Shown here: in pieces, positions 1 through 64,000 of the stretch
How the letters are laid out: each line of letters starts with the position of its first letter
Numbering within the stretch: the first letter of the stretch is position 1
Assembly: GCA_944325245.1 (NCBI GenBank)
Contig: CALUZM010000001.1
Coordinates: 1 to 64,000, forward strand
Length of the DNA: 64,000 nt
Source: an uncultured Massilimicrobiota sp.
Lineage (GTDB): Bacteria; Bacillota_I; Bacilli_A; Erysipelotrichales; Coprobacillaceae
Direction of reading: 5' to 3'
Notes under the pieces: generated by a model
The model's database searches: none
What the model saw: the letters and a program-made list of their open reading frames with translations, nothing else
Told to the model about the DNA's origin: nothing
Position numbers and translations under genes: made by a program

Positions 1-98
1 ATTCACTTTGATAAGACTTTTTCTTTTATTTTGACTATTTTCTTTATTTTTCTTTTTATTTAATTTGGCATTCAACAATTTATCACCATCAAAGTGTC

Positions 99-1406
99 TT
101 GAATGATATATGTGATACCTTAGGATATGATATCAACACAATCATTAATAAAGACTTCAATCAATCCACAAAAGTCTATACACTTGGAAAATATGATTTC
201 CCTTATATTCTTTTTGTTGGTCTTGGTGATGTCAGTGAACTGACGACTGCCAGACTTAGAAAGTTAGTTTTGAATATCTCAAAAAATATTAACGAGCCTG
301 TTCAGCTGATGACTGATCATCTTGATGAAGGTATTGACAAGCATGCCTTTGTCAGAATATGGGTAGAATCACATATCATTGCCCAGTATCAGGAATGCAA
401 GATTGGACATGATGCGAAAATGATAACTGATTTGGATATTGTATCATCAGGATATGTTGAAAAGGATATTGAAACAGGAAGAATCTATGGAGAAGGCATC
501 AACTATGCCAGAAGACTTGCTGATACACCATCTAATCTGATGACACCAGAAGACATGGTCAAAGAAGCTGTCGAACTGGCTAAGGCGTATAACATTGAAT
601 ATACAATACTCAACAAGAGTGCCTTGGAAGAAATGAAAGCAGGAGGCATTCTGTCCGTCAATCAGGGAAGTCATATACCTGCCTACATGATTGTATTGAA
701 GTATACGCATAATGGAAATGCACCACATAAAGCCGTGATAGGAAAAGGAATTACATTTGATTCAGGAGGATACAACCTGAAATCAAACAGCTATGGCATG
801 AAGTATGACATGTGTGGAGGAGCAGATGTTTTAGGAATCATGAAGATTCTTGCTGGTATCCAAGCCAAGACAAATGTTTATGGAATCATCCCAGTGACAG
901 AGAATCTGGTGAATGGAAAAGCCTATAAACCACAGGATGTCATCACAACACTATCAGGAAAGACAGTCGAAGTCGTAAGCACAGATGCAGAAGGACGACT
1001 AATCTTATGTGATGCTATCACGTATGCACAAAAACTAGGAGCTAGTCATCTTATTGATTTAGGAACCTTGACTGGACCAGCCTTGGGGGATGTTTATACT
1101 GCTGTTTTCGCTAATGATGATGCCTATTATCAAGAATTTGAACAAGCCATGAAAGCAGCCGATGAAAAAGGATGGCGATTACCAATGGATGATGAATACC
1201 TTGAAAAACTCCAATCCAACAGCGCTGATTTCAAGAATGGTCCTATGACTTTTGGTGGAGAAGCCAGCGGGGCAGCCTGCTTGTTGAATGAATTTGTGGA
1301 AGATGGCATCAAATGGATTCACTTAGATATTGCTGCCACTGCTAAAACACCTGATGGCGCAACTGGTGCTATGATTCGAAGTATTGTTGAATTATTAAAA
1401 CCATAA
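99..1406 (+). CDS. M17-family leucyl aminopeptidase (5' end uncertain)
   Basis: Cytosolic metallo-aminopeptidase of the leucyl aminopeptidase family, which removes N-terminal residues from peptides using two metal ions. The C-terminal catalytic domain is intact: GKGITFDSGG (metal-binding Lys and Asp), MKYDMCGGAD (Asp), STDAEGRL (the family signature, with Asp, Glu and Arg) and LGTLTGPALGD. The first ~130 residues are the poorly conserved N-terminal domain. The only start in this frame is a TTG at 99 with no ribosome-binding site, and at 435 aa the protein is shorter than the usual ~480-500 aa. The sequence before it is T-rich and appears to continue the protein in other frames, so the 5' end is either frameshifted or wrongly read. 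Family assignment is firm; whether the gene is functional is open. Confidence 0.85.
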   Translation: MNDICDTLGYDINTIINKDFNQSTKVYTLGKYDFPYILFVGLGDVSELTTARLRKLVLNISKNINEPVQLMTDHLDEGIDKHAFVRIWVESHIIAQYQECKIGHDAKMITDLDIVSSGYVEKDIETGRIYGEGINYARRLADTPSNLMTPEDMVKEAVELAKAYNIEYTILNKSALEEMKAGGILSVNQGSHIPAYMIVLKYTHNGNAPHKAVIGKGITFDSGGYNLKSNSYGMKYDMCGGADVLGIMKILAGIQAKTNVYGIIPVTENLVNGKAYKPQDVITTLSGKTVEVVSTDAEGRLILCDAITYAQKLGASHLIDLGTLTGPALGDVYTAVFANDDAYYQEFEQAMKAADEKGWRLPMDDEYLEKLQSNSADFKNGPMTFGGEASGAACLLNEFVEDGIKWIHLDIAATAKTPDGATGAMIRSIVELLKP

Positions 1407-1416
1407 AGACGATGAA

Positions 1417-1448
1417 AAACCAATGAGGCTTATGGTCTCATTGGTTTT
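1417..1448. terminator. Bidirectional intrinsic terminator
   Basis: Inverted repeat AAAACCAATGAG / CTCATTGGTTTT between two convergent genes, with A and T runs outside the stem, so it can serve both strands. The stop codon of the minus-strand ABC gene lies within the right arm. Confidence 0.75.
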
Positions 1449-3306
1449 ATTCTAACTCAAATTGTCCTGTATATAATTGATAATAACGTCCTTTTTGTGC
1501 AATCAATTCATCATGACTCCCACGTTCAATAATTTGACCATGATCTAACACCATAATCGCATCTGAATTTCTGACCGTTGATAATCTATGGGCAATCACA
1601 AAAACTGTTCGATTTTCCATTAAACGATCCATACCTTTTTCAATCAGCTTTTCTGTACGTGTATCAATTGAGCTTGTCGCTTCATCCAATATTAAAACAG
1701 GTGGATCTGCGATAGCAGCTCTGGCAATAGCTAATAACTGACGTTGTCCTTGTGAAAGGTTAGCCCCATCTCCACTTAACATTGTTTCATAACCATTTGG
1801 CAAACGCTTAATAAAACTATGTGCATTGGCCAGTTTCGCAGCCTCAATAACTTCATCTATTGTGGCATCTAGTTTTCCATAACGGATATTATCAGCAATT
1901 GTCCCTGTAAATAAATGCGTATCCTGTAAAACAATAGAAATAGAATGTCTTAAATCATCTTTCTTAATTAATTTGACATCAATACCATCATAAGTAATAC
2001 TACCACTATGAATGTCATAAAAACGATTAATTAGATTTGTGATGGTTGTTTTACCAGCTCCTGTACTTCCAACAAAGGCGATTTTTTGACCAGGCTTTGC
2101 AAACAAATTAATATTTTTTAAGATAGGAACATTTTCCTCATAACCAAAGACAACATCATGGAAGCGAACATCTCCTTTTAACTCTACAAGTTCAACACTT
2201 CCATCATCACGAGGATGACGCCATGCCCAATATCCTGTGTGCTCCTGACATTCATAAAGCGTTCCATCTTTATGTTTTCTTACTCTTGTGAGAGTGACTT
2301 TACCGTCATCTCTTTCTGGCTTTTCTTCCATCATTGCGAAAATACGCTCTGCCCCAGCCATTGCAGCTAAAATAAAATTCAACTGTTGCGTGAATTGATT
2401 AATAGGTTGAGCTGTCTGTCTGACAAAAACCAAATAAGAAGACAAACTTCCCAGATCCATCATACCACCAATTGTTAAAAATCCTCCGATACACGCTACA
2501 ATAGCATAATTAAAATAGGAAATACTCACAACAGTTGGTATGGTACGTCCAGAATATGTCAATGCACTGGTTGCTGCCTGTTGTAAAATTTCATTACGGC
2601 GATTAAACTCTTCAATATTATCCTGTTCATGATTAAATACTTTGACGACTTTGACACCATCGACCATTTCTTCAATAAAACCATTCAAATCTCCCAAAGC
2701 ATCCTGTTGTTTTGAGAAATAGTGTTTACTACGTTTTGTCAGATATTGAATCATAAAATACATAATCAACATACAAGCAAAAACAATCAATGAAAGTTGC
2801 CAGCTTAATACAAAGATCAAAACTAATGTTCCGACAATCATAATGAAACTTTGAATCAAATTATCAAAACAGTTATTCAAAGCATCTTGAACAGTATCCA
2901 AGTCATTAGTAAAATGACTCATAATTTCACCATGAGTATGACTATCAAAATAACGAATTGGTAATTTCTGTGTTTTTTCAAACAAATCTTGTCGCATCTC
3001 TTTCACAATCTTTTGAGCAGTATGCACCATCAACTGTTTATATATAGCTGTGGAAGTTGCTCCAATAAGATAGACAACAATCATAAAAATAATAAATGAA
3101 ACCAACCCCTGATAATCCCCAGGCATAAGATAACGATTAATGACCGTACGAATTTGAAAAGTCCCCCAAAGATTAATTCCTGTACTTACGACAACCAATA
3201 CAGCAACACATGATAAAGAATATTTATGATATCCAATATATTTTTTAAAGGAACTTAATGTCTTCATCATATCTTGAGGCTTTGCATTTGTAATTTGTCT
3301 TGCCAT
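1447..3306 (-). CDS. ABC exporter half-transporter, catalytically complete ATPase
   Basis: Type IV ABC exporter subunit: six membrane helices (about residues 25-320) followed by an ATPase domain. Walker A is GSTGAGKTT and Walker B LILDEATSSID with the catalytic Glu; the signature loop is LSQGQ rather than LSGGQ. It pairs with the preceding gene, whose start-stop overlap is a single base (TAATG). In heterodimeric exporters such as TM287/288, one subunit has the degenerate Walker B and the other the degenerate signature loop; exactly this split is seen here. A charged insertion of roughly 50 residues (about 332-382) sits between the membrane and ATPase domains, which is unusual. The likely role is efflux of drugs or lipids; the substrate cannot be read from the sequence. 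Confidence 0.9.
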   Translation of the reverse strand: MARQITNAKPQDMMKTLSSFKKYIGYHKYSLSCVAVLVVVSTGINLWGTFQIRTVINRYLMPGDYQGLVSFIIFMIVVYLIGATSTAIYKQLMVHTAQKIVKEMRQDLFEKTQKLPIRYFDSHTHGEIMSHFTNDLDTVQDALNNCFDNLIQSFIMIVGTLVLIFVLSWQLSLIVFACMLIMYFMIQYLTKRSKHYFSKQQDALGDLNGFIEEMVDGVKVVKVFNHEQDNIEEFNRRNEILQQAATSALTYSGRTIPTVVSISYFNYAIVACIGGFLTIGGMMDLGSLSSYLVFVRQTAQPINQFTQQLNFILAAMAGAERIFAMMEEKPERDDGKVTLTRVRKHKDGTLYECQEHTGYWAWRHPRDDGSVELVELKGDVRFHDVVFGYEENVPILKNINLFAKPGQKIAFVGSTGAGKTTITNLINRFYDIHSGSITYDGIDVKLIKKDDLRHSISIVLQDTHLFTGTIADNIRYGKLDATIDEVIEAAKLANAHSFIKRLPNGYETMLSGDGANLSQGQRQLLAIARAAIADPPVLILDEATSSIDTRTEKLIEKGMDRLMENRTVFVIAHRLSTVRNSDAIMVLDHGQIIERGSHDELIAQKGRYYQLYTGQFELE

Positions 3307-5030
3307 TATAAACCAGCTCCTTCCAATTGAGAATAATAAATATCTTGGTAAATATGATCATGTGCCAATAACTCATCATGTGTTCCGATTGCGTGAATAT
3401 GACCATCATCTAAAATCACAATCTGATCTGCATGCATAACACTTGAGACTCTTTGCGCTATAATAATTTTTGTTGTATCTTTCAGTGAGGCCAATCCTTC
3501 TCGAATACTTGCTTCTGTGGCACTGTCCACAGCACTTGTTGAATCATCGAGAATCAAGACTTTTGGTCTTTTCAATAACGCTCTAGCAATGCACAATCTT
3601 TGTTTCTGTCCCCCAGAAACATTGACACCTCCTTGTCCCATATCTGTCTCATATCCATTAGGAAAATTGTTGATAAATTCATCGACACAGGCAATATGAC
3701 ATGCCCACTGAATATCTTCATCTGTTGCTTCTTTATTCCCCCAAAGCAGATTTTCTCTAATCGTACCACTAAACAATGTATTCTTCTGTAAAACCATCCC
3801 AACACTATCTCTTAAATGTTCTACGGAATAATCTTTGACATTATGTCCATCTACCAAGACTTCTCCATCACTCACATCATAAAGTCTTGGTATCAGTTGA
3901 ACAAGACTGGTTTTTGCAGAGCCTGTTCCACCTAAAATACCGATTGTTGAGCCACTTGGAATATGCAAATCAATATCAGTTAACACATATTCTTTAGCAG
4001 TTGATTTATATTTGAAATAAACATGATGAAAATCAATACATCCATGTTCAACAGTTAAAGATGTATTTTGAGGGTCATGGATATCAGGAACCTCATCTAA
4101 AACTTCAATAATACGTTCACAGCTGGCAATAGAACGTGTCAGCATTAAGAAAACATTTGAAATCATCATTAATGCATTTAAAATCTGTAAGACATAGCTT
4201 AAAAATCCTGTTAACTCTCCTACCTGCATCGTTCCATTCAAGATCATCTGTCCACCAAAGAAAAGAATAGATACAATTGTTAAATACATGACATATTGAA
4301 ATAATGGCATATTCCAAACAGAAGTTCGAAACGCTTTTTCACTATTTTCCTTTAATCCATCATTCATTTTTTCAAACTTCTCTGATTCATAGCCTTCTCT
4401 TACATACGATTTAACAACACGCATCGCATTTAAGTTTTCTTGGACAACAGTATTGATATTATCAACACTTGATTGCATCAGTCTATATAATGGCCCTACT
4501 TTTCTGACAATGATAAACAAACCGATGCCTAAAATAGGTGTGGCAACCAAGAAAATCAATGCTAGTCTGGCATTGATTGTAAAAGTAAAAAATAATGCCA
4601 GTAAAAGCATAAAAGGTGCTCTGACCAATGGTCTAATCCCATTGCAGATAGCATTTTGAATAATAATAACATCACTTGTTAAACGTGTAATTAAAGATGA
4701 TGTTGAAAAATGATCAGTATTCGCAAATGAAAAATTCTGAACTTTTTCAAATTCATCTTTTCTGATTTCTGCTCCAAATCCCTGTCCTGCAATTGCTGCA
4801 AAACGCGCATACATAACACCTAAAAAGTATGCAATAACGGCACAAACGACCATAAGAATCCCTTGCATGACAATATAATGAATATCTTTATTTGCTACTC
4901 CTATATCTATGATATTGGCCATCAGCATTGGAATCACAAGTTCAAATACGGCTTCACTAATAATACAAATACATGCCAAAATAAAATATTTACGATATTT
5001 CTTGGCATATGGCAACAAACGTTTAATCAT
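3306..5030 (-). CDS. ABC exporter half-transporter, degenerate ATPase site
   Basis: Partner of the following gene in a heterodimeric ABC exporter. Residues ~15-310 form the six-helix membrane domain and the rest the ATPase domain. Walker A is GGTGSAKTS, the signature loop is the canonical VSGGQ, and Walker B ends LILDDSTSAVD, with Asp in place of the catalytic Glu. This is the hallmark of the non-hydrolytic site in heterodimeric exporters. It lies 10 bases downstream of a MarR-type regulator gene and is surely cotranscribed with it, so expression of the exporter is expected to be controlled by that repressor. Length (574 aa) is normal for the family. Confidence 0.9.
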   Translation of the reverse strand: MIKRLLPYAKKYRKYFILACICIISEAVFELVIPMLMANIIDIGVANKDIHYIVMQGILMVVCAVIAYFLGVMYARFAAIAGQGFGAEIRKDEFEKVQNFSFANTDHFSTSSLITRLTSDVIIIQNAICNGIRPLVRAPFMLLLALFFTFTINARLALIFLVATPILGIGLFIIVRKVGPLYRLMQSSVDNINTVVQENLNAMRVVKSYVREGYESEKFEKMNDGLKENSEKAFRTSVWNMPLFQYVMYLTIVSILFFGGQMILNGTMQVGELTGFLSYVLQILNALMMISNVFLMLTRSIASCERIIEVLDEVPDIHDPQNTSLTVEHGCIDFHHVYFKYKSTAKEYVLTDIDLHIPSGSTIGILGGTGSAKTSLVQLIPRLYDVSDGEVLVDGHNVKDYSVEHLRDSVGMVLQKNTLFSGTIRENLLWGNKEATDEDIQWACHIACVDEFINNFPNGYETDMGQGGVNVSGGQKQRLCIARALLKRPKVLILDDSTSAVDSATEASIREGLASLKDTTKIIIAQRVSSVMHADQIVILDDGHIHAIGTHDELLAHDHIYQDIYYSQLEGAGL

Positions 5031-5040
5031 TATACCCCTC

Positions 5041-5469
5041 CTATAAAATCTTTTTCCCTGTTAAATTCGTATACATTCTTGATAAATAACTTTGAAACTG
5101 TTTCTTTTCTTCCAAGCTAAAACCTTGTAAAGAAATATCTTCCACTTCCATACAGTGTGCTTCCCATTTCTGTAAAGCATCTCTTCCTACATCTGTCAAA
5201 TTAATCTGATAAGCACGCTTATTTTGAGGATTGATATTGCGTATAACCATTCCTTTTTCTTCAAGGTTATCAAGCATTTTACTAACAGTTGCACATTCCA
5301 CATCACATTCTTTCGCAATGTCCTTTAATTTACAATTTTCATGACTTTGAATATAACGCAAAACTTTTGGTTGTCCTGGTGACAATTGAAAGACGTCCAT
5401 ATTCGCCCGATTTTTTTGTCGTTGTGCATGAAATGCCTTAAACAGTAATGTATGTAAAGGTATTTCCAT
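5041..5469 (-). CDS. MarR-family transcriptional repressor
   Basis: A 142-residue winged-helix regulator, first gene of the operon with the two exporter subunits. The central part (about residues 30-100) has the MarR pattern: QPKVLRYIQ, then KLKDIAKECDVECATVSKMLDNLEEKGMV as recognition helix region, then a wing with NPQNKRAYQINLTDVG. MarR proteins bind palindromic DNA as dimers and release it on binding small molecules. A promoter carrying three copies of a palindromic half-site lies directly upstream, which strongly suggests autoregulation and ligand-induced expression of the exporter. Confidence 0.9.
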   Translation of the reverse strand: MEIPLHTLLFKAFHAQRQKNRANMDVFQLSPGQPKVLRYIQSHENCKLKDIAKECDVECATVSKMLDNLEEKGMVIRNINPQNKRAYQINLTDVGRDALQKWEAHCMEVEDISLQGFSLEEKKQFQSYLSRMYTNLTGKKIL

Positions 5470-5491
5470 GAAAAGCCTCCTTTCATTAGCT

Positions 5492-5542
5492 TACTAAATA
5501 TTAGTATACTAACAATTATAAACCTGTTCATCTTTTTATCAA
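5492..5542 (-). promoter_or_regulatory. Promoter and probable MarR operator
   Basis: On the minus strand there is TTGATA (5537-5542), a 16-bp spacer and TATAAT (5515-5520). Directly downstream are three half-sites in the order TACTAA-ATA-TTAGTA-TACTAA (5492-5512 on the plus strand), which include the perfect palindrome TTAGTATACTAA (5501-5512). A repressor bound here would cover the transcription start of the marR-ABC operon. Confidence 0.7.
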
Positions 5543-5564
5543 GAGAAAATGTATGTTATTTCAT

Positions 5565-5593
5565 TTGCTTGTTAAATTTGCGAGTGCTATAAT
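5565..5593 (+). promoter_or_regulatory. Promoter of the CobW operon
   Basis: TTGCTT (5565-5570), a 17-bp spacer and TATAAT (5588-5593), 25 bases before the start codon. A Shine-Dalgarno sequence AAGAAGG follows at 5604-5610. I see no clear Zur or Fur box. Confidence 0.6.
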
Positions 5594-5618
5594 ACAAAAC
5601 AGAAAGAAGGTCGAATAA

Positions 5619-6725
5619 ATGAGTAAAGTAGATATTATTTCTGGTTTCTTAGGAGCTGGAAAGACAACATTAATCAAAAAGCTTATTCAAGATTGTTTAG
5701 GAAATGAAAAAGTTGTTTTAATTGAAAATGAATTTGGTGAAATTGGTATAGATGGAAGCTTCTTAAAAGAAGCTGGAATTGAAATTACAGAAATGAACTC
5801 TGGATGCATTTGTTGTTCATTAGTTGGTGATTTTAGCGAAGCTTTAAAGCAAGTTGTTGCTCAATATCATCCTGATCGTATTATTATTGAACCATCAGGA
5901 GTAGGTAAACTTTCTGATGTCATTAAAGCTGTTCAAAATGTTCACAGTGAAGAACTCGAATTGAATAGTTTCTGTACTGTTATTGATGTGAAGAAATGTA
6001 AAACATATTCATTGAATTTTGGAGAATTCTTCAATAATCAGATTGAATATGCTTCTACTATTATTTTAAGTCGTACTCAGGATGTCCAACAAGATAAGAT
6101 TCAGGAAGCTATTGATATTATTAAATCTATGAATACAACAGCTGCCATTATCACAACACCTTGGGATGAATTAAGTAGCGAAACGATTTTACAAACAATG
6201 GAGAATCAAAATTCTTTACAAGATATCTTAATGAAAGAAGCAGATATTTGTCCAGAATGTGGTCATCATCATGAACATGGTGAACATTGCCATCACCACG
6301 AACATCATCATGAACATGGCGAACATTGTCATCATCATGATGAACATCATGAATGTTGTCACCATCATCACCACGACCATGAAGAATGCCATCACGAGCA
6401 TCACCATGACCATGAATGCGGGTGTGGTCATCACCACCATCATGCTGATGAAGTATTTACAAGTTTAGGAAAAGAAACTATTCATACTTATACACACGAA
6501 CAATTAGACAAAATTCTTCAGATTTTATCTTCATCTCATGATTATGGAGATATCTTGCGTGCTAAAGGTATTTTACCTACACCAGATAAGAAATGGTTAC
6601 ATTTTGATTTAGTGCCTGGAGAATATGAAATTCGTTATGGTAGTGCTGATTATACTGGTCGTCTTTGTGTGATTGGTAAAGATTTATTAGAAGATAAAAT
6701 TTGTGAATTGTTTGGAGTAGAATAA
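5619..6725 (+). CDS. CobW/COG0523 GTPase metallochaperone with His-rich segment
   Basis: Member of the G3E GTPase family COG0523, whose members deliver zinc, cobalt or other metals to target proteins. The G domain occupies residues 1-200: Walker A GFLGAGKTT, the metal-binding GCICC motif near residue 65, and a switch EPSGVGK. Residues ~208-277 form a dense His/Cys/Glu segment (runs of HHEH, HCHHH, CCHHHHHD, CGCGHHHHH) able to hold many metal ions. The C-terminal CobW domain (about 290-365) ends with a beta-rich region. It overlaps the next gene by one base (TAATG). His-rich tails are common in zinc- or nickel-handling COG0523 proteins; the metal here is not determined. Confidence 0.9.
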   Translation: MSKVDIISGFLGAGKTTLIKKLIQDCLGNEKVVLIENEFGEIGIDGSFLKEAGIEITEMNSGCICCSLVGDFSEALKQVVAQYHPDRIIIEPSGVGKLSDVIKAVQNVHSEELELNSFCTVIDVKKCKTYSLNFGEFFNNQIEYASTIILSRTQDVQQDKIQEAIDIIKSMNTTAAIITTPWDELSSETILQTMENQNSLQDILMKEADICPECGHHHEHGEHCHHHEHHHEHGEHCHHHDEHHECCHHHHHDHEECHHEHHHDHECGCGHHHHHADEVFTSLGKETIHTYTHEQLDKILQILSSSHDYGDILRAKGILPTPDKKWLHFDLVPGEYEIRYGSADYTGRLCVIGKDLLEDKICELFGVE

Positions 6726-7666
6726 TGAATACAAGAATCTATTTATTTACAGGATTTTTAGATAGCGGAAAATCTTCATTTATTATTGATACAATTACGA
6801 CAACAGATTTCTGCAGCAACGAAAAGACTTTATTAATTGTCAGTGAACAAGGTGAAAAAGAATATAATCAGGAAGACATTGAATCATTTAATTGTGATTT
6901 GGTATATATTCATAAAGAAGATGAATTCAACCTTGATTTTTTAACTGAAATGGAAAAGAAATATCATCCAACTCAAGTTTTAATGGAAGTCAATGGTATG
7001 TTTAATGTTGATCATCTTATTGAATGTGATAAACCTGAAGGTTGGGAAGTTGTCCAAGTTTTAACAACTATCAATGCTCAAACTTTTGCTTTGTATATTC
7101 AAAATATGCGTTCTTTATTATATCAACATGTTGTTCATAGTGATTTATTGATTTTTAACAGAATTGATGATTCTATTAAAAAATCATTCCTTAGAAATAA
7201 TATTAAAGCTATCAATTCTACATGTCAGATTATCTATGAAAAAGAAGATGGTACTGTCAATACTTTAGAAGATGATGAATTACCATTCGATATTCATCAA
7301 GATTATATTAACGTTTTAGATCATGATTTCGGTCTTTTCTGTATGGATGCTTTAGATCATCCTGATAAATATAATCACAAGAAAGTGACTCTGAGAGGTA
7401 AATTCATTGGCCGTGATAAACAGTTAGAAGATGGTTTTGTGTTAGGACGTTTAGCTATGGTTTGTTGTGAAGAAGATACATCTTTAATTGGTATGGTTTG
7501 TGAACATCCATCTGCTAAACAACTGATTCCTAATGAATGGATTGAAGTTACAGGAACAATTGATGTTCAATATGATCCAGATATCAATGGAAATTTCTGT
7601 TTATTAAAAGTGGATGACTTAAAAGTCATTCCACCATTAAAAAATGAATATGTAACTTTTGATTAG
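6725..7666 (+). CDS. CobW-like GTPase fused to YcgQ/DUF1980-like C-terminal domain
   Basis: Second COG0523-type protein in the operon. The N-terminal ~190 residues have a modified Walker A, GFLDSGKSS, and keep a G-domain layout, but the CxCC metal motif is missing. From about residue 205 the sequence changes to an OB-like beta domain with KVTLRGKF, RLAMVCCEED, GMVCEH and WIEVTGTID. This arrangement (conserved CC, then a WIxVxG motif) is how I recall the C-terminal half of the YcgQ/TIGR03943 (DUF1980) proteins that accompany YcgR-type permeases and COG0523 GTPases. No permease gene is adjacent. The domain call for the C-terminus is from pattern memory and less certain than the GTPase part. Confidence 0.75.
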   Translation: MNTRIYLFTGFLDSGKSSFIIDTITTTDFCSNEKTLLIVSEQGEKEYNQEDIESFNCDLVYIHKEDEFNLDFLTEMEKKYHPTQVLMEVNGMFNVDHLIECDKPEGWEVVQVLTTINAQTFALYIQNMRSLLYQHVVHSDLLIFNRIDDSIKKSFLRNNIKAINSTCQIIYEKEDGTVNTLEDDELPFDIHQDYINVLDHDFGLFCMDALDHPDKYNHKKVTLRGKFIGRDKQLEDGFVLGRLAMVCCEEDTSLIGMVCEHPSAKQLIPNEWIEVTGTIDVQYDPDINGNFCLLKVDDLKVIPPLKNEYVTFD

Positions 7667-7687
7667 AGGATGCATATCCTCTTTTTC
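7665..7687. terminator. Intrinsic terminator after the CobW operon
   Basis: Perfect stem AGAGGAT / ATCCTCT with a GCAT loop, followed by T5. It begins within the stop codon region of the second CobW gene and also faces the 3' end of the convergent PAP2 gene. Confidence 0.8.
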
Positions 7688-8561
7688 ATTTCTCATAAAA
7701 TCTCGTCTTTGATTTTTTAAAAACAAACTGTACTATGACGATTTGTATCATAAGACATATAGCCATACCTACAACAACATCTGTTAAAAAATGAGCCCCC
7801 ATAATAATTCTTGAAAAAGCAACCAAAAAAGTAAAACAAACTCCTATAAAAAATAATAAATTTTCTTTTCCTTTTAATCTTTTATCAAGTAAAGGCCACG
7901 TGCATAATATCATCGCACAAGCAGCATTGGCCGTATGAGCTGATGGAAATGATTTAAATTCCTCACTTGATATACCTGATGCCATCAGTTGTTCTTTGAT
8001 AGAATTTCCTATAACCCACCAAGGCTGAAAACTCACATCATTGCGACTGCTAATCAATCTCATACGAGGTCTTTCCCATACAATTTTAATCCCATTAATG
8101 ACAAGCTGTTCAATCACAACAACTAATAAAATGAAAAGCACAATCTTTTTTATTGTCTCATGAGAAACATGAAGGCTCAACTGATAAACCAATACATCAA
8201 CAATTCCTACAATACCAATAGCTATTACTAAGCTTAATAATGTTGTCATTTCAGGAATATATAATAATGGCCCCAATGTCATTCCTATCACTGCAATAAG
8301 ATTGAAAAGAAACGCTAGTGCATAATAAAATATCATTTTTATTTTCATGCTCTGATCTATCATACGTAATAATAAAGTTCCTGCCACTGCCATACATAAT
8401 AAAGCAGGCAAATGCCCATAACTAGCCAAGAAAACACCAAAGATGTTATAAGGATCATAGAAAAACAGCGAAATTTGATAATCCCAAAGAGATCCTATCC
8501 CCATTAAAACAAATAAAATCATACCCAAAATGACACAATACTTTTTCTTATATATGTCCAT
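7686..8561 (-). CDS. PAP2-family membrane phosphatase
   Basis: Integral membrane phosphatase of the PAP2 superfamily, acting on lipid phosphates such as phosphatidic acid or undecaprenyl pyrophosphate. The three family motifs are in order near the C-terminal half: KIVWERPRM (KxxxxxxRP-type), FPSAHTANA (PSxH) and SRIIMGAHFLTDVVVG (SRxxxxxHxxxD). About seven hydrophobic segments span the protein; the N-terminal half adds membrane helices beyond the core. It stands alone between two convergent or unrelated genes. The substrate is not shown by the sequence. Confidence 0.85.
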   Translation of the reverse strand: MDIYKKKYCVILGMILFVLMGIGSLWDYQISLFFYDPYNIFGVFLASYGHLPALLCMAVAGTLLLRMIDQSMKIKMIFYYALAFLFNLIAVIGMTLGPLLYIPEMTTLLSLVIAIGIVGIVDVLVYQLSLHVSHETIKKIVLFILLVVVIEQLVINGIKIVWERPRMRLISSRNDVSFQPWWVIGNSIKEQLMASGISSEEFKSFPSAHTANAACAMILCTWPLLDKRLKGKENLLFFIGVCFTFLVAFSRIIMGAHFLTDVVVGMAICLMIQIVIVQFVFKKSKTRFYEK

Positions 8562-8999
8562 TTTTTATCAATCCTTTATTTCATAATATTTTATTAACAT
8601 TTAAAAACTATATCTTATATGCATAGACGCAATATGAATAAAGTCAATATATATTAAAAAGTTGCCAATAAAAAAGCAACCCATTTATTTTTCAGATCTC
8701 AACATTGACTATATTATTGAGTTCATAAAGCTTAATATTTTTGTCTTTCTGAGCTTGTAACAGCATTTTTTAGTAGAGATAAATTTGAAGATCCAAAAGC
8801 ATAGCAAAAACTAAAGAAATGAACAGTTCAATAATATATTCCTCTGTCTATATTTTGTATCCACAGGAAACTCTCTTTTATGAATATCTCATGAGCTTTT
8901 TATACTAAATCACGATTTACTAAATCTAGATTTAGTCATATGATATTGACATATAGATGATTGAGAACTGCTATGATCATAAACTTTGATTGGAGGATT
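8562..8999. other. 438-bp intergenic region with inverted repeats, no gene
   Basis: No open frame of note. It contains a loose inverted repeat (8711-8726 against 8819-8837, ATATTATTGAG...), and at 8904-8936 a cluster of ACTAAATC half-sites ending in an 18-bp perfect palindrome, followed by TTGACA, TATGAT and a GGAGG (8992-8996) that lead to no start codon. It looks like a regulatory region left after loss of its gene. Confidence 0.5.
8904..8936. promoter_or_regulatory. Palindromic operator-like site without a gene
   Basis: ACTAAATC occurs at 8904-8911 and 8919-8926, GATTTA at 8914-8919 and GATTTAGT at 8929-8936. Positions 8919-8936 form the perfect 18-bp palindrome ACTAAATCTAGATTTAGT. This is the layout of a dimeric repressor operator, but no regulator gene is next to it. 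Confidence 0.45.
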
Positions 9000-9236
9000 T
9001 TAAATAAAAAGAGTCATTAAAAATATAATAGAACCAATAATACAAAACGTTCCCATAACACGCATCAAAGCGATATATAACTCTGAAGGTTCTCCATTCT
9101 TCACATCCCAGAAATGTTCGATTTTCCACAATAGATCAGGTTTCCCTACCATAGCAATTCCCAATAAAACTATCCAAATATATTCTATAACAGTTACATC
9201 CTTTATCTTTATTTTATATACTCTTTTCTTTTTCAT
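9000..9236 (-). CDS. Small two-helix membrane protein, DUF6199-like
   Basis: A 78-residue protein with two membrane segments (about residues 18-35 and 60-78) separated by a loop containing KPDLLWKIEHFW and GEPSELYIALMRVMG. The order Pro-x-x-x-Trp-Lys, then GEPS-x-x-Tyr and Arg-x-x-Gly matches my memory of the DUF6199 group of small Bacillota membrane proteins; function unknown. There is no convincing ribosome-binding site before the ATG, and the gene stands alone. The compact conserved motifs support that it is real. Confidence 0.6.
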   Translation of the reverse strand: MKKKRVYKIKIKDVTVIEYIWIVLLGIAMVGKPDLLWKIEHFWDVKNGEPSELYIALMRVMGTFCIIGSIIFLMTLFI

Positions 9237-9256
9237 AGAATTTCAATCAATAAAAT

Positions 9257-9285
9257 TTGAACTTATACATCCTTTCATGTATAAT
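9257..9285 (+). promoter_or_regulatory. Promoter of the queuosine operon
   Basis: TTGAAC (9257-9262), 17-bp spacer, TATAAT (9280-9285). The start codon follows 26 bases later with AGAGGTG as ribosome-binding site. The leader is too short to hold a preQ1 riboswitch. Confidence 0.65.
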
Positions 9286-9296
9286 GAGTATGCTAA

Positions 9297-10445
<1,149 letters not shown>

Positions 10446-11471
10446 ATGAAAATTAGCGAATTTGATTATGATTTACCAGAGGAATTAATTGCACAGACTC
10501 CTCTACAAAAAAGAGATACTTCTCGTTTAATGGTCTTAGATAGAAAAACAAGAACGATTGAAGATAAGCATTTTTATGATATTTTAGACTATCTTCATAA
10601 AGGTGATATTTTAGTAAGAAACAATACAAAAGTCATTCCTGCCAGACTTTATGGAATTAAAGAAGAAACTGGTGGTCATGTTGAAGTCTTGCTTCTTAAA
10701 GACTTAGGTGAGGATGTATGGGAATGTCTTGTAGGAAATGCACGTATTGTGAAAATGGATACAGTTATTACTTTTGGAGATGGTTCTTTAAAAGCAAAAT
10801 GTGTTCATATTGGAGAAGAAGGTATTCGTCATTTTCAAATGATTTATGATGGTATTTTCTATGAAGTCTTAGATCATCTTGGAACAATGCCACTCCCTCC
10901 TTATATCAAGGAAAAGCTTGAAGACCCTAATCGTTATCAGACCGTTTATGCCAAAGTAGAAGGAAGTGCTGCAGCACCTACTGCTGGTTTACATTTTACT
11001 GAAGATATTTTAAAGAAAGTTCAAGAAAAAGGTGTTGAAATCCTAGATGTCACTTTACATGTAGGTCTAGGAACTTTTAGACCAGTGAAAGTTGATGATG
11101 TATTAGAACATCATATGCATAGTGAATTTTATATGATTGATGAAGATACTGCCAACAAACTGAATCAAGCCAAAGCTAATGGACAGCGCATCATCAGTGT
11201 TGGAACGACTTCAACAAGAACACTTGAAGCCAACTTTAAAAAATATGGAAAATTTCAAGCTACCCAGGAAAGTACTGATATCTTTATTTATCCAGGTTAT
11301 CAATTTGAAGCTATTGATGCTCTGATTACCAATTTCCATCTTCCTAAATCAACATTAGTCATGCTTGTTAGTGCCTTTGCGGATAAAGACTATATTATGA
11401 AAGCTTATCATCATGCTGTAGAAGAAAAATATCGTTTCTTCTCATTTGGTGATTGCATGTTTATTCAATAA
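10446..11471 (+). CDS. queA: S-adenosylmethionine:tRNA ribosyltransferase-isomerase
   Basis: Transfers and isomerises the ribosyl group of S-adenosylmethionine onto preQ1-tRNA, giving epoxyqueuosine. The sequence begins with the typical [15 protein letters not shown]-like start (here [16 protein letters not shown]) and contains [33 protein letters not shown] and [10 protein letters not shown], all standard for QueA; 341 aa is full length. It lies immediately after tgt and its TAA overlaps the ATG of queH by one base, so the three genes are translationally coupled. Confidence 0.97.
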
Positions 11472-12121
11472 TGAAAATCAATTATGATTTAAAATTACAG
11501 GAAGAACTTCAAAAAATCGGTGATCAGAAACCAACATTATTATTACATGTTTGTTGTGGACCATGTTCTAGCAATGTGATTAAAGAATTATGCGAGCATT
11601 TTGAAATCACAATCTATTATTCCAATTCCAATATTTATCCATCCGATGAATATCAAAGACGTTTCCATGAATTATTATCTTTTATTGAAAGATTTAATGA
11701 TGATTTCAATCAAAACATTCAAGTCATTGAAGATCCTTATAATAATAGTGAATGGATTTCTCATCTTTATCCTTTAAAAGATTATCCAGAAGGAAGTATC
11801 AGATGTCGTCTTTGTTATAGCTTGAGAATGCGTAAAACATTTGATTATGCAAAAATCAATCATTATGATTATTGGACAACTGTTTTAAGTGTGTCACCAC
11901 ATAAAAATAGTCAATGGATTAATGAAATTGGTGATCAATGGCAAAGTGATGCACCAAAATTCTTATATGCTGATTTTAAGAAAAACAATGGTTATTTAAA
12001 ATCAACACAAATGACAAAAGAATATGGCATGTATCGTCAAAATTATTGTGGCTGTATGTTCAGTTATGAAGAAATGTTAAAAAGAGAAAGTCAAAAAGAC
12101 AAACAAAAACAGGGTGTCTAA
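11471..12121 (+). CDS. queH: Epoxyqueuosine reductase QueH
   Basis: Performs the last step, reduction of epoxyqueuosine to queuosine in tRNA. It belongs to the DUF208/QueH family, the non-homologous replacement for QueG. Four cysteine motifs are visible: HVCCGPCSS near the N-terminus, IRCRLCYSLRM in the middle and NYCGCMFS near the C-terminus, which bind a 4Fe-4S cluster and a second metal. I place the start at 11471, where TAATG overlaps the queA stop; an upstream in-frame ATG at 11453 would extend it by six residues into queA. With tgt and queA this completes salvage of preQ1 to queuosine. Confidence 0.93.
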   Translation: MKINYDLKLQEELQKIGDQKPTLLLHVCCGPCSSNVIKELCEHFEITIYYSNSNIYPSDEYQRRFHELLSFIERFNDDFNQNIQVIEDPYNNSEWISHLYPLKDYPEGSIRCRLCYSLRMRKTFDYAKINHYDYWTTVLSVSPHKNSQWINEIGDQWQSDAPKFLYADFKKNNGYLKSTQMTKEYGMYRQNYCGCMFSYEEMLKRESQKDKQKQGV

Positions 12122-12135
12122 AAGCATCCTGTTTT
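12106..12135 (+). terminator. Terminator of the queuosine operon
   Basis: AAAACAGGGTG / CATCCTGTTTT stem (one G-T pair) with a short loop, spanning the queH stop codon and ending in T4. Confidence 0.75.
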
Positions 12136-12143
12136 CTTTATGA

Positions 12144-12998
12144 TTAAAACAACATAATCAGCGTTCCTATAACAATCATTATCAATCCTATAAAGGATTT
12201 CAAATTCAGTTTTTCATGAAAAACAATATAAGAGAAAAGTACCGTCACTAAGATACTCAGTTTATCAATCGGTGTGACAAGACTAGCTGGTCCAATCTGC
12301 AAGGCTCTATAAAAACATAACCATGATGCCCCTGTGGCAATACCTGATAAGAAAATATAAATCAGTTCCTTTTTTGGAACTTCTTTAACGCAACTTTGAG
12401 TGTGTGTAGCAAACACAACAACCCAAGCCATCACCAAAACAACACTTGTACGAATGGCTGTTCCCAAATGGCTGTCAATATGACTAATGCCTACTTTTCC
12501 TAAGATGGTTGTTAAACTAGCAAAAACAACTGATAATACAGCATAAATCAACCAATGATTTTCTTCTTTTTGATTTGTTTCTTTTTTCTCCAACATCAAA
12601 AAAGTTCCACTCATCATTAAAATCATTCCCATAATTTTATAAATATTGACTGCTTCATGAAATAAAATAAAACTTAAAATCATTGTCAAAACAACACTCG
12701 TCTTATCTATCGCAGCCACTTTATTAATGTTTCCTAATTGTAAAGCTCTAAAATAACATAACCATGATGCTCCTGTCGAAAGACCAGATAAGACTAAAAA
12801 AAGAAGTGTTTGATAAGATAAATTTACTATTTCATCCAATGATCCTACAATCAAAACCATCATCCAAGAAAAAATCAAAACAACAATTGTTCTTAAAGTT
12901 GTCGCTACATGTGAATGGGTATGATGTATACCGCATTTTGCCAAGACAGCAGTTATACCAGCAAAAAATGCTGAGCCAAATGCATAAAATACCCACAT
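12144..12998 (-). CDS. EamA/DMT-family transporter
   Basis: Ten-helix membrane transporter of the drug/metabolite superfamily, built from two repeated EamA halves. The repeat is plain: FAGITAVLAKCGI...HSHVATTLRT in the first half and FASLTTILGKVGI...DSHLGTAIRT in the second, each followed by SGLSTGASWLCYFRALQLG or SGIATGASWLCFYRALQIG. The start at 12998 (MWVFYAFG) has AGAGGG eight bases upstream; an earlier in-frame ATG at 13046 would add a charged non-membrane stretch and is less likely. Substrate unknown. Confidence 0.85.
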   Translation of the reverse strand: MWVFYAFGSAFFAGITAVLAKCGIHHTHSHVATTLRTIVVLIFSWMMVLIVGSLDEIVNLSYQTLLFLVLSGLSTGASWLCYFRALQLGNINKVAAIDKTSVVLTMILSFILFHEAVNIYKIMGMILMMSGTFLMLEKKETNQKEENHWLIYAVLSVVFASLTTILGKVGISHIDSHLGTAIRTSVVLVMAWVVVFATHTQSCVKEVPKKELIYIFLSGIATGASWLCFYRALQIGPASLVTPIDKLSILVTVLFSYIVFHEKLNLKSFIGLIMIVIGTLIMLF

Positions 12999-13095
12999 CT
13001 TTGTTCCCTCTTTTCTGGTATACTCTTTTCTTTCATTCTCACACATTTATATTCTATACTGTTACCAATAAAAAATATAGTCTCATTTCAACAAA

Positions 13096-13124
13096 AAAAG
13101 TAAGAATTTTGAAGTCTTACTTTT
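13096..13124 (-). terminator. Terminator after the Lrp/aminotransferase operon
   Basis: AAAAGTAAGA / TCTTACTTTT stem with a 9-base loop; on the minus strand it is followed by a T7 run. The stop codon of the last gene is inside the stem. Confidence 0.75.
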
Positions 13125-13524
13125 GATAAACATGTTTATAGGCTTTTTGTCTTGTTATTTTTAATACATTATCCTCACCTGGAAAATGGACAGGATTCAT
13201 ATGTGTCTGCTGATAAATTTCAAGCAAATCTATCACATCCTGATAGATTTCTTCAATCTCCATATTTCCATACATTCTTGGTGGCAAAACATAAATAGGG
13301 ACTTGGACATCTGTCTTTTCTAGTAGCTGTTTAACATAAATATTTAAATGTGGACAACAAATAATAATATCAAAGTTATCTATCTTTTCTAAAACAAGAG
13401 AAAAAGGAGAAAACTCCATTTCGAGTTGATCTGATAAGCCTTTCGCAATAATCTCCTTTTTCATCCTTTCAGCTACATAACTTGATGAAAAGCCTCCCCC
13501 ACAACATAATAATACTCTAATCAT
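13117..13524 (-). CDS. Orphan PTS IIB-like protein (lactose/cellobiose type)
   Basis: 135 residues that start with MIRVLLCCGGGFSSSYVAERM, the pattern of a lactose/cellobiose-family EIIB, where a Cys in the first loop carries the phosphate. The later segment FDIIICCPHLNIYVKQL matches the position of the second strand and helix in that fold. No IIA or IIC gene is near. It overlaps the end of the aminotransferase gene by eight bases (ATGATTAG), so it belongs to that operon and is translationally coupled. It may be a phosphorylated regulatory protein rather than a transporter part; that is inference. Confidence 0.65.
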   Translation of the reverse strand: MIRVLLCCGGGFSSSYVAERMKKEIIAKGLSDQLEMEFSPFSLVLEKIDNFDIIICCPHLNIYVKQLLEKTDVQVPIYVLPPRMYGNMEIEEIYQDVIDLLEIYQQTHMNPVHFPGEDNVLKITRQKAYKHVYQK

Positions 13525-14695
13525 GTGATGCTCTACATTTATCTACAAAGATTTTTATTTTCTGAGTTGCAATTTTTAGTTCTTCAAGACTATAAGCATA
13601 AGAAACACGAATAAATCCTTCTCCTGCTGGTCCAAATGCCGTTCCAGGAACACAAGCTACTTTTTGATCTTCTAATAGTTTTTCACAGAATTCATCAGAT
13701 GTGAGTCCAGTTGAACGAATACATGGAAAAACATAGAAAGCTCCTTGAGGTTTAAATGTTTCTAACCCCATATCATTAAATGTTTTAACCAAAAAGTTTC
13801 TTCTTGCTTTATATGAATCACGCATTTTCAATACTTCATCATAACAATGTCTTAATCCTTCAATAGCCCCATATTGTGCAGCTGAAGGAGCAGACATGAT
13901 AATATATTGATGAATTTTATTCATAGCTTTTGTAAATACAGCATTCGCAAGAACATAACCCAAACGCCATCCTGTCATCGCAAATGCTTTAGAAAATCCA
14001 CTGACAACAATGACTTGATCTTTGATTTCATCAAATGAAGCAATCGAGCAAAATTCTTCTTCATAACTCAATTCTGCATAAATTTCATCTGATATCACAA
14101 TAAGACCAGCTTCCTTAATAATAGGAACAATCTTTTCATAATCACTCTTTGTCATAAACCCACCTGTTGGATTAGATGGATAATTAATCAATAATGCTTT
14201 TGTTTTTGGAGTAATAGCTGCTTTTAAAAGCTCTGGTGTTAATTTAAATTCATCTTCCTGACGTAAATTAATTGTGACAGGAATCCCACCAGCAAGCTCT
14301 ACTCCTGGTGTATAAGCTACATATCCAGGATCCAAAACAATCATTTCATCCCCAGGATTTAATATTGCACGAATCGCGATATCAATGCCTTCTGATCCAC
14401 CAACAGTCACAATACAGTTATCCTTAGCATTATAATCCACATGAAAACGTTCATGATAATATCGACAGATTTCTTCTCTTAACTCCTGTAATCCTTGATT
14501 AGCCGTATAGAACGTTCTTCCTTTTTCAATGGAATAAATAGCAGCTTCTCGAATTGCCCAAGGTGTTGTAAAATCTGGTTCTCCAACCCCTAAAGATATC
14601 ACATCTTCCATCTGTGAAGCTAAATCAAAGAATTTTCTAATACCACTTGGTTTAATTGTTTTGACTCTATCACTTAAAATATCATTATAATCCAT
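13517..14695 (-). CDS. PLP-dependent class I/II aminotransferase, AlaT/YugH-like
   Basis: Fold-type I aminotransferase of 392 residues. It has the substrate-binding GVGEPDFTTP, the cofactor-contacting NYPSNPTGG, and SGFSKAFAMTGWRLGY containing the Lys that binds pyridoxal phosphate. The partner gene upstream is an Lrp/AsnC regulator joined by a one-base TAATG overlap. In Bacillus subtilis the same pair is yugG-yugH (alaR-alaT), where the enzyme makes alanine from pyruvate. On that parallel an alanine or aspartate aminotransferase role is likely, but the amino donor cannot be fixed from sequence. Confidence 0.85.
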   Translation of the reverse strand: MDYNDILSDRVKTIKPSGIRKFFDLASQMEDVISLGVGEPDFTTPWAIREAAIYSIEKGRTFYTANQGLQELREEICRYYHERFHVDYNAKDNCIVTVGGSEGIDIAIRAILNPGDEMIVLDPGYVAYTPGVELAGGIPVTINLRQEDEFKLTPELLKAAITPKTKALLINYPSNPTGGFMTKSDYEKIVPIIKEAGLIVISDEIYAELSYEEEFCSIASFDEIKDQVIVVSGFSKAFAMTGWRLGYVLANAVFTKAMNKIHQYIIMSAPSAAQYGAIEGLRHCYDEVLKMRDSYKARRNFLVKTFNDMGLETFKPQGAFYVFPCIRSTGLTSDEFCEKLLEDQKVACVPGTAFGPAGEGFIRVSYAYSLEELKIATQKIKIFVDKCRASHD

Positions 14696-15186
14696 TATGG
14701 AGTCACCACCAATCTATCATTTTTTCCATCTTCATCTTCAATTAAAACAACACCATTATTTTTATATTGTTTTAATACAAAATAAGTTGATGTTCCTGTC
14801 ACTCCATCTACACATGCAAGTTTACTTGCCACAAAGTGAGCCACTTCCTGCATTGTCTTTCCTTTCACAATACATACAAACTCAAAACTTCCACTTAATA
14901 AATACATTGTATCTACTTCATCAAATTTATAAATATGACTTGCAATACGATCATAACCATATTCTCTTTCAGGACTTGCATTGACTTGAATCAATGCTGT
15001 TACAATTTCCGTATTTGTTAAATCCCAATTGACAATTGTATGATAACCACAAATCACTTTCTTCTTTTCTAAATCTGTTAATCGCTCAACAACATTATCT
15101 TTCGATTCATCTAAGGCGGCCGCTAAATCAGTAATTTTCATCCTCGCATTTTTTTGTAATAAACTTAATAATAACTTATCATCCAT
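14695..15186 (-). CDS. Lrp/AsnC-family transcriptional regulator, AlaR/YugG-like
   Basis: A winged-helix regulator with an N-terminal DNA-binding part (DDKLLLSLLQKNARMKITDLAAALDESKDNVVERLTDL in short: LLQKNARMKITDLA) and a C-terminal RAM domain for ligand binding and oligomerisation (GYDRIASHIYKFDEVDTMYLLSGSFEF region). I choose the start at 15186, where AAGGAGGA lies nine bases upstream; the longer frame from 15258 would add an unrelated basic stretch. This gives about 163 residues, normal for the family. It probably controls its own operon with the aminotransferase in response to an amino acid. Confidence 0.88.
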   Translation of the reverse strand: MDDKLLLSLLQKNARMKITDLAAALDESKDNVVERLTDLEKKKVICGYHTIVNWDLTNTEIVTALIQVNASPEREYGYDRIASHIYKFDEVDTMYLLSGSFEFVCIVKGKTMQEVAHFVASKLACVDGVTGTSTYFVLKQYKNNGVVLIEDEDGKNDRLVVTP

Positions 15187-15365
15187 ATTCGGCTTCCTCC
15201 TTCTCAATATAGTAACTATTGTATTACAAATTCTTTCATTAGAAAAGCCTTTCTTCATTTTTATTTTTAATTCTTTTTACTAATTATCTATTTTTCATTT
15301 GTTTTTTTATTTATTTCATAAAATATTATGATAAAATAATTTATATAGCGAAAGGAGTTTAACCA

Positions 15366-16397
15366 ATGAAAGTCTTTTATGTCTCTAGTTATGGAAAACA
15401 TCATGATAAAGGAATTTATATCATGAAATTTGATGAAGAAACATTATCAATGAAACGTATACAACAAATTGAAACACAAGATTACCCTTCTTATATGATA
15501 TGCGATGATCATATGTTATATGTTGCCTATAAAAATGCCAATTCTCATAGTACTGGTGGTGGTTTAGGAAGCTTTTCTATCTACAAAGATGAACTCATTT
15601 TAAATAATAATTATCATTCCAGTGGGCGTTCTTATACACATTTATGTGTTGATCAGCAACATCGCTATCTTTTTGCTGCTAATTACCATGTGGGTGCAAC
15701 TGCTTCATATCAATTAGAAAATGGTGCTATTGCCAGAAAAATATGTGCTGTTCATCATGTCGGATTAGGTCCAGATCTTTTAAAACGTCAGACGGGTCCT
15801 CACGCTCATTATGTTGGTATAACACCTGATAAGGAATTTGTTTACTCCGTTGATTTAGGTGCTGATAAAGTCATTATGTATCGTTATCATGATGGTGTCT
15901 TATCAGAAGACTCTGATTATACTTTAAATATTATGCCAGGTTCTGGCCCTCGTCATATGATTTTTTCAAAAGATGGTCGTTTTGCGTATCTTGTTAATGA
16001 AATTGCGAATAACATTATGGTCTTTAAATATTATCAAGGACACTTTCAATTGATTCAAGCTATTCATTGTATTCCTAGACATTTTAAAGGCTTTTCAAGT
16101 GCCGCGGCTATCCGTTTGACACAAAGTGGTCATCATCTCTTTGTATCTAATCGTGGACATGATAGTATTGCTATGTATAGAGTCAATCAGGAAAGTGGAA
16201 AAATTTCATTATTGTATATGGTTCATACTCAAAAAGAACCTCGAGATTTTCAAATTCTTGATGATCGCTATCTGATTATTGCCTGTCAGGGTAGTCACTT
16301 ACTGCAAGTTATGACATTTAATGAAGAAACAGAAGAACTAGTTTTATCTGATTCTACTATAGAAATCCCATCACCTGTTTGTGTCACATTTGAATAA
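15366..16397 (+). CDS. Lactonase-family beta-propeller protein (6-phosphogluconolactonase-like)
   Basis: A 343-residue seven-bladed propeller of the COG2706 lactonase family. Typical elements are the start MKVFYVSSYG, repeated strand pairs ending in phrases such as FAANYHVGATASY and VYSVDLGADKV, the conserved TGPHAHYVGITPD, GSGPRHMIFSKDGRFAYLVNE and LFVSNRGHDSIAMY. In Bacillus and others (YkgB) these hydrolyse 6-phosphogluconolactone in the oxidative pentose phosphate route. No other pathway gene is near, and the gene is alone with an AAAGGAG site and its own terminator. Confidence 0.85.
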   Translation: MKVFYVSSYGKHHDKGIYIMKFDEETLSMKRIQQIETQDYPSYMICDDHMLYVAYKNANSHSTGGGLGSFSIYKDELILNNNYHSSGRSYTHLCVDQQHRYLFAANYHVGATASYQLENGAIARKICAVHHVGLGPDLLKRQTGPHAHYVGITPDKEFVYSVDLGADKVIMYRYHDGVLSEDSDYTLNIMPGSGPRHMIFSKDGRFAYLVNEIANNIMVFKYYQGHFQLIQAIHCIPRHFKGFSSAAAIRLTQSGHHLFVSNRGHDSIAMYRVNQESGKISLLYMVHTQKEPRDFQILDDRYLIIACQGSHLLQVMTFNEETEELVLSDSTIEIPSPVCVTFE

Positions 16398-16402
16398 ATG
16401 AT

Positions 16403-16427
16403 AAAAACTGCGAATCACGCAGTTTTT
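16403..16427. terminator. Bidirectional terminator
   Basis: AAAAACTGCG / CGCAGTTTTT with loop AATCA, then T2. It separates the lactonase gene from the convergent MATE gene, whose last codons overlap it. Confidence 0.85.
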
Positions 16428-17722
16428 TTAATTCTTAAAAAGAATGTCATACCTATAACCGCAACAATAAGTTCTGTTGCTGGAAATGCACACCAGACTC
16501 CTTGAATATGAAAAATCCATGATAATACAAATGCCATTGGTATAATAATTACAAAACCTCTTAAAATAGAAATGATATGTGCTGGCAATGGATTTTCTGT
16601 AGAAGTTAAATACATCGATATAATAATATTAAATCCAGCAAATGGACAAGCTATAAAATATAATTGTAAACCATTTGTTGCAATTGTTTGTAATATAGCG
16701 TTATGTTCACTATTAAAGATTTGAGTCACTTGTTCCGCTCCAAAAAAGACAATACTGTAAATCAATACAGACACCATGATCATTGTAATCAGGGCATAAC
16801 GCAATACTTTATGAATAAAATCAAAACGATTCATACCGTAATAACGACTCATCAATGGTTGAATTCCCTGAGCTATACCTGTATAAATAGCAATCACGAC
16901 TAAACTTAAATTGGCAATGACACCATATGCAGCAACACCAACATTACCTGCTAAATGAAGAATCATAGCATTAAAGACAATCATCACAATGCCTGAAGAA
17001 ACTTCTGTCACCAATGATGGAACTCCACTAGATAAAATACTTAGACAAGAGGATATACGCATTCGACATTTTGTGAAATGAAACTGATTCTGTTTACGTA
17101 AAAAATGTGGAGATAAAATCATCATACTGATGATAGGTGCTAACCCAGTCGCAAATACAGCACCAAAGATTCCCATCTGACAAGGGAAAATAAAAATATA
17201 ATCCAAAACAACATTGGATAAACTCCCACCAATCATAGCTGCCATGGAAAGCTGCGGCGCTCCATCATTACGTACAAAACATAGTAAGACATTATTTAAT
17301 AAAAATGCTGGCGCAAACAATAAAATAACTCTCAAATAAGTGACAGCCATTTCAAAGACTTCACCTTCTCCACCAAATAATGTAATGATGGATTTTGAAC
17401 AAAATAACCCAATCAAAACAAAGACAAGAGCAAAAACACCTGCCAGTGCTACTGAATGAGTAAATATTTGATTGGCTGATGAATGATGATTCTGACTTTT
17501 GAAAATAGAATACTTTGTTCCTCCACCCATACCAATCATTAATCCACTTCCATGAATAAAACTATAAATAGGAATAGCTAAATTTAAAGCTGTTAATCCA
17601 TTGGTTCCAAGTCCTTTTGAAACAAAAAATGTATCTGCTAAAATATAACAAGATAATCCAATCATTCCCATCACATTCAAAGATGTATATTTGATATATT
17701 CATAAAAACAACTCTTCTTCAT
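16415..17722 (-). CDS. MATE-family efflux transporter, MepA-like
   Basis: Multidrug and toxin extrusion transporter of about 435 residues and 12 membrane helices, exchanging cations for substrate. The N-terminal half has LNVMGMIGLSCYILADTFFVSKGLGTNGLTAL-type sequence (for example LADTFFVSKGLG) and GGGTKYSI, typical of the MepA branch. I set the start at 17722, with GAGGGAG upstream; the frame can also start at 17755 but that overlaps the previous gene. It is the second gene behind a leader resembling the guanidine-IV (mepA) riboswitch, which suggests that guanidinium is a substrate or inducer. Confidence 0.88.
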   Translation of the reverse strand: MKKSCFYEYIKYTSLNVMGMIGLSCYILADTFFVSKGLGTNGLTALNLAIPIYSFIHGSGLMIGMGGGTKYSIFKSQNHHSSANQIFTHSVALAGVFALVFVLIGLFCSKSIITLFGGEGEVFEMAVTYLRVILLFAPAFLLNNVLLCFVRNDGAPQLSMAAMIGGSLSNVVLDYIFIFPCQMGIFGAVFATGLAPIISMMILSPHFLRKQNQFHFTKCRMRISSCLSILSSGVPSLVTEVSSGIVMIVFNAMILHLAGNVGVAAYGVIANLSLVVIAIYTGIAQGIQPLMSRYYGMNRFDFIHKVLRYALITMIMVSVLIYSIVFFGAEQVTQIFNSEHNAILQTIATNGLQLYFIACPFAGFNIIISMYLTSTENPLPAHIISILRGFVIIIPMAFVLSWIFHIQGVWCAFPATELIVAVIGMTFFLRIKKTA

Positions 17723-17732
17723 TTTTTCTCCC

Positions 17733-18218
17733 TCAAGACTCTTTAACAAGTTCAATAGCCTGTTTTCCTGTTATCTCTTTGATATCAAGTTCCAATATAC
17801 ATAATGTTTTCCAGAACTTTTCTATTTCTTCTTGACGACTTTGCCTACTTTCTGCTGGTGAATATTTGCTTGCTAGTGTTTCAATCGCATGACGTTTTTC
17901 CTTATCATCTTCAATGACACGTATGTTTCCAAAAACAATAACACTACAAAAATAAGTTGTATATTTTTCTGGAACAATGTTGTCCTGATCAATAACACAA
18001 AATGAAGCTTTCTCATTTTCTTCTATCAGATCTAGTTTATAGCCACTTTTTGCACAATGGAAATAGATTTTATGATTATCATATACATAACTCAAAGGAA
18101 CACCATAGGGTTCCTTTGCATTTCCACATAATGACAAAACCCCTGAAGTTCCTCTATTTAAAATCTCTATACATTCTTCATTTGATAAAGCTTGTCTTTT
18201 ACGACGCATTTCTTTCAT
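17733..18218 (-). CDS. Pyridoxamine 5'-phosphate oxidase-like flavin-binding protein
   Basis: A 161-residue split-barrel protein of the PNPOx-like/NimA group. The N-terminal RRKRQALSNEECIEIL followed by GVLSLCGNAKEPYGVPLSYVYDNHKIYFHCAKSGYKLD is a typical start, with the His-x-Ala-x-x-Gly-x-Lys contact to flavin phosphate. Such proteins bind FMN, F420 or heme and several act on nitroaromatic compounds. It is first in the operon, ten bases before the MATE gene, and lies directly behind a terminator-type leader, so both are presumably switched on together. Confidence 0.85.
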   Translation of the reverse strand: MKEMRRKRQALSNEECIEILNRGTSGVLSLCGNAKEPYGVPLSYVYDNHKIYFHCAKSGYKLDLIEENEKASFCVIDQDNIVPEKYTTYFCSVIVFGNIRVIEDDKEKRHAIETLASKYSPAESRQSRQEEIEKFWKTLCILELDIKEITGKQAIELVKES

Positions 18219-18242
18219 ATTTTATCTCTCCTTCCATACAAA

Positions 18243-18337
18243 ATAAAAAACATTGACTTTCGCATCTTCTATGGCCTAACGATACGAAATCAATGCTTTT
18301 CAGTTTACCCGGCGGCAAACATAATAGATATATCTAT
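18243..18337 (-). ncRNA. Riboswitch leader resembling guanidine-IV (mepA motif)
   Basis: Transcribed leftwards into the PNPOx-MATE operon. Read on the minus strand, the leader contains GTTTGCCGCCGGGTAAAC as a short GC hairpin, then a strong terminator: CATTGA-TTTCG paired with CGAAA-GTCAATG, followed by T6. The terminator loop contains GGCCATAG, which could pair with GCC in the first loop. A guanidine-IV riboswitch (mepA motif) is known to precede mepA-type MATE genes in Bacillota and to prevent terminator formation when ligand binds. Position, gene context and the hairpin-plus-terminator layout fit; the class assignment comes from memory and has not been tested with a covariance model. Confidence 0.65.
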
Positions 18338-18342
18338 CTTGT

Positions 18343-18371
18343 ATCATAACATATGCTTTTCCTAATAGCAA
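18343..18371 (-). promoter_or_regulatory. Promoter of the riboswitch leader
   Basis: On the minus strand TTGCTA (18366-18371), a 17-bp spacer and TATGAT (18343-18348), placing the transcript start near 18337, just before the predicted aptamer. Confidence 0.6.
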
Positions 18372-18407
18372 TATTATAAATGACTTTAATAAAATTTATA
18401 GTGAACA

Positions 18408-19175
18408 CTATTTTTTCATCTTTATAACATAAATCACTTCTTCATCTGTTTCTGAAATATCCACTGTTGTTTCTACTCCAGCTTGTTCAACCATTTTTGC
18501 TGCCTGATCAATAGTATTCATTGCTATTTTTAAATTCTGTGAAATACTCTTTGTCTTAGGCTTAGGTTTTTTAGGTTCAATCTTACTTTTAATTTTTTGT
18601 TCAGTCTGTTCAACATTTAAACCTTTATCCATGATTTCTCTTAACATATTATTTTGTTTAGCTGTTGTATCTAACTTTAATAAAGCTCTAGCATGACGTT
18701 CTGAAATATCTTTTCTTCTGACTGCTTCCTGAACTGTCATTGGTAATTGTAAAAGTCTTAATTTGTTGGCAATTGTAGACTGTTTTTTCCCCACTTTTTT
18801 AGCGAGCTCTTCCTGTGTGATATTTTGTGTATCTAAGATTTGCTGATAAGCCAATGCTTCTTCAATCGCAGATAAGTTTTCTCTTTGAACATTTTCTACA
18901 ATAGCAGCTGTTGCTGTTTGCTCTTCATCATATTCCTGAACCAGACATGGGACTTCTTCAATACCTGCCAGAAGACAAGCACGATAACGTCTTTCCCCTA
19001 CAACAATTTGATATTTCCCCTGATATGGTCTGACAACAATAGGCTGTAATAAACCATTTTGTTGAATTGAAACAGCCAGTTCTTGTATTTTTTCATTTTC
19101 AAAATGTGTTCTTGGCTGATGATCATTAGCTTCTATTGAATGAATATCTATAAATTTATATGTCGGTTCTTTCAC
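18408..19175 (-). CDS. ParB/Spo0J/Noc-family chromosome-partition protein
   Basis: A 255-residue ParB-family protein. The N-terminal CTP-binding domain has DHQPRTHF (C1 box) and VGERRYRACLLAG (the GERRYRA box), then ENVQRENLSAIEEALAYQ (C3). The helix-turn-helix domain has TQEELAKKVGKKQSTIANKLRLLQLP. The C-terminal ~45 residues form a short dimer domain after a Lys/Pro linker. It is on the same strand as mnmG and rsmG, as noc and spo0J are in Bacillus, but several genes are inserted between and no ParA/Soj gene is adjacent. The start MKEPTYKFIDIHS lacks the membrane-binding amphipathic helix of Noc. No parS site (TGTTTCACGTGAAACA) was seen. Confidence 0.88.
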   Translation of the reverse strand: MKEPTYKFIDIHSIEANDHQPRTHFENEKIQELAVSIQQNGLLQPIVVRPYQGKYQIVVGERRYRACLLAGIEEVPCLVQEYDEEQTATAAIVENVQRENLSAIEEALAYQQILDTQNITQEELAKKVGKKQSTIANKLRLLQLPMTVQEAVRRKDISERHARALLKLDTTAKQNNMLREIMDKGLNVEQTEQKIKSKIEPKKPKPKTKSISQNLKIAMNTIDQAAKMVEQAGVETTVDISETDEEVIYVIKMKK

Positions 19176-19228
19176 AAAATCCTCTCCTTATAACCTGTTG
19201 TTCTATTATAACATCTTTATAACAAAAA

Positions 19229-19258
19229 CAAAAGAAAAGTCCTATAAACTTTTCTTTT
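19229..19258 (-). terminator. Terminator after the HAD gene
   Basis: AAAAGAAAAGT / ACTTTTCTTTT stem with short loop; on the minus strand the distal side runs into TTTTGTTTTTG. Confidence 0.55.
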
Positions 19259-19267
19259 GCAACACAA

Positions 19268-20110
19268 TTAATCAATGAGTTTTAAATATTTAAAAGCATT
19301 ATACAATCCATCATCATTGACATCAGTTGTAATATAATCTGCAGCTGCTTTAATCTCTTCTCCACCATTTCCCATGGCGACATTATATGCACAGCATTCA
19401 AACATCGATAAATCAATTTTCGCATCACCAAAAGATATTGTATCTTTGGCATCCGCCCCTAAGTATTCAAGTAAAACTTCAATAGCATGTCTCTTTGTAA
19501 TACCTGCTGGTCCTAGATCACCATATAAAGCAACTTCACCTTTTCCACCCCAAGTATTTGCAATTAAATGAGGAAATTCTTTTTTAGAATCTAAATGATC
19601 CTGATAGCTACTTAAAATGAAACTGATTTTATTAACATCATCTCTATAAAGATCTTCTCCCTGCAAATGAATAAATCCATCAATAAAACGTTTTGATGAT
19701 TCTTCTGCCTGAGATAAGTCAGCTCCTTTGCCTTGGGCATATTTAACCATGGTTTCAGGCCCTTGTTCATACATGTAATCATTACAATACATACCACTGT
19801 TTGCTTCTAAATAAAAACCTAAATGTCTTTCATTACACCAATCAACAATATGTTTCACATCTTCCTTAGATAATCCCTGATGCATCACCACATGTCCATG
19901 ATCTTCTACATAGGCTCCATTACCACCAATCATTCCATCTAATTCACATAAATGACGTTGTTCAATTTCTGCTTTTGAACATCCTGTACAGATGTAAACT
20001 TTGTGTCCATTTGCACGTGCCTCATTCACAGCTTTTGCAGCAGAAGCAGGTAATTTTGCTTCATAGTCAATTAATGTCCCATCAACATCTAAAAATATAA
20101 TCTTACTCAT
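19268..20110 (-). CDS. Cof-type HAD phosphatase
   Basis: Haloacid dehalogenase hydrolase of the Cof/IIB subfamily, 280 residues. Motif I is FLDVDGTLIDY (nucleophilic Asp), motif II ICTGCS, and motif IV ISFGDAKIDLSMFECC, followed by AYNVAMGNGGEEIKAAADYIT, the usual end of this group. A cap domain lies between motifs II and III. Such enzymes dephosphorylate sugar phosphates or flavin precursors; specificity cannot be read. The gene starts 11 bases after the aldo/keto reductase stop and is cotranscribed with it. Confidence 0.88.
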   Translation of the reverse strand: MSKIIFLDVDGTLIDYEAKLPASAAKAVNEARANGHKVYICTGCSKAEIEQRHLCELDGMIGGNGAYVEDHGHVVMHQGLSKEDVKHIVDWCNERHLGFYLEANSGMYCNDYMYEQGPETMVKYAQGKGADLSQAEESSKRFIDGFIHLQGEDLYRDDVNKISFILSSYQDHLDSKKEFPHLIANTWGGKGEVALYGDLGPAGITKRHAIEVLLEYLGADAKDTISFGDAKIDLSMFECCAYNVAMGNGGEEIKAAADYITTDVNDDGLYNAFKYLKLID

Positions 20111-20121
20111 TGTCTTCCTCC

Positions 20122-21153
20122 CTATTGTACTTTAACCTCTCCTGATAAAACCTTTTGATAATCTTCATAATTCTTTTGCAGTAATGCTGGTGTATCTAAT
20201 TCATACGGACATTTACGAGAACATTGTCCACAATGTAAACAATTTTCGATTTTCTTCATTTCAGCTTGCATTTCCTCTGTTAACCAGTTTTGTGAAGGTG
20301 ATCTTCTTAACATCAATGACATACGTGCACATTGATTAATCATAATTCCGACAGGACAAGGCATACAATATCCACATCCACGACAGAAATCACCAGACAA
20401 TTCTTCTTTTTCTTTTTCAATAAAAGCTTTCATATCTTCATCAATGACAGGTGTTTCATCCATATAAGATAACCATTCATCCAATTCACTTTCCTTTTGA
20501 ATTCCCCAAATAGGTAAAACATTATCAAACTGACTCATATATGCCATCGCTGGTTTAGATTGATTAATTAAACCACCTGCCAATCCCTTCATAGCAATAA
20601 ATCCCATATCAGCTTCTTTGCTTTTTTGAACCAGTTCTTCTTCCTTTGAAGAAGATAAATAACTAAATGGAAATTGAATTGTTTCATAAAGATGAGAATC
20701 CACTGCATCCATGGCAACTTGTATTAAATGGGCAGTAATACCAATATGACGAATTTTACCCTCTTCTTTAGCTTTCAACATACATTCATACATCCCTGTT
20801 CCATCCCCTGGCTGATACACTGTTTCAGCACAATGGAACTGATATATATCAATATAATCTGTTTGTAATAACTCTAAAGATGTATTCAATTGTTTCCAAA
20901 ATTCTTCTGGTGTTTTGGCCATTGTTTTGGTTGCTAAATAATAACTTTCTCGTGGATAAATACTTAAAGCTTTCCCTAATTTTTCTTCACTGTCACTATA
21001 GGCTCTCGCCGTATCAAAAAATCGCATATCACCATCATAAGCTTTTCTTATAATTTTGATAGCTTCTTCTAAGCTAACCCTTTGAATTGGCAAAGCACCA
21101 AAAGCATTTTGTTTAACTTGAATTCCTGTACTTCCTAATATAATATCTTTCAT
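20122..21153 (-). CDS. Aldo/keto reductase with C-terminal 4Fe-4S domain
   Basis: NADPH-type aldo/keto reductase barrel (residues ~1-270) with the DTARAYSDSEEKLGKAL and QFHCAE segments of the family (catalytic Asp, Tyr and His positions are present), followed by a ferredoxin-like tail with CRGCGYCMPCPVGI and CLHCGQCSRKCPY. These eight cysteines fit two 4Fe-4S clusters. The architecture is common in anaerobic Bacillota and points to electron transfer between flavodoxin or ferredoxin and an aldehyde or alcohol substrate. First gene of a two-gene operon with the HAD phosphatase. Confidence 0.88.
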   Translation of the reverse strand: MKDIILGSTGIQVKQNAFGALPIQRVSLEEAIKIIRKAYDGDMRFFDTARAYSDSEEKLGKALSIYPRESYYLATKTMAKTPEEFWKQLNTSLELLQTDYIDIYQFHCAETVYQPGDGTGMYECMLKAKEEGKIRHIGITAHLIQVAMDAVDSHLYETIQFPFSYLSSSKEEELVQKSKEADMGFIAMKGLAGGLINQSKPAMAYMSQFDNVLPIWGIQKESELDEWLSYMDETPVIDEDMKAFIEKEKEELSGDFCRGCGYCMPCPVGIMINQCARMSLMLRRSPSQNWLTEEMQAEMKKIENCLHCGQCSRKCPYELDTPALLQKNYEDYQKVLSGEVKVQ

Positions 21154-21257
21154 ACTCCTACCCTCTTTTCTTTAATTATATTTTAACAAAAAACACGAGT
21201 TATGAATAGAATTTATAAAAAACATTTCTCATATCAACATCATCATAAATATAGCTT

Positions 21258-22046
21258 TTACATCTTGGCATTCACCGAATAATAATAATGATAAATATGC
21301 AAATAATAACTTTCGCTTAAATAAACACTATAATCATCCAAATATTGATTAATTTTATAAGAAGATTGATCTTCTTGTTGCAGTTTTGTACGATACTGAT
21401 CCAATATATCCAACATATCTCTTTGGATTTGATGACTTAAAACTTCTATTGTTTCAACATCTAAATCTGGTTTCTGTTCTCTGATACTCTCTTCGCTCTC
21501 CCATGAAAGGCTCACTGCCTGATCAGTGAGTGATGATTGAACAAATGACGCCCTCAATGTATACTCAATATTATTTTTTTGAGCTGAAATATTAAAACTT
21601 GCATTGACTCCTTGCCCATAATCATAGACATTCTCATATTGATCAATCATTTCCATATCCAAATCATCAAATAAATTTATAATCTCATCACGATATTGCA
21701 AAGCTGTTTCAGCTGTTCCATCATCCTTACCATCATCTATATATTCCTGTAATGGTGAATCTTCTTCAGGTGTTATATTTTCTACATATGTTTCTTCAGG
21801 CGCTGCCATGATGAAAGAGCCTATGCTTATCAACATTTTTATCAAAAAGAAAGCCACAACAACAATAAGAATAACCTTAACTATTCTTTTATAAGGAATG
21901 CTCTTTTGAGGACGTTTGGATGTAGATGTTGTATTCTGATTTTGCACATAAGTTGCTGTTGTTTCTTTTTTTACACGATAACCACAATTTGGGCAAGTTG
22001 TACTCCCAGGTGGTATTTTTGTATGACAGACATCACAACGCATCAT
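21258..22046 (-). CDS. Zinc-ribbon, single-span membrane protein (copy 2)
   Basis: Function unknown. The N-terminus is a zinc ribbon, CDVCHTKIPPGSTTCPNCGY, in the cytosol; then a basic linker, one membrane helix (about residues 52-75) and an outer domain of ~180 residues. The outer domain contains EYIDDGKDDGTAETALQYRDEI, close to the paralogue upstream (EGINDGYDDGTMDYALTYEQDI region). The two genes are tandem duplicates 80 bases apart. GGAGGG lies just before two consecutive ATG codons, either of which may be used. Confidence 0.8.
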   Translation of the reverse strand: MMRCDVCHTKIPPGSTTCPNCGYRVKKETTATYVQNQNTTSTSKRPQKSIPYKRIVKVILIVVVAFFLIKMLISIGSFIMAAPEETYVENITPEEDSPLQEYIDDGKDDGTAETALQYRDEIINLFDDLDMEMIDQYENVYDYGQGVNASFNISAQKNNIEYTLRASFVQSSLTDQAVSLSWESEESIREQKPDLDVETIEVLSHQIQRDMLDILDQYRTKLQQEDQSSYKINQYLDDYSVYLSESYYLHIYHYYYSVNAKM

Positions 22047-22107
22047 TCTCCCTCCTTTATTTCATTATAAAATGCTTTCAGACAAAAAGAAAGAAAACAA
22101 AATATAC

Positions 22108-22137
22108 AAAAAAAAGATATTAGCTTTAGCCAATATC
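22108..22137 (-). terminator. Terminator after zinc-ribbon gene 1
   Basis: GATATTAGCT / AGCCAATATC stem followed on the minus strand by T8. It overlaps the 3' end of the gene, so the two zinc-ribbon paralogues are probably separate transcription units or linked by read-through. Confidence 0.7.
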
Positions 22138-22980
22138 CTGACCTATTGATAGATACGTAAAACATTCCTGACGATCTCCTTCAACGGTTTCACTTAAATA
22201 CAGACTACTATTATCTGTATAATCACTCACAACATGACGTGTTTTATCATCTTCATCTGTTTCCATCAAAGGTGCATACTTTGAAATTGTATCTTGAATT
22301 TGAGTATTGAACTTATCATTCATCATATTCAACTTATTGTCATCTAAACTTAATGGAAATTCTTGTATGGTACCATCATTATTCCATGAAATCGTTATAT
22401 TTTGTCTTTCCAATGTTTGTCCATAAAAAGTCAATGCCACTGTAACATTCATTATATCATCATGACCACTTATATTTGTATAAGCTTGAACGCCTTCATC
22501 TTCATAAATATAGTAACTTTCATTCACATCAACTTCTTCTAATTGTAAATTATCCTTTAAAAAACTTTCAATATCCTGTTCATAGGTTAATGCATAGTCC
22601 ATCGTCCCATCATCATATCCATCATTGATGCCTTCTTCAAAAGATTCACCACTTATTGTTGAAACTTCCTCTGAAAAAGATAAGTGATCGACAACACCGA
22701 TAATTAAAGGCACAATATTAGCTATAACACCCGCAATAACAATCACAACCAATATCCTTTTTATATAAGAAGATACATTTTGATTTGTACGATATTGCGT
22801 CCTATTCCTACGTACTCTTTTTCTACGGTTTTGAAAAACTTCAGGTTCTGGATATTCAGTTGATGTTTTTGTCTGATTAACTGCAGTACTGCTAACATGA
22901 CTTTTTCGTATACGATAGCCACAATTTGGACATGTATCACTTCCTGGTGGTATTTTTGTATCACAAACATCACATCGCAT
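22126..22980 (-). CDS. Zinc-ribbon, single-span membrane protein (copy 1)
   Basis: Paralogue of the following gene, function unknown. It has the ribbon CDVCDTKIPPGSDTCPNCGY, an Arg-rich linker, one membrane helix (about residues 72-92) and an extracellular part with GINDGYDDGTMDYALTYEQ. The start is taken at the ATG at 22980, which has GGGGAG eight bases upstream, instead of a TTG two codons earlier. The outer domains of both copies are acidic and share the ISW...E/SI..EF pattern, suggesting a common ligand-binding fold that I do not recognise. Confidence 0.8.
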   Translation of the reverse strand: MRCDVCDTKIPPGSDTCPNCGYRIRKSHVSSTAVNQTKTSTEYPEPEVFQNRRKRVRRNRTQYRTNQNVSSYIKRILVVIVIAGVIANIVPLIIGVVDHLSFSEEVSTISGESFEEGINDGYDDGTMDYALTYEQDIESFLKDNLQLEEVDVNESYYIYEDEGVQAYTNISGHDDIMNVTVALTFYGQTLERQNITISWNNDGTIQEFPLSLDDNKLNMMNDKFNTQIQDTISKYAPLMETDEDDKTRHVVSDYTDNSSLYLSETVEGDRQECFTYLSIGQDIG

Positions 22981-22986
22981 AATCAA

Positions 22987-23310
22987 TTTCTCCCCTTTCC
23001 CCTTATGTTCCTATACTTTTATTATAATTGTTCACAAGACAAAATAGAAGAGAAGTTTGCATAATTAGATATAATTATCTGATTTTCTCATTATTTTTGT
23101 CTATATAAAGAGAAAATTTTTCTAAACTCAGGATTAAACATTATTTCACTTAAATCAATAAAATTTAAGTTATTTTTCATTATTTCACTTAATATTTAAG
23201 TTATTTCTTTAGTTATTCACTTATTTGTTTAGTTATTTAGTTATTTGTTCACTTATTTATTATAAACTTAAATCAATATTCATATACGAAAAAACGCATC
23301 GATTGATGCG
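22987..23310. repeat. AT-rich region with short degenerate repeats
   Basis: No gene. From about 23140 to 23275 the sequence consists of short related units: TTATTTCACTTA at 23141-23152 and 23180-23191, CTTAAATCAATA at 23149-23160 and 23267-23278, plus variants TTATTCACTTA, TTGTTCACTTA and TTTAGTTATTT. TTGTTCACA at 23028-23036 resembles a relaxed DnaA box. The region lies just downstream of rsmG. Confidence 0.5.
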
Positions 23311-23312
23311 TT
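23293..23312 (-). terminator. Terminator of the mnmG-rsmG operon
   Basis: Perfect AACGCATC / GATGCGTT stem with a GATT loop, followed by T4 on the minus strand; the rsmG stop codon is at its edge. Confidence 0.85.
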
Positions 23313-24015
23313 ATAAAGGTTTCTTTTTGATTCTACTAAAATCTCTAGGATATTGAGAAGGTGTACTTTTTACCTTATGTATATAAATATTACAACGATG
23401 ATCATTCTCATCTGTTAATGTGAAGCTTTCCTGTTTGATGACCTTTCCACCAAGTTTTTCTATACCCTGTTTTGCTTCCTGTAATTCTTCTTGCGCCTTT
23501 AATCCTTTTAAAGTTATAAAATCTCCATCAACTTTCACTAAAGGTAAGCATAATTCATCTAAAATATTTAATCTAGCGACAGCTCTTGCTGTGACAATAT
23601 CAAATGATTCACGATGAGTTTTTGCGTATTCTTCTGCTCTCGCACTTATCGCATGAACATCCTTTAAATCTAAAACTTGAATTAAATGATTTAAAAATGT
23701 AATACGTTTTGAAAGTGAGTCCACGATTGTAACTTTTAATTCTGGAAAGACAATCTTTAAAGGAATAGAAGGAAAACCTGCACCCGCTCCTACATCACAT
23801 AAAGATTGATTGGACAATGCATAATCAAATGAAATCGTTAATGAATCATAGAAATGTTTGAGATAAACATCTTCTTTTTGAGTAATGGCTGTTAAATTCA
23901 TTTTTTGATTCCATTCAACTAATGTCTGATAATAGTTTTCAAACTGTTCAAGTTGTTTTGATGATAATGTTATACCTTTATCTAAAAGGGCTTGTATAAA
24001 TTGTTCCTGATTCAT
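23311..24015 (-). CDS. rsmG: 16S rRNA 7-methylguanosine(527) methyltransferase
   Basis: RsmG (GidB) methylates G527 of 16S rRNA with S-adenosylmethionine. The binding loop CDVGAGAGFPSIPLKI, the start region FENYYQTLVEWNQKMNLTAI, KRITFLNHL and VTARAVARLNILDELCLPLVK are all family hallmarks; 234 residues is full length. It follows mnmG by nine bases, the classic gidA-gidB pair found near the origin or noc/parAB genes of many Bacillota. Confidence 0.97.
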   Translation of the reverse strand: MNQEQFIQALLDKGITLSSKQLEQFENYYQTLVEWNQKMNLTAITQKEDVYLKHFYDSLTISFDYALSNQSLCDVGAGAGFPSIPLKIVFPELKVTIVDSLSKRITFLNHLIQVLDLKDVHAISARAEEYAKTHRESFDIVTARAVARLNILDELCLPLVKVDGDFITLKGLKAQEELQEAKQGIEKLGGKVIKQESFTLTDENDHRCNIYIHKVKSTPSQYPRDFSRIKKKPL

Positions 24016-24024
24016 ATATACCTC

Positions 24025-25878
24025 TTAATAATGTTGTTTCAAATAGATCAACAAGACTGAAATATCAGCTGGATTGATACCTGAAATTCTTGATGCCTGA
24101 GCAATTGTAACTGGTCGAATTTCAGATAATTTCTGTTTAGCTTCTAATGAAAGATTTAAAACATCTTCATAATCAATATCTTGTGGAATCTGTTTTTCTT
24201 CCATTTTTCTTTGTTTCTCTACCTGTCGTAAAGTCTTATCAATATATCCTTTATACTTAATAAGAATTGTGACTCTTTTTTCTTCTTCCGATGTCAAATG
24301 AGCATCATCAATATAGGGTTTTAATTTCTGATAATCCATTTCTGGTCTCTGTAATAATTCTTTAGCACTGACACCTTCTTTTAATGGTGTAGAACCTAAT
24401 TGTACTAATAATTCATTGATTTCATGTTTTGGTGTAAAACGAATACTATCTAGTCTTTCTATTTCATTATGAATATGTTTCATCTTTTCCAAATAAGCCT
24501 GATATACCTCTTTGCTAACCAAATGTGCATCATAACCATGTTGCCTTAATCTTTCATCAGCATTATCATGACGCAATAATAATCGATATTCAGCTCGAGA
24601 TGTCAACATACGATAAGGTTCTTTTGTTCCTTTTGTGACTAAATCATCAATCATAACACCAATATAAGCTTCATCTCTTTTTAAAATCAATGGTTCTTCA
24701 TGATTAATCTTCTTAACAGCATTAATTCCTGCTATTAAACCTTGTGCTGCAGCTTCCTCATATCCACTTGTTCCATTAATTTGTCCTGCTGTAAAAAGAT
24801 TTTTGATGACTTTTGTTTCTAATGATGGCCATAACTGTAGTGGATCGATTGCATCATATTCAATAGCATAAGCATATTTTAAGATTTGACAATTTTCTAA
24901 TCCTGGGATTGTACGAATCATTTGTTCTTGAATATCATGAGGCATGGATGTTGAAAAACCTTGCACATAAATTGTATTCATCTCTTTAGATTCTGGTTCT
25001 AAGAAAATTTGATGTTGTGGCTTATCAGAGAATTTCACTATTTTATCTTCAATAGAAGGACAATATCTTGGTCCTACTCCTTTGACAATACCTGAATACA
25101 TACTACATTTTGATAAGTTATCTCTAATAATTTTATGTGTTCTTTCATTTGTATATGTTAAATAACAAGGAGTTTGCTGTTCAATAGGAATAAATGTTGT
25201 TGTTTCATAACTAAAAGCAAGTGGTTCATCGGTACCTGGCTGTAATTGTGTCTTTGAATAATCTACACTATTGATTTCTACTCTTGGTGGTGTTCCTGTT
25301 TTTAATCTTTGAATACGGAATCCTAAATCTTTTAACTGATCAGATAAATATAATGATTGTTTTTGTTGATCTGGACCACTCGGTGTTTTTTGATCACCTA
25401 CAAGAATTTCAGCTTTTAAATAAGTTCCTGTTGTTAAAATGACAGTTTTTCCTTCATAAGTTTTTCCATTATCCAAAACAACACCTTTGACTGTCTGATT
25501 TTCAATCATTAAACCCTCTACCATACCTTCAACAATATCTAAATTTTCCTGTTGTTTTAAGATAGTTTGCATATAACGTGGATAGGCTTTTTTATCCGCT
25601 TGTGCACGTAACGATTGAACACCTGGCCCTTTCGCTGTATTTAACATCTTCATCTGTAAATATGTTGCATCAGCTGTTTTTCCCATCTGACCACCTAAGG
25701 CATCAATTTCTCTAACTATGATTCCTTTTGCTGGTCCTCCAATAGATGTATTACATGGCATAGAGCCAACATTTTCAAAATTTGATGTAACCAGCAATGT
25801 TTTTTTACCAATTCTTGATGAGGCTAAAGATGCTTCAATACCAGCATGCCCACCTCCTACAACAATCACATCATACAT
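24025..25878 (-). CDS. mnmG: tRNA uridine-5-carboxymethylaminomethyl modification enzyme
   Basis: MnmG (GidA) works with MnmE to form the cmnm5 group on wobble U34 of certain tRNAs. The FAD-binding start [20 protein letters not shown] is typical, followed by [67 protein letters not shown] and [17 protein letters not shown]. The start at 25878 has AAAGGAG upstream; the longer frame from 25932 adds an unrelated hydrophobic stretch. The resulting 617 aa is normal. MnmE is not in this window. Confidence 0.97.
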
Positions 25879-26050
25879 TTTTATCACTCCTTTAATCTGT
25901 ATCATCTTAGCATAAAATAGTGATATTATCAATTTGATTTCTTTTCATAATATTATCTTATTATCAAATAAAAATGAATTTCACCCTTTCATATCTTTTT
26001 TTATTATGAATAAAATCTGGCATATGTTATAATACTTTTGAGGTGAGTTT

Positions 26051-26428
26051 ATGAATCCTAAAGATATCTTAGAAAAATATTATCATTTTGCGGTTGTAGG
26101 AGTGACTCCTAATCAAGAAAAATATGGTTATAAAATATTTAAACGTTTATTAGAAAAAGGTTATCAAACTTATGGTGTTTCACCAAAATATCAAACGATT
26201 GAAGATTATAATATTTATCCATCATTAGAAGCCATTGATCATCCAATAGATGTTGTCGTCTTTGTTGTAAATAAAAAGTTTGCATACGATTATGTAGATG
26301 AAATGTCTGGTATCGGTATTCGATATGCCTGGATGCAACCTGGCACATATGATGATCAGTTATTACAATATATGAAAGATCAAGGCATTACACCTATTTT
26401 GGCCTGTATTTTAGTGGAAACAGAGTAA
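26051..26428 (+). CDS. CoA-binding domain protein (YccU-like)
   Basis: A single-domain Rossmann protein of 125 residues in the CoA_binding_2 family. It shows YHFAVVGVTPNQEKYGYKIFKRL, the fold's first nucleotide-binding loop, YPSLEAIDHPIDVVVFVV, and YAWMQPGTYDD, as in YccU. The role of these proteins is unknown; they bind CoA or acyl-CoA in structures. It is a single gene with GAGGTG ribosome-binding site and its own terminator. Confidence 0.85.
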   Translation: MNPKDILEKYYHFAVVGVTPNQEKYGYKIFKRLLEKGYQTYGVSPKYQTIEDYNIYPSLEAIDHPIDVVVFVVNKKFAYDYVDEMSGIGIRYAWMQPGTYDDQLLQYMKDQGITPILACILVETE

Positions 26429-26451
26429 TCAGCTTTTTAGCTGATTTTTTT
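26427..26451 (+). terminator. Terminator after the CoA-binding gene
   Basis: Perfect stem AATCAGCT / AGCTGATT with a TTTT loop and a following T5 run. Confidence 0.85.
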
Positions 26452-26482
26452 GTATAACTTGAAGATTCTAATCATATAAAGT

Positions 26483-26637
26483 CTAGTCATCTGTATAACA
26501 AGAATCTCCATCTAACATATAAACATCAAGAATATAGGAATCATCTATATCTTTTTATAAACTTGTCCATCACTAACAAAAGAATATTGAGATGCATGTT
26601 GCTTATTCTCTCCATAAACAACAATAATAAAAAACAT
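26483..26637 (-). pseudogene. Small open frame with homopolymer frameshift
   Basis: Read on the minus strand, an ATG at 26637 gives MFFIIVVYGENKQHASQY and continues to QVYKKI, then a stop at 26544. In the next frame the sequence goes on with DIDDSYILDVYMLDGD to a stop at 26483. Adding one A to the A5 run (near 26555) joins both into one peptide of ~51 residues. The acidic, hydrophilic composition of both parts looks protein-like. No ribosome-binding site is evident and I do not recognise the product, so this may be a decayed gene, a sequencing indel, or chance. Confidence 0.3.
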
Positions 26638-26706
26638 AAGTATTCAAATACTTTTTCACTCATCATACACATCTTTGTATTACAATCAAGATAGGAGGTT
26701 ATATCT

Positions 26707-28164
26707 ATGAAGCAATATTTTAAATATTTCTTTTTTCGTTATTTCTTACTTTATTTTCTTCTCTCTTTACCTGCTTTTGGATTTACATTTGCACCTCAAA
26801 TCTATTCTTTTTTGATGATTCTCTTTTTATGGATTTACACATTTAGACTCAAAAGAAAAAATCATTTGAATGAAAACTATTTTCTTTTCCAATCTTTCCT
26901 TGTAATATTAATTTCAACAGCATTATCTATTTCTTTCATATTATCTCAAGGCTATTTATCTTCTCCCTACTGGAATATCTTCTATATGATTGCTATTCCT
27001 TTTAGTCCGTTATTTATTTCTGCTACTTTTTTAGGATTTTATTCCGTTGCTTTTATAAGTCCTATTGTTATTCTCTTAGCTCATTTGATAATTATTTATG
27101 CAATGACAAAACCTCAAATCCAAACACGTCGTATAATTTTATGGTCCTTAGCGATGATCATAACAACAACTACAAGTATCTATATCTATCAAACTAGCCC
27201 ATCACACAAATACAAAGGTGGACATGATTTTGACTATATGAATGGTTATTCCAGCACAGATCTCTCCGCTTTTACTCCTTATAGTGAAAATAGTCAGCTT
27301 GTAGAGCTTCAGGAACCGAGCACTTTGGTGATTGAAAACGAAAAAGATATGCCTATTCTCGATGGAGCTGAAGCCTGTTATCCTGTTTATAGTGCCATTG
27401 CAAAAGCTGTCTATAAAGATATTGATCAGATAGAAAAAGCTTATAGTGAAACCGAAGACTTCTATAACTATAATACCAATGGAAAAATTGTTACATTTAC
27501 AAACACATCTGTCGGTTATTCACGTTTAATCAATGGAGAAGTTGATATGTTTTTTGGAGCCAAACCATCTCAGTCACAATTGGAAGAAGCTAAAGAAGCT
27601 GGTGTTGAATTTGAGTATACACCTATTGGTCAGGAAGCTTTTGTCTTCTTTGTAAATAAAGGCAATCCTGTATCTAACTTATCAACACAACAAATTAAAG
27701 ATATCTATCACGGGGATATCACCAATTGGAAAGATGTTGGTGGAAAAAATAAAGAAATCCTTGCTTTTCAAAGACCAGAAAGATCTGGCAGTCAAGCTAT
27801 GATGACTTATTTCATGGGTGATCTTTCATTAAAAGAACCCCTTCAATATGAATATGTTTCAGCAATGACAGGTATTATTAGTGATACGGCGCAATATAAT
27901 GGCGAAAAAGATGCCATTGGATATACGTTTAGATATTTCCTAGAAGGCCTTCATCAAGAACAAGATGTGAAAATATTATCTGTAGATGGTATTAAGCCAA
28001 CAACTGAGAATATTAAAAATCAAACATATCCTATTTCTACTTATTTGTATTGTGTCACATTAAAGTCAAATCAAAAAGATAATGTCAAAAAGCTAAAAGA
28101 ATATCTTCTCTCTTCACAAGGACAGTATATTATTGAACAAACAGGATATTGTGCTTTATCTTAG
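26707..28164 (+). CDS. PstS-like substrate-binding domain on a multi-span membrane domain
   Basis: The first ~165 residues hold about six hydrophobic segments. They are followed by an outer domain (about 190-485) of the PBP-like/PstS phosphate-binding family: CYPVYSAIAKAVY, TNTSVGYSRLINGEVDMFFGAKPS, GQEAFVFFVNKGNPVSNLS, IKDIYHGDITNWKDVGG, and FQRPERSGSQAMMTYFMGD. This last serine/arginine stretch normally binds the phosphate. Ordinary PstS proteins are lipoproteins working with PstC, PstA and PstB; none of these genes is here. The fusion suggests a membrane-fixed phosphate sensor or receptor rather than a transporter part; that is inference. It is followed by a strong terminator and is monocistronic. 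Confidence 0.8.
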   Translation: MKQYFKYFFFRYFLLYFLLSLPAFGFTFAPQIYSFLMILFLWIYTFRLKRKNHLNENYFLFQSFLVILISTALSISFILSQGYLSSPYWNIFYMIAIPFSPLFISATFLGFYSVAFISPIVILLAHLIIIYAMTKPQIQTRRIILWSLAMIITTTTSIYIYQTSPSHKYKGGHDFDYMNGYSSTDLSAFTPYSENSQLVELQEPSTLVIENEKDMPILDGAEACYPVYSAIAKAVYKDIDQIEKAYSETEDFYNYNTNGKIVTFTNTSVGYSRLINGEVDMFFGAKPSQSQLEEAKEAGVEFEYTPIGQEAFVFFVNKGNPVSNLSTQQIKDIYHGDITNWKDVGGKNKEILAFQRPERSGSQAMMTYFMGDLSLKEPLQYEYVSAMTGIISDTAQYNGEKDAIGYTFRYFLEGLHQEQDVKILSVDGIKPTTENIKNQTYPISTYLYCVTLKSNQKDNVKKLKEYLLSSQGQYIIEQTGYCALS

Positions 28165-28216
28165 TCAACATTTATAACATTATTATATAAACATATATTC
28201 ATAAAACTGTGAGTAC

Positions 28217-28259
28217 GAAAAAAGATGCTTGACCTCATCAAAGTCAGACATCTTTTTTC
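28217..28259. terminator. Bidirectional terminator
   Basis: GAAAAAAGATG / CATCTTTTTTC stem, extended inside by TTGAC / GTCAG, between the convergent PstS-like and GH4 genes. Confidence 0.8.
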
Positions 28260-28319
28260 ATACTTTTATATTATTAAAATCAATATAGGAAAGACAATTA
28301 TGGGATGCTTTTTCAATTT

Positions 28320-29636
28320 TTATTTGTAAAATTGAGGTAAATATTTTTTATGGGCTTCTAGCATTTCATCCAGTATCTTTTTGGCAGTGATTTCACTTTG
28401 GACAAGTGGGTTAATTGTCATAGCAACCAAAGCATCATCATAGTTACCACTCAATGCTACATTTGTTGTTAAAATTTCAAAGGCTTTTAATTGATGAATT
28501 AATCCAACTGTCTGTAATGGCAATTCTCCAACAGGAATTGGTATAGGTCCATCTTTGGTAATCTTGCAGCTGACTTCTACCACAACATCATCTGGCATAT
28601 TAGAAATAGCTCCTTGATTTAATGTATCAACAACTTGAATATCTCCTTTATCATTGTATAAAGATGAAATCAAATTACAGGCTGCATCACTATAATAAGC
28701 CCCACCTCTTTGTTCCAATTCTTTTGGTTTGACATCAAGAGTCTCATCTTTATATTTTTCAAACAATTCTTTTTCAACCTTTTTAACAACTTGGGCACGA
28801 CATTGTCCTTTTGCGGCATCTTCCTGGCAATGTTCTAACATCTGCTGTTTTTGTAAATAATAACGCAAGTACCCAATTCCTAAATATCCATAGCTATTTA
28901 AAAATTCTTTTGACCATGGAATATCAACAATGTTCTTCAAAGATTCCCTATTTCCCTGATCAATCATTGTGTCAATAAGCTTTCTATTGGCATTTTCTCC
29001 ATTTAATGTAATATCTAACGCATAGATCATATGATTGATTCCACCAATCTTGACATCTAATTGGTCATCTTCTTTGACATTTAAGATATGTTCAATATCC
29101 TTAATCATATTGACTGGTCCATTGCATAAACCAATAAATTTTTTCCATCCTGTATGTCTAAAAACAGCTTCAGCATTAATTCCTGACGGGTTTGTAAATG
29201 AAATAATCCAAGCATCTGGGCATAATTTTTCACAATCCTTAATAATATCAAAGATAACAGGTATCGTTCTTAAAGCTTTAAACATTCCACCTGGTCCATT
29301 TGTTTCCTGTCCAATGACACCATATTTCAAAGGAATCAATTCATCCTTTTCTCTCGCATCTAATTGCCCAACTCTAAATTGAGTTGTGACAAAATTTGCA
29401 TCTTTCAATGCCTCCTGACGATCAAGAGTCATATAAATTTTCATAGGGATTCCTGCTTTTTTAACCATTCTTTTAGCAAGATTTCCTACAATTTCCAACT
29501 TATGTTTCCCTTCTTCAATATCAACAAGCCATAATTCTCTAACAGGTAATTCATCATATCTTTTGATAAATCCTTCAATAAGCTCTGGTGTATAGGAAGA
29601 ACCACCACCAATTGTTACTATTTTAACGCTTTTCAT
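28320..29636 (-). CDS. GH4 6-phospho-beta-glucosidase
   Basis: NAD- and metal-dependent glycoside hydrolase family 4 enzyme of 438 residues, which splits 6-phosphoglucosides by an oxidation-elimination mechanism. The N-terminal Rossmann loop is VTIGGGSSYTPELIEGF, the metal and substrate site region includes GLCNGPVNMI and GGINHMIYALDI, and TNPSGINAEA is also typical. It resembles CelF/LicH-type 6-phospho-beta-glucosidases. It overlaps the end of nagB by 14 bases and is therefore in the same operon; a GH1 enzyme for the same class of substrate is divergently encoded near by. A PTS for the matching sugar is not in the window. Confidence 0.9.
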   Translation of the reverse strand: MKSVKIVTIGGGSSYTPELIEGFIKRYDELPVRELWLVDIEEGKHKLEIVGNLAKRMVKKAGIPMKIYMTLDRQEALKDANFVTTQFRVGQLDAREKDELIPLKYGVIGQETNGPGGMFKALRTIPVIFDIIKDCEKLCPDAWIISFTNPSGINAEAVFRHTGWKKFIGLCNGPVNMIKDIEHILNVKEDDQLDVKIGGINHMIYALDITLNGENANRKLIDTMIDQGNRESLKNIVDIPWSKEFLNSYGYLGIGYLRYYLQKQQMLEHCQEDAAKGQCRAQVVKKVEKELFEKYKDETLDVKPKELEQRGGAYYSDAACNLISSLYNDKGDIQVVDTLNQGAISNMPDDVVVEVSCKITKDGPIPIPVGELPLQTVGLIHQLKAFEILTTNVALSGNYDDALVAMTINPLVQSEITAKKILDEMLEAHKKYLPQFYK

Positions 29637-30372
29637 AATCTTCCTCCTTCAATTGACTTGCAGCTTCTTGATCCAAACAAACAATCACATTTGGATGTCT
29701 TTGAATAATAGAACTAGGGAAATCTGAAGTCACTTCACCATAAATCATTCTTTTCACTAAATCAGCTTTCTTTTCTCCCTTAGCCATCATGATCAGTTGT
29801 TTTGCTTTCATGATTGTACCAATTCCCTGTGTGACACCTTGTGTAGGAACATCTTCAATATGATCAAATCCATAATCAAGTGAACTTTCTATAGATTCTT
29901 GATGTAAATTCACAACATGACATGCTCCATCAAGTGGACTTCCTGGCTCATTATAAGCAATGTGTCCATCCATTCCAATTCCTAAAATTTGGATATCAAT
30001 AGGATTGGCATCAATCAAAGATTCATATCTTTGACATTCTTGAATCATATCTTCTTTTGATCCATCTAAAGCATTGATATTTTCAGGTAAAATATCAATG
30101 TGGGAAAAAAGTTCATTTTTCATTGCTGATGCAAAACTACGTGGATGACTTGGAGTTAATCCTACATATTCATCTAAATTGAATGCTTTGACCTGACGAA
30201 AACTTACTTTTTGAGCCTGATAATTGTCTATAAAATAGCGATAAACTCCAAGTGGTGTTGATCCTGTTGCAAACCCAATAACTGGTTGCGAATGATTTCT
30301 AATAAAATGACAGATATATTCTCCTACATAAGCATCAAGATGCTCCTCTTTTTCAAAGACAAGAATTTTCAT
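29623..30372 (-). CDS. nagB: Glucosamine-6-phosphate deaminase
   Basis: Converts glucosamine 6-phosphate to fructose 6-phosphate and ammonia. The 249-residue protein has the family elements IGFATGSTPLGVYRY, KAFNLDEYVGLTPSHPRSFA with the catalytic Asp, IDIQILGIGMDGHIAYNEPGSP with the active-site His, and IMMAKGEKKADLVK. It is the first gene of an operon with the GH4 enzyme. The pairing hints at breakdown of an amino-sugar-containing disaccharide such as chitobiose, though that is inference. Confidence 0.95.
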   Translation of the reverse strand: MKILVFEKEEHLDAYVGEYICHFIRNHSQPVIGFATGSTPLGVYRYFIDNYQAQKVSFRQVKAFNLDEYVGLTPSHPRSFASAMKNELFSHIDILPENINALDGSKEDMIQECQRYESLIDANPIDIQILGIGMDGHIAYNEPGSPLDGACHVVNLHQESIESSLDYGFDHIEDVPTQGVTQGIGTIMKAKQLIMMAKGEKKADLVKRMIYGEVTSDFPSSIIQRHPNVIVCLDQEAASQLKEEDYEKR

Positions 30373-30606
30373 TTTAAACCCTCCTATTTTATAACTCTCT
30401 TCTCACATTAATAGTAACATGATTAAAGACGAGAATATACAAAAAAACAAATTTTAATTAATTCTTAATCTCATATTTTTTAAAGTATATTCTTAGACAA
30501 CTTTTAATAAGTAAACCTAAATATCTTTTCAATATAAATTGACTTTATGACTTATTTATGAAGTTTAATATTGTAAAAGGCATATATATACATTCTTTTT
30601 AAGTAT

Positions 30607-30635
30607 TTGTTTTTTTCATCATTCGCTATTACAAT
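30607..30635 (+). promoter_or_regulatory. Promoter of the GH1 gene
   Basis: TTGTTT (30607-30612), 17-bp spacer, TACAAT (30630-30635), 26 bases before the start codon, with AAGGAGG as ribosome-binding site. No antiterminator hairpin of the BglG/LicT type is visible. Confidence 0.5.
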
Positions 30636-30658
30636 ATAGAGTATAAGGAGGAATATAA

Positions 30659-32131
<1,473 letters not shown>

Positions 32132-32134
32132 AAG

Positions 32135-32167
32135 AAAACACGTTGATCAAAATGATTAACGTGTTTT
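32135..32167. terminator. Bidirectional terminator
   Basis: AAAACACGTT / AACGTGTTTT with inner pairs GATCA / TGATT, between the convergent GH1 and YibE/F genes. It overlaps the last base pairs of the YibE/F gene. Confidence 0.8.
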
Positions 32168-33329
32168 AATAACGTCTTTTTTTTGCCTTTTTTGTCATGA
32201 ACACTGAAGAAACAAATGAAACAAAAGGTACAGTCATAATAACTCCCAAAGACCCTGAGATCCCTTGAATAATTTCAATACCTATATCATAAGAATTAAT
32301 CATCTGTAAAAATGGAATATTATATGCATAATAAATCATCAATGTACTTAAAGAACTTCCAACAAATGCTAAAATCAATGTATTAGACATTGTTCCCATC
32401 ATATCTCCACCAATTTTAATACCACTCTTAAATAAAATCGCTCTTGATATATTAGGATTATGATACACTAATTCTTCTAACGTTGTTGCAATTGACATTG
32501 ACATATCAACAACAGCACCTAATGATGCAATTAAAATAGCGGAGAATAATAATCCACTAACATCCAATGGTACACTCTGTCCAATATATATTAATGATTC
32601 TATATCTTCTACATTATAACCATTAATATTTGTAAACATTCCACATAACGCAGCAAATAATCCTGCCACAACAACCCCACAAACTGTTCCAATAATAGAA
32701 CAATATGTTTTCATAGAAAATCCGCCTATCAGATACATCGTCATTAACGTTGTTATAATGGTAACTATAACAGCTCCTAAAAACGGTGAAAATCCTAAGT
32801 ATAACATTGGTAGATATAAATAAATAATACAAATAAATGTAAAAATTAAACTAATAGCTGAAGTGAGACCTTTTCTTTTTCCAATCATAACTAAACAAAT
32901 GAGAAAAAATGCAACAATCATAAATAATGTATTCGTTCTATCATAATTATACACGCTAGCTGAAAATGATCCGTCATATTCACTGACTTGTACAATAACA
33001 TCTGTTCCAACTTGACAATCAGCACCATACAGATAACTATCGATATTTGTTGCTTCGACAATCTCTCCGGCATAATCTCCAGATTTGAGTTCAACATTAA
33101 CAACCTGTGTTCCCAATTGTTGTCCACTTTCATCTCTACTTTCAGAAATAATTTCCACAACCGTTGCTCTTTCAAATTGAGCACCTTCAGTATCCATTAA
33201 AGACACTTTATCTACTCCTTGATTAAAAAAATACAAAAACACAAAAAACAATAAAACACATATCCAAACAACAATATGTTTTATTTGTTCTTTTCTATTC
33301 AAACTCATAAATTCATTCCACAATTTCAT
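32166..33329 (-). CDS. YibE/F-family membrane protein
   Basis: A membrane protein of ~387 residues with about eight helices. After an N-terminal helix there is an outer beta domain (residues ~40-115) with VNVELKSGDYAGEIVEATN, then the YibE/F core: GKRKGLTSAISLIFTFICI, GAVVDMSMSIATTLEEL, and LFKSGIKIGGDMMGTMSNTL. These are the conserved stretches of the family, whose function is unknown. The start at 33329 has GGAGGG five bases before it; the longer frame from 33386 begins inside the terminator upstream. Separated by that terminator from the phosphatase gene. Confidence 0.85.
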   Translation of the reverse strand: MKLWNEFMSLNRKEQIKHIVVWICVLLFFVFLYFFNQGVDKVSLMDTEGAQFERATVVEIISESRDESGQQLGTQVVNVELKSGDYAGEIVEATNIDSYLYGADCQVGTDVIVQVSEYDGSFSASVYNYDRTNTLFMIVAFFLICLVMIGKRKGLTSAISLIFTFICIIYLYLPMLYLGFSPFLGAVIVTIITTLMTMYLIGGFSMKTYCSIIGTVCGVVVAGLFAALCGMFTNINGYNVEDIESLIYIGQSVPLDVSGLLFSAILIASLGAVVDMSMSIATTLEELVYHNPNISRAILFKSGIKIGGDMMGTMSNTLILAFVGSSLSTLMIYYAYNIPFLQMINSYDIGIEIIQGISGSLGVIMTVPFVSFVSSVFMTKKAKKRRY

Positions 33330-33347
33330 AAAACCCTCCAATAACGA

Positions 33348-33375
33348 AAACAAGACAGAACAAGTCTGTCTTGTT
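33348..33375 (-). terminator. Terminator of the surface phosphatase gene
   Basis: Stem ACAAGACAGA / TCTGTCTTGT with loop ACAAG; on the minus strand it is followed by TTTTCG. Confidence 0.75.
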
Positions 33376-33386
33376 ACTTCAATCAA

Positions 33387-35732
33387 TTATTCAGTCTCTT
33401 TTTTTCTATAAACCTTATAAGATACAATTCCAGCTAATGAACCTACTGCTAATAATGTTAATCCTAAAACGTTGGCTGTATCCTCAGTTTTAACAGCATC
33501 TTTAGACGTAGCAGAATTTGAAGTCTGTACTATTTGATCTGATTTGCCAGATTGATCAGTTGTTTGAGAAGGAGTCTGATCTTTATTTGTTTCTTGTTGG
33601 TTTTGATTGTTATTTTGATTATTCTCATCTGGGTTTACAGGTGTAACAGGTGTTATATCTTCTTTATTAACTAAAGATTGTAATTCTGTTTGTTCTTGTT
33701 TTAATGAATCAAGTAATGAAGTTAATTCTGTTTTTGTAATCTTTGATTCATTCATTTGTGTTTTTAATTGAGCTAAAGCTTGTTTATACGCATTAACATT
33801 TTCTTGTGTATATTGACCTTTTTTATTTCCAATTTCAATTGTTGATAAGAATTTTCCAGCTTCATCGAATTGTGCCTGTAAATCTGCATATTCTGCTTTT
33901 GTCACAACTTCAGATTTAGCTGTTAACATATTTGTATAAACTTGATCAATTGTTGCTTCATCAACTGCTGCATTTTTATCAGCTTCATAGAATGTCTTAT
34001 CCAAGAATTTTGAGTATCCTTGTTTTAAAGCATCAGTGTTATTTGGATCTCTATAATCTGTATCTTTTGCTCTAGCATAGTAATCTAATGGATCGTTGTT
34101 AGTATTCCATCTTGAAGCTAAATCATCGATAGCCACAGAATCATCAACAGTTTCTAAAGTTGTAGATAAGCCATTTAAAGCTTCTTCAATACGTTGTTTT
34201 GATCCACTTGTCATATCTACTTTATCCATTGATTGTAAATCAGCTTTTAATTCTTCAATTGAAGTTGCTTTTTCATCTTTTTTAATAGTAACATCATTTG
34301 CATATTTATCTCCATTAACATCATATGTTTTGATTGTAAATGAATCACTTGTAAAATCAATTGTTGAGAATGTTGGAATTGGATTATTAGAACGTTCAGC
34401 TAAGTAATATTGTTTATCTGTACTTAAAGCATAGAATTTACTTCCTGTTGCTGAACCAGCAGCGATATATAAAGTTCCTTCTGGATTATATGCAGTACTC
34501 GCTGCATCTTCTCCAACTCCTTCAGTTGTAATAACTTTACCATCTAAAATTTGGAAAGTACGTGCATAAGAATGATCGTGCCCAGTTAAACATACATCAA
34601 TATCAAATTCATCCATTAATGGTGCAAATAAAATTCTTAAGTTAGCTCCATCCGTATTAGCATGAGGTGCGCCAGCTCCATAAATATCATGATGGAACAT
34701 AACGATACGCCATTTTGCATCTTCATGACTGCTAATAGCTTCTTCTAAGAATGCTTTGTGTTGAGCAACATTACGGCTATTACTATTTAAAGAAATAATT
34801 AATGCATCACCATAACTATAGTAATAGTTTCCTCCTGCATTTGTAGATCCTAATGCAGATGCGTTTGGATTATTGTAATGTAATTTGTAATCATCACCTT
34901 TAGATTCATGATTACCAATTGTTGTTGCGACAGGAATACTTCTTAGATATTGAGGATATAAATATCCAGCATATTCCTGTTCTTTAATAATATAACGTGC
35001 TTTATCTTCAGCTGAATTATCATTTGTAACTTCTGAATAATCAATTTGATCTCCTGCTGATAAGATAAAGCTTGCATCAGGTGCTGTTTTCATTGCCTGA
35101 GTTAAAGTTTTGTTCCATGAATAAGTATCATTTGCAATATTTTGATCATCATTAGATTTTTCACCTGATGATCCAGAAGCACCAATTTGTGGATCTCCTA
35201 CAAGAATTGTCTGGAAGTTTGTAAATGAATGTGTCTGATATGTATAAGTATCACTCCATGTACTTCCATCTACACTGTATTGATAGTAATAAGTTGTGTT
35301 TTCTTCTAAATAATTGTCAACTGATACTTTATTTGATGCTTTATAATATTCTGCATCAGTATCAAAATCATTTGTTTTATTAATACTTTGAGCTTTCCCT
35401 TCAAATACAGTAGCATTACTCATATCTTGAGATTTAGACATTTTAACTTGTGGTGTCCCAGCGACTTTTGAATACCATGCAAAATTTAAATCTTTTTCTG
35501 TTTTACCAGGTGTTAAAATAACTTTTCCTGAATCAAATTCTTCTTTATTGTTCCAAGTGTTATTATACCAGTCTTGATATCCAGATTCATTTTGGACATT
35601 AGAAATATAATCTTTATATCCATCTGCATGAACTCCGAATGCAAAAACTGAAGCGCTACACATTGATGACACTGTTGTCATAGTTGCTAATGAAAGAAGT
35701 AATTTTCTTTTTAAGTTTTCGTTCATTTTCAT
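33387..35732 (-). CDS. Secreted purple acid phosphatase-like protein with C-terminal anchor
   Basis: 781 residues: signal peptide (1-32), a fibronectin-like N-terminal PAP domain (about 60-165), and a metallophosphatase domain with all five motifs: LVGDPQIG, SAGDQID, GNHES, FHHDIYG and TGHDHSY. Then come helical FIVAR-like repeats (about 490-700, e.g. YSKFLDKTFYEADK), a Gln/Asn/Thr-rich linker and a C-terminal VKTEDTANVLG, hydrophobic span and KKETE tail. This end resembles a sortase signal, but with no LPxTG. The likely job is release of phosphate from organic esters at the surface. A terminator follows. Upstream, spaced TTTACA-like repeats on the plus strand (35812-35842) might be a PhoP site; I am not sure. 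Confidence 0.88.
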   Translation of the reverse strand: MKMNENLKRKLLLSLATMTTVSSMCSASVFAFGVHADGYKDYISNVQNESGYQDWYNNTWNNKEEFDSGKVILTPGKTEKDLNFAWYSKVAGTPQVKMSKSQDMSNATVFEGKAQSINKTNDFDTDAEYYKASNKVSVDNYLEENTTYYYQYSVDGSTWSDTYTYQTHSFTNFQTILVGDPQIGASGSSGEKSNDDQNIANDTYSWNKTLTQAMKTAPDASFILSAGDQIDYSEVTNDNSAEDKARYIIKEQEYAGYLYPQYLRSIPVATTIGNHESKGDDYKLHYNNPNASALGSTNAGGNYYYSYGDALIISLNSNSRNVAQHKAFLEEAISSHEDAKWRIVMFHHDIYGAGAPHANTDGANLRILFAPLMDEFDIDVCLTGHDHSYARTFQILDGKVITTEGVGEDAASTAYNPEGTLYIAAGSATGSKFYALSTDKQYYLAERSNNPIPTFSTIDFTSDSFTIKTYDVNGDKYANDVTIKKDEKATSIEELKADLQSMDKVDMTSGSKQRIEEALNGLSTTLETVDDSVAIDDLASRWNTNNDPLDYYARAKDTDYRDPNNTDALKQGYSKFLDKTFYEADKNAAVDEATIDQVYTNMLTAKSEVVTKAEYADLQAQFDEAGKFLSTIEIGNKKGQYTQENVNAYKQALAQLKTQMNESKITKTELTSLLDSLKQEQTELQSLVNKEDITPVTPVNPDENNQNNNQNQQETNKDQTPSQTTDQSGKSDQIVQTSNSATSKDAVKTEDTANVLGLTLLAVGSLAGIVSYKVYRKKETE

Positions 35733-36246
35733 TCTCCCTTTTTTTAATTTAAAGTATCTTTCAATACTTCCGTGTATACTTTAAACAATATCAAAGAAGA
35801 CCTCAATAGCATTTACAAAAACTTAAACTTCTTTTACATAATTTTAAGAGAACTTCCATTTTTATTTAGAAAACTTAGAAATTATTAAAATGATATCTTT
35901 AAACAAAATGATCTTACTTCATAACAAAAGAATACACTTTATACATTTTGATTATCAAGGTATCTATCATACCAACCAGCAATAATAATAACTGTTCAAT
36001 TAATAAGGGAACAATTAATTTTTTAATGCCTGATTACTAAATATTTATTGCTTCTTAAGAAGGGAAATGTTAGGTTCAAGAATATTCATAATATACATTC
36101 TTCTTTTATCTTCTTTATTTTATTCTTTTGTACAATAACAATAATGAAATCCACTATAACCAAATAGAATAGTCTCCCTTAAATAAAAAAGGAATTTCTA
36201 TTTAAATAGATTTTCCTTCTTTAAGTATTCTCAATTTGAAATACTA
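35733..36246. other. 514-bp intergenic region
   Basis: No coding frame recognised. It contains the promoter region of the phosphatase gene (minus strand), spaced TTTACA-like elements at 35812-35842, and the terminator of the CotH operon at 36189-36218. The remainder is unstructured AT-rich sequence. Confidence 0.6.
36189..36218 (-). terminator. Terminator of the sigma factor-CotH operon
   Basis: AAGGAA-TT-TCTATTT paired with AAATAGA-TT-TTCCTT; on the minus strand it is followed by T6. Confidence 0.75.
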
Positions 36247-37647
36247 TTATTGTTCATCATATAAATCTGCAATTTCTCCCATATCTTCCAATCGTATATG
36301 TGAAGCATCTATTCTTGGTGATTCTTCATTTTGTTGGGATAGATTGGCAGGTAACTGTCCTTCTAATTGTCCTCTAATACTTTTTGATCTTAGTAAGCAA
36401 AACTCCTGAAATGTATCTACGCCTAAAAGATAATCTTGATAAGAACAAAATGCAGTTGGATCTTTTCGTACATAAGAATCTATCATTTGCGTTGTGTCTT
36501 CTACCTTCTTTTGAAAATATCCACTTTCAAAATATTCATCAATAAAATATTGGAAATATTCATGATATTGTTTAAAATACTCATCATGTTGCATAACATG
36601 ATGGTACAACGGTCTATTAAACATAACCTCTTGAGTATAAGGCGTATTAATAGGATAATTCACATATTTTGTCACATCATTACTAGGATTAGGCATACCT
36701 AATGAATATGTACCATATGCTAGATTATAATCCCAGGGAAGCATTGAAATCATACCATCTTCTTCATATAAATAATAGTTATGTCCTGTTGGACCTAAAT
36801 AACTATCTAAATTAACCACAAAAACCTGTACTACGAAATATCTTAAAACCTCATCTATGTTGACAGCTTTTTCTATATTTTGATTATCATCTAATATTTT
36901 TAATGATTGAATTAATCTTTTTTTATCAGCTTCAGTTATCTTAAATTTCGCATTATTAAATAAATTAGGATACGATTCAATATTCTCATCAATATACTGT
37001 AACGCTAAATCTTTATTAGGTGCATAAACATCTGTATATCCAGGTTTATAAAGAATTCCATGATCTTTTCCATAATTTCTTTTTACAAAAGCTTCTTCTG
37101 GTTCTTCAATCGCTAAAAATAATCCCCAATCTTTTTGATTGATTGTCACCCAGACATAACTTGTTAGAGGAGATGGAACACCCATAAAAGACATCATATC
37201 GTAAGTCATATAGTTTTTTAAGTATGCATTATCTTGAAAAGAACAATCTAATGTAAACTTATCCAAACCATAATAATGATATCCTGAATCATAATGATCA
37301 AATTCTATTTTTAGACTAAAACGATCTGATTCATAACGGTCAATAAGTTCTAACGAATTATTTCCCTTCACTCTCAGCCCTACCATATCAAAGGTTTCTC
37401 CATCTATCGTTATAGAAGATACATGATATTCTTTGGCTTGTGCCTGATCAAAAAATTTCTGTGGATTTTCCAATTGTATATCAATCGTATGAACATAACT
37501 TTGATCAAATAATTTAGAAGCATAAGCAGGTAATTGATAGGCTGGTGTTATACCCCAATGTCCCGGTAACATCAAACCAACAGTGATAATAAGACTAAAG
37601 ATAACGAATATCATAACAAGTATATCTATATATTTATGTTTAATCAT
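36247..37647 (-). CDS. CotH-family kinase-like membrane protein
   Basis: 466 residues with one N-terminal membrane helix (about 8-30) and an outer CotH domain. CotH proteins are atypical kinases first known from the spore coat. Typical stretches are MVGLRVKGNNSLE, KFTLDCSFQDNAYLKNYMTYDMM (e.g. SFQDNAYLKNYMTYD), TINQKDWGLFLAIEEPEEAFVKRNYG, HNYYLYEEDG and SMLPWDYNLAYG, the last carrying the metal-binding Asp. It starts two bases after DUF4956 and ends the six-gene cluster. CotH, DUF4956 and VTC proteins are frequent neighbours; a joint role in making or anchoring a phosphate-containing surface polymer is inference. Confidence 0.85.
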   Translation of the reverse strand: MIKHKYIDILVMIFVIFSLIITVGLMLPGHWGITPAYQLPAYASKLFDQSYVHTIDIQLENPQKFFDQAQAKEYHVSSITIDGETFDMVGLRVKGNNSLELIDRYESDRFSLKIEFDHYDSGYHYYGLDKFTLDCSFQDNAYLKNYMTYDMMSFMGVPSPLTSYVWVTINQKDWGLFLAIEEPEEAFVKRNYGKDHGILYKPGYTDVYAPNKDLALQYIDENIESYPNLFNNAKFKITEADKKRLIQSLKILDDNQNIEKAVNIDEVLRYFVVQVFVVNLDSYLGPTGHNYYLYEEDGMISMLPWDYNLAYGTYSLGMPNPSNDVTKYVNYPINTPYTQEVMFNRPLYHHVMQHDEYFKQYHEYFQYFIDEYFESGYFQKKVEDTTQMIDSYVRKDPTAFCSYQDYLLGVDTFQEFCLLRSKSIRGQLEGQLPANLSQQNEESPRIDASHIRLEDMGEIADLYDEQ

Positions 37648-37648
37648 A

Positions 37649-38320
37649 TTAATTCATATAATCTCCATTATAAGAAACCATCACTGTATATAAAACACCT
37701 TCCATATCTGAAAGCTCATTAACAAATGATGTTTCCTGATCCTTAAGTCTGATTTCATAATTCAGTTCAATACAATCTTTTTTGATACTCTTGCTTTTCA
37801 ACGAAAAAGCATATACCTGTTTTTGAATAAATTGATAGACATTCTTTTCACTATTTTGATTTTCACAATGAACAACTAGTATATAAGGTCTTTGTGTATT
37901 TTTCTTATGAGAAAAGATATAAAGAATAATTCCAATCCATAAACTCCCAAATACAGCTAAAGGAATTAAACCTGCTGCCAATACAATACCGACTGCTATA
38001 CTCCAGAACAAAAACGCAATGTCCATAGGTTCTTTAACAGCTGTTCTAAATCGTACAATTGATAAAGCACCGACCATCCCTAAAGATAAAATAATATTAC
38101 TTGTAATGGCAAGAATCACTAATGTCGTAATCATTGTTAAAGCTACAAGTGTTATTGCAAAACTGGAAGTATACATAATCCCACTATATGTTTTTTTATA
38201 AACAAAGAAAATAAACATCCCCATCATAAATGCCAAAAGTAAAGCTATTGACATATCCAGTAATGAAACAGCATGTATATTTTCTAAAAAATTTGAACGA
38301 AATATATCCTGAAAAGTCAT
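37649..38320 (-). CDS. DUF4956 membrane protein
   Basis: 223 residues with four to five membrane helices in the first 150 residues and a cytosolic ferredoxin-like C-terminal domain. LGMVGALSIVRFRTAVKEPMDIAFLFWSIAVG is the family core (visible as GALSIVRFRTAVKEP), followed by LVVHCENQNS and a C-terminal beta-alpha segment. DUF4956 proteins have unknown biochemical function, but are found regularly beside VTC-domain polyphosphate polymerases and CotH proteins, as here. Start 12 bases after the VTC gene. Confidence 0.88.
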   Translation of the reverse strand: MTFQDIFRSNFLENIHAVSLLDMSIALLLAFMMGMFIFFVYKKTYSGIMYTSSFAITLVALTMITTLVILAITSNIILSLGMVGALSIVRFRTAVKEPMDIAFLFWSIAVGIVLAAGLIPLAVFGSLWIGIILYIFSHKKNTQRPYILVVHCENQNSEKNVYQFIQKQVYAFSLKSKSIKKDCIELNYEIRLKDQETSFVNELSDMEGVLYTVMVSYNGDYMN

Positions 38321-38332
38321 TTTTCTTCTCCT

Positions 38333-39028
38333 TTACCAATCAATCTGTCGACATTTTGCAAACTTTGAATAGGCTGATGTTTTCTGTGAAAGTCCTTGTA
38401 TCGCCATTTTCACAATATCAGGTAAAAATTCATTATATTTCACTTCGAATACTGCAAAATCATCTACACCTATTTTTCTATGATCCAATGATAAAAAATC
38501 ATATATATTTTTATATGTACACAAATATCTATCTATTGTTAATCTTACCTTGGATACATCATATGTATAAGCCTGCCTTTGGTATGATACAATCACACAA
38601 GGTTTTAATAATTCTCCTTTTAATGCACTATAAAATTCAATCATTAATGGATTACCACTTTTTAATAAAAAATCTATATCTCCATTCAATATATCTTGAA
38701 CCTGTTTAACAGTCAATTTCGTAGAACGTTTCGCACATAACCCATTATGTTTCATTTTCTTTTCTAATCGTATAAAACTTAAATCATGATTATAATATCG
38801 TATTCTAAACTTATGCCTTTGTGATACCCCATTTAACTTTTCTTTTAAAGCTCTATCATCAGGTGTATCAAAATAAAGACTATGAACATCATAATATCCT
38901 TCATTTAATGTATAATGATCTTTAGAGAATAATAAATTCAATCTTCGATTTAAAATCTCTGCTTCTAATGGATTGATAATATGTTTAAGTTCGTGCCGAT
39001 ATTGAATAGGTTTATAATTCTTAATCAT
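38333..39028 (-). CDS. VTC-domain polyphosphate polymerase
   Basis: 231 residues forming the tunnel-shaped VTC/CYTH-like catalytic domain, which in the yeast VTC complex makes polyphosphate from ATP. Conserved basic and acidic residues are seen in order: YRHELKHII, YYDVHSLYFDTP, RHKFRIRYYN, IRLEKKMKHNGLCAKRS, CVIVSYQRQAYTY, VRLTIDR and FAVFEVKY, which line the tunnel and hold metal. I use the ATG at 39028 (MIKNYKPIQYRHELK), with GAGAGG nine bases before; two upstream ATGs are possible. It lies between the anti-sigma factor and DUF4956. Confidence 0.88.
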   Translation of the reverse strand: MIKNYKPIQYRHELKHIINPLEAEILNRRLNLLFSKDHYTLNEGYYDVHSLYFDTPDDRALKEKLNGVSQRHKFRIRYYNHDLSFIRLEKKMKHNGLCAKRSTKLTVKQVQDILNGDIDFLLKSGNPLMIEFYSALKGELLKPCVIVSYQRQAYTYDVSKVRLTIDRYLCTYKNIYDFLSLDHRKIGVDDFAVFEVKYNEFLPDIVKMAIQGLSQKTSAYSKFAKCRQIDW

Positions 39029-39073
39029 AAGCATAACCTCTCTATAAATTGAGGAGTTTATTTCCATAAACTC

Positions 39074-40039
39074 CTACATTTTCACATCAAATGAAACAAT
39101 TTCTCCACTAATAGCATTCACTTGATAACTATAACTTGCATATGAATCTGTAAAATTCACATTATATACAAGTTGATTGCTTTTAACATCCAATTCATCT
39201 TCATACGACTTCAAATCATTAAGAGTCACTTGAGCATGTTCTAAAACTTTTGTTCTAACTTCTTCATCTCTCAAATATCCACTATGACTCTCTACCCCAT
39301 CTATCGTAATTGTTTTAAACTGTATATTTTTATAATGAATTAATGTATTTAAATCATTAATGGAAAGATCAACCAAATCAGAAAATTCATAATCTGGACT
39401 GACACCTATTAATTTTTTTATTAACGTGACCTTACCTACAGAAATCCCATATTTTTTAGCTAATTCCTGTCGTTCTTTAGAAAAACTGTAATCCTGTGAA
39501 ACAACTGATGCATTTAATGAATAACCCGATAAAATATCTTTAACATCTGATGCAACTTGTTCTTTCAATTCTTCTCTAATTTCTTTATCCTGTCCTTGAA
39601 CACTAACTAAAACTGAATTTTTAGCTTCACTTATATATCCATATTTAAACATACTTCCTATAATAGCATTTACAGCTACATCCAAATCTGTATTTTCTAA
39701 ATCCATCTCTTCTAAAACAAGAACTGCATCTTCATTGTGACAAATAACCTCTTCTACTCGCCTTTCATTATTGACTTCCAATTCAATGCTTGGATTCACT
39801 TCAAAGGCAACTGAATAAGCCTCTTGTGAAGGCCAAAAAAGAAAACCAATCACAATCATACACATAACAACTGCAAGTGATAATGATTTATGAATATGAA
39901 TTTTTCTTTTATGAACTTCATCTTCAGGTCTAACTTGAGATATGTACTGTATATCTTGGAGTAATTCATTTTTTCTTGAAGGTGTATGAACACTTTGAAA
40001 TTCCTGTCTAATCATCTTTTTTATCTTTCTATTATTCAT
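39074..40039 (-). CDS. RsgI-like transmembrane anti-sigma factor
   Basis: 321 residues: a ~50-residue cytosolic domain, one helix (about 52-70) and an outer domain that starts AFEVNPSIELEVNNERRVEEVICHN, the RsgI periplasmic pattern. In RsgI-type proteins this domain cleaves itself at the Asn-Pro bond of the NPS motif (residues 82-84) as I recall. The C-terminal 80 residues look PepSY-like (SGYLRDEEVRTKVLEHAQV, YSYQVNAISGEIVSFDVK). It starts three bases after the sigma factor gene, the usual order for sigma/anti-sigma pairs, so it should hold that sigma factor inactive at the membrane until a surface signal triggers proteolysis. Confidence 0.82.
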   Translation of the reverse strand: MNNRKIKKMIRQEFQSVHTPSRKNELLQDIQYISQVRPEDEVHKRKIHIHKSLSLAVVMCMIVIGFLFWPSQEAYSVAFEVNPSIELEVNNERRVEEVICHNEDAVLVLEEMDLENTDLDVAVNAIIGSMFKYGYISEAKNSVLVSVQGQDKEIREELKEQVASDVKDILSGYSLNASVVSQDYSFSKERQELAKKYGISVGKVTLIKKLIGVSPDYEFSDLVDLSINDLNTLIHYKNIQFKTITIDGVESHSGYLRDEEVRTKVLEHAQVTLNDLKSYEDELDVKSNQLVYNVNFTDSYASYSYQVNAISGEIVSFDVKM

Positions 40040-40042
40040 AGT

Positions 40043-40561
40043 TCATTCCTCCAAACTTTTTTTCAATTTCTTTAATGAACGATGATATTTATTTAAAACT
40101 GTTGTTAATTTCATTTCCATAATTTCAGAAATTTCTTTAAAAGTTAATCCTTCTTCTACATGTAAGATGATGATTTCTCTTTCTTCAACTGAGAGTTTAT
40201 CCAATAGAACCCGAATCATCATCTTATCATGTATATCTTTCATCCCTTCATCTACATCATCAATTTCATAATCGACAACCTGTTCTCTATTATGTTTTCT
40301 AAACGACATATAAGTGATGTTGCGAGAGATTGTTATTATCCATGCTTTAGGATGACCATTTTCTTTATACAGATGAATATTTTTATATATCTGTATAAAA
40401 GTATCGTGAGTCAAATCCTGTGCCATTTCCTTTGATTTGGCAATACTATAAATATAGCGATAAATATCATCACGCATCAAATCATATATTTCTCCTAAAA
40501 TATCTGTTTCATTTTTTAATCGAATTAACAATTTCTCTAATTTTTTCTCTCTTAACATCAT
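40043..40561 (-). CDS. ECF-type RNA polymerase sigma factor
   Basis: 172 residues with region 2 (YDLMRDDIYRYIYSIAKSKEMAQDLTHDTFIQIYKNI, visible as AQDLTHDTFIQIYKNIHLY and WIITISRNI) and region 4 (LSVEEREIIILHVEEGLTFKEISEIMEMKLTTVLNKYHRSLKKLK; HTH core TFKEISEIMEMKLTTV). It is flanked by an RsgI-like lipoprotein gene upstream and an RsgI-like anti-sigma gene downstream. GGAGAG precedes two ATG codons. Its regulon probably includes its own cluster with the VTC, DUF4956 and CotH genes; no promoter consensus could be derived from this window. Confidence 0.93.
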   Translation of the reverse strand: MMLREKKLEKLLIRLKNETDILGEIYDLMRDDIYRYIYSIAKSKEMAQDLTHDTFIQIYKNIHLYKENGHPKAWIITISRNITYMSFRKHNREQVVDYEIDDVDEGMKDIHDKMMIRVLLDKLSVEEREIIILHVEEGLTFKEISEIMEMKLTTVLNKYHRSLKKLKKSLEE

Positions 40562-40647
40562 TGATCTCTCCTATGATGTTAATATCTCATTTATGATTTA
40601 TCTATTTCTTGCATGTTTATATTAAGAATATATTAAGTTTACGTTAA

Positions 40648-41015
40648 TTAATCATCGTAATTTGTATCATCATGATCATCATCTTTGTCATAATTTGTAT
40701 CATCATCATCATGATCATCATAATTTGTATTATCATAGTTTGTATTGTCATAATTTGTATTTTTATTTGTTGATTGTCCTGAACTTGATGGTTGTGTTGA
40801 TGGTTTTGAAGTAGCAGGTTTATTTGTTGACTGATAATTCGTATTATCATCATAATTCGTATTATCATAATTTGTATTATCATAATTTGTGTTTTTACTT
40901 GTTTGTGATGAAGTTGATGGTTTGGATGCTGCTGGTTTACTTGTTGAATTATAGTTTGTATTATCATAGTTTGTATTGTCGTAATTCGTATTGTTTTGAT
41001 TTGTTACTTTATTTT
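40648..41015 (-). repeat. Nested tandem repeats (15-bp units encoding NTNYD)
   Basis: Fifteen-base units encoding NTNYD occur in three clusters (about 40648-40770, 40830-40900 and 40950-41010), and the clusters plus Ser/Pro linkers themselves repeat with a larger period. Near-identity of units makes copy-number change by slippage likely. Confidence 0.8.
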
Positions 41016-41919
41016 GTGTTGTCTGTTGTGTATTTGATGGTTTACTTACAGGTTTAACTTCTGGTTCAACCTCTCTTTCTACAATCCCTTTTGCAGCACT
41101 CACTTCATATTCATATTCATTTTGATTATATTTAAATTCTATATCATAAGTCAAAACACCATTTTCCATATCATAATCAATTTCCAATTCTTTAATCTGA
41201 CTCTTTGAAACGGAAGCATTCTTTAATGCGATATTTAAAGCTTCATCTTTTGTAATATATTGTTTTGTACTAACATTTCCTACCATTTTATTGGCATTTT
41301 TTTGTGTATCATCTTTATCTAAAGACTGATAAATTAAAATTAAATCTTGAGCATTAAGTTTCACCAAATCCTCTACTTTATATGTCTTCTTAGCATCATC
41401 ATTTTCATCTATAATATCTTCAATTAAATTTGCTTTTCCATAAGAAATGCTGTATTTATTCATCAAAGATTCCACATCATCATCAATATCTATATCTTGA
41501 GAATAAATAGCACCTTCAATAGAATAACTCTTCAATGTTGTATAAATATATTGACTCAATTCATCTTCTAAGGCCACTCTTGCTTGATCATCATCATTTT
41601 CAACTGACAATAAGACTGTATTTTGATTTGCATTTAAATATCCATTCTTCACCAGCGATCCAAGGACAGCATTCATTGCGACATTCGCATCTGCCTGTTC
41701 TAACTCCATATCTTGTAATACTTTTTTAGCATCATCATTAACTGCGATAGCTTCTATAACTTTATCGTCCTCATCCAAATGTAATTGGATACTAGGATTC
41801 ACATCTAGTGTCACAAGACTCGTATATTTTTGTGCACTTTGTCCATTTCCACACCCAGTCACCATTGATAACATAATGACTCCTGTTCCTAATAATTTTA
41901 TCATATTTGTTTTTTTCAT
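40648..41919 (-). CDS. RsgI-like lipoprotein with NTNYD repeats
   Basis: 423 residues. The signal peptide ends in a lipobox MVTGC (Cys23). Residues ~32-270 are a homologue of the outer part of the anti-sigma factor: TLDVNPSIQLHLDEDDKVIEAIAVN (NPS at 41-43), AMNAVLGSLVKNGYLN, and the PepSY-like end TYDIEFKYNQNEYEYEVSAAKG. From about 290 the protein is low complexity: three clusters of NTNYD pentapeptides (2-4 each) split by Ser/Pro/Thr/Lys linkers (SKPAASKPSTSSQTSK and similar), ending in DHDDDDTNYDKDDDHDD. It has no membrane helix besides the lipid anchor, so it sits outside the membrane and may compete with, or sense for, the anti-sigma factor. First gene of the cluster. Confidence 0.82.
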   Translation of the reverse strand: MKKTNMIKLLGTGVIMLSMVTGCGNGQSAQKYTSLVTLDVNPSIQLHLDEDDKVIEAIAVNDDAKKVLQDMELEQADANVAMNAVLGSLVKNGYLNANQNTVLLSVENDDDQARVALEDELSQYIYTTLKSYSIEGAIYSQDIDIDDDVESLMNKYSISYGKANLIEDIIDENDDAKKTYKVEDLVKLNAQDLILIYQSLDKDDTQKNANKMVGNVSTKQYITKDEALNIALKNASVSKSQIKELEIDYDMENGVLTYDIEFKYNQNEYEYEVSAAKGIVEREVEPEVKPVSKPSNTQQTTQNKVTNQNNTNYDNTNYDNTNYNSTSKPAASKPSTSSQTSKNTNYDNTNYDNTNYDDNTNYQSTNKPATSKPSTQPSSSGQSTNKNTNYDNTNYDNTNYDDHDDDDTNYDKDDDHDDTNYDD

Positions 41920-41997
41920 AGTTTTCTCATCTCCTTCACTCTATTAATGTATAAACATACTGATTTATCACAACAAAATTAAAAAAATTTTTATAAC

Positions 41998-42025
41998 AAA
42001 AAAACATCCTTTTCAGGGATGCTCT
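41998..42025 (-). terminator. Terminator of the deoC operon
   Basis: CATCC / GGATG stem (42005-42009 and 42017-42021) with A-rich flank that reads as T7 on the minus strand. Confidence 0.65.
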
Positions 42026-42054
42026 TTTTTAAAATATAAAACACGTTATTCTTC

Positions 42055-42735
42055 TCATAATTTATGATTATCTTCTTCAAATTCTTCCAATATCTTGAGT
42101 GAACTGCTTGTTCCAATACGACTTGCTCCAGCTTCTATCATTGCTCGGCATGTTTTCCAATCACGTATTCCCCCTGCAGCTTTAACTTTGACTTCATTAC
42201 CAACTGTTTCTTTCATTAAACGAATATCTTCTACTGTTGCTCCTGAAGTTCCAAAACCAGTACTTGTTTTGATATAATCTGGTTTTACTTGTTTCGCGAT
42301 GAGCGCTATATGTTTTATTTCATCTTTTGTAAGATAACAATTTTCAAAAATCACTTTACAAATTCTATTATTTTGATGACAGATCTGTACAATGCTTTTC
42401 ATTTCTTTTTCAATATAATCCCAGTCATGCATCTTTGCCTTTCCAATATTAATCACGTAGTCAATCTCATCAGCTCCATCATCAATAGCCTGTTTTGTTT
42501 CAGCTAATTTGATATCTAATGTTGTCTGTCCTAATGGAAATGAAATAGCTGCACCGACATGAATAGAAGTTCCTTTCAGTAATTCTTTACACAACTTTAC
42601 TGGTTCACTGTTAATTGCTACCATTGCAGCTCCAATATCTTTAGCCTCATCACATAATTTAATAAAATCATCTCTCGAGGCATAAGCCTTTAAAAACGTA
42701 TGATCAAACATACTAGCTAGTTCTTCTTTTGTCAT
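42055..42735 (-). CDS. deoC: Deoxyribose-phosphate aldolase
   Basis: Splits 2-deoxyribose 5-phosphate to glyceraldehyde 3-phosphate and acetaldehyde. The 226-residue barrel has FDHTFLKAYAS, DEIDYVINIGKAK with an active-site Asp, the Schiff-base lysine in DYIKTSTGFGTSGAT, and VKVKAAGGIRDW with the second lysine. It is the last gene of an operon with GntR and HAD genes, next to a mannose-family PTS operon rather than to the usual nucleoside genes (deoB, deoD), so it might serve a related sugar phosphate; that is inference. Confidence 0.93.
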   Translation of the reverse strand: MTKEELASMFDHTFLKAYASRDDFIKLCDEAKDIGAAMVAINSEPVKLCKELLKGTSIHVGAAISFPLGQTTLDIKLAETKQAIDDGADEIDYVINIGKAKMHDWDYIEKEMKSIVQICHQNNRICKVIFENCYLTKDEIKHIALIAKQVKPDYIKTSTGFGTSGATVEDIRLMKETVGNEVKVKAAGGIRDWKTCRAMIEAGASRIGTSSSLKILEEFEEDNHKL

Positions 42736-42747
42736 GTCAAAACCTCC

Positions 42748-43374
42748 TTATAATAATTTCAACAATTGCATGTGATTTGTAATAATTATATCACTTTGAC
42801 TTTGATTATTTTGAAATTTTCCTGAATAGTAAGCAACAACTTCTAAACCTGCCATTTTTGCTGCTTGTATTCCAAAAGTACTATCCTCTACAACAAACAA
42901 TGGCTTTTGATATTTTTGTTGTCTTACAATTATTTGATAAACTTCCGGACTAGGCTTTGTTTTTTTAACATCTTCTTTTCCCATGTAAAATAATATATAC
43001 TTATCTAAGTTTAAATCTGTCAAAACTTGTTTTATTATTTTTCTTGGTGACGAAGAAGCTATGATAATATCAATATTCTTTTGAAAGATATTTTCTATGC
43101 ATTGTTGAACATTTGGAAAAACTATTTGCTGATAATTAGGGAATTTTAATTCCTGAAGATACTTTTCAAAAAGGTATTGAATATTACCTTGATAATTAAT
43201 ATATTCTTTTAAAATATCAAATATATCTTTAGTATTTAAACCTAGTATTTCTTCTAGTTTCTTCTCTGGTATAACATATCCTCTAGATACAAAAAAATTC
43301 CTTAACTGGTTCATGTACCAACTTTCACTATCAATAATAACTCCATCCATATCAAAAATAATATACGGTTTCAT
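42748..43374 (-). CDS. HAD phosphatase/phosphomutase (beta-phosphoglucomutase-like)
   Basis: 208-residue HAD protein of subfamily IA. Motif I is FDMDGVIIDSES, motif II is IIASSSP, and the later VVEDSTFGIQAAKMAGLEVVAYY is the typical motif IV with Glu-Asp. A helical cap lies between residues 15 and 80. Such proteins are either sugar-phosphate phosphatases or beta-phosphoglucomutases; the residues visible do not settle this. It lies between gntR (one base apart) and deoC. Confidence 0.88.
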   Translation of the reverse strand: MKPYIIFDMDGVIIDSESWYMNQLRNFFVSRGYVIPEKKLEEILGLNTKDIFDILKEYINYQGNIQYLFEKYLQELKFPNYQQIVFPNVQQCIENIFQKNIDIIIASSSPRKIIKQVLTDLNLDKYILFYMGKEDVKKTKPSPEVYQIIVRQQKYQKPLFVVEDSTFGIQAAKMAGLEVVAYYSGKFQNNQSQSDIIITNHMQLLKLL

Positions 43375-43375
43375 C

Positions 43376-44128
43376 TTAACCCCTCTTAAATGTTGCTGTC
43401 ATATTAATAAAAGTAACATCTAAAGATGAAATAGAATATTCTATGACTGCTCCATCGTCAGCATATCCAATATCTTGAACAAGCATAATTGGATTTGTAG
43501 AGCTGACTTCTAAAATTTTTCTAACTTCACTATCAGGTAAACTTGGAATTAGTGTTTCTCGAATAATGGATACCTTTAATCCTTTACTATCCAGATACTG
43601 GTAGAAATGCTGTGCTGCTTCTTTAGCCTCTTTATCAAAATTTTCTAATAATTTTTTATCAATATATGAGCGTGAAAATGATGCTACCTTTATTCCAGCA
43701 TATCTGACTCTATCCATGACCCATACAAGATCACCTACATTTATTGATAAGTGTTTAGCAATATCTGGTGTAGCCTCAGTTATTCCAACATTTAAAAATT
43801 TTGTTTTACAAACAAAACCATTTCTATTAATAACTTTATCTAATTTATATATTGTTGAATTGATAACCTCTTGTTGATCATTAATTTTTTTCTTAGATGA
43901 AACAAATGTTCCAACGCCTTTTCTTTTATATAAATAACCCTCAGTTACAAGCTCATTTAATGCCTGTCTAACTGTTGTTCTGCTTAACTGATATTTATCA
44001 ATTAATTCGTGTTCAGTGGGAATTGTTTCATCTTCCTTATAAACACCATCATCAATCAAATTGATTATAATTTGCTTTAGCTGGTAATATAATGGTAAAG
44101 GTATATTTTTATCAATAGTATATTTCAT
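43376..44128 (-). CDS. GntR/HutC-family transcriptional regulator (UTRA)
   Basis: 250 residues. The winged-helix domain (about 5-75) has LPLYYQLKQIIINLID, IPTEHELIDKYQLSRTTVRQAL and GYLYKRKGVGTFV, the last typical of GntR. The rest is a UTRA ligand domain with VWVMDRVRYAG and SIIRETLIPSLPDSEVRKIL. UTRA regulators sense sugar phosphates such as those produced by the neighbouring PTS. It heads an operon with HAD and deoC and lies head-to-tail behind the large sugar operon; both may be its targets. A palindrome TGTCAC-ATT-GTAACA lies just upstream. Confidence 0.9.
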   Translation of the reverse strand: MKYTIDKNIPLPLYYQLKQIIINLIDDGVYKEDETIPTEHELIDKYQLSRTTVRQALNELVTEGYLYKRKGVGTFVSSKKKINDQQEVINSTIYKLDKVINRNGFVCKTKFLNVGITEATPDIAKHLSINVGDLVWVMDRVRYAGIKVASFSRSYIDKKLLENFDKEAKEAAQHFYQYLDSKGLKVSIIRETLIPSLPDSEVRKILEVSSTNPIMLVQDIGYADDGAVIEYSISSLDVTFINMTATFKRG

Positions 44129-44146
44129 TTATATATCAACTCCTCT

Positions 44147-44161
44147 TGTCACATTGTAACA
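44147..44161. promoter_or_regulatory. Putative GntR operator
   Basis: TGTCAC-ATT-GTAACA, an imperfect palindrome with one mismatch, 20 bases before the gntR start. Probably an autoregulatory site. Confidence 0.4.
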
Positions 44162-44201
44162 TTTTTTCCATATTTTACCTATTTATTATTATTATAAATT
44201 T

Positions 44202-44232
44202 GAAAAAATAGGGATTTTCACCCTATTTTTTC
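44202..44232 (-). terminator. Terminator of the sugar PTS operon
   Basis: Perfect 12-bp stem GAAAAAATAGGG / CCCTATTTTTTC with a 7-base loop. It separates the PTS operon from the downstream gntR operon. Confidence 0.85.
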
Positions 44233-44246
44233 AAAAAGGGAAGTAT

Positions 44247-46010
44247 TTATTGATACGCATTACCCATATCCATATAACATTCTAAAACAGCCAATTCTTC
44301 ATCAGATTTATCTTTAGGTTTTATTACATATTGTCCAACACTTGCAGGAATAAAAACTGCTTCAGCATAATGAATTTCAATAGGCTCAAATTCATTATTA
44401 GGACTAACAATAATAGCTTCTTCTCCTTCTACAAGTACATGCAATTTTACATGATCCTTTGTTTCAAAAAACACTGGCTTATTAAACCAATATCTATCAA
44501 CTTTTAATAATTCATATTCCATTGTTCCACTATGCTCTTTTCTCCATCCAGTTCCTCTATCAACTTCAGCTTTTTTAGAAATAAGATGTTCTTTTACAAA
44601 TTTAGTTTGATATTTTTCTTGAATAACCTTTTCACCATGATCTATATTAATTGGTCTTGGTTTACCATCAGCATCAATACGTCCCCAATCCCAGAGTTTA
44701 AATGTCTGAAATCCAATTGGATTTATTTCTAATACTAAAGTATCTTTACCAGAAGCATGAATTGTTCCACTTGGAATATAAATATGGTCATGTTTTTTCA
44801 TTGGAAAACGATTAATCCATTGTTCATCATCAAATTCACCAGTTTTTTGAGCTTCTTTAAAGGCTTTAACCAGTTCCTCTTTTTTGACTCCATCCTTAGT
44901 CCCTAAATATACAGAACTTTTTTCAGATGTATCAAGAAAATAATAACTCTCATAATGTCCAAATGGAAAATTAAAAACTTCTTGTGCATATCCAATATCT
45001 GGATGAACTTGCAAACTTAAATTTCCACCACCCCATGTATCTAAAAAATCACATCCAACTGGGCAATTATATCCAAACCAGAAAAAATTTTGATTTCCTA
45101 AAAACTCAACAGCTTTATATTGTACTATATCTCTACCAATAATTCTAAATTCATTTTCTCCTAATTTTGCTAGTGTATTTTGAAAATTCATCCATCCAGT
45201 CATACCCCAAGCTGTATTTTCTTTATCAAGTCCTCCATTTAAAACATCCTTACACCAATGTCCACCCCATACTCCTCTATTAAAGAATGGTTCAAGTTTA
45301 AAAGGATGAGAAGCAAAGTAATTCAATGCTTTTCTAAAATCATCTCCTGTTGTCATAACAGGATTGTCTTTATTATCACCATCTATTACAAAATCCATAT
45401 CATCAAAAATATGACGTTTATGACTATCAAAATACTTGGATTCAACAAAATTAAAAATTTTTTCTTTTGTCAATGGATCTTCATCTGGATTATTCATTCC
45501 CCAATTTGTTAATGTCGAAAAATAACCATCTTTAATTCTTTGAATTGTAATATTGTTATATACAAGAATATTTCCCTTTGTCACCAAAGTTGCTCCTATT
45601 CCATAAATAACAATTAATCCTTGAGTACTATTTATTACTTCTTGCGCTGTTTTTAGCTTTTGTTTATCAAAATATTCATCTATTTTCCCAACTGCAAATA
45701 CTCCATTAATACGGTCTTCAGTTATAAATTTGTCTAATCTATCATGTAAAACAGTATCGGAAGCTTTCAGATCATCAGTACAAATCACTAATTGTGGATG
45801 AATATTATCTATTAAAAACTGTCTTATCTCTTTATGATTGATATGATAATATGAATCAATAACCAAGACACATTTAGAATCATATTTTTGTATTTCAGAA
45901 TCAATCACTCTACTTATTTGCTGATATCCTTTCCAAGATTGTGTTCCTTCTACGACAAATACAGGATGTAAATCAAAATTTGGAATTCTTTCATTTATCT
46001 TTTCGTACAT
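44247..46010 (-). CDS. Two-domain mannose-6-phosphate isomerase-like protein A
   Basis: 587 residues. The C-terminal ~350 residues are a class I phosphomannose isomerase-like cupin: GVWGGHWC, LSLQVHPDIGYAQE with zinc-binding Gln and His, YESYYFLDTSEKSS, HIYIPSGTIHASGKDTLVLEI with the third ligand, and KLWDWGRIDADGKPRPINI. The N-terminal ~230 residues, containing CVLVIDSYYHINHKEI and GLIVIYGIGATLV, are an alpha/beta domain that I cannot name. The next gene upstream is a close paralogue. GGAGGAC is a good ribosome-binding site. It ends the operon, with the terminator behind it. It may isomerise a sugar phosphate or nucleotide sugar other than mannose 6-phosphate. Confidence 0.8.
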   Translation of the reverse strand: MYEKINERIPNFDLHPVFVVEGTQSWKGYQQISRVIDSEIQKYDSKCVLVIDSYYHINHKEIRQFLIDNIHPQLVICTDDLKASDTVLHDRLDKFITEDRINGVFAVGKIDEYFDKQKLKTAQEVINSTQGLIVIYGIGATLVTKGNILVYNNITIQRIKDGYFSTLTNWGMNNPDEDPLTKEKIFNFVESKYFDSHKRHIFDDMDFVIDGDNKDNPVMTTGDDFRKALNYFASHPFKLEPFFNRGVWGGHWCKDVLNGGLDKENTAWGMTGWMNFQNTLAKLGENEFRIIGRDIVQYKAVEFLGNQNFFWFGYNCPVGCDFLDTWGGGNLSLQVHPDIGYAQEVFNFPFGHYESYYFLDTSEKSSVYLGTKDGVKKEELVKAFKEAQKTGEFDDEQWINRFPMKKHDHIYIPSGTIHASGKDTLVLEINPIGFQTFKLWDWGRIDADGKPRPINIDHGEKVIQEKYQTKFVKEHLISKKAEVDRGTGWRKEHSGTMEYELLKVDRYWFNKPVFFETKDHVKLHVLVEGEEAIIVSPNNEFEPIEIHYAEAVFIPASVGQYVIKPKDKSDEELAVLECYMDMGNAYQ

Positions 46011-46020
46011 AATAGTCCTC

Positions 46021-47769
46021 CTATATATCCATATAAATTTCTAAAACAGCACACTCTTGAAGACGTGATTTTCCATATGGTTTAATAGTATACTGACCTG
46101 CTGCTGGAGGGACAAAAACTGCTTCTGCATAATGAATAACAACTGGTTCAAAACTATTATCTAAACTTTCAATAATAGCTTCCTCTCCCTCTACAAGAAC
46201 ATGAATCATAATACAATCATTTGGATCAAAATGTACTGTCTTATTAAACCAATATCTGTTTACTTCCATAGGAGCCTCAAATGGCATTGTTCCGCTTCTT
46301 TCTTTTTTCCATCCATACCCTCTATCTACTTCTTGCTTTTTAGAAATAAATTGGTCTTTAATCATTTGGGTTTGAAATTCCTCTTGAATAACATGTTTTC
46401 CATGATCAATATTAATAGGTCTAGGTTTTCCATCATAATCTAAACGTCCCCAATCCCATAATTTAAATGTTGTAAAGCAAAACATATCTATCTCAAGTGT
46501 TAATGTATTTTTACCAGCAGAGTGAATTGTACCTCCAGGGATAAAGACATGATCATGTTTTTTTACAGGAAAATGATTAATCCACTTTTCATCATCAAAT
46601 TCTCCAGTTTCTTGGGCAGTTTCAAAAGCTGCTACTAACTCATCAAGTTTTACACCATCCTTTGTTCCTAAATAAACCGAACTTTCGTCACAAGTATCTA
46701 ACATATAATAGCTTTCATAATGTCCCCATGATGAATTAAATACTTCTTGAGCATATGCAATCGTGGGATGAACCTGTAGACTAAGATTACCTCCACCCCA
46801 TGTATCTAAGAAATTAACATGCAATGGACATCTATTTCCATAGAGATACCAGATTTTTCTTCCTAATACTTCTTTAGGGTTACATAAAATTAAATCTGTT
46901 GATGGAAATTCAAAAATAGCATTATTCAATTGTGCAGCTACGGCTTGCCAATCCAAAAATCCTGTAATTCCCCATGCTGTATTTTCTAAATCTTTTCCAG
47001 CATTTAAAACTTCTTGACACCAATGTCCACCCCATACTCCTTTCGTAAAAATAGGGATTGGTTTAAATGGACTTGTTGAAAATTTATGTATAATTTCATC
47101 GAAATCTTTTTTTGTTATCATGATAAACTGATTATCTTTATTACAATCAATGACATAATCGCATATTTTATAAATATCTCTTTTATGTTTATCTTGAATT
47201 CTACTTTCTAAAAAATTAAATCTCTTTTCTTTTCTCAAATATTCTTCATCTTCATTATGAGCACCCCAATTTCCTAAACCTTGCTGATATCTATCTTTTA
47301 TTGTTTGATAGCTAATAGAACCATATACTAAGATATCTGGTTGACAAATCGTTTTTGATGCAACACCATAAACAACAATTAAACCTTGAGTGTTTTTTAT
47401 TTTATCTTGTACATCTTTTATCTTGTTAAAATCAAAAAATTCTTCAATAGTTCCTACACTAAATACCCCATTTACACGATCATCTGTAATAAATCTACCA
47501 AACTTTTCTTGAATGATTGATTCATCATACTTAGCTATATCAGAATGAATAATCAATTGAGGTTGTAATGCTTTTGCTATTTTTTCAAATATTTCTTCAT
47601 TAACACCATGATAATAATCAAAACAAATAACAATACGATCCTTTTGAATTAATTTTATTTGAGCATTAATTTCATTAACAATATCAATAAACCCAACTTT
47701 AGCACTTATATTTATATTTTTTTTAGGATACAAATCAAAATTTGGTACTCTATTTTTTATTTCATACAT
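46021..47769 (-). CDS. Two-domain mannose-6-phosphate isomerase-like protein B
   Basis: Paralogue of the following gene along its whole length, about 583 residues: start MYEIKNRVPNFDLYP, the N-terminal domain with IVICFDYYHGVNEEIF and GLIVVYGVASKTI, then the cupin domain with LSLQVHPTIAYAQEVF, YESYYMLDTCDESS, HVFIPGGTIHSAGKNTLTLEI and KLWDWGRLDYDGKPRPINI. I choose the ATG at 47769 because it corresponds to the start of paralogue A; the frame is open with another ATG at 47778. It lies between manA and paralogue A in the PTS operon. Both copies keep the metal ligands, so both are probably active. Confidence 0.8.
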   Translation of the reverse strand: MYEIKNRVPNFDLYPKKNINISAKVGFIDIVNEINAQIKLIQKDRIVICFDYYHGVNEEIFEKIAKALQPQLIIHSDIAKYDESIIQEKFGRFITDDRVNGVFSVGTIEEFFDFNKIKDVQDKIKNTQGLIVVYGVASKTICQPDILVYGSISYQTIKDRYQQGLGNWGAHNEDEEYLRKEKRFNFLESRIQDKHKRDIYKICDYVIDCNKDNQFIMITKKDFDEIIHKFSTSPFKPIPIFTKGVWGGHWCQEVLNAGKDLENTAWGITGFLDWQAVAAQLNNAIFEFPSTDLILCNPKEVLGRKIWYLYGNRCPLHVNFLDTWGGGNLSLQVHPTIAYAQEVFNSSWGHYESYYMLDTCDESSVYLGTKDGVKLDELVAAFETAQETGEFDDEKWINHFPVKKHDHVFIPGGTIHSAGKNTLTLEIDMFCFTTFKLWDWGRLDYDGKPRPINIDHGKHVIQEEFQTQMIKDQFISKKQEVDRGYGWKKERSGTMPFEAPMEVNRYWFNKTVHFDPNDCIMIHVLVEGEEAIIESLDNSFEPVVIHYAEAVFVPPAAGQYTIKPYGKSRLQECAVLEIYMDI

Positions 47770-47793
47770 ATATCTCATCTAACAATTTTAGAG

Positions 47794-48756
47794 TTATCCA
47801 TAGTAAGCCAAAATTGTCATTTCTCCTTTCCACACTAATTTTTTTACATTTGCACTGATTAAGAAAGAATCTCCTGCTTTAAGATAAACATCTTCTATTT
47901 GACCTTCACCATCAATAACAAATGCACCTAGATAAGGTTTTGGCATTGTTAATTCGCCTTCACCTTTGACAACATATTTATAAACTGAAAAATTCTCATT
48001 ATCCGTTAAATTAATCTCTGTTACACCTTGATGATTACGATAACGATAATATGTATCTTGACACTCAAATGGAACTAATATATTATCTTTAGCTTTCTCA
48101 ATATCAAGTTGTCGTGGTTGTCCATTTTTATCTAGACGATCATAATCATAAAAACGATATGTGATAGGACAAGGATTACATACTTCCATAAAAGTTGTTC
48201 CTTTTTGTATAGCATGTAGTGTTCCTGCCTGAATGTTATAAAAAGATTCAGGAAAAATAGGATATCTTTTCAATAAGCCATTCCAATCCTTATTTTGGAT
48301 ATACTCATCTAATTCTTCAAATGTTTTAGCATTATGTCCCATAACTATATCTGAATGAGGCGGACAATCTACAATATACCAGCTCTCACTTTTTCCATGA
48401 CACCCTAAATTTTTTAATGCATATTGTTCTGTAGGATGAACTTGTATACTTAAATCTGCACACGCATGAGCTATTCCCATAGACACAGGTATATGTTCCC
48501 ATTTTAAAGTTGAAGGTGTTCCAAACATTTCTGGGTGTTCTTCATAAAGCTCATTTAATTTTCTTCCTTTATATTCACCATTTAAAATTTCATTAGCATC
48601 TTGTGGTAATCCACTAAATGCACCTAAACCAGTGACTTCATCTATATTCATATTTTTTGGTACATAATTTTCTACATGATAACGATGAACCAATGTCCCG
48701 TCACCCCAAATTGCAGTTGAAAATGTCGGCTTTAAAAATACATATTTTTCATTCAT
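47794..48756 (-). CDS. manA: Mannose-6-phosphate isomerase, class I
   Basis: Interconverts mannose 6-phosphate and fructose 6-phosphate. This is the short 320-residue Bacillota form. It has the zinc site SIQVHPTEQYA, the ESWYIVD segment, FYNIQAGTLHAIQKGTTFMEV and YRFYDYDRLDKNGQPRQLDIEKA. It stands in an operon with a mannose-family PTS, so it should feed the imported sugar into glycolysis. Two longer homologues follow directly downstream. Confidence 0.92.
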   Translation of the reverse strand: MNEKYVFLKPTFSTAIWGDGTLVHRYHVENYVPKNMNIDEVTGLGAFSGLPQDANEILNGEYKGRKLNELYEEHPEMFGTPSTLKWEHIPVSMGIAHACADLSIQVHPTEQYALKNLGCHGKSESWYIVDCPPHSDIVMGHNAKTFEELDEYIQNKDWNGLLKRYPIFPESFYNIQAGTLHAIQKGTTFMEVCNPCPITYRFYDYDRLDKNGQPRQLDIEKAKDNILVPFECQDTYYRYRNHQGVTEINLTDNENFSVYKYVVKGEGELTMPKPYLGAFVIDGEGQIEDVYLKAGDSFLISANVKKLVWKGEMTILAYYG

Positions 48757-48858
48757 AAAAGTATCACCTCTATTTTTATTGTATATTTCAAATTAATAAA
48801 ATGATTGAAACATATTGTATATAAGTAAAAGATTATGCTTTTCTAAATCCTTTTGCTT

Positions 48859-49662
48859 TTAAATTTTATTTTCTAAAATATTAATTGCATCTTTTACATT
48901 TTTAACTCTATATGTTGCTTGTTTCTTGGCATTTTCATGTCCATGCACCATACAAAAGCTCATATGACAAAAACGGAACATTCCTATATCATTTAGACTA
49001 TCACCAATGGCAATAGTATTCTTTTGGGGTATATTATTGAGTTTTAAATATTGATATATACCATGTTCTTTTGTCGCTTGTTGCTGAGTAATATCGTAAC
49101 TATAATCTGATGTTTCTTTACATTGATAATGATTTGTACGACTTAAAATATTTTTTTGATAATCTTCATAAAATTCATGATGTTTTTGTTTATTAGGGAA
49201 AATATAATTTATATGGATAATTTGTTTATAATCATTTTGTATATATTCATCTATAGTTTGAGAAAGAATTTTATTGGGATCATTTTGAAACATAAATGTT
49301 GTATATGAAGATAATTTTCCAAAAATATATTCATTATCAATATTTGTCACTTTAGCATAATCTTTGTACTTATACATACCATGATATATTTCTAAAAATT
49401 GATTATTTGTAAAAGGATATAAGCAGATAACTTTATGATTCATATATATTTCAGCACCATTCCAACCTATACAATCAAAATCAATCGATTTAAATTTTGT
49501 TGTAATATTATTCAAAAAAGTATGATGTCTAGCTGTACATAGTACAAATTTATTTTTATTATTGATCCAACGTTTAATAGCATCAACATCCTCATCTAAT
49601 ACTTCCTTTGTTTTCGGTCTTAATAATGTATCATCCAAATCACAAAATATAATCTGATTCAT
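48859..49662 (-). CDS. HAD-family sugar-phosphate phosphatase
   Basis: 267 residues. Motif I is FCDLDDTLLRPKT, motif II is VLCTARHHTF and motif IV IAIGDSLNDIGMFRF. The cap is of the Cof/sucrose-phosphatase type (C2). It is in the PTS operon between IID and manA; it may recycle a phosphorylated sugar formed by the pathway, but the substrate is not visible. The next gene, manA, is 100 bases away with no terminator between. Confidence 0.85.
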   Translation of the reverse strand: MNQIIFCDLDDTLLRPKTKEVLDEDVDAIKRWINNKNKFVLCTARHHTFLNNITTKFKSIDFDCIGWNGAEIYMNHKVICLYPFTNNQFLEIYHGMYKYKDYAKVTNIDNEYIFGKLSSYTTFMFQNDPNKILSQTIDEYIQNDYKQIIHINYIFPNKQKHHEFYEDYQKNILSRTNHYQCKETSDYSYDITQQQATKEHGIYQYLKLNNIPQKNTIAIGDSLNDIGMFRFCHMSFCMVHGHENAKKQATYRVKNVKDAINILENKI

Positions 49663-49676
49663 ATCATATCCTCACT

Positions 49677-50513
49677 TTAAACAATACCAATAACTCCTAA
49701 CACAATGGCAATCACAAGATAAACACCAATCAATTTAATAGCACTAAACTTTTTAAATTTTAGTAAATAGAATCCTAATAAAACAAGACACATTGGAATA
49801 AACTTTGGAAAAATACCATCTAAGACCTCTTGAAAATTAATAGTGCTATATTCACTTACATATTCAGCAGTAATTGTAAAATTTACATAACTTGCTGTAA
49901 TAGCTCCCACTACAGTTAACCCAAGAACTGACATAGCATCTTGAATTCTAGCCATTTGTTTACCTAATAATTTATTAACTGCTTCACGTCCTGATTTATA
50001 TCCTGACATAAAAGTTATTCTTGAAATTAACATATTAATTCCATATAGTACAGCAACTGCAAATATAGCTCCTAGTACACTTCCATTTGTAGATAAACCA
50101 ATAGCAACGCTTAACACAATTGGTGGAATAGTTGCTTGAGTAATTGCATCACCAATTCCAGCTAAAGGGCCCATAAGTCCGACTTTAATATTTTGAATAA
50201 AATCATCACTAATTTTAGCCCCATTAGCTTTTTCAACTTCCATTGATGCAACAATTCCATTGACAACTGCCCCAACAATATTATTTGTATTATAAAAAAC
50301 TGAATGTCGTTTTAAAGCAGCTACCATTTTTTCTGGTTTATTTTTATAAAATTTCTTAAAAATAGGTAACATGGATAAGGTAAAACCAGGTGCTTGTAAT
50401 CTTTCATACCCAAATACAGTAAGAGCATATTTCCACCATGTCCACCATACTTTATTAACTTCCTTTTTTGTTAATTGCGTTGATTCATTAATAATTTCTT
50501 TTTTTTCACTCAT
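49677..50513 (-). CDS. PTS mannose/fructose/sorbose-family IID component
   Basis: 278-residue membrane subunit of a mannose-family phosphotransferase permease. LTKKEVNKVWWTWW, YERLQAPGFTLSMLPIFKKFY, ALKRHSVFYNTNN, and GLMGPLAGIGDAI are IID signatures. It begins within the stop codon of IIC (ATGA overlap, 50510-50513), with GAGGATGAG before it. Together with IIC it forms the sugar channel. The sugar class (mannose, fructose, sorbose, glucosamine and others) cannot be told from these subunits. Confidence 0.93.
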   Translation of the reverse strand: MSEKKEIINESTQLTKKEVNKVWWTWWKYALTVFGYERLQAPGFTLSMLPIFKKFYKNKPEKMVAALKRHSVFYNTNNIVGAVVNGIVASMEVEKANGAKISDDFIQNIKVGLMGPLAGIGDAITQATIPPIVLSVAIGLSTNGSVLGAIFAVAVLYGINMLISRITFMSGYKSGREAVNKLLGKQMARIQDAMSVLGLTVVGAITASYVNFTITAEYVSEYSTINFQEVLDGIFPKFIPMCLVLLGFYLLKFKKFSAIKLIGVYLVIAIVLGVIGIV

Positions 50514-51313
50514 AATAACTCATCCTCCTCATCATCTTGTATTTCTAAATTATTTTCATTCTTATGATCAGTAAACATATAATACATAACAGCTAAACAT
50601 GCCCCAAACACTGCTGTGGCAACCATATTAAATTGTAAAAATGTAATACACATCATTCCAATAAGGAAGAATATAACAAATTTGTAATCCTTTAATGTAT
50701 AAGTTACTAAAATAGAAATTCCTACTGCTGGTAAAACACCACCTAAGACACTTGCTATATGTAAAACAAGTTCGGGTATTGCAGCCAATAATGAAGAAGC
50801 ATAATTACTACCTAATAAAACAATAGCGAAAGTTATTCCAAATCGTATAACAAAACTTGTTATAGGTGGTAAAACCATATATGCAACCTTCATTCCTTTA
50901 ATATTATTTTGAGCAATGAATTTATCACCTAATTGATAAAATACAGATGCTAAAATTTCATAACCTGTAAATAAGGCTGCTCCCAAAACTCCCACTGTCG
51001 CTGCTAATGTTACTGCTACATTTGCATCTGCACCCGCTAACATTGCCAGTGCTATTGAAGGATATGATACAAAGGCCATATCAGCTGTTGCAACACCACC
51101 GATAAGAACCTGCCCTAAATACATAGCTTGTACAGCTGCTCCAATTGTTGCTCCAGTTACAACATCTCCTAAAATAATGCCTACAATTGTTCCCCCGACA
51201 ATTGGCTTCGACATAGCATCAGAAAAAGCGACTCCTAATGGTTGAGAATTCTCAACACTTCCTAACCAACATGCTACACCTATTAAAAAGGCTTGAAAAA
51301 TACTTACATCCAT
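50510..51313 (-). CDS. PTS mannose/fructose/sorbose-family IIC component
   Basis: 267-residue membrane subunit with about eight helices. It begins MDVSIFQAFLIGVACWLGSV and has QPLGVAFSDAMSKPIVGGTIVGIILGDVVTG-type sequence (for example VGIILGDVVTGATIGA) and IGGVATADMAFVSYPSIALA, typical of the IIC subunit. Its end is translationally coupled to IID through ATGA, which also shows that TGA is read as stop in this genome. Confidence 0.93.
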   Translation of the reverse strand: MDVSIFQAFLIGVACWLGSVENSQPLGVAFSDAMSKPIVGGTIVGIILGDVVTGATIGAAVQAMYLGQVLIGGVATADMAFVSYPSIALAMLAGADANVAVTLAATVGVLGAALFTGYEILASVFYQLGDKFIAQNNIKGMKVAYMVLPPITSFVIRFGITFAIVLLGSNYASSLLAAIPELVLHIASVLGGVLPAVGISILVTYTLKDYKFVIFFLIGMMCITFLQFNMVATAVFGACLAVMYYMFTDHKNENNLEIQDDEEDELL

Positions 51314-51317
51314 AATT

Positions 51318-51806
51318 TTAACCTCCCTTATAATTTGATTGGACTTCTTTAAAAGTTAAACCTTTTTCATCTGGTATCAATTTAAATTGAATATCAATAC
51401 CTTGTGCATTCAAATATTCACAATATTTCATATCATTTGGTGATAAATAAACATTATTATAAACTTTCTCAGTTCCTTCTGCTTTACTTGCTGTTCCAAA
51501 TATAATTTCTTTACCAAAATCTACCCCTTTCTTTTTAAGCAGATAAAGTTGTTCAATTTTCTTTGAAATTAAATAATATTTTTTCTTTCCAGATATGGCT
51601 TTAGGTACTTTTTCTATAGCTTGTTCAACTGTGAAAATATATACTTTTTTACCTAATCCATTTCCTGCATTTATGAAAACTTCTTTTAAAAATGGATCCT
51701 TAGCCAATTCATCATCAACTAATAAAATAATAGCATCACCTTGTCTGACCTTCGTCCACATCAATAAAACTTGTCCATGTATCAAACGGTCGTCCACTCT
51801 TACCAA
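51318..51806 (-). CDS. PTS mannose/fructose/sorbose-family IIB component, disrupted start
   Basis: IIB subunit that takes phosphate from IIA and passes it to the sugar; the phosphorylated His is in VRVDDRLIHGQV near the N-terminus. The rest (162 aa) is normal: VDDELAKDPFLKEVFINA, GKKVYIFTVEQAI, EIIFGTASKAEGTEKVYNNVYLS. The start is odd. The ATG with a good ribosome-binding site (51816-51818; GGAGAGG five bases before it) is followed by TCT and then TGA in the correct frame. The first possible start after it is TTG at 51806, 17 bases from the Shine-Dalgarno sequence. Translation may reinitiate there, otherwise the IIB subunit would be missing. Confidence 0.85.
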   Translation of the reverse strand: MVRVDDRLIHGQVLLMWTKVRQGDAIILLVDDELAKDPFLKEVFINAGNGLGKKVYIFTVEQAIEKVPKAISGKKKYYLISKKIEQLYLLKKKGVDFGKEIIFGTASKAEGTEKVYNNVYLSPNDMKYCEYLNAQGIDIQFKLIPDEKGLTFKEVQSNYKGG

Positions 51807-51851
51807 ACTTCAAGACATAAATTCCTCTCCTTCCTTGTTATGTTATCGTGT

Positions 51852-51903
51852 TGTCATGACATCTTTACATTAATATAATAGCATTACTTTTATAAAAATG
51901 CAA
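51852..51903 (-). promoter_or_regulatory. Internal promoter before PTS IIB with palindrome
   Basis: Minus strand: TTGCAT (51898-51903), 17-bp spacer, TATTAT (51875-51880), then the perfect palindrome TGTCATGACA at 51852-51861 in the leader. It lies in the ~100-base gap between IIA and IIB and could allow separate control. Confidence 0.45.
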
Positions 51904-51907
51904 TGCT

Positions 51908-52300
51908 CTATAAACTACAAATAGAAATTTTTCCTGTGTCCATAATTTGGTTAATTAATTGTTGCGTTTCCATATCTAAATCACATAACATCCCTAGCTC
52001 TATAACCATTGCCAGATTCATTCCTGTTACAAGATATATATTTGAATCCTTATGAGCCAGAATATATCTATAACACTCGTTATATGGAGTGGCATTTGGA
52101 ATATCCGTTACAATAATAATTTCTTTATATTCTTTTTCTAATGTTTCCATTCTTTCAGTTAGTTCTACTCTAAAATTATCAACTCCTTCTTCTGTTAGCG
52201 AACATGTATAAATATTTTCTTTTTTACCTATAATCATCTCACAACTTTCTTTGACACCTTCACACATTGTAGAATGTGTAACTAATAAAATAGCTTTCAT
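51908..52300 (-). CDS. PTS mannose/fructose-family IIA component
   Basis: About 130 residues. The active-site His is in ILLVTHSTMCEG at position 9, the phosphorylation site of mannose-family IIA proteins. IIIVTDIPNATPYNECYRY and LVTGMNLAMVIELG are the usual later motifs. I take the ATG at 52300, with GAGGTGG five bases upstream; the frame opens three codons earlier with GTG. It precedes IIB by about 100 bases. Confidence 0.88.
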   Translation of the reverse strand: MKAILLVTHSTMCEGVKESCEMIIGKKENIYTCSLTEEGVDNFRVELTERMETLEKEYKEIIIVTDIPNATPYNECYRYILAHKDSNIYLVTGMNLAMVIELGMLCDLDMETQQLINQIMDTGKISICSL

Positions 52301-52316
52301 TATTTCCACCTCATCT

Positions 52317-53156
52317 TTAAAAATTCGCTGTATCTGGATAAGATCCTATTTTTCCATGAGTATGACTAAGATTTCTTATTCTTTCAGTATCTTCTTTTGC
52401 TAATTGAAAATCAAAAACTTCTAAATTACTTTTAATTCTTTCATTTGTTACTGATTTAGGTATAGGAATGATTTCATTATCTATGGCGTATCGAATACAA
52501 ATTTGAGCAGGTGTCTTTCTATATTTCTCGGCTATCTTCTGTATAATTGGATCATTCAATACTTGACTTCTTCCCAATGGACTATATGCTTCTAAAACAA
52601 TATTATTTTGACGACAATATGATATTGTTTCTTCATCATAATAATAAGGATGGAACTCTATTTGATTCACCATAATAGGAATCTCTATCTCCTGACTGAG
52701 TTCTTCTAAATGATGTTTCACAAAGTTACTTACTCCAATCGCTTTAATTTTACCTTCTTTATAAAGATATTCCATTGCTTGATAAACTTCAATATTTCTT
52801 TTTTGATAATTATCTCTATAGTCTTTTGGCGCAGGCCAATGAATTAAGTATAAATCAATGTATTCAAGCTGTAATTTATTTAAACTTTCATAAAATGCAT
52901 CAATAGCTTCTTGATAATGACTTACTGTATTCCATAATTTTGTTGTAACAAAAAGCTCATCTCTTGATATATGACTTTGCTTAATTGCTTCACCAATTGC
53001 ACATTCATTCCCATAGCTACTTGCAGTATCAATATGTCTATACCCATAGGAAATAGCTGCTTTCACCGACTCAACAGCAGTATCATAATCATCAATTTTC
53101 CAGGTTCCAAAACCAATACAAGGTATATTCACACCATTATTTAATTGTAAATCCAT
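52317..53156 (-). CDS. Aldo/keto reductase (AKR5-like)
   Basis: 279-residue NADPH-dependent aldo/keto reductase. GFGTWKIDDY, YRHIDTASSYGNE (catalytic Asp and Tyr), VTTKLWNT (Lys), YLIHWPAP (His) and IPIPKSVTNERIKSNLEVFDF (cofactor binding) are all in place. It is the first gene of the nine-gene PTS operon, 16 bases before IIA. In this setting it probably reduces or oxidises a sugar, for example an aldose to an alditol, but the substrate is not shown. Confidence 0.9.
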   Translation of the reverse strand: MDLQLNNGVNIPCIGFGTWKIDDYDTAVESVKAAISYGYRHIDTASSYGNECAIGEAIKQSHISRDELFVTTKLWNTVSHYQEAIDAFYESLNKLQLEYIDLYLIHWPAPKDYRDNYQKRNIEVYQAMEYLYKEGKIKAIGVSNFVKHHLEELSQEIEIPIMVNQIEFHPYYYDEETISYCRQNNIVLEAYSPLGRSQVLNDPIIQKIAEKYRKTPAQICIRYAIDNEIIPIPKSVTNERIKSNLEVFDFQLAKEDTERIRNLSHTHGKIGSYPDTANF

Positions 53157-53174
53157 TATTTCCCTCCTTTATTG

Positions 53175-53224
53175 TAATGATATCATGTCATCATTATATT
53201 AACTCTTGTGTATTTTTTTGTCAA
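53175..53224 (-). promoter_or_regulatory. Promoter and operator of the sugar PTS operon
   Basis: Minus strand: TTGACA (53219-53224), 17-bp spacer, TAATAT (53196-53201). Directly downstream is an inverted repeat TAATGAT-N8-ATCATTA (53175-53196), containing the palindrome ATGATATCAT. A repressor bound here would cover the transcription start. Confidence 0.6.
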
Positions 53225-53381
53225 TATGAAGTGATAAATTATCTAAAATGTTTATCAACAATATTTTTTAACATACAAACTATGAATAAGATTTCATTCT
53301 AAAATTAATAGAAAAATAACTTTAATTGTATCAATATATTTTTCATATCATATACTATATATAGAAATATTCTTATCCGCA

Positions 53382-53410
53382 TTGACCTTACTTTTCATTT
53401 GTAGTATATT
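53382..53410 (+). promoter_or_regulatory. Promoter of the type III antitoxin RNA
   Basis: TTGACC (53382-53387), 17-bp spacer, TATATT (53405-53410). Transcription is expected to start near 53417, just before the repeat array. Confidence 0.65.
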
Positions 53411-53450
53411 ATAAATGAAGAATATTTCAAAAAAAGGATAGAAGTTTGTT

Positions 53451-53559
53451 AAATGGTGCTTCACAGCCGTTAAATGTGGGTTGAAACATTCAGTGCTCCA
53501 CAGCTGAAAATGTGGGTTGAAACATTCAGTGCTCCACAGCTGAAAATGTGGGTTGAAAC
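53451..53559 (+). repeat. Three tandem ~36-nt repeats of the antitoxin RNA
   Basis: Copies at 53451-53487, 53488-53523 and 53524-53559. Copies 2 and 3 are identical; copy 1 shares GTGCTNCACAGC and AAATGTGGGTTGAAAC. No spacers separate them. Confidence 0.95.
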
Positions 53560-53573
53560 TTTTAACAGACTAC

Positions 53574-53585
53574 CTATCCTTTTTT
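53574..53585 (+). terminator. Terminator between antitoxin RNA and toxin gene
   Basis: CTATCCTTTTTT pairs with AAAAAAGGATAG at 53430-53441 on the other side of the repeat array, extended by GTTTGTTAAA / TTTAACAGAC. In ToxIN-type loci a leaky terminator in this place sets the ratio of antitoxin to toxin mRNA. Here no local hairpin exists, only the long-range partner. Confidence 0.6.
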
Positions 53586-53604
53586 ATTTAATCAGGAGGA
53601 TGCT

Positions 53605-54138
53605 ATGAGCAAATTAAATATTTATTACATAAACAATAACTATATCAATTATTTGCAAGAAGAAGAACGAAAAGCAAGGGGTTTTACTAAAGTTTCAAAC
53701 AACACAGATATGAACTATGAAAATTTCAAACCTTATGTAGGTATTGTTTTACAAATTGAAAAATACAATTACTTTGTTCCACTAACACATCCAAAACAAC
53801 ATTACGATGATAATGCTCAATTTTTTAATAGAATTTCTCATCCTATTGAATTAACAAATGGAAGAAAATATGGTCGACTAATGTTTTGCTATATGATTCC
53901 TATAAAAGATAGTAATTTGATTCATTTGATTAATATTAACAATATAGAAGATAACAATTATAAAAATGTACTTATGTCACAATATTTCTATCTAAAATCA
54001 TCTGAAAAGGAAGAAATCATCATAAATTCAGCAATCAAATTATATAATAAAGTCAAAGGAAATCCTCATCATTTTCTTTATTCTAAATGTTGTGATTTTG
54101 AACTACTTGAAAAAGCTTGTAATCTTTATCCATTATAA
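53605..54138 (+). CDS. ToxN/AbiQ-like endoribonuclease toxin (type III TA)
   Basis: 177 residues, similar in layout to ToxN and AbiQ, endoribonuclease toxins that also cut their own repeat antitoxin RNA. It begins KLNIYYINNNYINYLQEEE, like the ToxN start, and continues KPYVGIVLQIEKYNYFVPLTHPKQHY; the PLTHPK stretch (Lys64) corresponds to the conserved L-T/S-S-P-K of the active site. RLMFCYMIPIKDSNL matches the NLKYMIPI segment of the family. The C-terminal half is helical, as expected. AGGAGG stands before the ATG and the gene follows the antitoxin RNA directly. Type III systems abort phage infection or stabilise DNA. Family call by pattern memory, strongly supported by the repeat array. Confidence 0.85.
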   Translation: MSKLNIYYINNNYINYLQEEERKARGFTKVSNNTDMNYENFKPYVGIVLQIEKYNYFVPLTHPKQHYDDNAQFFNRISHPIELTNGRKYGRLMFCYMIPIKDSNLIHLININNIEDNNYKNVLMSQYFYLKSSEKEEIIINSAIKLYNKVKGNPHHFLYSKCCDFELLEKACNLYPL

Positions 54139-54325
54139 CAATTATATATTCTCATTTTTATTTAATATACTCATTATTAAACATTGAAACAGAGGCCTTT
54201 ATAATATTATGCTTCTGTTTTATTTTATTATGTGTATACATATAATAATTTAGTAATATATCAACAGATGTTTTCAATATTTTTTAATATATTCTTTTCA
54301 TAATAATAAGCTTAAATATAAAGAA

Positions 54326-54352
54326 AGCTATTGATAAAAATTATCAATAGCT
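54326..54352. terminator. Terminator of the GH16-GH29 operon
   Basis: Perfect stem AGCTATTGATAA / TTATCAATAGCT with a 3-base loop, downstream of the GH29 gene on the minus strand and also downstream of the toxin gene. Confidence 0.75.
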
Positions 54353-54368
54353 AATCTTCAAAATAGTA

Positions 54369-57300
54369 TTAATCTTGAGAATCAGATTTTTTATTTTTCA
54401 TAACTACAAATAAACATGCAGCTCCTAATAAAGCTATTACAAATACTCCTATAACTTGTTCATCACTAGTTTTCACTTTATCATGAGATGAAGTTGTCCC
54501 ATTTACTGTTGGTGTAGTAGAAGGTTTTTCTCCAGTTTGTCCTGAATTTCCTTGATTTGGATTATCTTGACCTGGTTTTTCAGGTGTATCTGTACCTGGA
54601 TTCATTTCATCACTCTTACCTTTAACAGTAACTGTAAATTGAGTTTCAAATTCACCATAATGTACAGTTAAAGTTTGTTCACCAACTTTTGATGAATCAA
54701 ATCCTGTTACTTCTACTTTATGAGTAATATCAGTCGTTGCACCTGTATCATATTTTGCTATAACTTTTAATCCTGTTAAATCAAGCGTATCTCCAAGTGC
54801 ATAAACCGTCTTACTTGGCATTTGTTCAATTGCGATACTTTCAATCTTTCCATTTGATACTTCTTGTAATTTAATTTTTGCATTATCAATAGCTAAATCA
54901 CCATCTGATTTTGCTAAAGATTTAGCAGTAATAACAACTTGAGAAATACCAGTTTCTTGAATATTCAATGGTATTGATTTTTCTATTAATGTTTCTGAAG
55001 CATCTAAAGAAATTGTTTGTTTAACAATATGATCTCCACTAATGATAAGTGACATAGGTTGAGTTGCCTGATATGTGAAATCAAAATTATATAAACCTGC
55101 TTTTTGGACATTTAATGGTACAGTAATTGTATTTCCATCTTTAATCTTATTAATCAAACGACCATTACTATAATCATTTCCATTAACCATCTTTAAGTAT
55201 TCATTAGCAACAATATTTTCATGTTTTGAATCTAAAATACCTAATTCTGCTTCTAAAACTTTTTCATCTTCAAGATTATCTGGTAAGATCATAGCATTTC
55301 TTACAGAATATTGACTAATAGCTTCAAGATTATTGTAAGCTTCCATTAAAGCATTAGATAATTTCATTTTTTCATCATCACTCATAGAATTGTCATCTAC
55401 TGCTGCTTTAGCTTTTATATAAGCTTGATCAAAGGCATCCCAGCTTTCAGCTTTATACCATGATTCACTAATATTTGAAGTTTGTTCTACAGCATCAGCT
55501 ATTCTCTTATCATTTTCAACAATAAGAACTCTGGCTGTACTTCTCATACCAAGTTGTGCTCCACCTGTTGGTGAGAAAATTTCTACATAAAAATCTTTAT
55601 TTCCAGTCACATCCAAATTATCAATAGTTTTTAAAGTTACATATTTTACTTTTTCTCCATCTTTGAATGTGATTGTTTCATTTGTAATATTTTCATAATA
55701 TTGCCCTTGTACTGCTGTACCTGGAGGTGTTGTAACATTAACAGTAACTTCTCCTGTTGATCCCCCGTTACGTTTAATCTTAACTTTGATAGAGTCTCCT
55801 TCAGTGACTTGATATGAATCTGTTTCAATTTCAAATAAACCATTTTCATTTGTACCTAAATAGTAACCATATGCAAAGTTTACAGGTTTTCTATTTGTAC
55901 CTGTTGTTAATTGAATTGTATGTGTTCCTGCACCTAAAGTTGGAGATTCATACAATATTTGACCTGGTGTTATTTCTCCAGCTGAAGCATTAGCTGAACT
56001 TGTATATTTTCCATCAATATAAATATCAAATGAACCATAGTCAGGTCCTTTTGTACCTACTAATGCAAAGTATGTTCCTTCAAATGTATACTTAATATTT
56101 GCCCAACCATCAGTTGTTGTATAACTTCCATCTTCTTGTTTTTCCCAACCTGTATTTCCTTGATGGTCATCATCCCAAGAACCTTTATTTAATTCCAATC
56201 CTTCATCACCTGGAACAAATTTTGTATATGCTTCTGGTAAAGGTTGAGTTTTTTCAAAACCATCAGCTGTTTTATAAATACCAACTTCACTGATCATTGG
56301 TTCAGCATAAGAATCAGAAATATGAATTCTAATAGCTTTTGCTTGAACTGGATCAATTCTTAATAATTTTTTAGCTCCAATAGTATGACCATCTTCAAAA
56401 GGTAACCATTGTCCATCTGCAGTTTGATATTCTACTTCAAACTCACTAATTCTTTGTCCCTTTTCAATATATTCTTCAATTGATACAACATCAAATTCTT
56501 TCACTTCATCAAATTCAATTTCTAAAGTTCCCGTTTTTTCACCTTTTTCTGTTGTCCAATAAGTATTTTCATCACCATCAATTGCTTTAGCTGGTGAATA
56601 CTCTTTTGCATTTTCATAAACAGATGAAGCTCCTGCTTTAGAATTTTGTGCTAATAAATTTGTTTTAAATGTATTATCAATTGCATTTTTAAATTCATTT
56701 AAACGAGAATAAATACTTCCATCTAAATCCCCTGTTTGATTTGGTGGAAAGTTCAATAATAATGGTGACCCATTACCTACTGTTTGGAAATAAATATTTC
56801 CTAATTGACTTATAGATTTTGGTAAATCTCCATCGTGATAGAACCAACCAGAAGTAATACTGACATCACTTTCTGGAACTGACCAATGGTCACCATCTGG
56901 AATACCATAAGTGAATCCATCAGCTTCACTATATCCGTCACCTTTTTCAGAATCTACCTTAGCCCAAGTTGTATCACTTGCTTGACCTTTTTCATTTCCA
57001 ATCCAGTGAATTCCACCTTCTGTTCCACCACCAAAAATAAGAATACCTGGTTCATTATCTTTGATAGTTTTTAAAATACGTTTTGTATCATATTCTTGAG
57101 CATCGCCACCTTCTCCTTTGGCACCATCCATCCACCATTCTGTGAATTTTCCATGATTACCATATTTAGGATTAGTAACAATTTCTTCAATTTGATTTAC
57201 ATAATAATCATTATAATCTAAAACATCTTTTTCTTTGACTTCTTCCATTGTCATACCATCAACAGGATTTCCATTTTCATCTAACAATGGATTTCCATCT

Positions 57301-57845
57301 TTATCATAATATCCATAACTTTCAGCATTTTCGTCCCATGGAGATAAGTATAATCCCATATCCATATCATATTCAGTACAAGCTGCTGAAATTTCTGCTA
57401 AAATATCTCCCTTACCATCTTTATATGGTGAATTTTCAATATCATGTTCTGTATATTCACTTGGCCAAATACAGAAACCATCATGATGCTTTGCAGTGAC
57501 AATAACTTTTTTAAATCCTGCATTTTTCAATGCTTCAACCATTGATTTTGCACTTTCTCCAAAATCTCCTGTAGGATTGAATACAGATGGAGATTCTGTT
57601 CCATCTCCCCATTCATTACCCGTAAATGTATTTACACCAAAATGTATGAATGCAGCTAATTCATCATCGTGATATTGAAGCTGTGCTTCATTTGGTAAAG
57701 CTCCCCAGCTTTCTGGTTCAGTAACTGTTTTATCTTCTAAATCAGTGTCATAGACTAAGGCATTTGAAGAGTAAACAGCTGAACCAACAATTGTCATTGC
57801 AAGTGTACCTGCTAAGGTACCTTTTAAAATCTTACTTTTATTCAT
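54369..57845 (-). CDS. Surface multi-domain GH29 alpha-L-fucosidase
   Basis: 1158 residues with signal peptide (1-29). Domains in order: GH29 catalytic domain (about 40-385; AAFIHFGVNTFTG, TAKHHDGFCIWPS, and the nucleophile Asp in WWMDGAKGEG), F5/8-type carbohydrate-binding module (395-535), a second beta module (560-665), Calx-beta (668-780), FIVAR helices (785-840), a beta module (855-1010), a bacterial Ig-like domain (1015-1090), a Pro/Thr linker and a C-terminal VKTSDEQVIG plus hydrophobic span plus KNKKS. GH29 enzymes release alpha-L-fucose from host glycans such as mucin. The end resembles a sortase signal without LPxTG. It starts 20 bases after the GH16 gene. Confidence 0.9.
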   Translation of the reverse strand: MNKSKILKGTLAGTLAMTIVGSAVYSSNALVYDTDLEDKTVTEPESWGALPNEAQLQYHDDELAAFIHFGVNTFTGNEWGDGTESPSVFNPTGDFGESAKSMVEALKNAGFKKVIVTAKHHDGFCIWPSEYTEHDIENSPYKDGKGDILAEISAACTEYDMDMGLYLSPWDENAESYGYYDKDGNPLLDENGNPVDGMTMEEVKEKDVLDYNDYYVNQIEEIVTNPKYGNHGKFTEWWMDGAKGEGGDAQEYDTKRILKTIKDNEPGILIFGGGTEGGIHWIGNEKGQASDTTWAKVDSEKGDGYSEADGFTYGIPDGDHWSVPESDVSITSGWFYHDGDLPKSISQLGNIYFQTVGNGSPLLLNFPPNQTGDLDGSIYSRLNEFKNAIDNTFKTNLLAQNSKAGASSVYENAKEYSPAKAIDGDENTYWTTEKGEKTGTLEIEFDEVKEFDVVSIEEYIEKGQRISEFEVEYQTADGQWLPFEDGHTIGAKKLLRIDPVQAKAIRIHISDSYAEPMISEVGIYKTADGFEKTQPLPEAYTKFVPGDEGLELNKGSWDDDHQGNTGWEKQEDGSYTTTDGWANIKYTFEGTYFALVGTKGPDYGSFDIYIDGKYTSSANASAGEITPGQILYESPTLGAGTHTIQLTTGTNRKPVNFAYGYYLGTNENGLFEIETDSYQVTEGDSIKVKIKRNGGSTGEVTVNVTTPPGTAVQGQYYENITNETITFKDGEKVKYVTLKTIDNLDVTGNKDFYVEIFSPTGGAQLGMRSTARVLIVENDKRIADAVEQTSNISESWYKAESWDAFDQAYIKAKAAVDDNSMSDDEKMKLSNALMEAYNNLEAISQYSVRNAMILPDNLEDEKVLEAELGILDSKHENIVANEYLKMVNGNDYSNGRLINKIKDGNTITVPLNVQKAGLYNFDFTYQATQPMSLIISGDHIVKQTISLDASETLIEKSIPLNIQETGISQVVITAKSLAKSDGDLAIDNAKIKLQEVSNGKIESIAIEQMPSKTVYALGDTLDLTGLKVIAKYDTGATTDITHKVEVTGFDSSKVGEQTLTVHYGEFETQFTVTVKGKSDEMNPGTDTPEKPGQDNPNQGNSGQTGEKPSTTPTVNGTTSSHDKVKTSDEQVIGVFVIALLGAACLFVVMKNKKSDSQD

Positions 57846-57865
57846 AGTTGTTCCCTTCTCTTTCC

Positions 57866-60127
57866 TTATTTAACATGTAATGTTGCACACGCTCTTGTAT
57901 ATACGTTATTTTCACCAATAGTAGAATAAACAATTTCATATGTTCCTTCTTTTGAGAAATCAATTTCACTTGTTCTTGTTCTACCATTCCACATTAATTT
58001 TTGCCCATCATTGATTGAACAGCTTACATCTAATGCTTTACCATTAGCATCAGTTGCCTTAACATTATCCAATAATGATGATAATTGTGATTCATCACTA
58101 ATTGTTATGTCTTTTACACCACTAAAAGTTGGTGCTGTCGCATAATATTTGTCAGCAGCTTCTTTTTGAGCAGCTGTCTGGCTATAACTTACATAATCAA
58201 TAATGAAATCCATAGGGAAATCTGTATCTTCGTTAGGGAAACCAGGCCATGCTCCTCCTGCAGCCAAGTTAAATAATAAGTAATGAGGTTTTTGGAAATA
58301 ATCTAAATCTGTAATATAAATTGTGCTATAAACATTACCATCGACATACCATTCAATTGTATCAGGATTCCATACAATACCAAATGTATGATAATCATCA
58401 TTAAAAGTTCCTTCTTTTAATGAATAAGTATTTGTTTGAGCCTTATCACCATTTTCTGTCAATCCATTATGAATTGTTCCATGTACTGTACTATCACTTG
58501 TACCAGAAACATCTGGATTAGCTCCAATTAATTCCATAATATCAATTTCACCACACATTGGCCATCCAACACCTTGTTTAGAATCAACCAATCCATCTAA
58601 CGTGAAATCATTACCTAAAGTCCAGAACGCAGGGAATGCCCCAGCGCCTTTTGGTAATTTAGCTCTCATTTCAATTTTTCCATATAAGAACTCTTTCTTA
58701 CCAAATGTTGCAATACTTCCTGAGTCATATTTCTTAACAATATCACTACCATCTGCATTGTAGTGCACACGATATTCACCTTTTTTTGTTGCACGTAAAT
58801 ATAATTTCCCATCTTCAACAAAAACATTATCTTTATTAGAAACATAATCTTGAGGTTCAATACCACGTTTATGTCCTAATTGATATGACCAAGTGCTTTT
58901 ATCTAAAGTGTCGAAATCATCACGCCATACTTCAGTATATTGACTTGCTTGTTCTTCTTGTTCTTCTTCTTTTTCTTCTTCTTGAACCTTATCATATACT
59001 GATTTTTCATAAACACGCATATCACTAACATTTACTGTAGCATGATATGATGCCTGTTCTGCTTCATTTCCATTATCAGGACCATATTTATAAACATTTA
59101 ATATAACTTTATCATAATTACCTGAATTAAATGCAATTTCAACATCACTCCAAGAAGTACCACCAGGGTATTGCTCTCCTAATCGAGTTGTTGATGCATT
59201 CTCATCATTATTTGGCCCCTCTACTGAAACTGTTGTTCCTGCTTGTGCAGAACTATGTTTGACACGTACTTTAAAAATATATTCAGTATTTGGTTTAACT
59301 TGCGCAGCAGTTCTTACCCAAACATCTCCATTTTCAGCAGGCAATACAAATCCATTGGCGTTTTCACCATAACCTTCCCCAATTGTTACTGGATTATCTG
59401 CTGGAGCATTTGAATAAAAATCTCCTGAGTTCCATCCCAATGGCCAACCATCATTTCCTTTAATACTATCTTGTGTGATACCAATTAAATCACTATTCTT
59501 AATTAAGTTTTCTAATTTTGTTTTTGATTCTTCTTTTTCTTCATACTTTGTATACTCTGCTTTTTTCATTAATACAGCTTCATCAAAATACATAGTTGAA
59601 TTAAAGATTGAATCTTCATTCTCAGTATACTTTAAAACTCCAATTGTGATTTTATCGTGATCACCTGAATTAAATTCAATTTTTGCTTTGGTCCAGTCAG
59701 TTCCTCCAATGTATTGATCTTCAATACCTTCAATTTTTCCTCCTTTTTCATCAGCAACTTGAACAATAGCTTGTGCACCAGATAATGATGTTCTCACATA
59801 AGTACTAAATACATAATCCGTATTCTTTTCTACCTCAATGACTTGTCTAATCCAGACATTACCATTTTTAGCAGGTAGAATTGCAGAGCGTTCGCTTTCA
59901 TTGTAGCCAATGAAACTGACCCCCCCTCCGCTGTTTGAATACCATGTTCCAACATTCATATTGGATGCATCTTCAGGTTTTCCAATGTCAGCAGATTTGA
60001 TTTCTTCAAAATCACCATTGGAAATGAGATTGCTAGCAGCATTGACATTCCAGTTTTGTGGAATCATTGTTCCCAACATAGCAAATGTCATTGCTCCAGC
60101 GACAAAAACTTTCTTTTTGGTCTTCAT
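57866..60127 (-). CDS. Secreted GH16 endo-glycanase with two carbohydrate-binding domains
   Basis: 753 residues. After a signal peptide (1-31) come two CenC-like carbohydrate-binding domains (about 34-195 and 205-375; SNLISNGDFEE and NTDYVFSTYVRTS, NTEYIFKVRVKHS), an acidic EEEQEE linker, the GH16 domain (about 395-665) with the catalytic EIDIMELIGAN (ExDxxE) near residue 525, and an Ig-like C-terminal domain. GH16 enzymes act on beta-1,3/1,4-glucans, and some act on mucin or galactans. There is no anchor, so it should be released. First gene of a two-gene operon with GH29. Confidence 0.9.
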   Translation of the reverse strand: MKTKKKVFVAGAMTFAMLGTMIPQNWNVNAASNLISNGDFEEIKSADIGKPEDASNMNVGTWYSNSGGGVSFIGYNESERSAILPAKNGNVWIRQVIEVEKNTDYVFSTYVRTSLSGAQAIVQVADEKGGKIEGIEDQYIGGTDWTKAKIEFNSGDHDKITIGVLKYTENEDSIFNSTMYFDEAVLMKKAEYTKYEEKEESKTKLENLIKNSDLIGITQDSIKGNDGWPLGWNSGDFYSNAPADNPVTIGEGYGENANGFVLPAENGDVWVRTAAQVKPNTEYIFKVRVKHSSAQAGTTVSVEGPNNDENASTTRLGEQYPGGTSWSDVEIAFNSGNYDKVILNVYKYGPDNGNEAEQASYHATVNVSDMRVYEKSVYDKVQEEEKEEEQEEQASQYTEVWRDDFDTLDKSTWSYQLGHKRGIEPQDYVSNKDNVFVEDGKLYLRATKKGEYRVHYNADGSDIVKKYDSGSIATFGKKEFLYGKIEMRAKLPKGAGAFPAFWTLGNDFTLDGLVDSKQGVGWPMCGEIDIMELIGANPDVSGTSDSTVHGTIHNGLTENGDKAQTNTYSLKEGTFNDDYHTFGIVWNPDTIEWYVDGNVYSTIYITDLDYFQKPHYLLFNLAAGGAWPGFPNEDTDFPMDFIIDYVSYSQTAAQKEAADKYYATAPTFSGVKDITISDESQLSSLLDNVKATDANGKALDVSCSINDGQKLMWNGRTRTSEIDFSKEGTYEIVYSTIGENNVYTRACATLHVK

Positions 60128-60309
60128 ACCTTTCTCCTTTCCTGTTTAGTAAAAATATAAAGTTTTTTTATTTCTTTTTACTAAACTTTTTACTATGGCT
60201 AGTATATACTTATAGATTTATTTTTGCAAGCGATTTCATCATTTTTTGTTTTATTTTTTATTATCCTTAATATAAGTCCCTTATAAAATTCACAGAGCAA
60301 ATAAAAAAA

Positions 60310-60328
60310 GAGATAGTTTTCCTATCTC
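60310..60328 (-). terminator. Terminator of the YabE-like gene
   Basis: GAGATAG / CTATCTC stem with loop TTTTC, followed by T7 on the minus strand. The TAG stop codon of the gene is inside the stem. Confidence 0.8.
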
Positions 60329-61260
60329 CAAAAATTCGCATTTCCACTACCAAGAGAAACAACTTCAAATTTGGTATTATGTGAGGTGCCACCACCAAAA
60401 TATCTTTTCCCAGAACCTTCACTACCATTAAAAATATCTATTTTATTTCCCTTAATAGCACCACCACGATCTACAACAATTCCATAAATAGTCCCTGCTG
60501 TATTTAAATTATGATTAGAAATCTTAATCACAGTTCCAAATGGAATAGATCGATCAGCAGCCAAACAATAATATTTCTTTCCTTTATAATATAAGTAAGG
60601 TGAGTTGGTATTATTGACTCCACTCGTTGGGGATAATTTCACACCAGATGAAGATGTTCCTCCACATCCTGTACAATCTCCACCATATATTGTCAATCTA
60701 CCTGTAAAAGTTGTACCTTTTAAAACACCACCATATTGAATAATCTTATCTACTGGCTTTTCAATAATTTCTTCTTTAATCATTTGACGATCAGTTTCTT
60801 TTCCATTAGCATAAGTCAACAGATAAGTTCTTTTAGCTTTTCCATCTTTTCCTTTTTGAACAACTGTTTTTGTCCAGCTTCCACTACCTTTGGTTTTTGT
60901 TGAGTATGGTATTGTTTCTATTTTTTCTATTGTTTTCGTTTCAACTCTTGTAATTTTAATCAAATCATCCTGTTGAACAATAGCATCTTTATCTTTATTT
61001 AAAGTATCCTTCTGATCTAACTCAACATTTAATTCATTTAAGACATTTGATACTGTATCCTGCTTGACCAAATAATCTTTTTCCTCCTGTAAACCATCTT
61101 TTAAACGAATATCTACAGTTGGAATAAAATCTGTAATCTGATTAACAGCTCCTGATGATACAGTTGCTAACATAATAACAACATATACCACAGCCATCGC
61201 TAAAATTCCTTTTGTTCGGCTATCAGCCGAGACAATTGCCTCTTTAGCTTTTTGTAACAT
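60322..61260 (-). CDS. YabE/RpfB-like cell-wall protein (DUF348, G5, 3D domains)
   Basis: 312 residues. A signal/anchor helix (about 18-38) is followed by a DUF348 ubiquitin-like domain (VDIRLKDGLQEEKDYLVKQDTVSNVL), a G5 domain (about 100-175; TIEKIETIPYSTK) and a C-terminal 3D domain (about 215-312; AADRSIPFGTVIKI, GTIYGIVVDRGGAIKGNKIDIF with the three conserved aspartates). Such proteins are related to resuscitation-promoting factors and lytic transglycosylases and act on peptidoglycan. It directly follows tatD, just as yabE follows yabD in Bacillus subtilis, and the two form an operon. Confidence 0.88.
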   Translation of the reverse strand: MLQKAKEAIVSADSRTKGILAMAVVYVVIMLATVSSGAVNQITDFIPTVDIRLKDGLQEEKDYLVKQDTVSNVLNELNVELDQKDTLNKDKDAIVQQDDLIKITRVETKTIEKIETIPYSTKTKGSGSWTKTVVQKGKDGKAKRTYLLTYANGKETDRQMIKEEIIEKPVDKIIQYGGVLKGTTFTGRLTIYGGDCTGCGGTSSSGVKLSPTSGVNNTNSPYLYYKGKKYYCLAADRSIPFGTVIKISNHNLNTAGTIYGIVVDRGGAIKGNKIDIFNGSEGSGKRYFGGGTSHNTKFEVVSLGSGNANFWR

Positions 61261-61272
61261 AAAATATCCTCC

Positions 61273-62031
61273 TTATTTAATCCCAAACATTTTTTTGGCA
61301 TTAAATGTTGTGATTCTAGCAACGTCTTCTATCTCCATGTTCTTTAGCTTTGCTATTTCCTGGGCAATATACACAACATTTGCTGGCTCATTCAACTTTC
61401 CTCGAAATGGGTGAGGTGTTAAATAAGGGCAGTCCGTTTCAATCATTAAATGTTCTATATCAATTGATTGAGCAACTTCTTTAGGGACTTTTGCATTCTT
61501 AAATGTCACGGGTCCAGCTAATGATATTTCAAAACCTATATCAATATATCGCTTTGCCATTTCAGCCGATCCACTATAACAATGCATAATGCCATAATGT
61601 GCAGTTTGTTTTAAGATATTGTAAGTATCTTCATAGGCATCTCTAGCATGAATCACAATGGGCTTTTGATATTTTTTAGCAATTTCAATTTGCTTTATAA
61701 AAATATCTTTTTGCTTTTCATGAGGGACTTCTTCCCAATAATAATCTAAACCTATTTCTCCTAAAGCCACTACACATGGGTCTTGAAGTATTTTTTCAAT
61801 TTCATTTAAATCCTCATCCGTTGTATCCTTACAATCATTAGGACTTATTCCGACTGCTGCATAGATAAATGAATACTCATGAGCTATCTCAACAGCCTTC
61901 TTTGATGACTCTAAATCATATCCTACAACAACCATATTTTCGACTTGATGATCTAAAGCATTTTGAATAAATTGATCTCTATCAGGATACAATTGTTCAC
62001 TATTTAAATGTGTATGTGTATTGAAATACAT
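61273..62031 (-). CDS. tatD: TatD-family metal-dependent hydrolase
   Basis: TIM-barrel hydrolase with 3'-5' DNase activity in characterised members. The start region MYFNTHTHLN carries the first two metal-binding His residues; VALGEIGLDYYW (Glu), QIEIAKKYQKPIVIHARDAYEDT (His), GIMHCYSGSAEMAKRYID (His) and LMIETDCPYLTPHPFRG (Asp) complete the site. I start at the ATG at 62031, giving ~252 residues, the usual size; other ATGs lie at 62037 and 62058. It precedes the YabE-like gene, as in Bacillus. Confidence 0.93.
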   Translation of the reverse strand: MYFNTHTHLNSEQLYPDRDQFIQNALDHQVENMVVVGYDLESSKKAVEIAHEYSFIYAAVGISPNDCKDTTDEDLNEIEKILQDPCVVALGEIGLDYYWEEVPHEKQKDIFIKQIEIAKKYQKPIVIHARDAYEDTYNILKQTAHYGIMHCYSGSAEMAKRYIDIGFEISLAGPVTFKNAKVPKEVAQSIDIEHLMIETDCPYLTPHPFRGKLNEPANVVYIAQEIAKLKNMEIEDVARITTFNAKKMFGIK

Positions 62032-62295
62032 CTTCATCACCCTGAGGCATAATAACAAATATTTAAAGCTTTGTCAAATTTCTAAAAACACAAATATACA
62101 ATTAATTACCATTTTATCGACATTTTTCTTATTCACAATTCCATATATTTGTCATTATAACAAACATCATTCTATACTCTTTTGAAATATTCCAATCTAT
62201 AAATATTTGTCAAAAAACGTTGAAATCACCAACATCATATTTATAGTATGTCTATTTCACAATTATTTAATCAAATTCTCATAACAAAATAAAAA

Positions 62296-62313
62296 GGAGA
62301 TTCTTCAATCTCC
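62296..62313 (-). terminator. Terminator after prs
   Basis: Perfect stem GGAGATT / AATCTCC with a CTTC loop, then T5 on the minus strand. Confidence 0.85.
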
Positions 62314-62322
62314 CATCAATCA

Positions 62323-63282
62323 CTATTCACCCTTAAAATCAAAATGTTTGAAAACATCACTTACAGGTAAATCATTTTCAATACTTTCAATAGTATAAGC
62401 CAATAATTCAGCTACACTGATTTGTACTAATTTATCAAAACGTTTTTCTTCTGGAATCGCAATTGTATCAGTAATAATAACTTCTTTAGCGACACAATCT
62501 TTTAATCTATCTACTGCTGGTCCTGATAATACACCATGAGTACAAGCAATATATACATCTTTAGCACCTTTTTCTTTTAAGATTTGTGCTCCTGCAACAA
62601 TTGTTCCTGCAGTGTCAATCATATCATCAATTAAGACACAGTTTTTACCTGCAACATCCCCAATAATACCCATAACTTCTGCGACATTTGGTTTTGGACG
62701 TCTCTTGTCAATGATTGCAATTGGACAATCCAATGCTTCTGACATTTTTCTTGCACGAGTTGCTCCACCATGATCTGGTGATACAACACATAAATCTTCA
62801 ATATTTTTATTTTTAATATATCTACAAATAAGAGGTAAAGCTTCCATTTCATCAACAGGAATATCAAAGAATCCCTGAATTTGACGAGCATGTAAGTCTA
62901 CTGTAACAACTCTATCTACTCCCGCTACTGTTAATAAATCAGCAACTAAACGTGATGTGATTGGTTGTCTTGGCTTTGCTTTTCTATCTTGTCTTGCATA
63001 TCCAAAATATGGTATAACTGCTGTAATTTCTTTAGCTGATGCACGTTTTAAAGCATCAGTTAAAACTAAAATTTCCATTAAATTTTCAGTTACTGGATTT
63101 GATGTTGATTGTACAATAAAGACATCTTTTCCACGTACTGATTCTTCAATTTCAACTAAGATTTCACCATCTGCAAAATGATGAACTTTACTTTTTCCAA
63201 CTTCTGTTCCCAAAATATCTGCCATTGAGTTGGCTAATTCCTGATTAGATGATAAAGCAAATATTGTTATATTATTTTTCAT
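62323..63282 (-). CDS. prs: Ribose-phosphate pyrophosphokinase
   Basis: Makes phosphoribosyl pyrophosphate from ribose 5-phosphate and ATP. The 319-residue protein has all class I signatures: FADGEILVEIEESVRGKDVF (e.g. VRGKDVFIVQST), PYFGYARQDRKAKPRQPIT, VTVDLHARQIQGFFDIPVD, VVSPDHGGATRARKMSEAL and the PRPP loop VLIDDMIDTAGTIV. It follows glmU by 18 bases; glmU-prs is the standard pair in Bacillota. It supplies nucleotide, histidine and tryptophan synthesis. Confidence 0.97.
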   Translation of the reverse strand: MKNNITIFALSSNQELANSMADILGTEVGKSKVHHFADGEILVEIEESVRGKDVFIVQSTSNPVTENLMEILVLTDALKRASAKEITAVIPYFGYARQDRKAKPRQPITSRLVADLLTVAGVDRVVTVDLHARQIQGFFDIPVDEMEALPLICRYIKNKNIEDLCVVSPDHGGATRARKMSEALDCPIAIIDKRRPKPNVAEVMGIIGDVAGKNCVLIDDMIDTAGTIVAGAQILKEKGAKDVYIACTHGVLSGPAVDRLKDCVAKEVIITDTIAIPEEKRFDKLVQISVAELLAYTIESIENDLPVSDVFKHFDFKGE

Positions 63283-63300
63283 TTTTACCTCATATTCTCC

Positions 63301-64000
63301 TTATTTTTTATTTTTATTTCGTCTTTCGTATTCTTTTTCTCTTATCTCTTTTAAAACTTTACTATAACCTTGTTTATTTTCCTGTCTAACTCTTGCGATA
63401 GCCATTGCATCTTCTTCAACTTCTTTTGTAATTGTTGAACCAGCTGCAATATAAGCATTCTTTCTAACTGTCACTGGAGCCACTAAATTTGTATTACATC
63501 CAATAAAGACATTATCTTCAATCTTTGTCAGTGATTTGTTCTTACCATCATAGTTTGATGTAATTGTTCCACATCCAAAATTAACATCTTTACCAACTTC
63601 AGCATCACCTACATAAGTTAAATGTGAAGCCTTACTTCCTGCTCCAAAATCAGCTTTTTTCATTTCAACGAAATTTCCTAAATGAGCATTTTCATGAATA
63701 TGACAATTTGTTCTTAATCTTGCATAAGGTCCAATATCTACACCACTTTCAATAATGGAATCACTTAAGACAGAGAATTTAATTTCAACATTGTCTTTAA
63801 TTTCCATATTCGTAAACTCACAATATGGACCAATATGACAATGACTACCAATCACTGTTTTTCCTTTAATAATACATCCTGGTTCAATAATTGTATCTTG
63901 TCCAATCACAACATCTCTACCAATATACGTATTTGATGGATCAACAATTGTCACACCATTTAATAAATGTTCACGATTAATACGATTTCTTAAAAATTGT
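63301..64000 (-). CDS. glmU: Bifunctional GlmU, 3' part (runs off the window)
   Basis: Partial gene: the C-terminal acetyltransferase half of N-acetylglucosamine-1-phosphate uridyltransferase/glucosamine-1-phosphate acetyltransferase, which forms UDP-GlcNAc. The frame is open to 64000 and reads FLRNRINREHLLNGVTIVDP before the left-handed beta-helix of hexapeptide repeats (GRDVVIGQDTIIEPG and so on). The acetyltransferase motifs LGNFVEMKKADFG, KASHLTYVGDAEVG and FGCGTITSNYDG are present. The GTG at 63954 is an internal valine, not a start. The uridyltransferase half lies outside. Confidence 0.95.
   Translation of the reverse strand, partial: QFLRNRINREHLLNGVTIVDPSNTYIGRDVVIGQDTIIEPGCIIKGKTVIGSHCHIGPYCEFTNMEIKDNVEIKFSVLSDSIIESGVDIGPYARLRTNCHIHENAHLGNFVEMKKADFGAGSKASHLTYVGDAEVGKDVNFGCGTITSNYDGKNKSLTKIEDNVFIGCNTNLVAPVTVRKNAYIAAGSTITKEVEEDAMAIARVRQENKQGYSKVLKEIREKEYERRNKNKK

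Follow-up and report, generated by a model that had tools for sequence, protein, structure and literature searches.

The leader of the nim-type/MATE operon in the window, by which we mean the whole 64,000-nucleotide stretch of DNA analyzed here, is a guanidine-IV riboswitch with a probability that we put at about 0.88. This leader (18240–18336, minus strand) would act as a transcriptional ON switch for the two genes that follow it. It is almost certainly a further member of an already known RNA class that turns genes on by antitermination, with guanidinium as the putative ligand and ON as the predicted direction of control. The assignment gives a Bacillota operon a guanidine-sensing switch that the Rfam copy used here apparently lacks, and a small home-made model was enough to find further members of the class.

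Leader architecture and promoter

The leader contains a first hairpin (P1), a linker, and a second hairpin (P2) that bears a U-tract and forms a terminator, which is the layout of guanidine-IV RNAs. The ATG of the first gene follows at 18218 on the minus strand, and the coordinates of all features are collected in Table 1. The fold of the leader was more stable than that of dinucleotide-shuffled sequences (z of about −6.2), with none of 200 shuffles reaching the same stability. Folding also showed that the upper stem of P2 can form alone, which exposes its loop and keeps the linker extended until the lower stem closes. By genome search, the element is single-copy in the host genome.

Transcription is expected to start near 18336 on the minus strand. 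Single promoter matches were not more frequent than chance in our scan (11 found versus 11.2 expected); the enrichment was seen across loci. Upstream of the RNA at 36 loci, the best sigma-70 score averaged 9.1 out of 12, compared with 7.8 in shuffles, and TG preceded the −10 element at 39% of these loci versus 7% in shuffles, as it does in the window promoter. An earlier sequence-only reading had listed the promoter TTGCTA-17-TATGAT, a hairpin, and a terminator, leaving the strand unstated. All of these are present, on the minus strand, and the terminator loop contains AGGCC.

Table 1. Features of the leader and operon, in window coordinates.
Feature	Position	Strand	Basis
Sigma-70-like promoter TTGCTA-17-TATGAT, extended −10 (TGT)	18343..18371	-	Scan; signal enriched upstream of 36 loci
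P1 hairpin GUUUGCC-GCCG-GGUAAAC	18303..18320	-	Fold; 6/7 pairs change on both sides in 28 homologues
GCCGCCGGG	18316-18308	-	Sequence
P1 tetraloop GCCG	18313-18310	-	Fold
Kissing-loop strand GCC, P1 loop, pairs with 18274-18276	18311..18313	-	27/27 scorable homologues paired
P2 terminator hairpin	18249..18297	-	Fold; 16/17 pairs change on both sides in 28 homologues
P2 upper stem	18289-18281 with 18266-18258	-	Fold
P2 apical loop GUUAGGCCAUAGAA, 14 nt	18280-18267	-	Sequence, fold
GGCCATAG in terminator loop	18276-18269	-	Sequence
Kissing-loop strand GGC, P2 loop, pairs with 18311-18313	18274..18276	-	Covariation; published A29-U72, C30-G71 contact
Terminator U-rich tract UUUUUUAUUUU	18240..18250	-	Sequence
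Shine-Dalgarno-like GAAGGAGAG	18225..18233	-	Sequence
Nim-type PNPOx-fold flavoprotein gene, 161 aa	17733..18218	-	Pfam Pyridox_ox_2 2e-24; NimABCDEF model 177.9 bits, cut-off 260
MATE efflux transporter gene	16415..17722	-	Pfam MatE 4e-39; NCBIfam
Operon-end intrinsic terminator, readable on + strand too	16403..16427	-	Scan

Covariation and the kissing loop

Both stems of the leader covary among homologues, as does the contact between their loops. In an alignment of 28 sequences, 24 of the 27 base pairs show two-sided changes; 95.5% of cells are paired, compared with at most 46% in slid controls. The alignment was fitted to both stems and not to the kissing pairs, and we therefore regard the kissing pairs as the strongest evidence. 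The P1 and P2 loops are complementary in all 27 scorable homologues, with two-sided changes at two of the three pairs and no broken pair. The outer pair is GC in 22 sequences and AU in five, the middle pair is CG in 26 and UG in one, and the inner pair is CG in 26 and UA in one. A contact between the GGCC of the terminator loop and the GCC of the first hairpin had been proposed before, and the covariation supports it. The contact also matches the kissing loop of the Clostridium botulinum guanidine-IV RNA, which includes C30–G71 and A29–U72 (PMC11611296).

Published mutants allow the individual letters of this contact to be compared. In the C. botulinum RNA, U72C weakens the kissing loop, A29G/U72C restores it, and G77 is essential (PMC11611296). 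In Lactococcus lactis, G66, U67, and G72 are essential, and U67A abolished binding (PMC7736828). The window RNA contains the kissing G and a G six bases 3′ of it, at the same spacing as G71–G77 and G66–G72. Unlike the tested C. botulinum RNA, it has G–C rather than A–U as its outer kissing pair, with G and C at positions 29 and 72, the combination of the A29G/U72C restoring double mutant. The C at the U67/U72 site pairs with a G of the P1 loop. Among published guanidine-IV RNAs this site is U (U67) in about 97%, a preference of that set that is not stated as a requirement for the class; in the majority of the RNAs detected here, the SugE-linked ones among them, it is C, which counts against the assignment. 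The natural G–C kissing pair across most of the order provides independent evolutionary support for a kissing-loop mechanism that was put forward on the basis of mutants.

The outer kissing pair also varied with the linked gene. It was mostly A–U in PnuC-linked RNAs (L050, L057, L069, L071, L072, and L076) and mostly G–C in MATE- and SugE-linked RNAs; exceptions were a PnuC-linked RNA with GCU/AGC (L051) and two MATE-linked RNAs with A–U (L065 and L074). This split could be due to descent or to tuning.

Conservation and covariation also bear on whether the leader senses a ligand at all. An ordinary ligand-free intrinsic terminator or attenuator, for example one between noc and the operon, would account for the long hairpin and its U-tract, and noc does end just upstream of the element on the same strand. 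However, the loop letters are kept across genera and across the phylum, where the loop of a plain terminator would drift, and the kissing pairs covary between two distant hairpins. The same gene types, moreover, follow the element in unrelated neighborhoods. We consider a plain terminator very unlikely.

Distribution and gene context of the RNA family

The leader is conserved within the genus, where it was found in four further species, and it occurs in one more distant family member. In the window and genomes G001–G004, the loops read GCYGYCGRGU and AGGCC, and the closing pair of the P1 loop is C–G, U–A, or U–G. In the distant genome G024, in which the RNA lies upstream of a nim-type gene, ACC/GGU replaces GCC/GGC. 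A covariance model built from seven sequences and seeded with nim-linked RNAs (R1) detected the RNA in 27 of 295 genomes of the order, and a second model built from 28 sequences (R2) detected it in 16 of 392 genomes of the phylum. R2 also matched RNAs preceding MATE genes in Acetoanaerobium and Monoglobus and gave a weak match, likewise ahead of a MATE gene, in Enterococcus faecalis; in an Oscillospiraceae genome, the matched RNA precedes a PnuC-nim pair.

The genes downstream of the RNA belong to a narrow set. By tblastn, the next gene was MATE, PnuC, SMR/SugE, B3/4, or nim-type at 38 of the 40 loci inspected, and no gene of that set was found directly downstream at the other two (L098 and L117). 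Examples of SMR/SugE-like, PnuC, B3/4, and MATE genes were confirmed by Pfam and NCBIfam, and three members of the family are SugE-linked.

Some matches departed from the model. In the SugE-linked RNA L109 (genome G108), an extra small hairpin parts P1 from the terminator, indicating more variation in the linker than the model allows for. At L062, the model took a spacer hairpin as P1; immediately upstream of it is GGCUGCCGCCGGGCAGCC, probably the true P1. The DNA matches L039 and L040 look coding or due to chance and have no P1 hairpin, and an antisense model match (L042) was excluded as it corresponded to the palindromic terminator.

Class assignment

The window RNA shares several features with guanidine-IV, also described as GGAM-1 or the mepA motif (PMC7736828, PMC11611296). 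Both have two hairpins of which the second is a terminator, C–G plus R–Y kissing pairs, and a G six bases after the kissing G, and MATE, SugE, PnuC, and B3/4 genes lie downstream of the window RNA's family as they do in the published class. The published gene associations are SugE, PnuC, and MATE (PMC7736828), together with B3/4 proteins, some of which are now called CtdA (PMC10018355). The guanidine-IV candidate of the sequence-only reading is thus supported by homologues that precede the published gene set.

That reading had also suggested a search with Rfam covariance models, and this check was formally negative. Rfam 15 gave no relevant match for the window RNA at gathering or relaxed thresholds, but the SugE-linked members of this RNA family escape it as well. 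We therefore regard the null result as uninformative and do not count it against guanidine-IV. Since Rfam recognizes none of these RNAs, the downstream gene set is the key link between our home-built model and the published class. The proposed link to the L. lactis and C. botulinum sequences is drawn from loop letters, spacing, and gene context. Two hairpins that kiss via short loops are also found in guanidine-II (mini-ykkC), but the window RNA lacks ACGR loops, works via a terminator, and has no Rfam match.

The RNA could instead be of the type of Gd4v, an orphan variant found as a gut motif, with the same architecture and ON switching and a gut compound other than guanidine as its ligand. 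Gd4v likewise precedes MATE genes (PMC9788692), and the window RNA has C where validated guanidine-IV RNAs have U67/U72. Gd4v is characterized by a base other than G at D1, an additional apical hairpin on the terminator, an association with a transaminase (PRK07324), and no SugE linkage in any case (PMC9788692). The text of PMC9788692 gives D1 no position number; the two published positions to which it may correspond are both G in the window RNA. The apical loop of the window RNA has no extra hairpin, only a weak 3-bp option. Every one of its loop letters is shared with one or more SugE-linked RNAs found with the same model (L055, L061, and L062), and the gene context of its family, which includes SugE, differs from that of Gd4v. 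A Gd4v-type variant therefore appears improbable. Given the SugE-linked family, the shared loop letters, the guanines at the two possible D1 sites, and the lack of an extra hairpin, sequence comparison favors guanidinium over a related compound as the probable ligand of the guanidine-IV-type leader.

Proposed mechanism

Studies of the class support antitermination, in which the ligand stabilizes the kissing loop (PMC7736828), and the kissing loop has been proposed to stretch the linker, blocking the lower terminator stem. In the window, P2 would zip fully when no ligand is present, and the U-tract would stop transcription before the genes. When guanidinium is bound, the GCC of the P1 loop would kiss the GGC in the loop of a half-formed P2. 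The rigid kissing complex would keep the lower terminator stem open, and polymerase would continue into the genes. The MATE transporter would then export guanidinium, and the nim-type flavoprotein would have an accessory role.

Operon genes and the recurrent nim-type gene

The operon encodes a MATE pump, as had been noted from the sequence, although it is not specifically MepA-like. The protein scored 219.8 bits with PRK09575 and 201.9 with FepA, compared with 99.1 for MepA, and every score was under its model's cut-off. We chose the ATG start for this gene; the open reading frame itself opens with TTG at 17755. Whole-genome searches of the host (G000) found neither an SMR (SugE/EmrE) gene nor a guanidine-I riboswitch, so the MATE protein may be the sole guanidine exporter. 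The nim-type/MATE operon is likely the only guanidine export system found in this genome.

The window operon differs from guanidine-IV operons as published in having a nim-type first gene. The order RNA-nim-MATE is found in the window, G003, and G004, with a broken nim-type gene in G001, and RNA-PnuC-nim is found in G007, G028, and the Oscillospiraceae locus L002. Monoglobus (L079) has RNA-MATE-nim and G024 has RNA-nim, while a divergent nim-type gene lies beside the RNA in G140 and G177. Some of these linkages carry a seed bias: nim-linked RNAs served as seeds for R1, and the nim-type protein itself led to L002. The linkages in G007, G028, and Monoglobus are free of this bias. Searching contigs with the nim-type protein yielded a single relative, which proved to be in an RNA-PnuC-nim arrangement. 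Six aligned nim-type proteins are 55%–75% identical to that of the window. The aligned proteins score 178–205 bits with Nim models, below the curated cut-offs of 260–270, and we therefore use "nim-type" to mean a relative rather than a proven nitroimidazole reductase.

A Nim-like first gene and a multidrug-type MATE pump might suggest that the RNA, though guanidine-IV-like, works mainly as an attenuator responsive to drugs or nitro compounds, acting via the nim-type product or a regulator protein. However, in the relatives G002 and G039 the RNA and MATE are retained with no nim-type gene downstream, and SugE, PnuC, or B3/4 is present in others. What stays constant is the RNA together with a guanidine-linked gene set, and we give a drug-responsive attenuator almost no weight against guanidine-IV.

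The recurrent linkage of nim-type genes to guanidine-IV-like RNAs, in four operon layouts, is possibly new. The guanidine-IV texts consulted make no mention of a nim-type first gene, and among the open-access articles searched, none combined nimA, nitroimidazole, and riboswitch. It is conceivable, though we think it doubtful, that nim-type flavoproteins are a true part of the guanidine-IV regulon, acting on a guanidine-related compound, and that nim genes may have their origin in guanidine metabolism. If so, an N-oxidized guanidine, for example, could be reduced before export by MATE or PnuC. The recurrent gene offers a physiological lead for a protein family known mainly from nitroimidazole resistance.

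Two further observations concern the nim-type gene itself. In G001 (L084, tblastn 662–823 and 855–2135; L027), stop codons break the nim-type gene and the riboswitch and MATE gene remain, so that MATE alone seems to be retained. Additionally, at position 60 of the protein, a GYK stretch in the genus (window and L083) has Tyr in place of the His (GHK) of the other aligned nim-type proteins, a His that presumably lies near the Nim active site.

Follow-up and report, generated by a model that had tools for sequence, protein, structure and literature searches.

How does a type III toxin–antitoxin locus keep its antitoxin in excess of its toxin when the local terminator, the accepted device for this in type III systems, is missing from its usual place? 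The question is raised by positions 53382-54138 of a 64,000-nt stretch (the window) from an uncultured Massilimicrobiota sp., a gut bacterium, and it touches a wider matter, as antitoxin excess and the sensing of its loss in type III systems are not fully settled. We consider it probable, at roughly 0.85, that 53382-54138 is a chromosomal type III locus of the ToxIN family whose repeat array is closed by a stem of 23 base pairs. A ToxIN locus as such is ordinary; a stem that encloses the array and stands in the terminator's place is uncommon. The elements of the locus are as follows.

53382-53410, plus strand: promoter-like site TTGACC-17-TATATT, called from the sequence pattern; 53321-53432 is 82% identical to the same-genus genome G004
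53416-53429, plus strand: UGAA-GAAUAU-UUCA, a short hairpin close to where the transcript is predicted to begin, at the 5' end
53430-53453, plus strand: left arm of the closing stem (12 + 11 pairs)
53450-53487, plus strand: pseudoknot unit 1, S1 53454-53456/53467-53469, S2 53460-53465/53475-53480; a degenerate copy with both stems kept
53488-53523, plus strand: pseudoknot unit 2, S1 53491-53493/53504-53506, S2 53497-53502/53511-53516; 3' end GAAAC
53524-53559, plus strand: pseudoknot unit 3, equal to unit 2 in sequence; 3' end GAAAC
53561-53585, plus strand: right arm of the closing stem with a T-run at its end, a candidate split intrinsic terminator without a local hairpin
53594-53599, plus strand: ribosome-binding site AGGAGG, predicted mostly free with the closing stem and paired with the right arm once the array is cut off
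53605-54138, plus strand: toxN-like endoribonuclease gene, 177 aa; K42, T61 and K64 aligned with ToxN K33, T52 and K55, H62 in place of S53 and H66 in place of W57

A ToxN-like protein behind three pseudoknot units

The 177-aa protein named in the original prediction is confirmed as an ORF preceded by AGGAGG, and it falls well inside the Pfam family ToxN_toxin (PF13958; E 2.2e-34, 119.4 bits against a cut-off of 25), residues 4-175 aligning to profile positions 1-159. It also matches the PADLOC AbiQ model (E 1.9e-32) and PHROG 9764, a family of no known function (1.7e-24); an NCBIfam scan gave no match. With phmmer, the protein retrieved four solved sequences, all of them ToxN or AbiQ (4ato, 2xd0, 7d8o and 4glk; E 9e-15 to 9e-10). 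A structure model for which the window protein was combined with nine relatives from viral contigs (pLDDT 78, with two low-confidence segments) matched the same four structures in Foldseek (4ato 1.2e-7, 4glk 1.2e-6, 2xd0 2.5e-5, 7d8o 3e-5), whereas a sequence search extended to E 1 brought up no CptN, and the CptN structure 4rmo reached only E 0.37 in Foldseek. Sequence, fold and locus order thus all bear out the predicted ToxIN/AbiQ-like identity, including by the structural comparison that had been proposed for it. Of the family segments read from the protein at the outset, PLTHPK and CYMIPI are present, and the one described as IGIVLxI-like reads VGIVLQI.

Most catalytic residues are supported as well. 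ToxN Lys33, Thr52 and Lys55 correspond to K42, T61 and K64 in the phmmer alignment (numbered by hand), and the same alignment sets H62 against Ser53 and H66 against Trp57. In E. coli ToxN, K33A, T52V, K55A and W57F each abolish toxicity, and S53 has no mutant in that study (PMC8860590). The histidine at the Trp57 position therefore counts against an active toxin. Ser53 and Trp57 are not kept family-wide and so were not used as defining ToxIN residues; alignments read by eye place a histidine at the Ser53 position in L080, L123, L159 and L178 too, all with open frames.

The original prediction had further allowed that the locus may define a new subfamily. The protein is indeed divergent, sharing 28-41% identity with 18 aligned relatives and 24-27% with the ToxN structures 4ato, 2xd0 and 7d8o in structural alignments, but it lies far above the PF13958 cut-off and its placement differs by tree method: FastTree puts it inside a group with 32 sequences that include toxins with an RGFT motif (support 0.84), whereas IQ-TREE joins it to L114 and L116 instead (bootstrap 47). 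The RGFT motif itself, in an N-terminal insertion, is common to several toxins and the window toxin. Judged by its sequence, the window locus is a divergent ToxIN member and no new family.

Upstream of the toxin stand two identical 36-nt repeats and a partial third, which in pseudoknot register give three units of 38 (as delimited here), 36 and 36 nt, the first four bases of unit 1 overlapping the left arm of the closing stem; the three tandem repeats of about 36 nt predicted at first hold in this form, with the first of them degenerate. ToxI tandem repeats usually measure about 34-37 nt. Relative to units 2 and 3, unit 1 shows a two-sided change in one stem pair (A-U to G-C), wobble changes in two (C-G to U-G) and no broken pair, and all 18 of 18 stem cells are paired in register, compared with 28-41% when the partner is slid. 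Because the comparison rests on two distinct repeat sequences and 245 of 500 shuffles match the pairing of the units, these stem-preserving changes support, and do not prove, an H-type pseudoknot fold for each repeat. No ToxI match to the array was found in Rfam, whose matches near it all fell below the gathering score; this negative is uninformative, because the plasmid locus L128, annotated as ToxN, has no match either, and nothing relevant appeared for the eight loci tried. Two repeat-like matches elsewhere were discarded: the single one in viral contigs falls within an open frame on a phage-like contig and is put down to chance, as is, by eye, one in an AT-rich ORF of G003:C76.

In protein family and fold, catalytic Lys/Thr/Lys, H-type pseudoknot repeats and promoter–repeats–toxin order, the window locus agrees with ToxIN of Bacillus thuringiensis (4ato), Pectobacterium (2xd0) and E. 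coli (7d8o). It departs from them in the two histidines, in an array-enclosing stem where these relatives have a local terminator hairpin, and in repeat boundaries that read GAAAC, compared with the ToxN cut motifs AAAU, GAAAU and AAAAA given in the part of PMC8860590 consulted. AbiQ of Lactococcus (4glk) has the family and fold of the window toxin (28% identity by Foldseek), but its sequence is far from it (phmmer E 9e-10), and AbiQ is anti-phage whereas the window locus is known from sequence alone. AbiQ has about three repeats, like the window array. The closest homologues in viral collections are ToxN of the Clostridioides phage pCD1602_4 and its IMG/VR copies (L127, L113, L114; 37-41% identity), whose loci, unlike the window locus, combine double repeats of 73 nt with a local terminator hairpin. 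CptIN is type III like the window locus, with a distant similarity in fold and with 45-nt repeats according to the consulted part of PMC4627078.

Other repeat arrangements were seen upstream of ToxN genes. A 58-nt period, which exceeds the usual ToxI unit length, occurs in 16 of 55 arrays of a named set (L145, L148, L151, L156, L168, L171, L174, L175 and others). The ToxN-family loci L008, L009 and L018 carry one pseudoknot-like unit, TACGGCTCCTACCGCCATAAGTGTAGGGCG, and L030 a single unit like it with one base changed; no tandem array was found at any of the four.

A stem that encloses the array

Promoter-like sites are not in excess over shuffles (9 found against a shuffle mean of 13.7), so the promoter call rests on position and on the DNA identity to G004, on which basis the predicted promoter is retained, at TTGACC-17-TATATT. 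The layout was originally said to follow exactly the order known for type III systems. Promoter, repeats and toxin do follow it, but the usual local terminator hairpin is absent and a stem enclosing the array is found instead. Likewise, of the predicted terminator-like sequence there is the T-run at 53580-53585, before which comes the right arm of a long-range stem that has its left arm upstream of the repeats, and no local hairpin with a T-run between array and toxin; the sole terminator-like site in a scan of 53100-54400 is on the minus strand at 54326-54352.

The two arms, 53430-53453 and 53561-53585, form 12 + 11 = 23 pairs and are separated by 107 nt that hold the pseudoknot cores of all three units, and the stem ends exactly at the T-run, in the usual place of the terminator between array and toxin. 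As the stem does not overlap the pseudoknot stems, it and the pseudoknots can coexist. The whole-leader fold has a z of -3.18. We infer that the closing stem acts as a split intrinsic terminator that keeps antitoxin above toxin, with the pseudoknots in its loop; intrinsic terminators do not usually have a loop as long as 107 nt.

Local hairpins at other ToxN loci were surveyed twice. From 87 locus entries, 17 were excluded (10 for a broken ORF, 3 for N letters, 1 for short length and 3 as duplicates), leaving 70, among them the near-identical L113, L114 and L127. By a loose definition (local hairpin plus T-run, no energy cut), 68 of the 70 have a terminator-like hairpin between array and toxin; the two without are the window locus and L080, the latter so counted because its match starts inside the ORF, although its sequence does show GCGGG...CCCGC followed by T. 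When an energy cut is added and the search is confined to the last 75 nt, a hairpin remains at 53 of 64 loci, against 75 of 1,280 shuffles. Widening the stretch to 120-200 nt or correcting the start brings one back at nine of the 11 misses; for the window locus this extended search adds nothing but a hairpin that lies within its own unit 3, and for L016, a locus lacking an array, it adds nothing. The second survey took in 80 named loci, of which 4 were skipped and 10 dropped as duplicates, and found a local terminator hairpin at 59 of the remaining 66. On reading the seven misses, L183 and L184 prove to have a hairpin outside the searched stretch and L152, L174 and L179 one whose T-run is poor, while at L211 and L213 no array was found.

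By analogy with known ToxIN systems, one promoter would give an RNA with three H-type pseudoknots, which the ToxN-like RNase would cut at the GAAAC boundaries; the freed pseudoknots would bind the RNase and hold it inactive, and if the antitoxin supply failed the RNase would attack cellular or phage RNA. The closing stem and T-run would terminate transcription and so leave antitoxin in excess of toxin. It is on such analogy that we infer processing, toxicity, neutralisation and phage defence.

The strongest competitor, which we regard as unlikely though well worth keeping in mind, is that this is an ordinary ToxIN locus in which the enclosing inverted repeat is accidental and little or no terminator separates antitoxin from toxin. 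The stem is known from one genome, no close relative having been found in which to see conservation, and 3 of 3,145 window tiles pair as strongly. A candidate homologous stem in G004 was rejected, since this similar-looking hairpin marks the end of a repetitive element (its ORF reads as IS110-like), which is matched at 12 more places in G001 and G002 (91-95%). Against an accident, the arm duplex energy of -25.5 kcal/mol is equalled by only 1 of 5,000 double shuffles, and the stem is the top leader/3'-flank complementarity of 101 flank pairs scored (27; next 23.5) while ending at a T-run in the terminator's place.

A different role for the right arm seems improbable: paired with the left arm it would terminate transcription and leave AGGAGG free in read-through RNA, and after ToxN cuts the array it would pair with AGGAGG and stop toxN translation, such that free toxin would limit its own synthesis. 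The mean unpaired probability of AGGAGG falls from 0.76 in the intact leader to 0.07 in the cut fragment, the largest gap of 74 loci (next 0.29), in fold models that ignore pseudoknots. However, 109 of 500 shuffled right flanks sequester AGGAGG equally well, for which reason we rate this switch as speculative; close relatives in which to compare it were not found. That the locus has decayed or is non-functional is very improbable: unit 1 is degenerate and Ser53 and Trp57 are both replaced by histidine, but the ORF is intact with a good ribosome site, the changes in unit 1 preserve every stem pair, and the histidine at the Ser53 position recurs in the four open-frame loci named above.

Separately, the 5' leaders of L063, L071 and L073 are complementary to part of their terminator regions (8-11 pairs), an antiterminator-like arrangement that may be chance.

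Closure pairing in a clade of other ToxN loci

Base-paired array ends, as in the window locus, also occur in a clade from uncultured Clostridia and Erysipelotrichaceae (L034, L144, L163, L178, L215 and others), most members of which carry an RGFT-like N-terminal insertion, as does the window toxin. In this inner RGFT clade (IQ-TREE; a few members, such as L178, vary the motif), the loop of a leader hairpin complements sequence just after the array. The hairpins (GAUG...CAUC, AACG...CGUU or AGUG...CACU) lie near the expected transcript start with the loop GAUUACU or a variant, and the complement lies right behind the array, ahead of the local terminator. The clade closure pairs a short stretch over a long range as a pseudoknot, with a local terminator behind it, whereas the window closure is a long nested stem, and the clade-type loop/flank element is absent from the window locus. 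Kinship of the window toxin to the clade depends on the tree, with support of 0.84 for the 32-member group in FastTree against a position elsewhere, with bootstrap 47, in IQ-TREE.

Covarying loop/3'-flank pairing was found at L012, L034, L144, L146, L159, L162, L163, L178, L202, L215, L218, L232, L238 and L245. In a swap test on nine clade loci, each leader with its own flank scored 17.28, compared with 15.12 for swapped flanks, and 3 of 2,000 permutations were as high, whereas 89 loci outside the clade gave no signal (1,674 of 2,000 permutations as high); the window locus, L159 and L215 were omitted from both sets, the latter two because their arrays were misplaced. Among hand-cut pieces (8 distinct types, 13 loci), 6 of 10 pairs show two-sided change and none one-sided change, with 98.8% of cells paired; adding L245 and L237 as rows gives 7 of 10 and 98.0%. 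These pair counts are inflated, because the pieces were picked by pairing; the swap test is independent of the pieces. Three of four testable loci fetched after the closure idea was set down conform to it (L232, L238, L245); L245 adds a further two-sided change, and L237 retains only five pairs. Applied to 17 upstream regions, a rule-based search recovered a closure of 6-8 nt at its expected position in 13, missing L232 and L025, where it fails because the promoter was misplaced, as well as L237 and L184; closure pairing was not found in L184. The left side of L208/L230 is masked, and L243 is truncated.

By eye, closure was not seen at the outer RGFT toxins L153, L193, L200, L210 and L216. A general rule, a 6-nt leader-loop/3'-flank complement, fits 29 of 114 loci against a permuted mean of 24.6 and does not separate them; since neither this rule nor the swap test outside the clade gives a signal, closure is not a general ToxIN feature. 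A further search found no closure-clade members in viral contigs. Within the clade, the covarying closure is a more solid new element than the window stem, and it offers a concrete RNA element open to mutation.

We raise, with little confidence, the idea that some ToxI precursors are rings closed by base pairing, through the covarying loop-to-3'-flank pseudoknot in the clade and the 23-pair terminator stem here, whose state would report free toxin, as ToxN cutting opens the ring, and feed back on toxN termination or translation. A precursor with tied ends is a testable alternative in which array integrity would be coupled to toxN expression.

Among the titles and opening abstracts searched, mostly of open-access papers, none dealt with closure of ToxI precursor ends. 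Structured RNA candidates from Clostridiales and Leptotrichia that lie upstream of ToxN are described in PMC8040213, and one of them could overlap the clade closure element. At L143, L172, L173, L186 and L059, read by eye, the GAUUAC/GUAAUC words of that element form a local 5' hairpin instead.

Spread, insertion site and neighbours

PF13958 occurs in 20 of the 43 genomes of the window's family; the window's own genome is among the 20 and has one match. With the window protein as query, 32 of 315 genomes of the order matched (its own included), as did 32 of 395 genomes sampled from the class and 22 of 392 sampled from the phylum, both samples overlapping the order. The best full-length relative is 38% identical, and across order, class and phylum no relative exceeds this over most of the toxin length, two short stretches reaching 40%. 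Single-protein patterns likewise gave no close toxin relatives in genome and viral contigs.

The same-genus genome G003 is 99% identical over window positions 54297-54800 and has no PF13958 match, as expected of a module that is gained and lost; on this sequence comparison, the ToxIN module appears as a presence/absence trait at this site. The promoter region is shared with G003 (77%) and G004 (82%). Upstream of it lies a deoC-like gene in G003 and G004, by reading, and an aldo/keto reductase in the window. Two stretches carry the ToxIN promoter region without the module: in L095 (G004:C195) it is followed by the repeated IS110-like element, and in L097 (G003:C41) it is joined to CCTTTTTTT, an empty site or a deletion scar. 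The six neighbours scanned (50510-61260) are sorbose-family PTS IIC and IIB, the aldo/keto reductase, a fucosidase-like protein, a GH16 protein and a G5/3D-domain protein, and no phage or defence families were found among them.

Elsewhere in the collection, L014 (579 aa) fuses a ToxN domain (ToxN_toxin E 2.5e-20) to a long C-terminal part with matches, each short of the family's cut-off, to HipA_C (E 3.6e-5) and HipA_2 (E 0.0019); it is possibly an RNase–kinase double toxin with its own repeats. The Pfam scan covered L014; by eye, L015 and L017 resemble it, and L013 is shorter.
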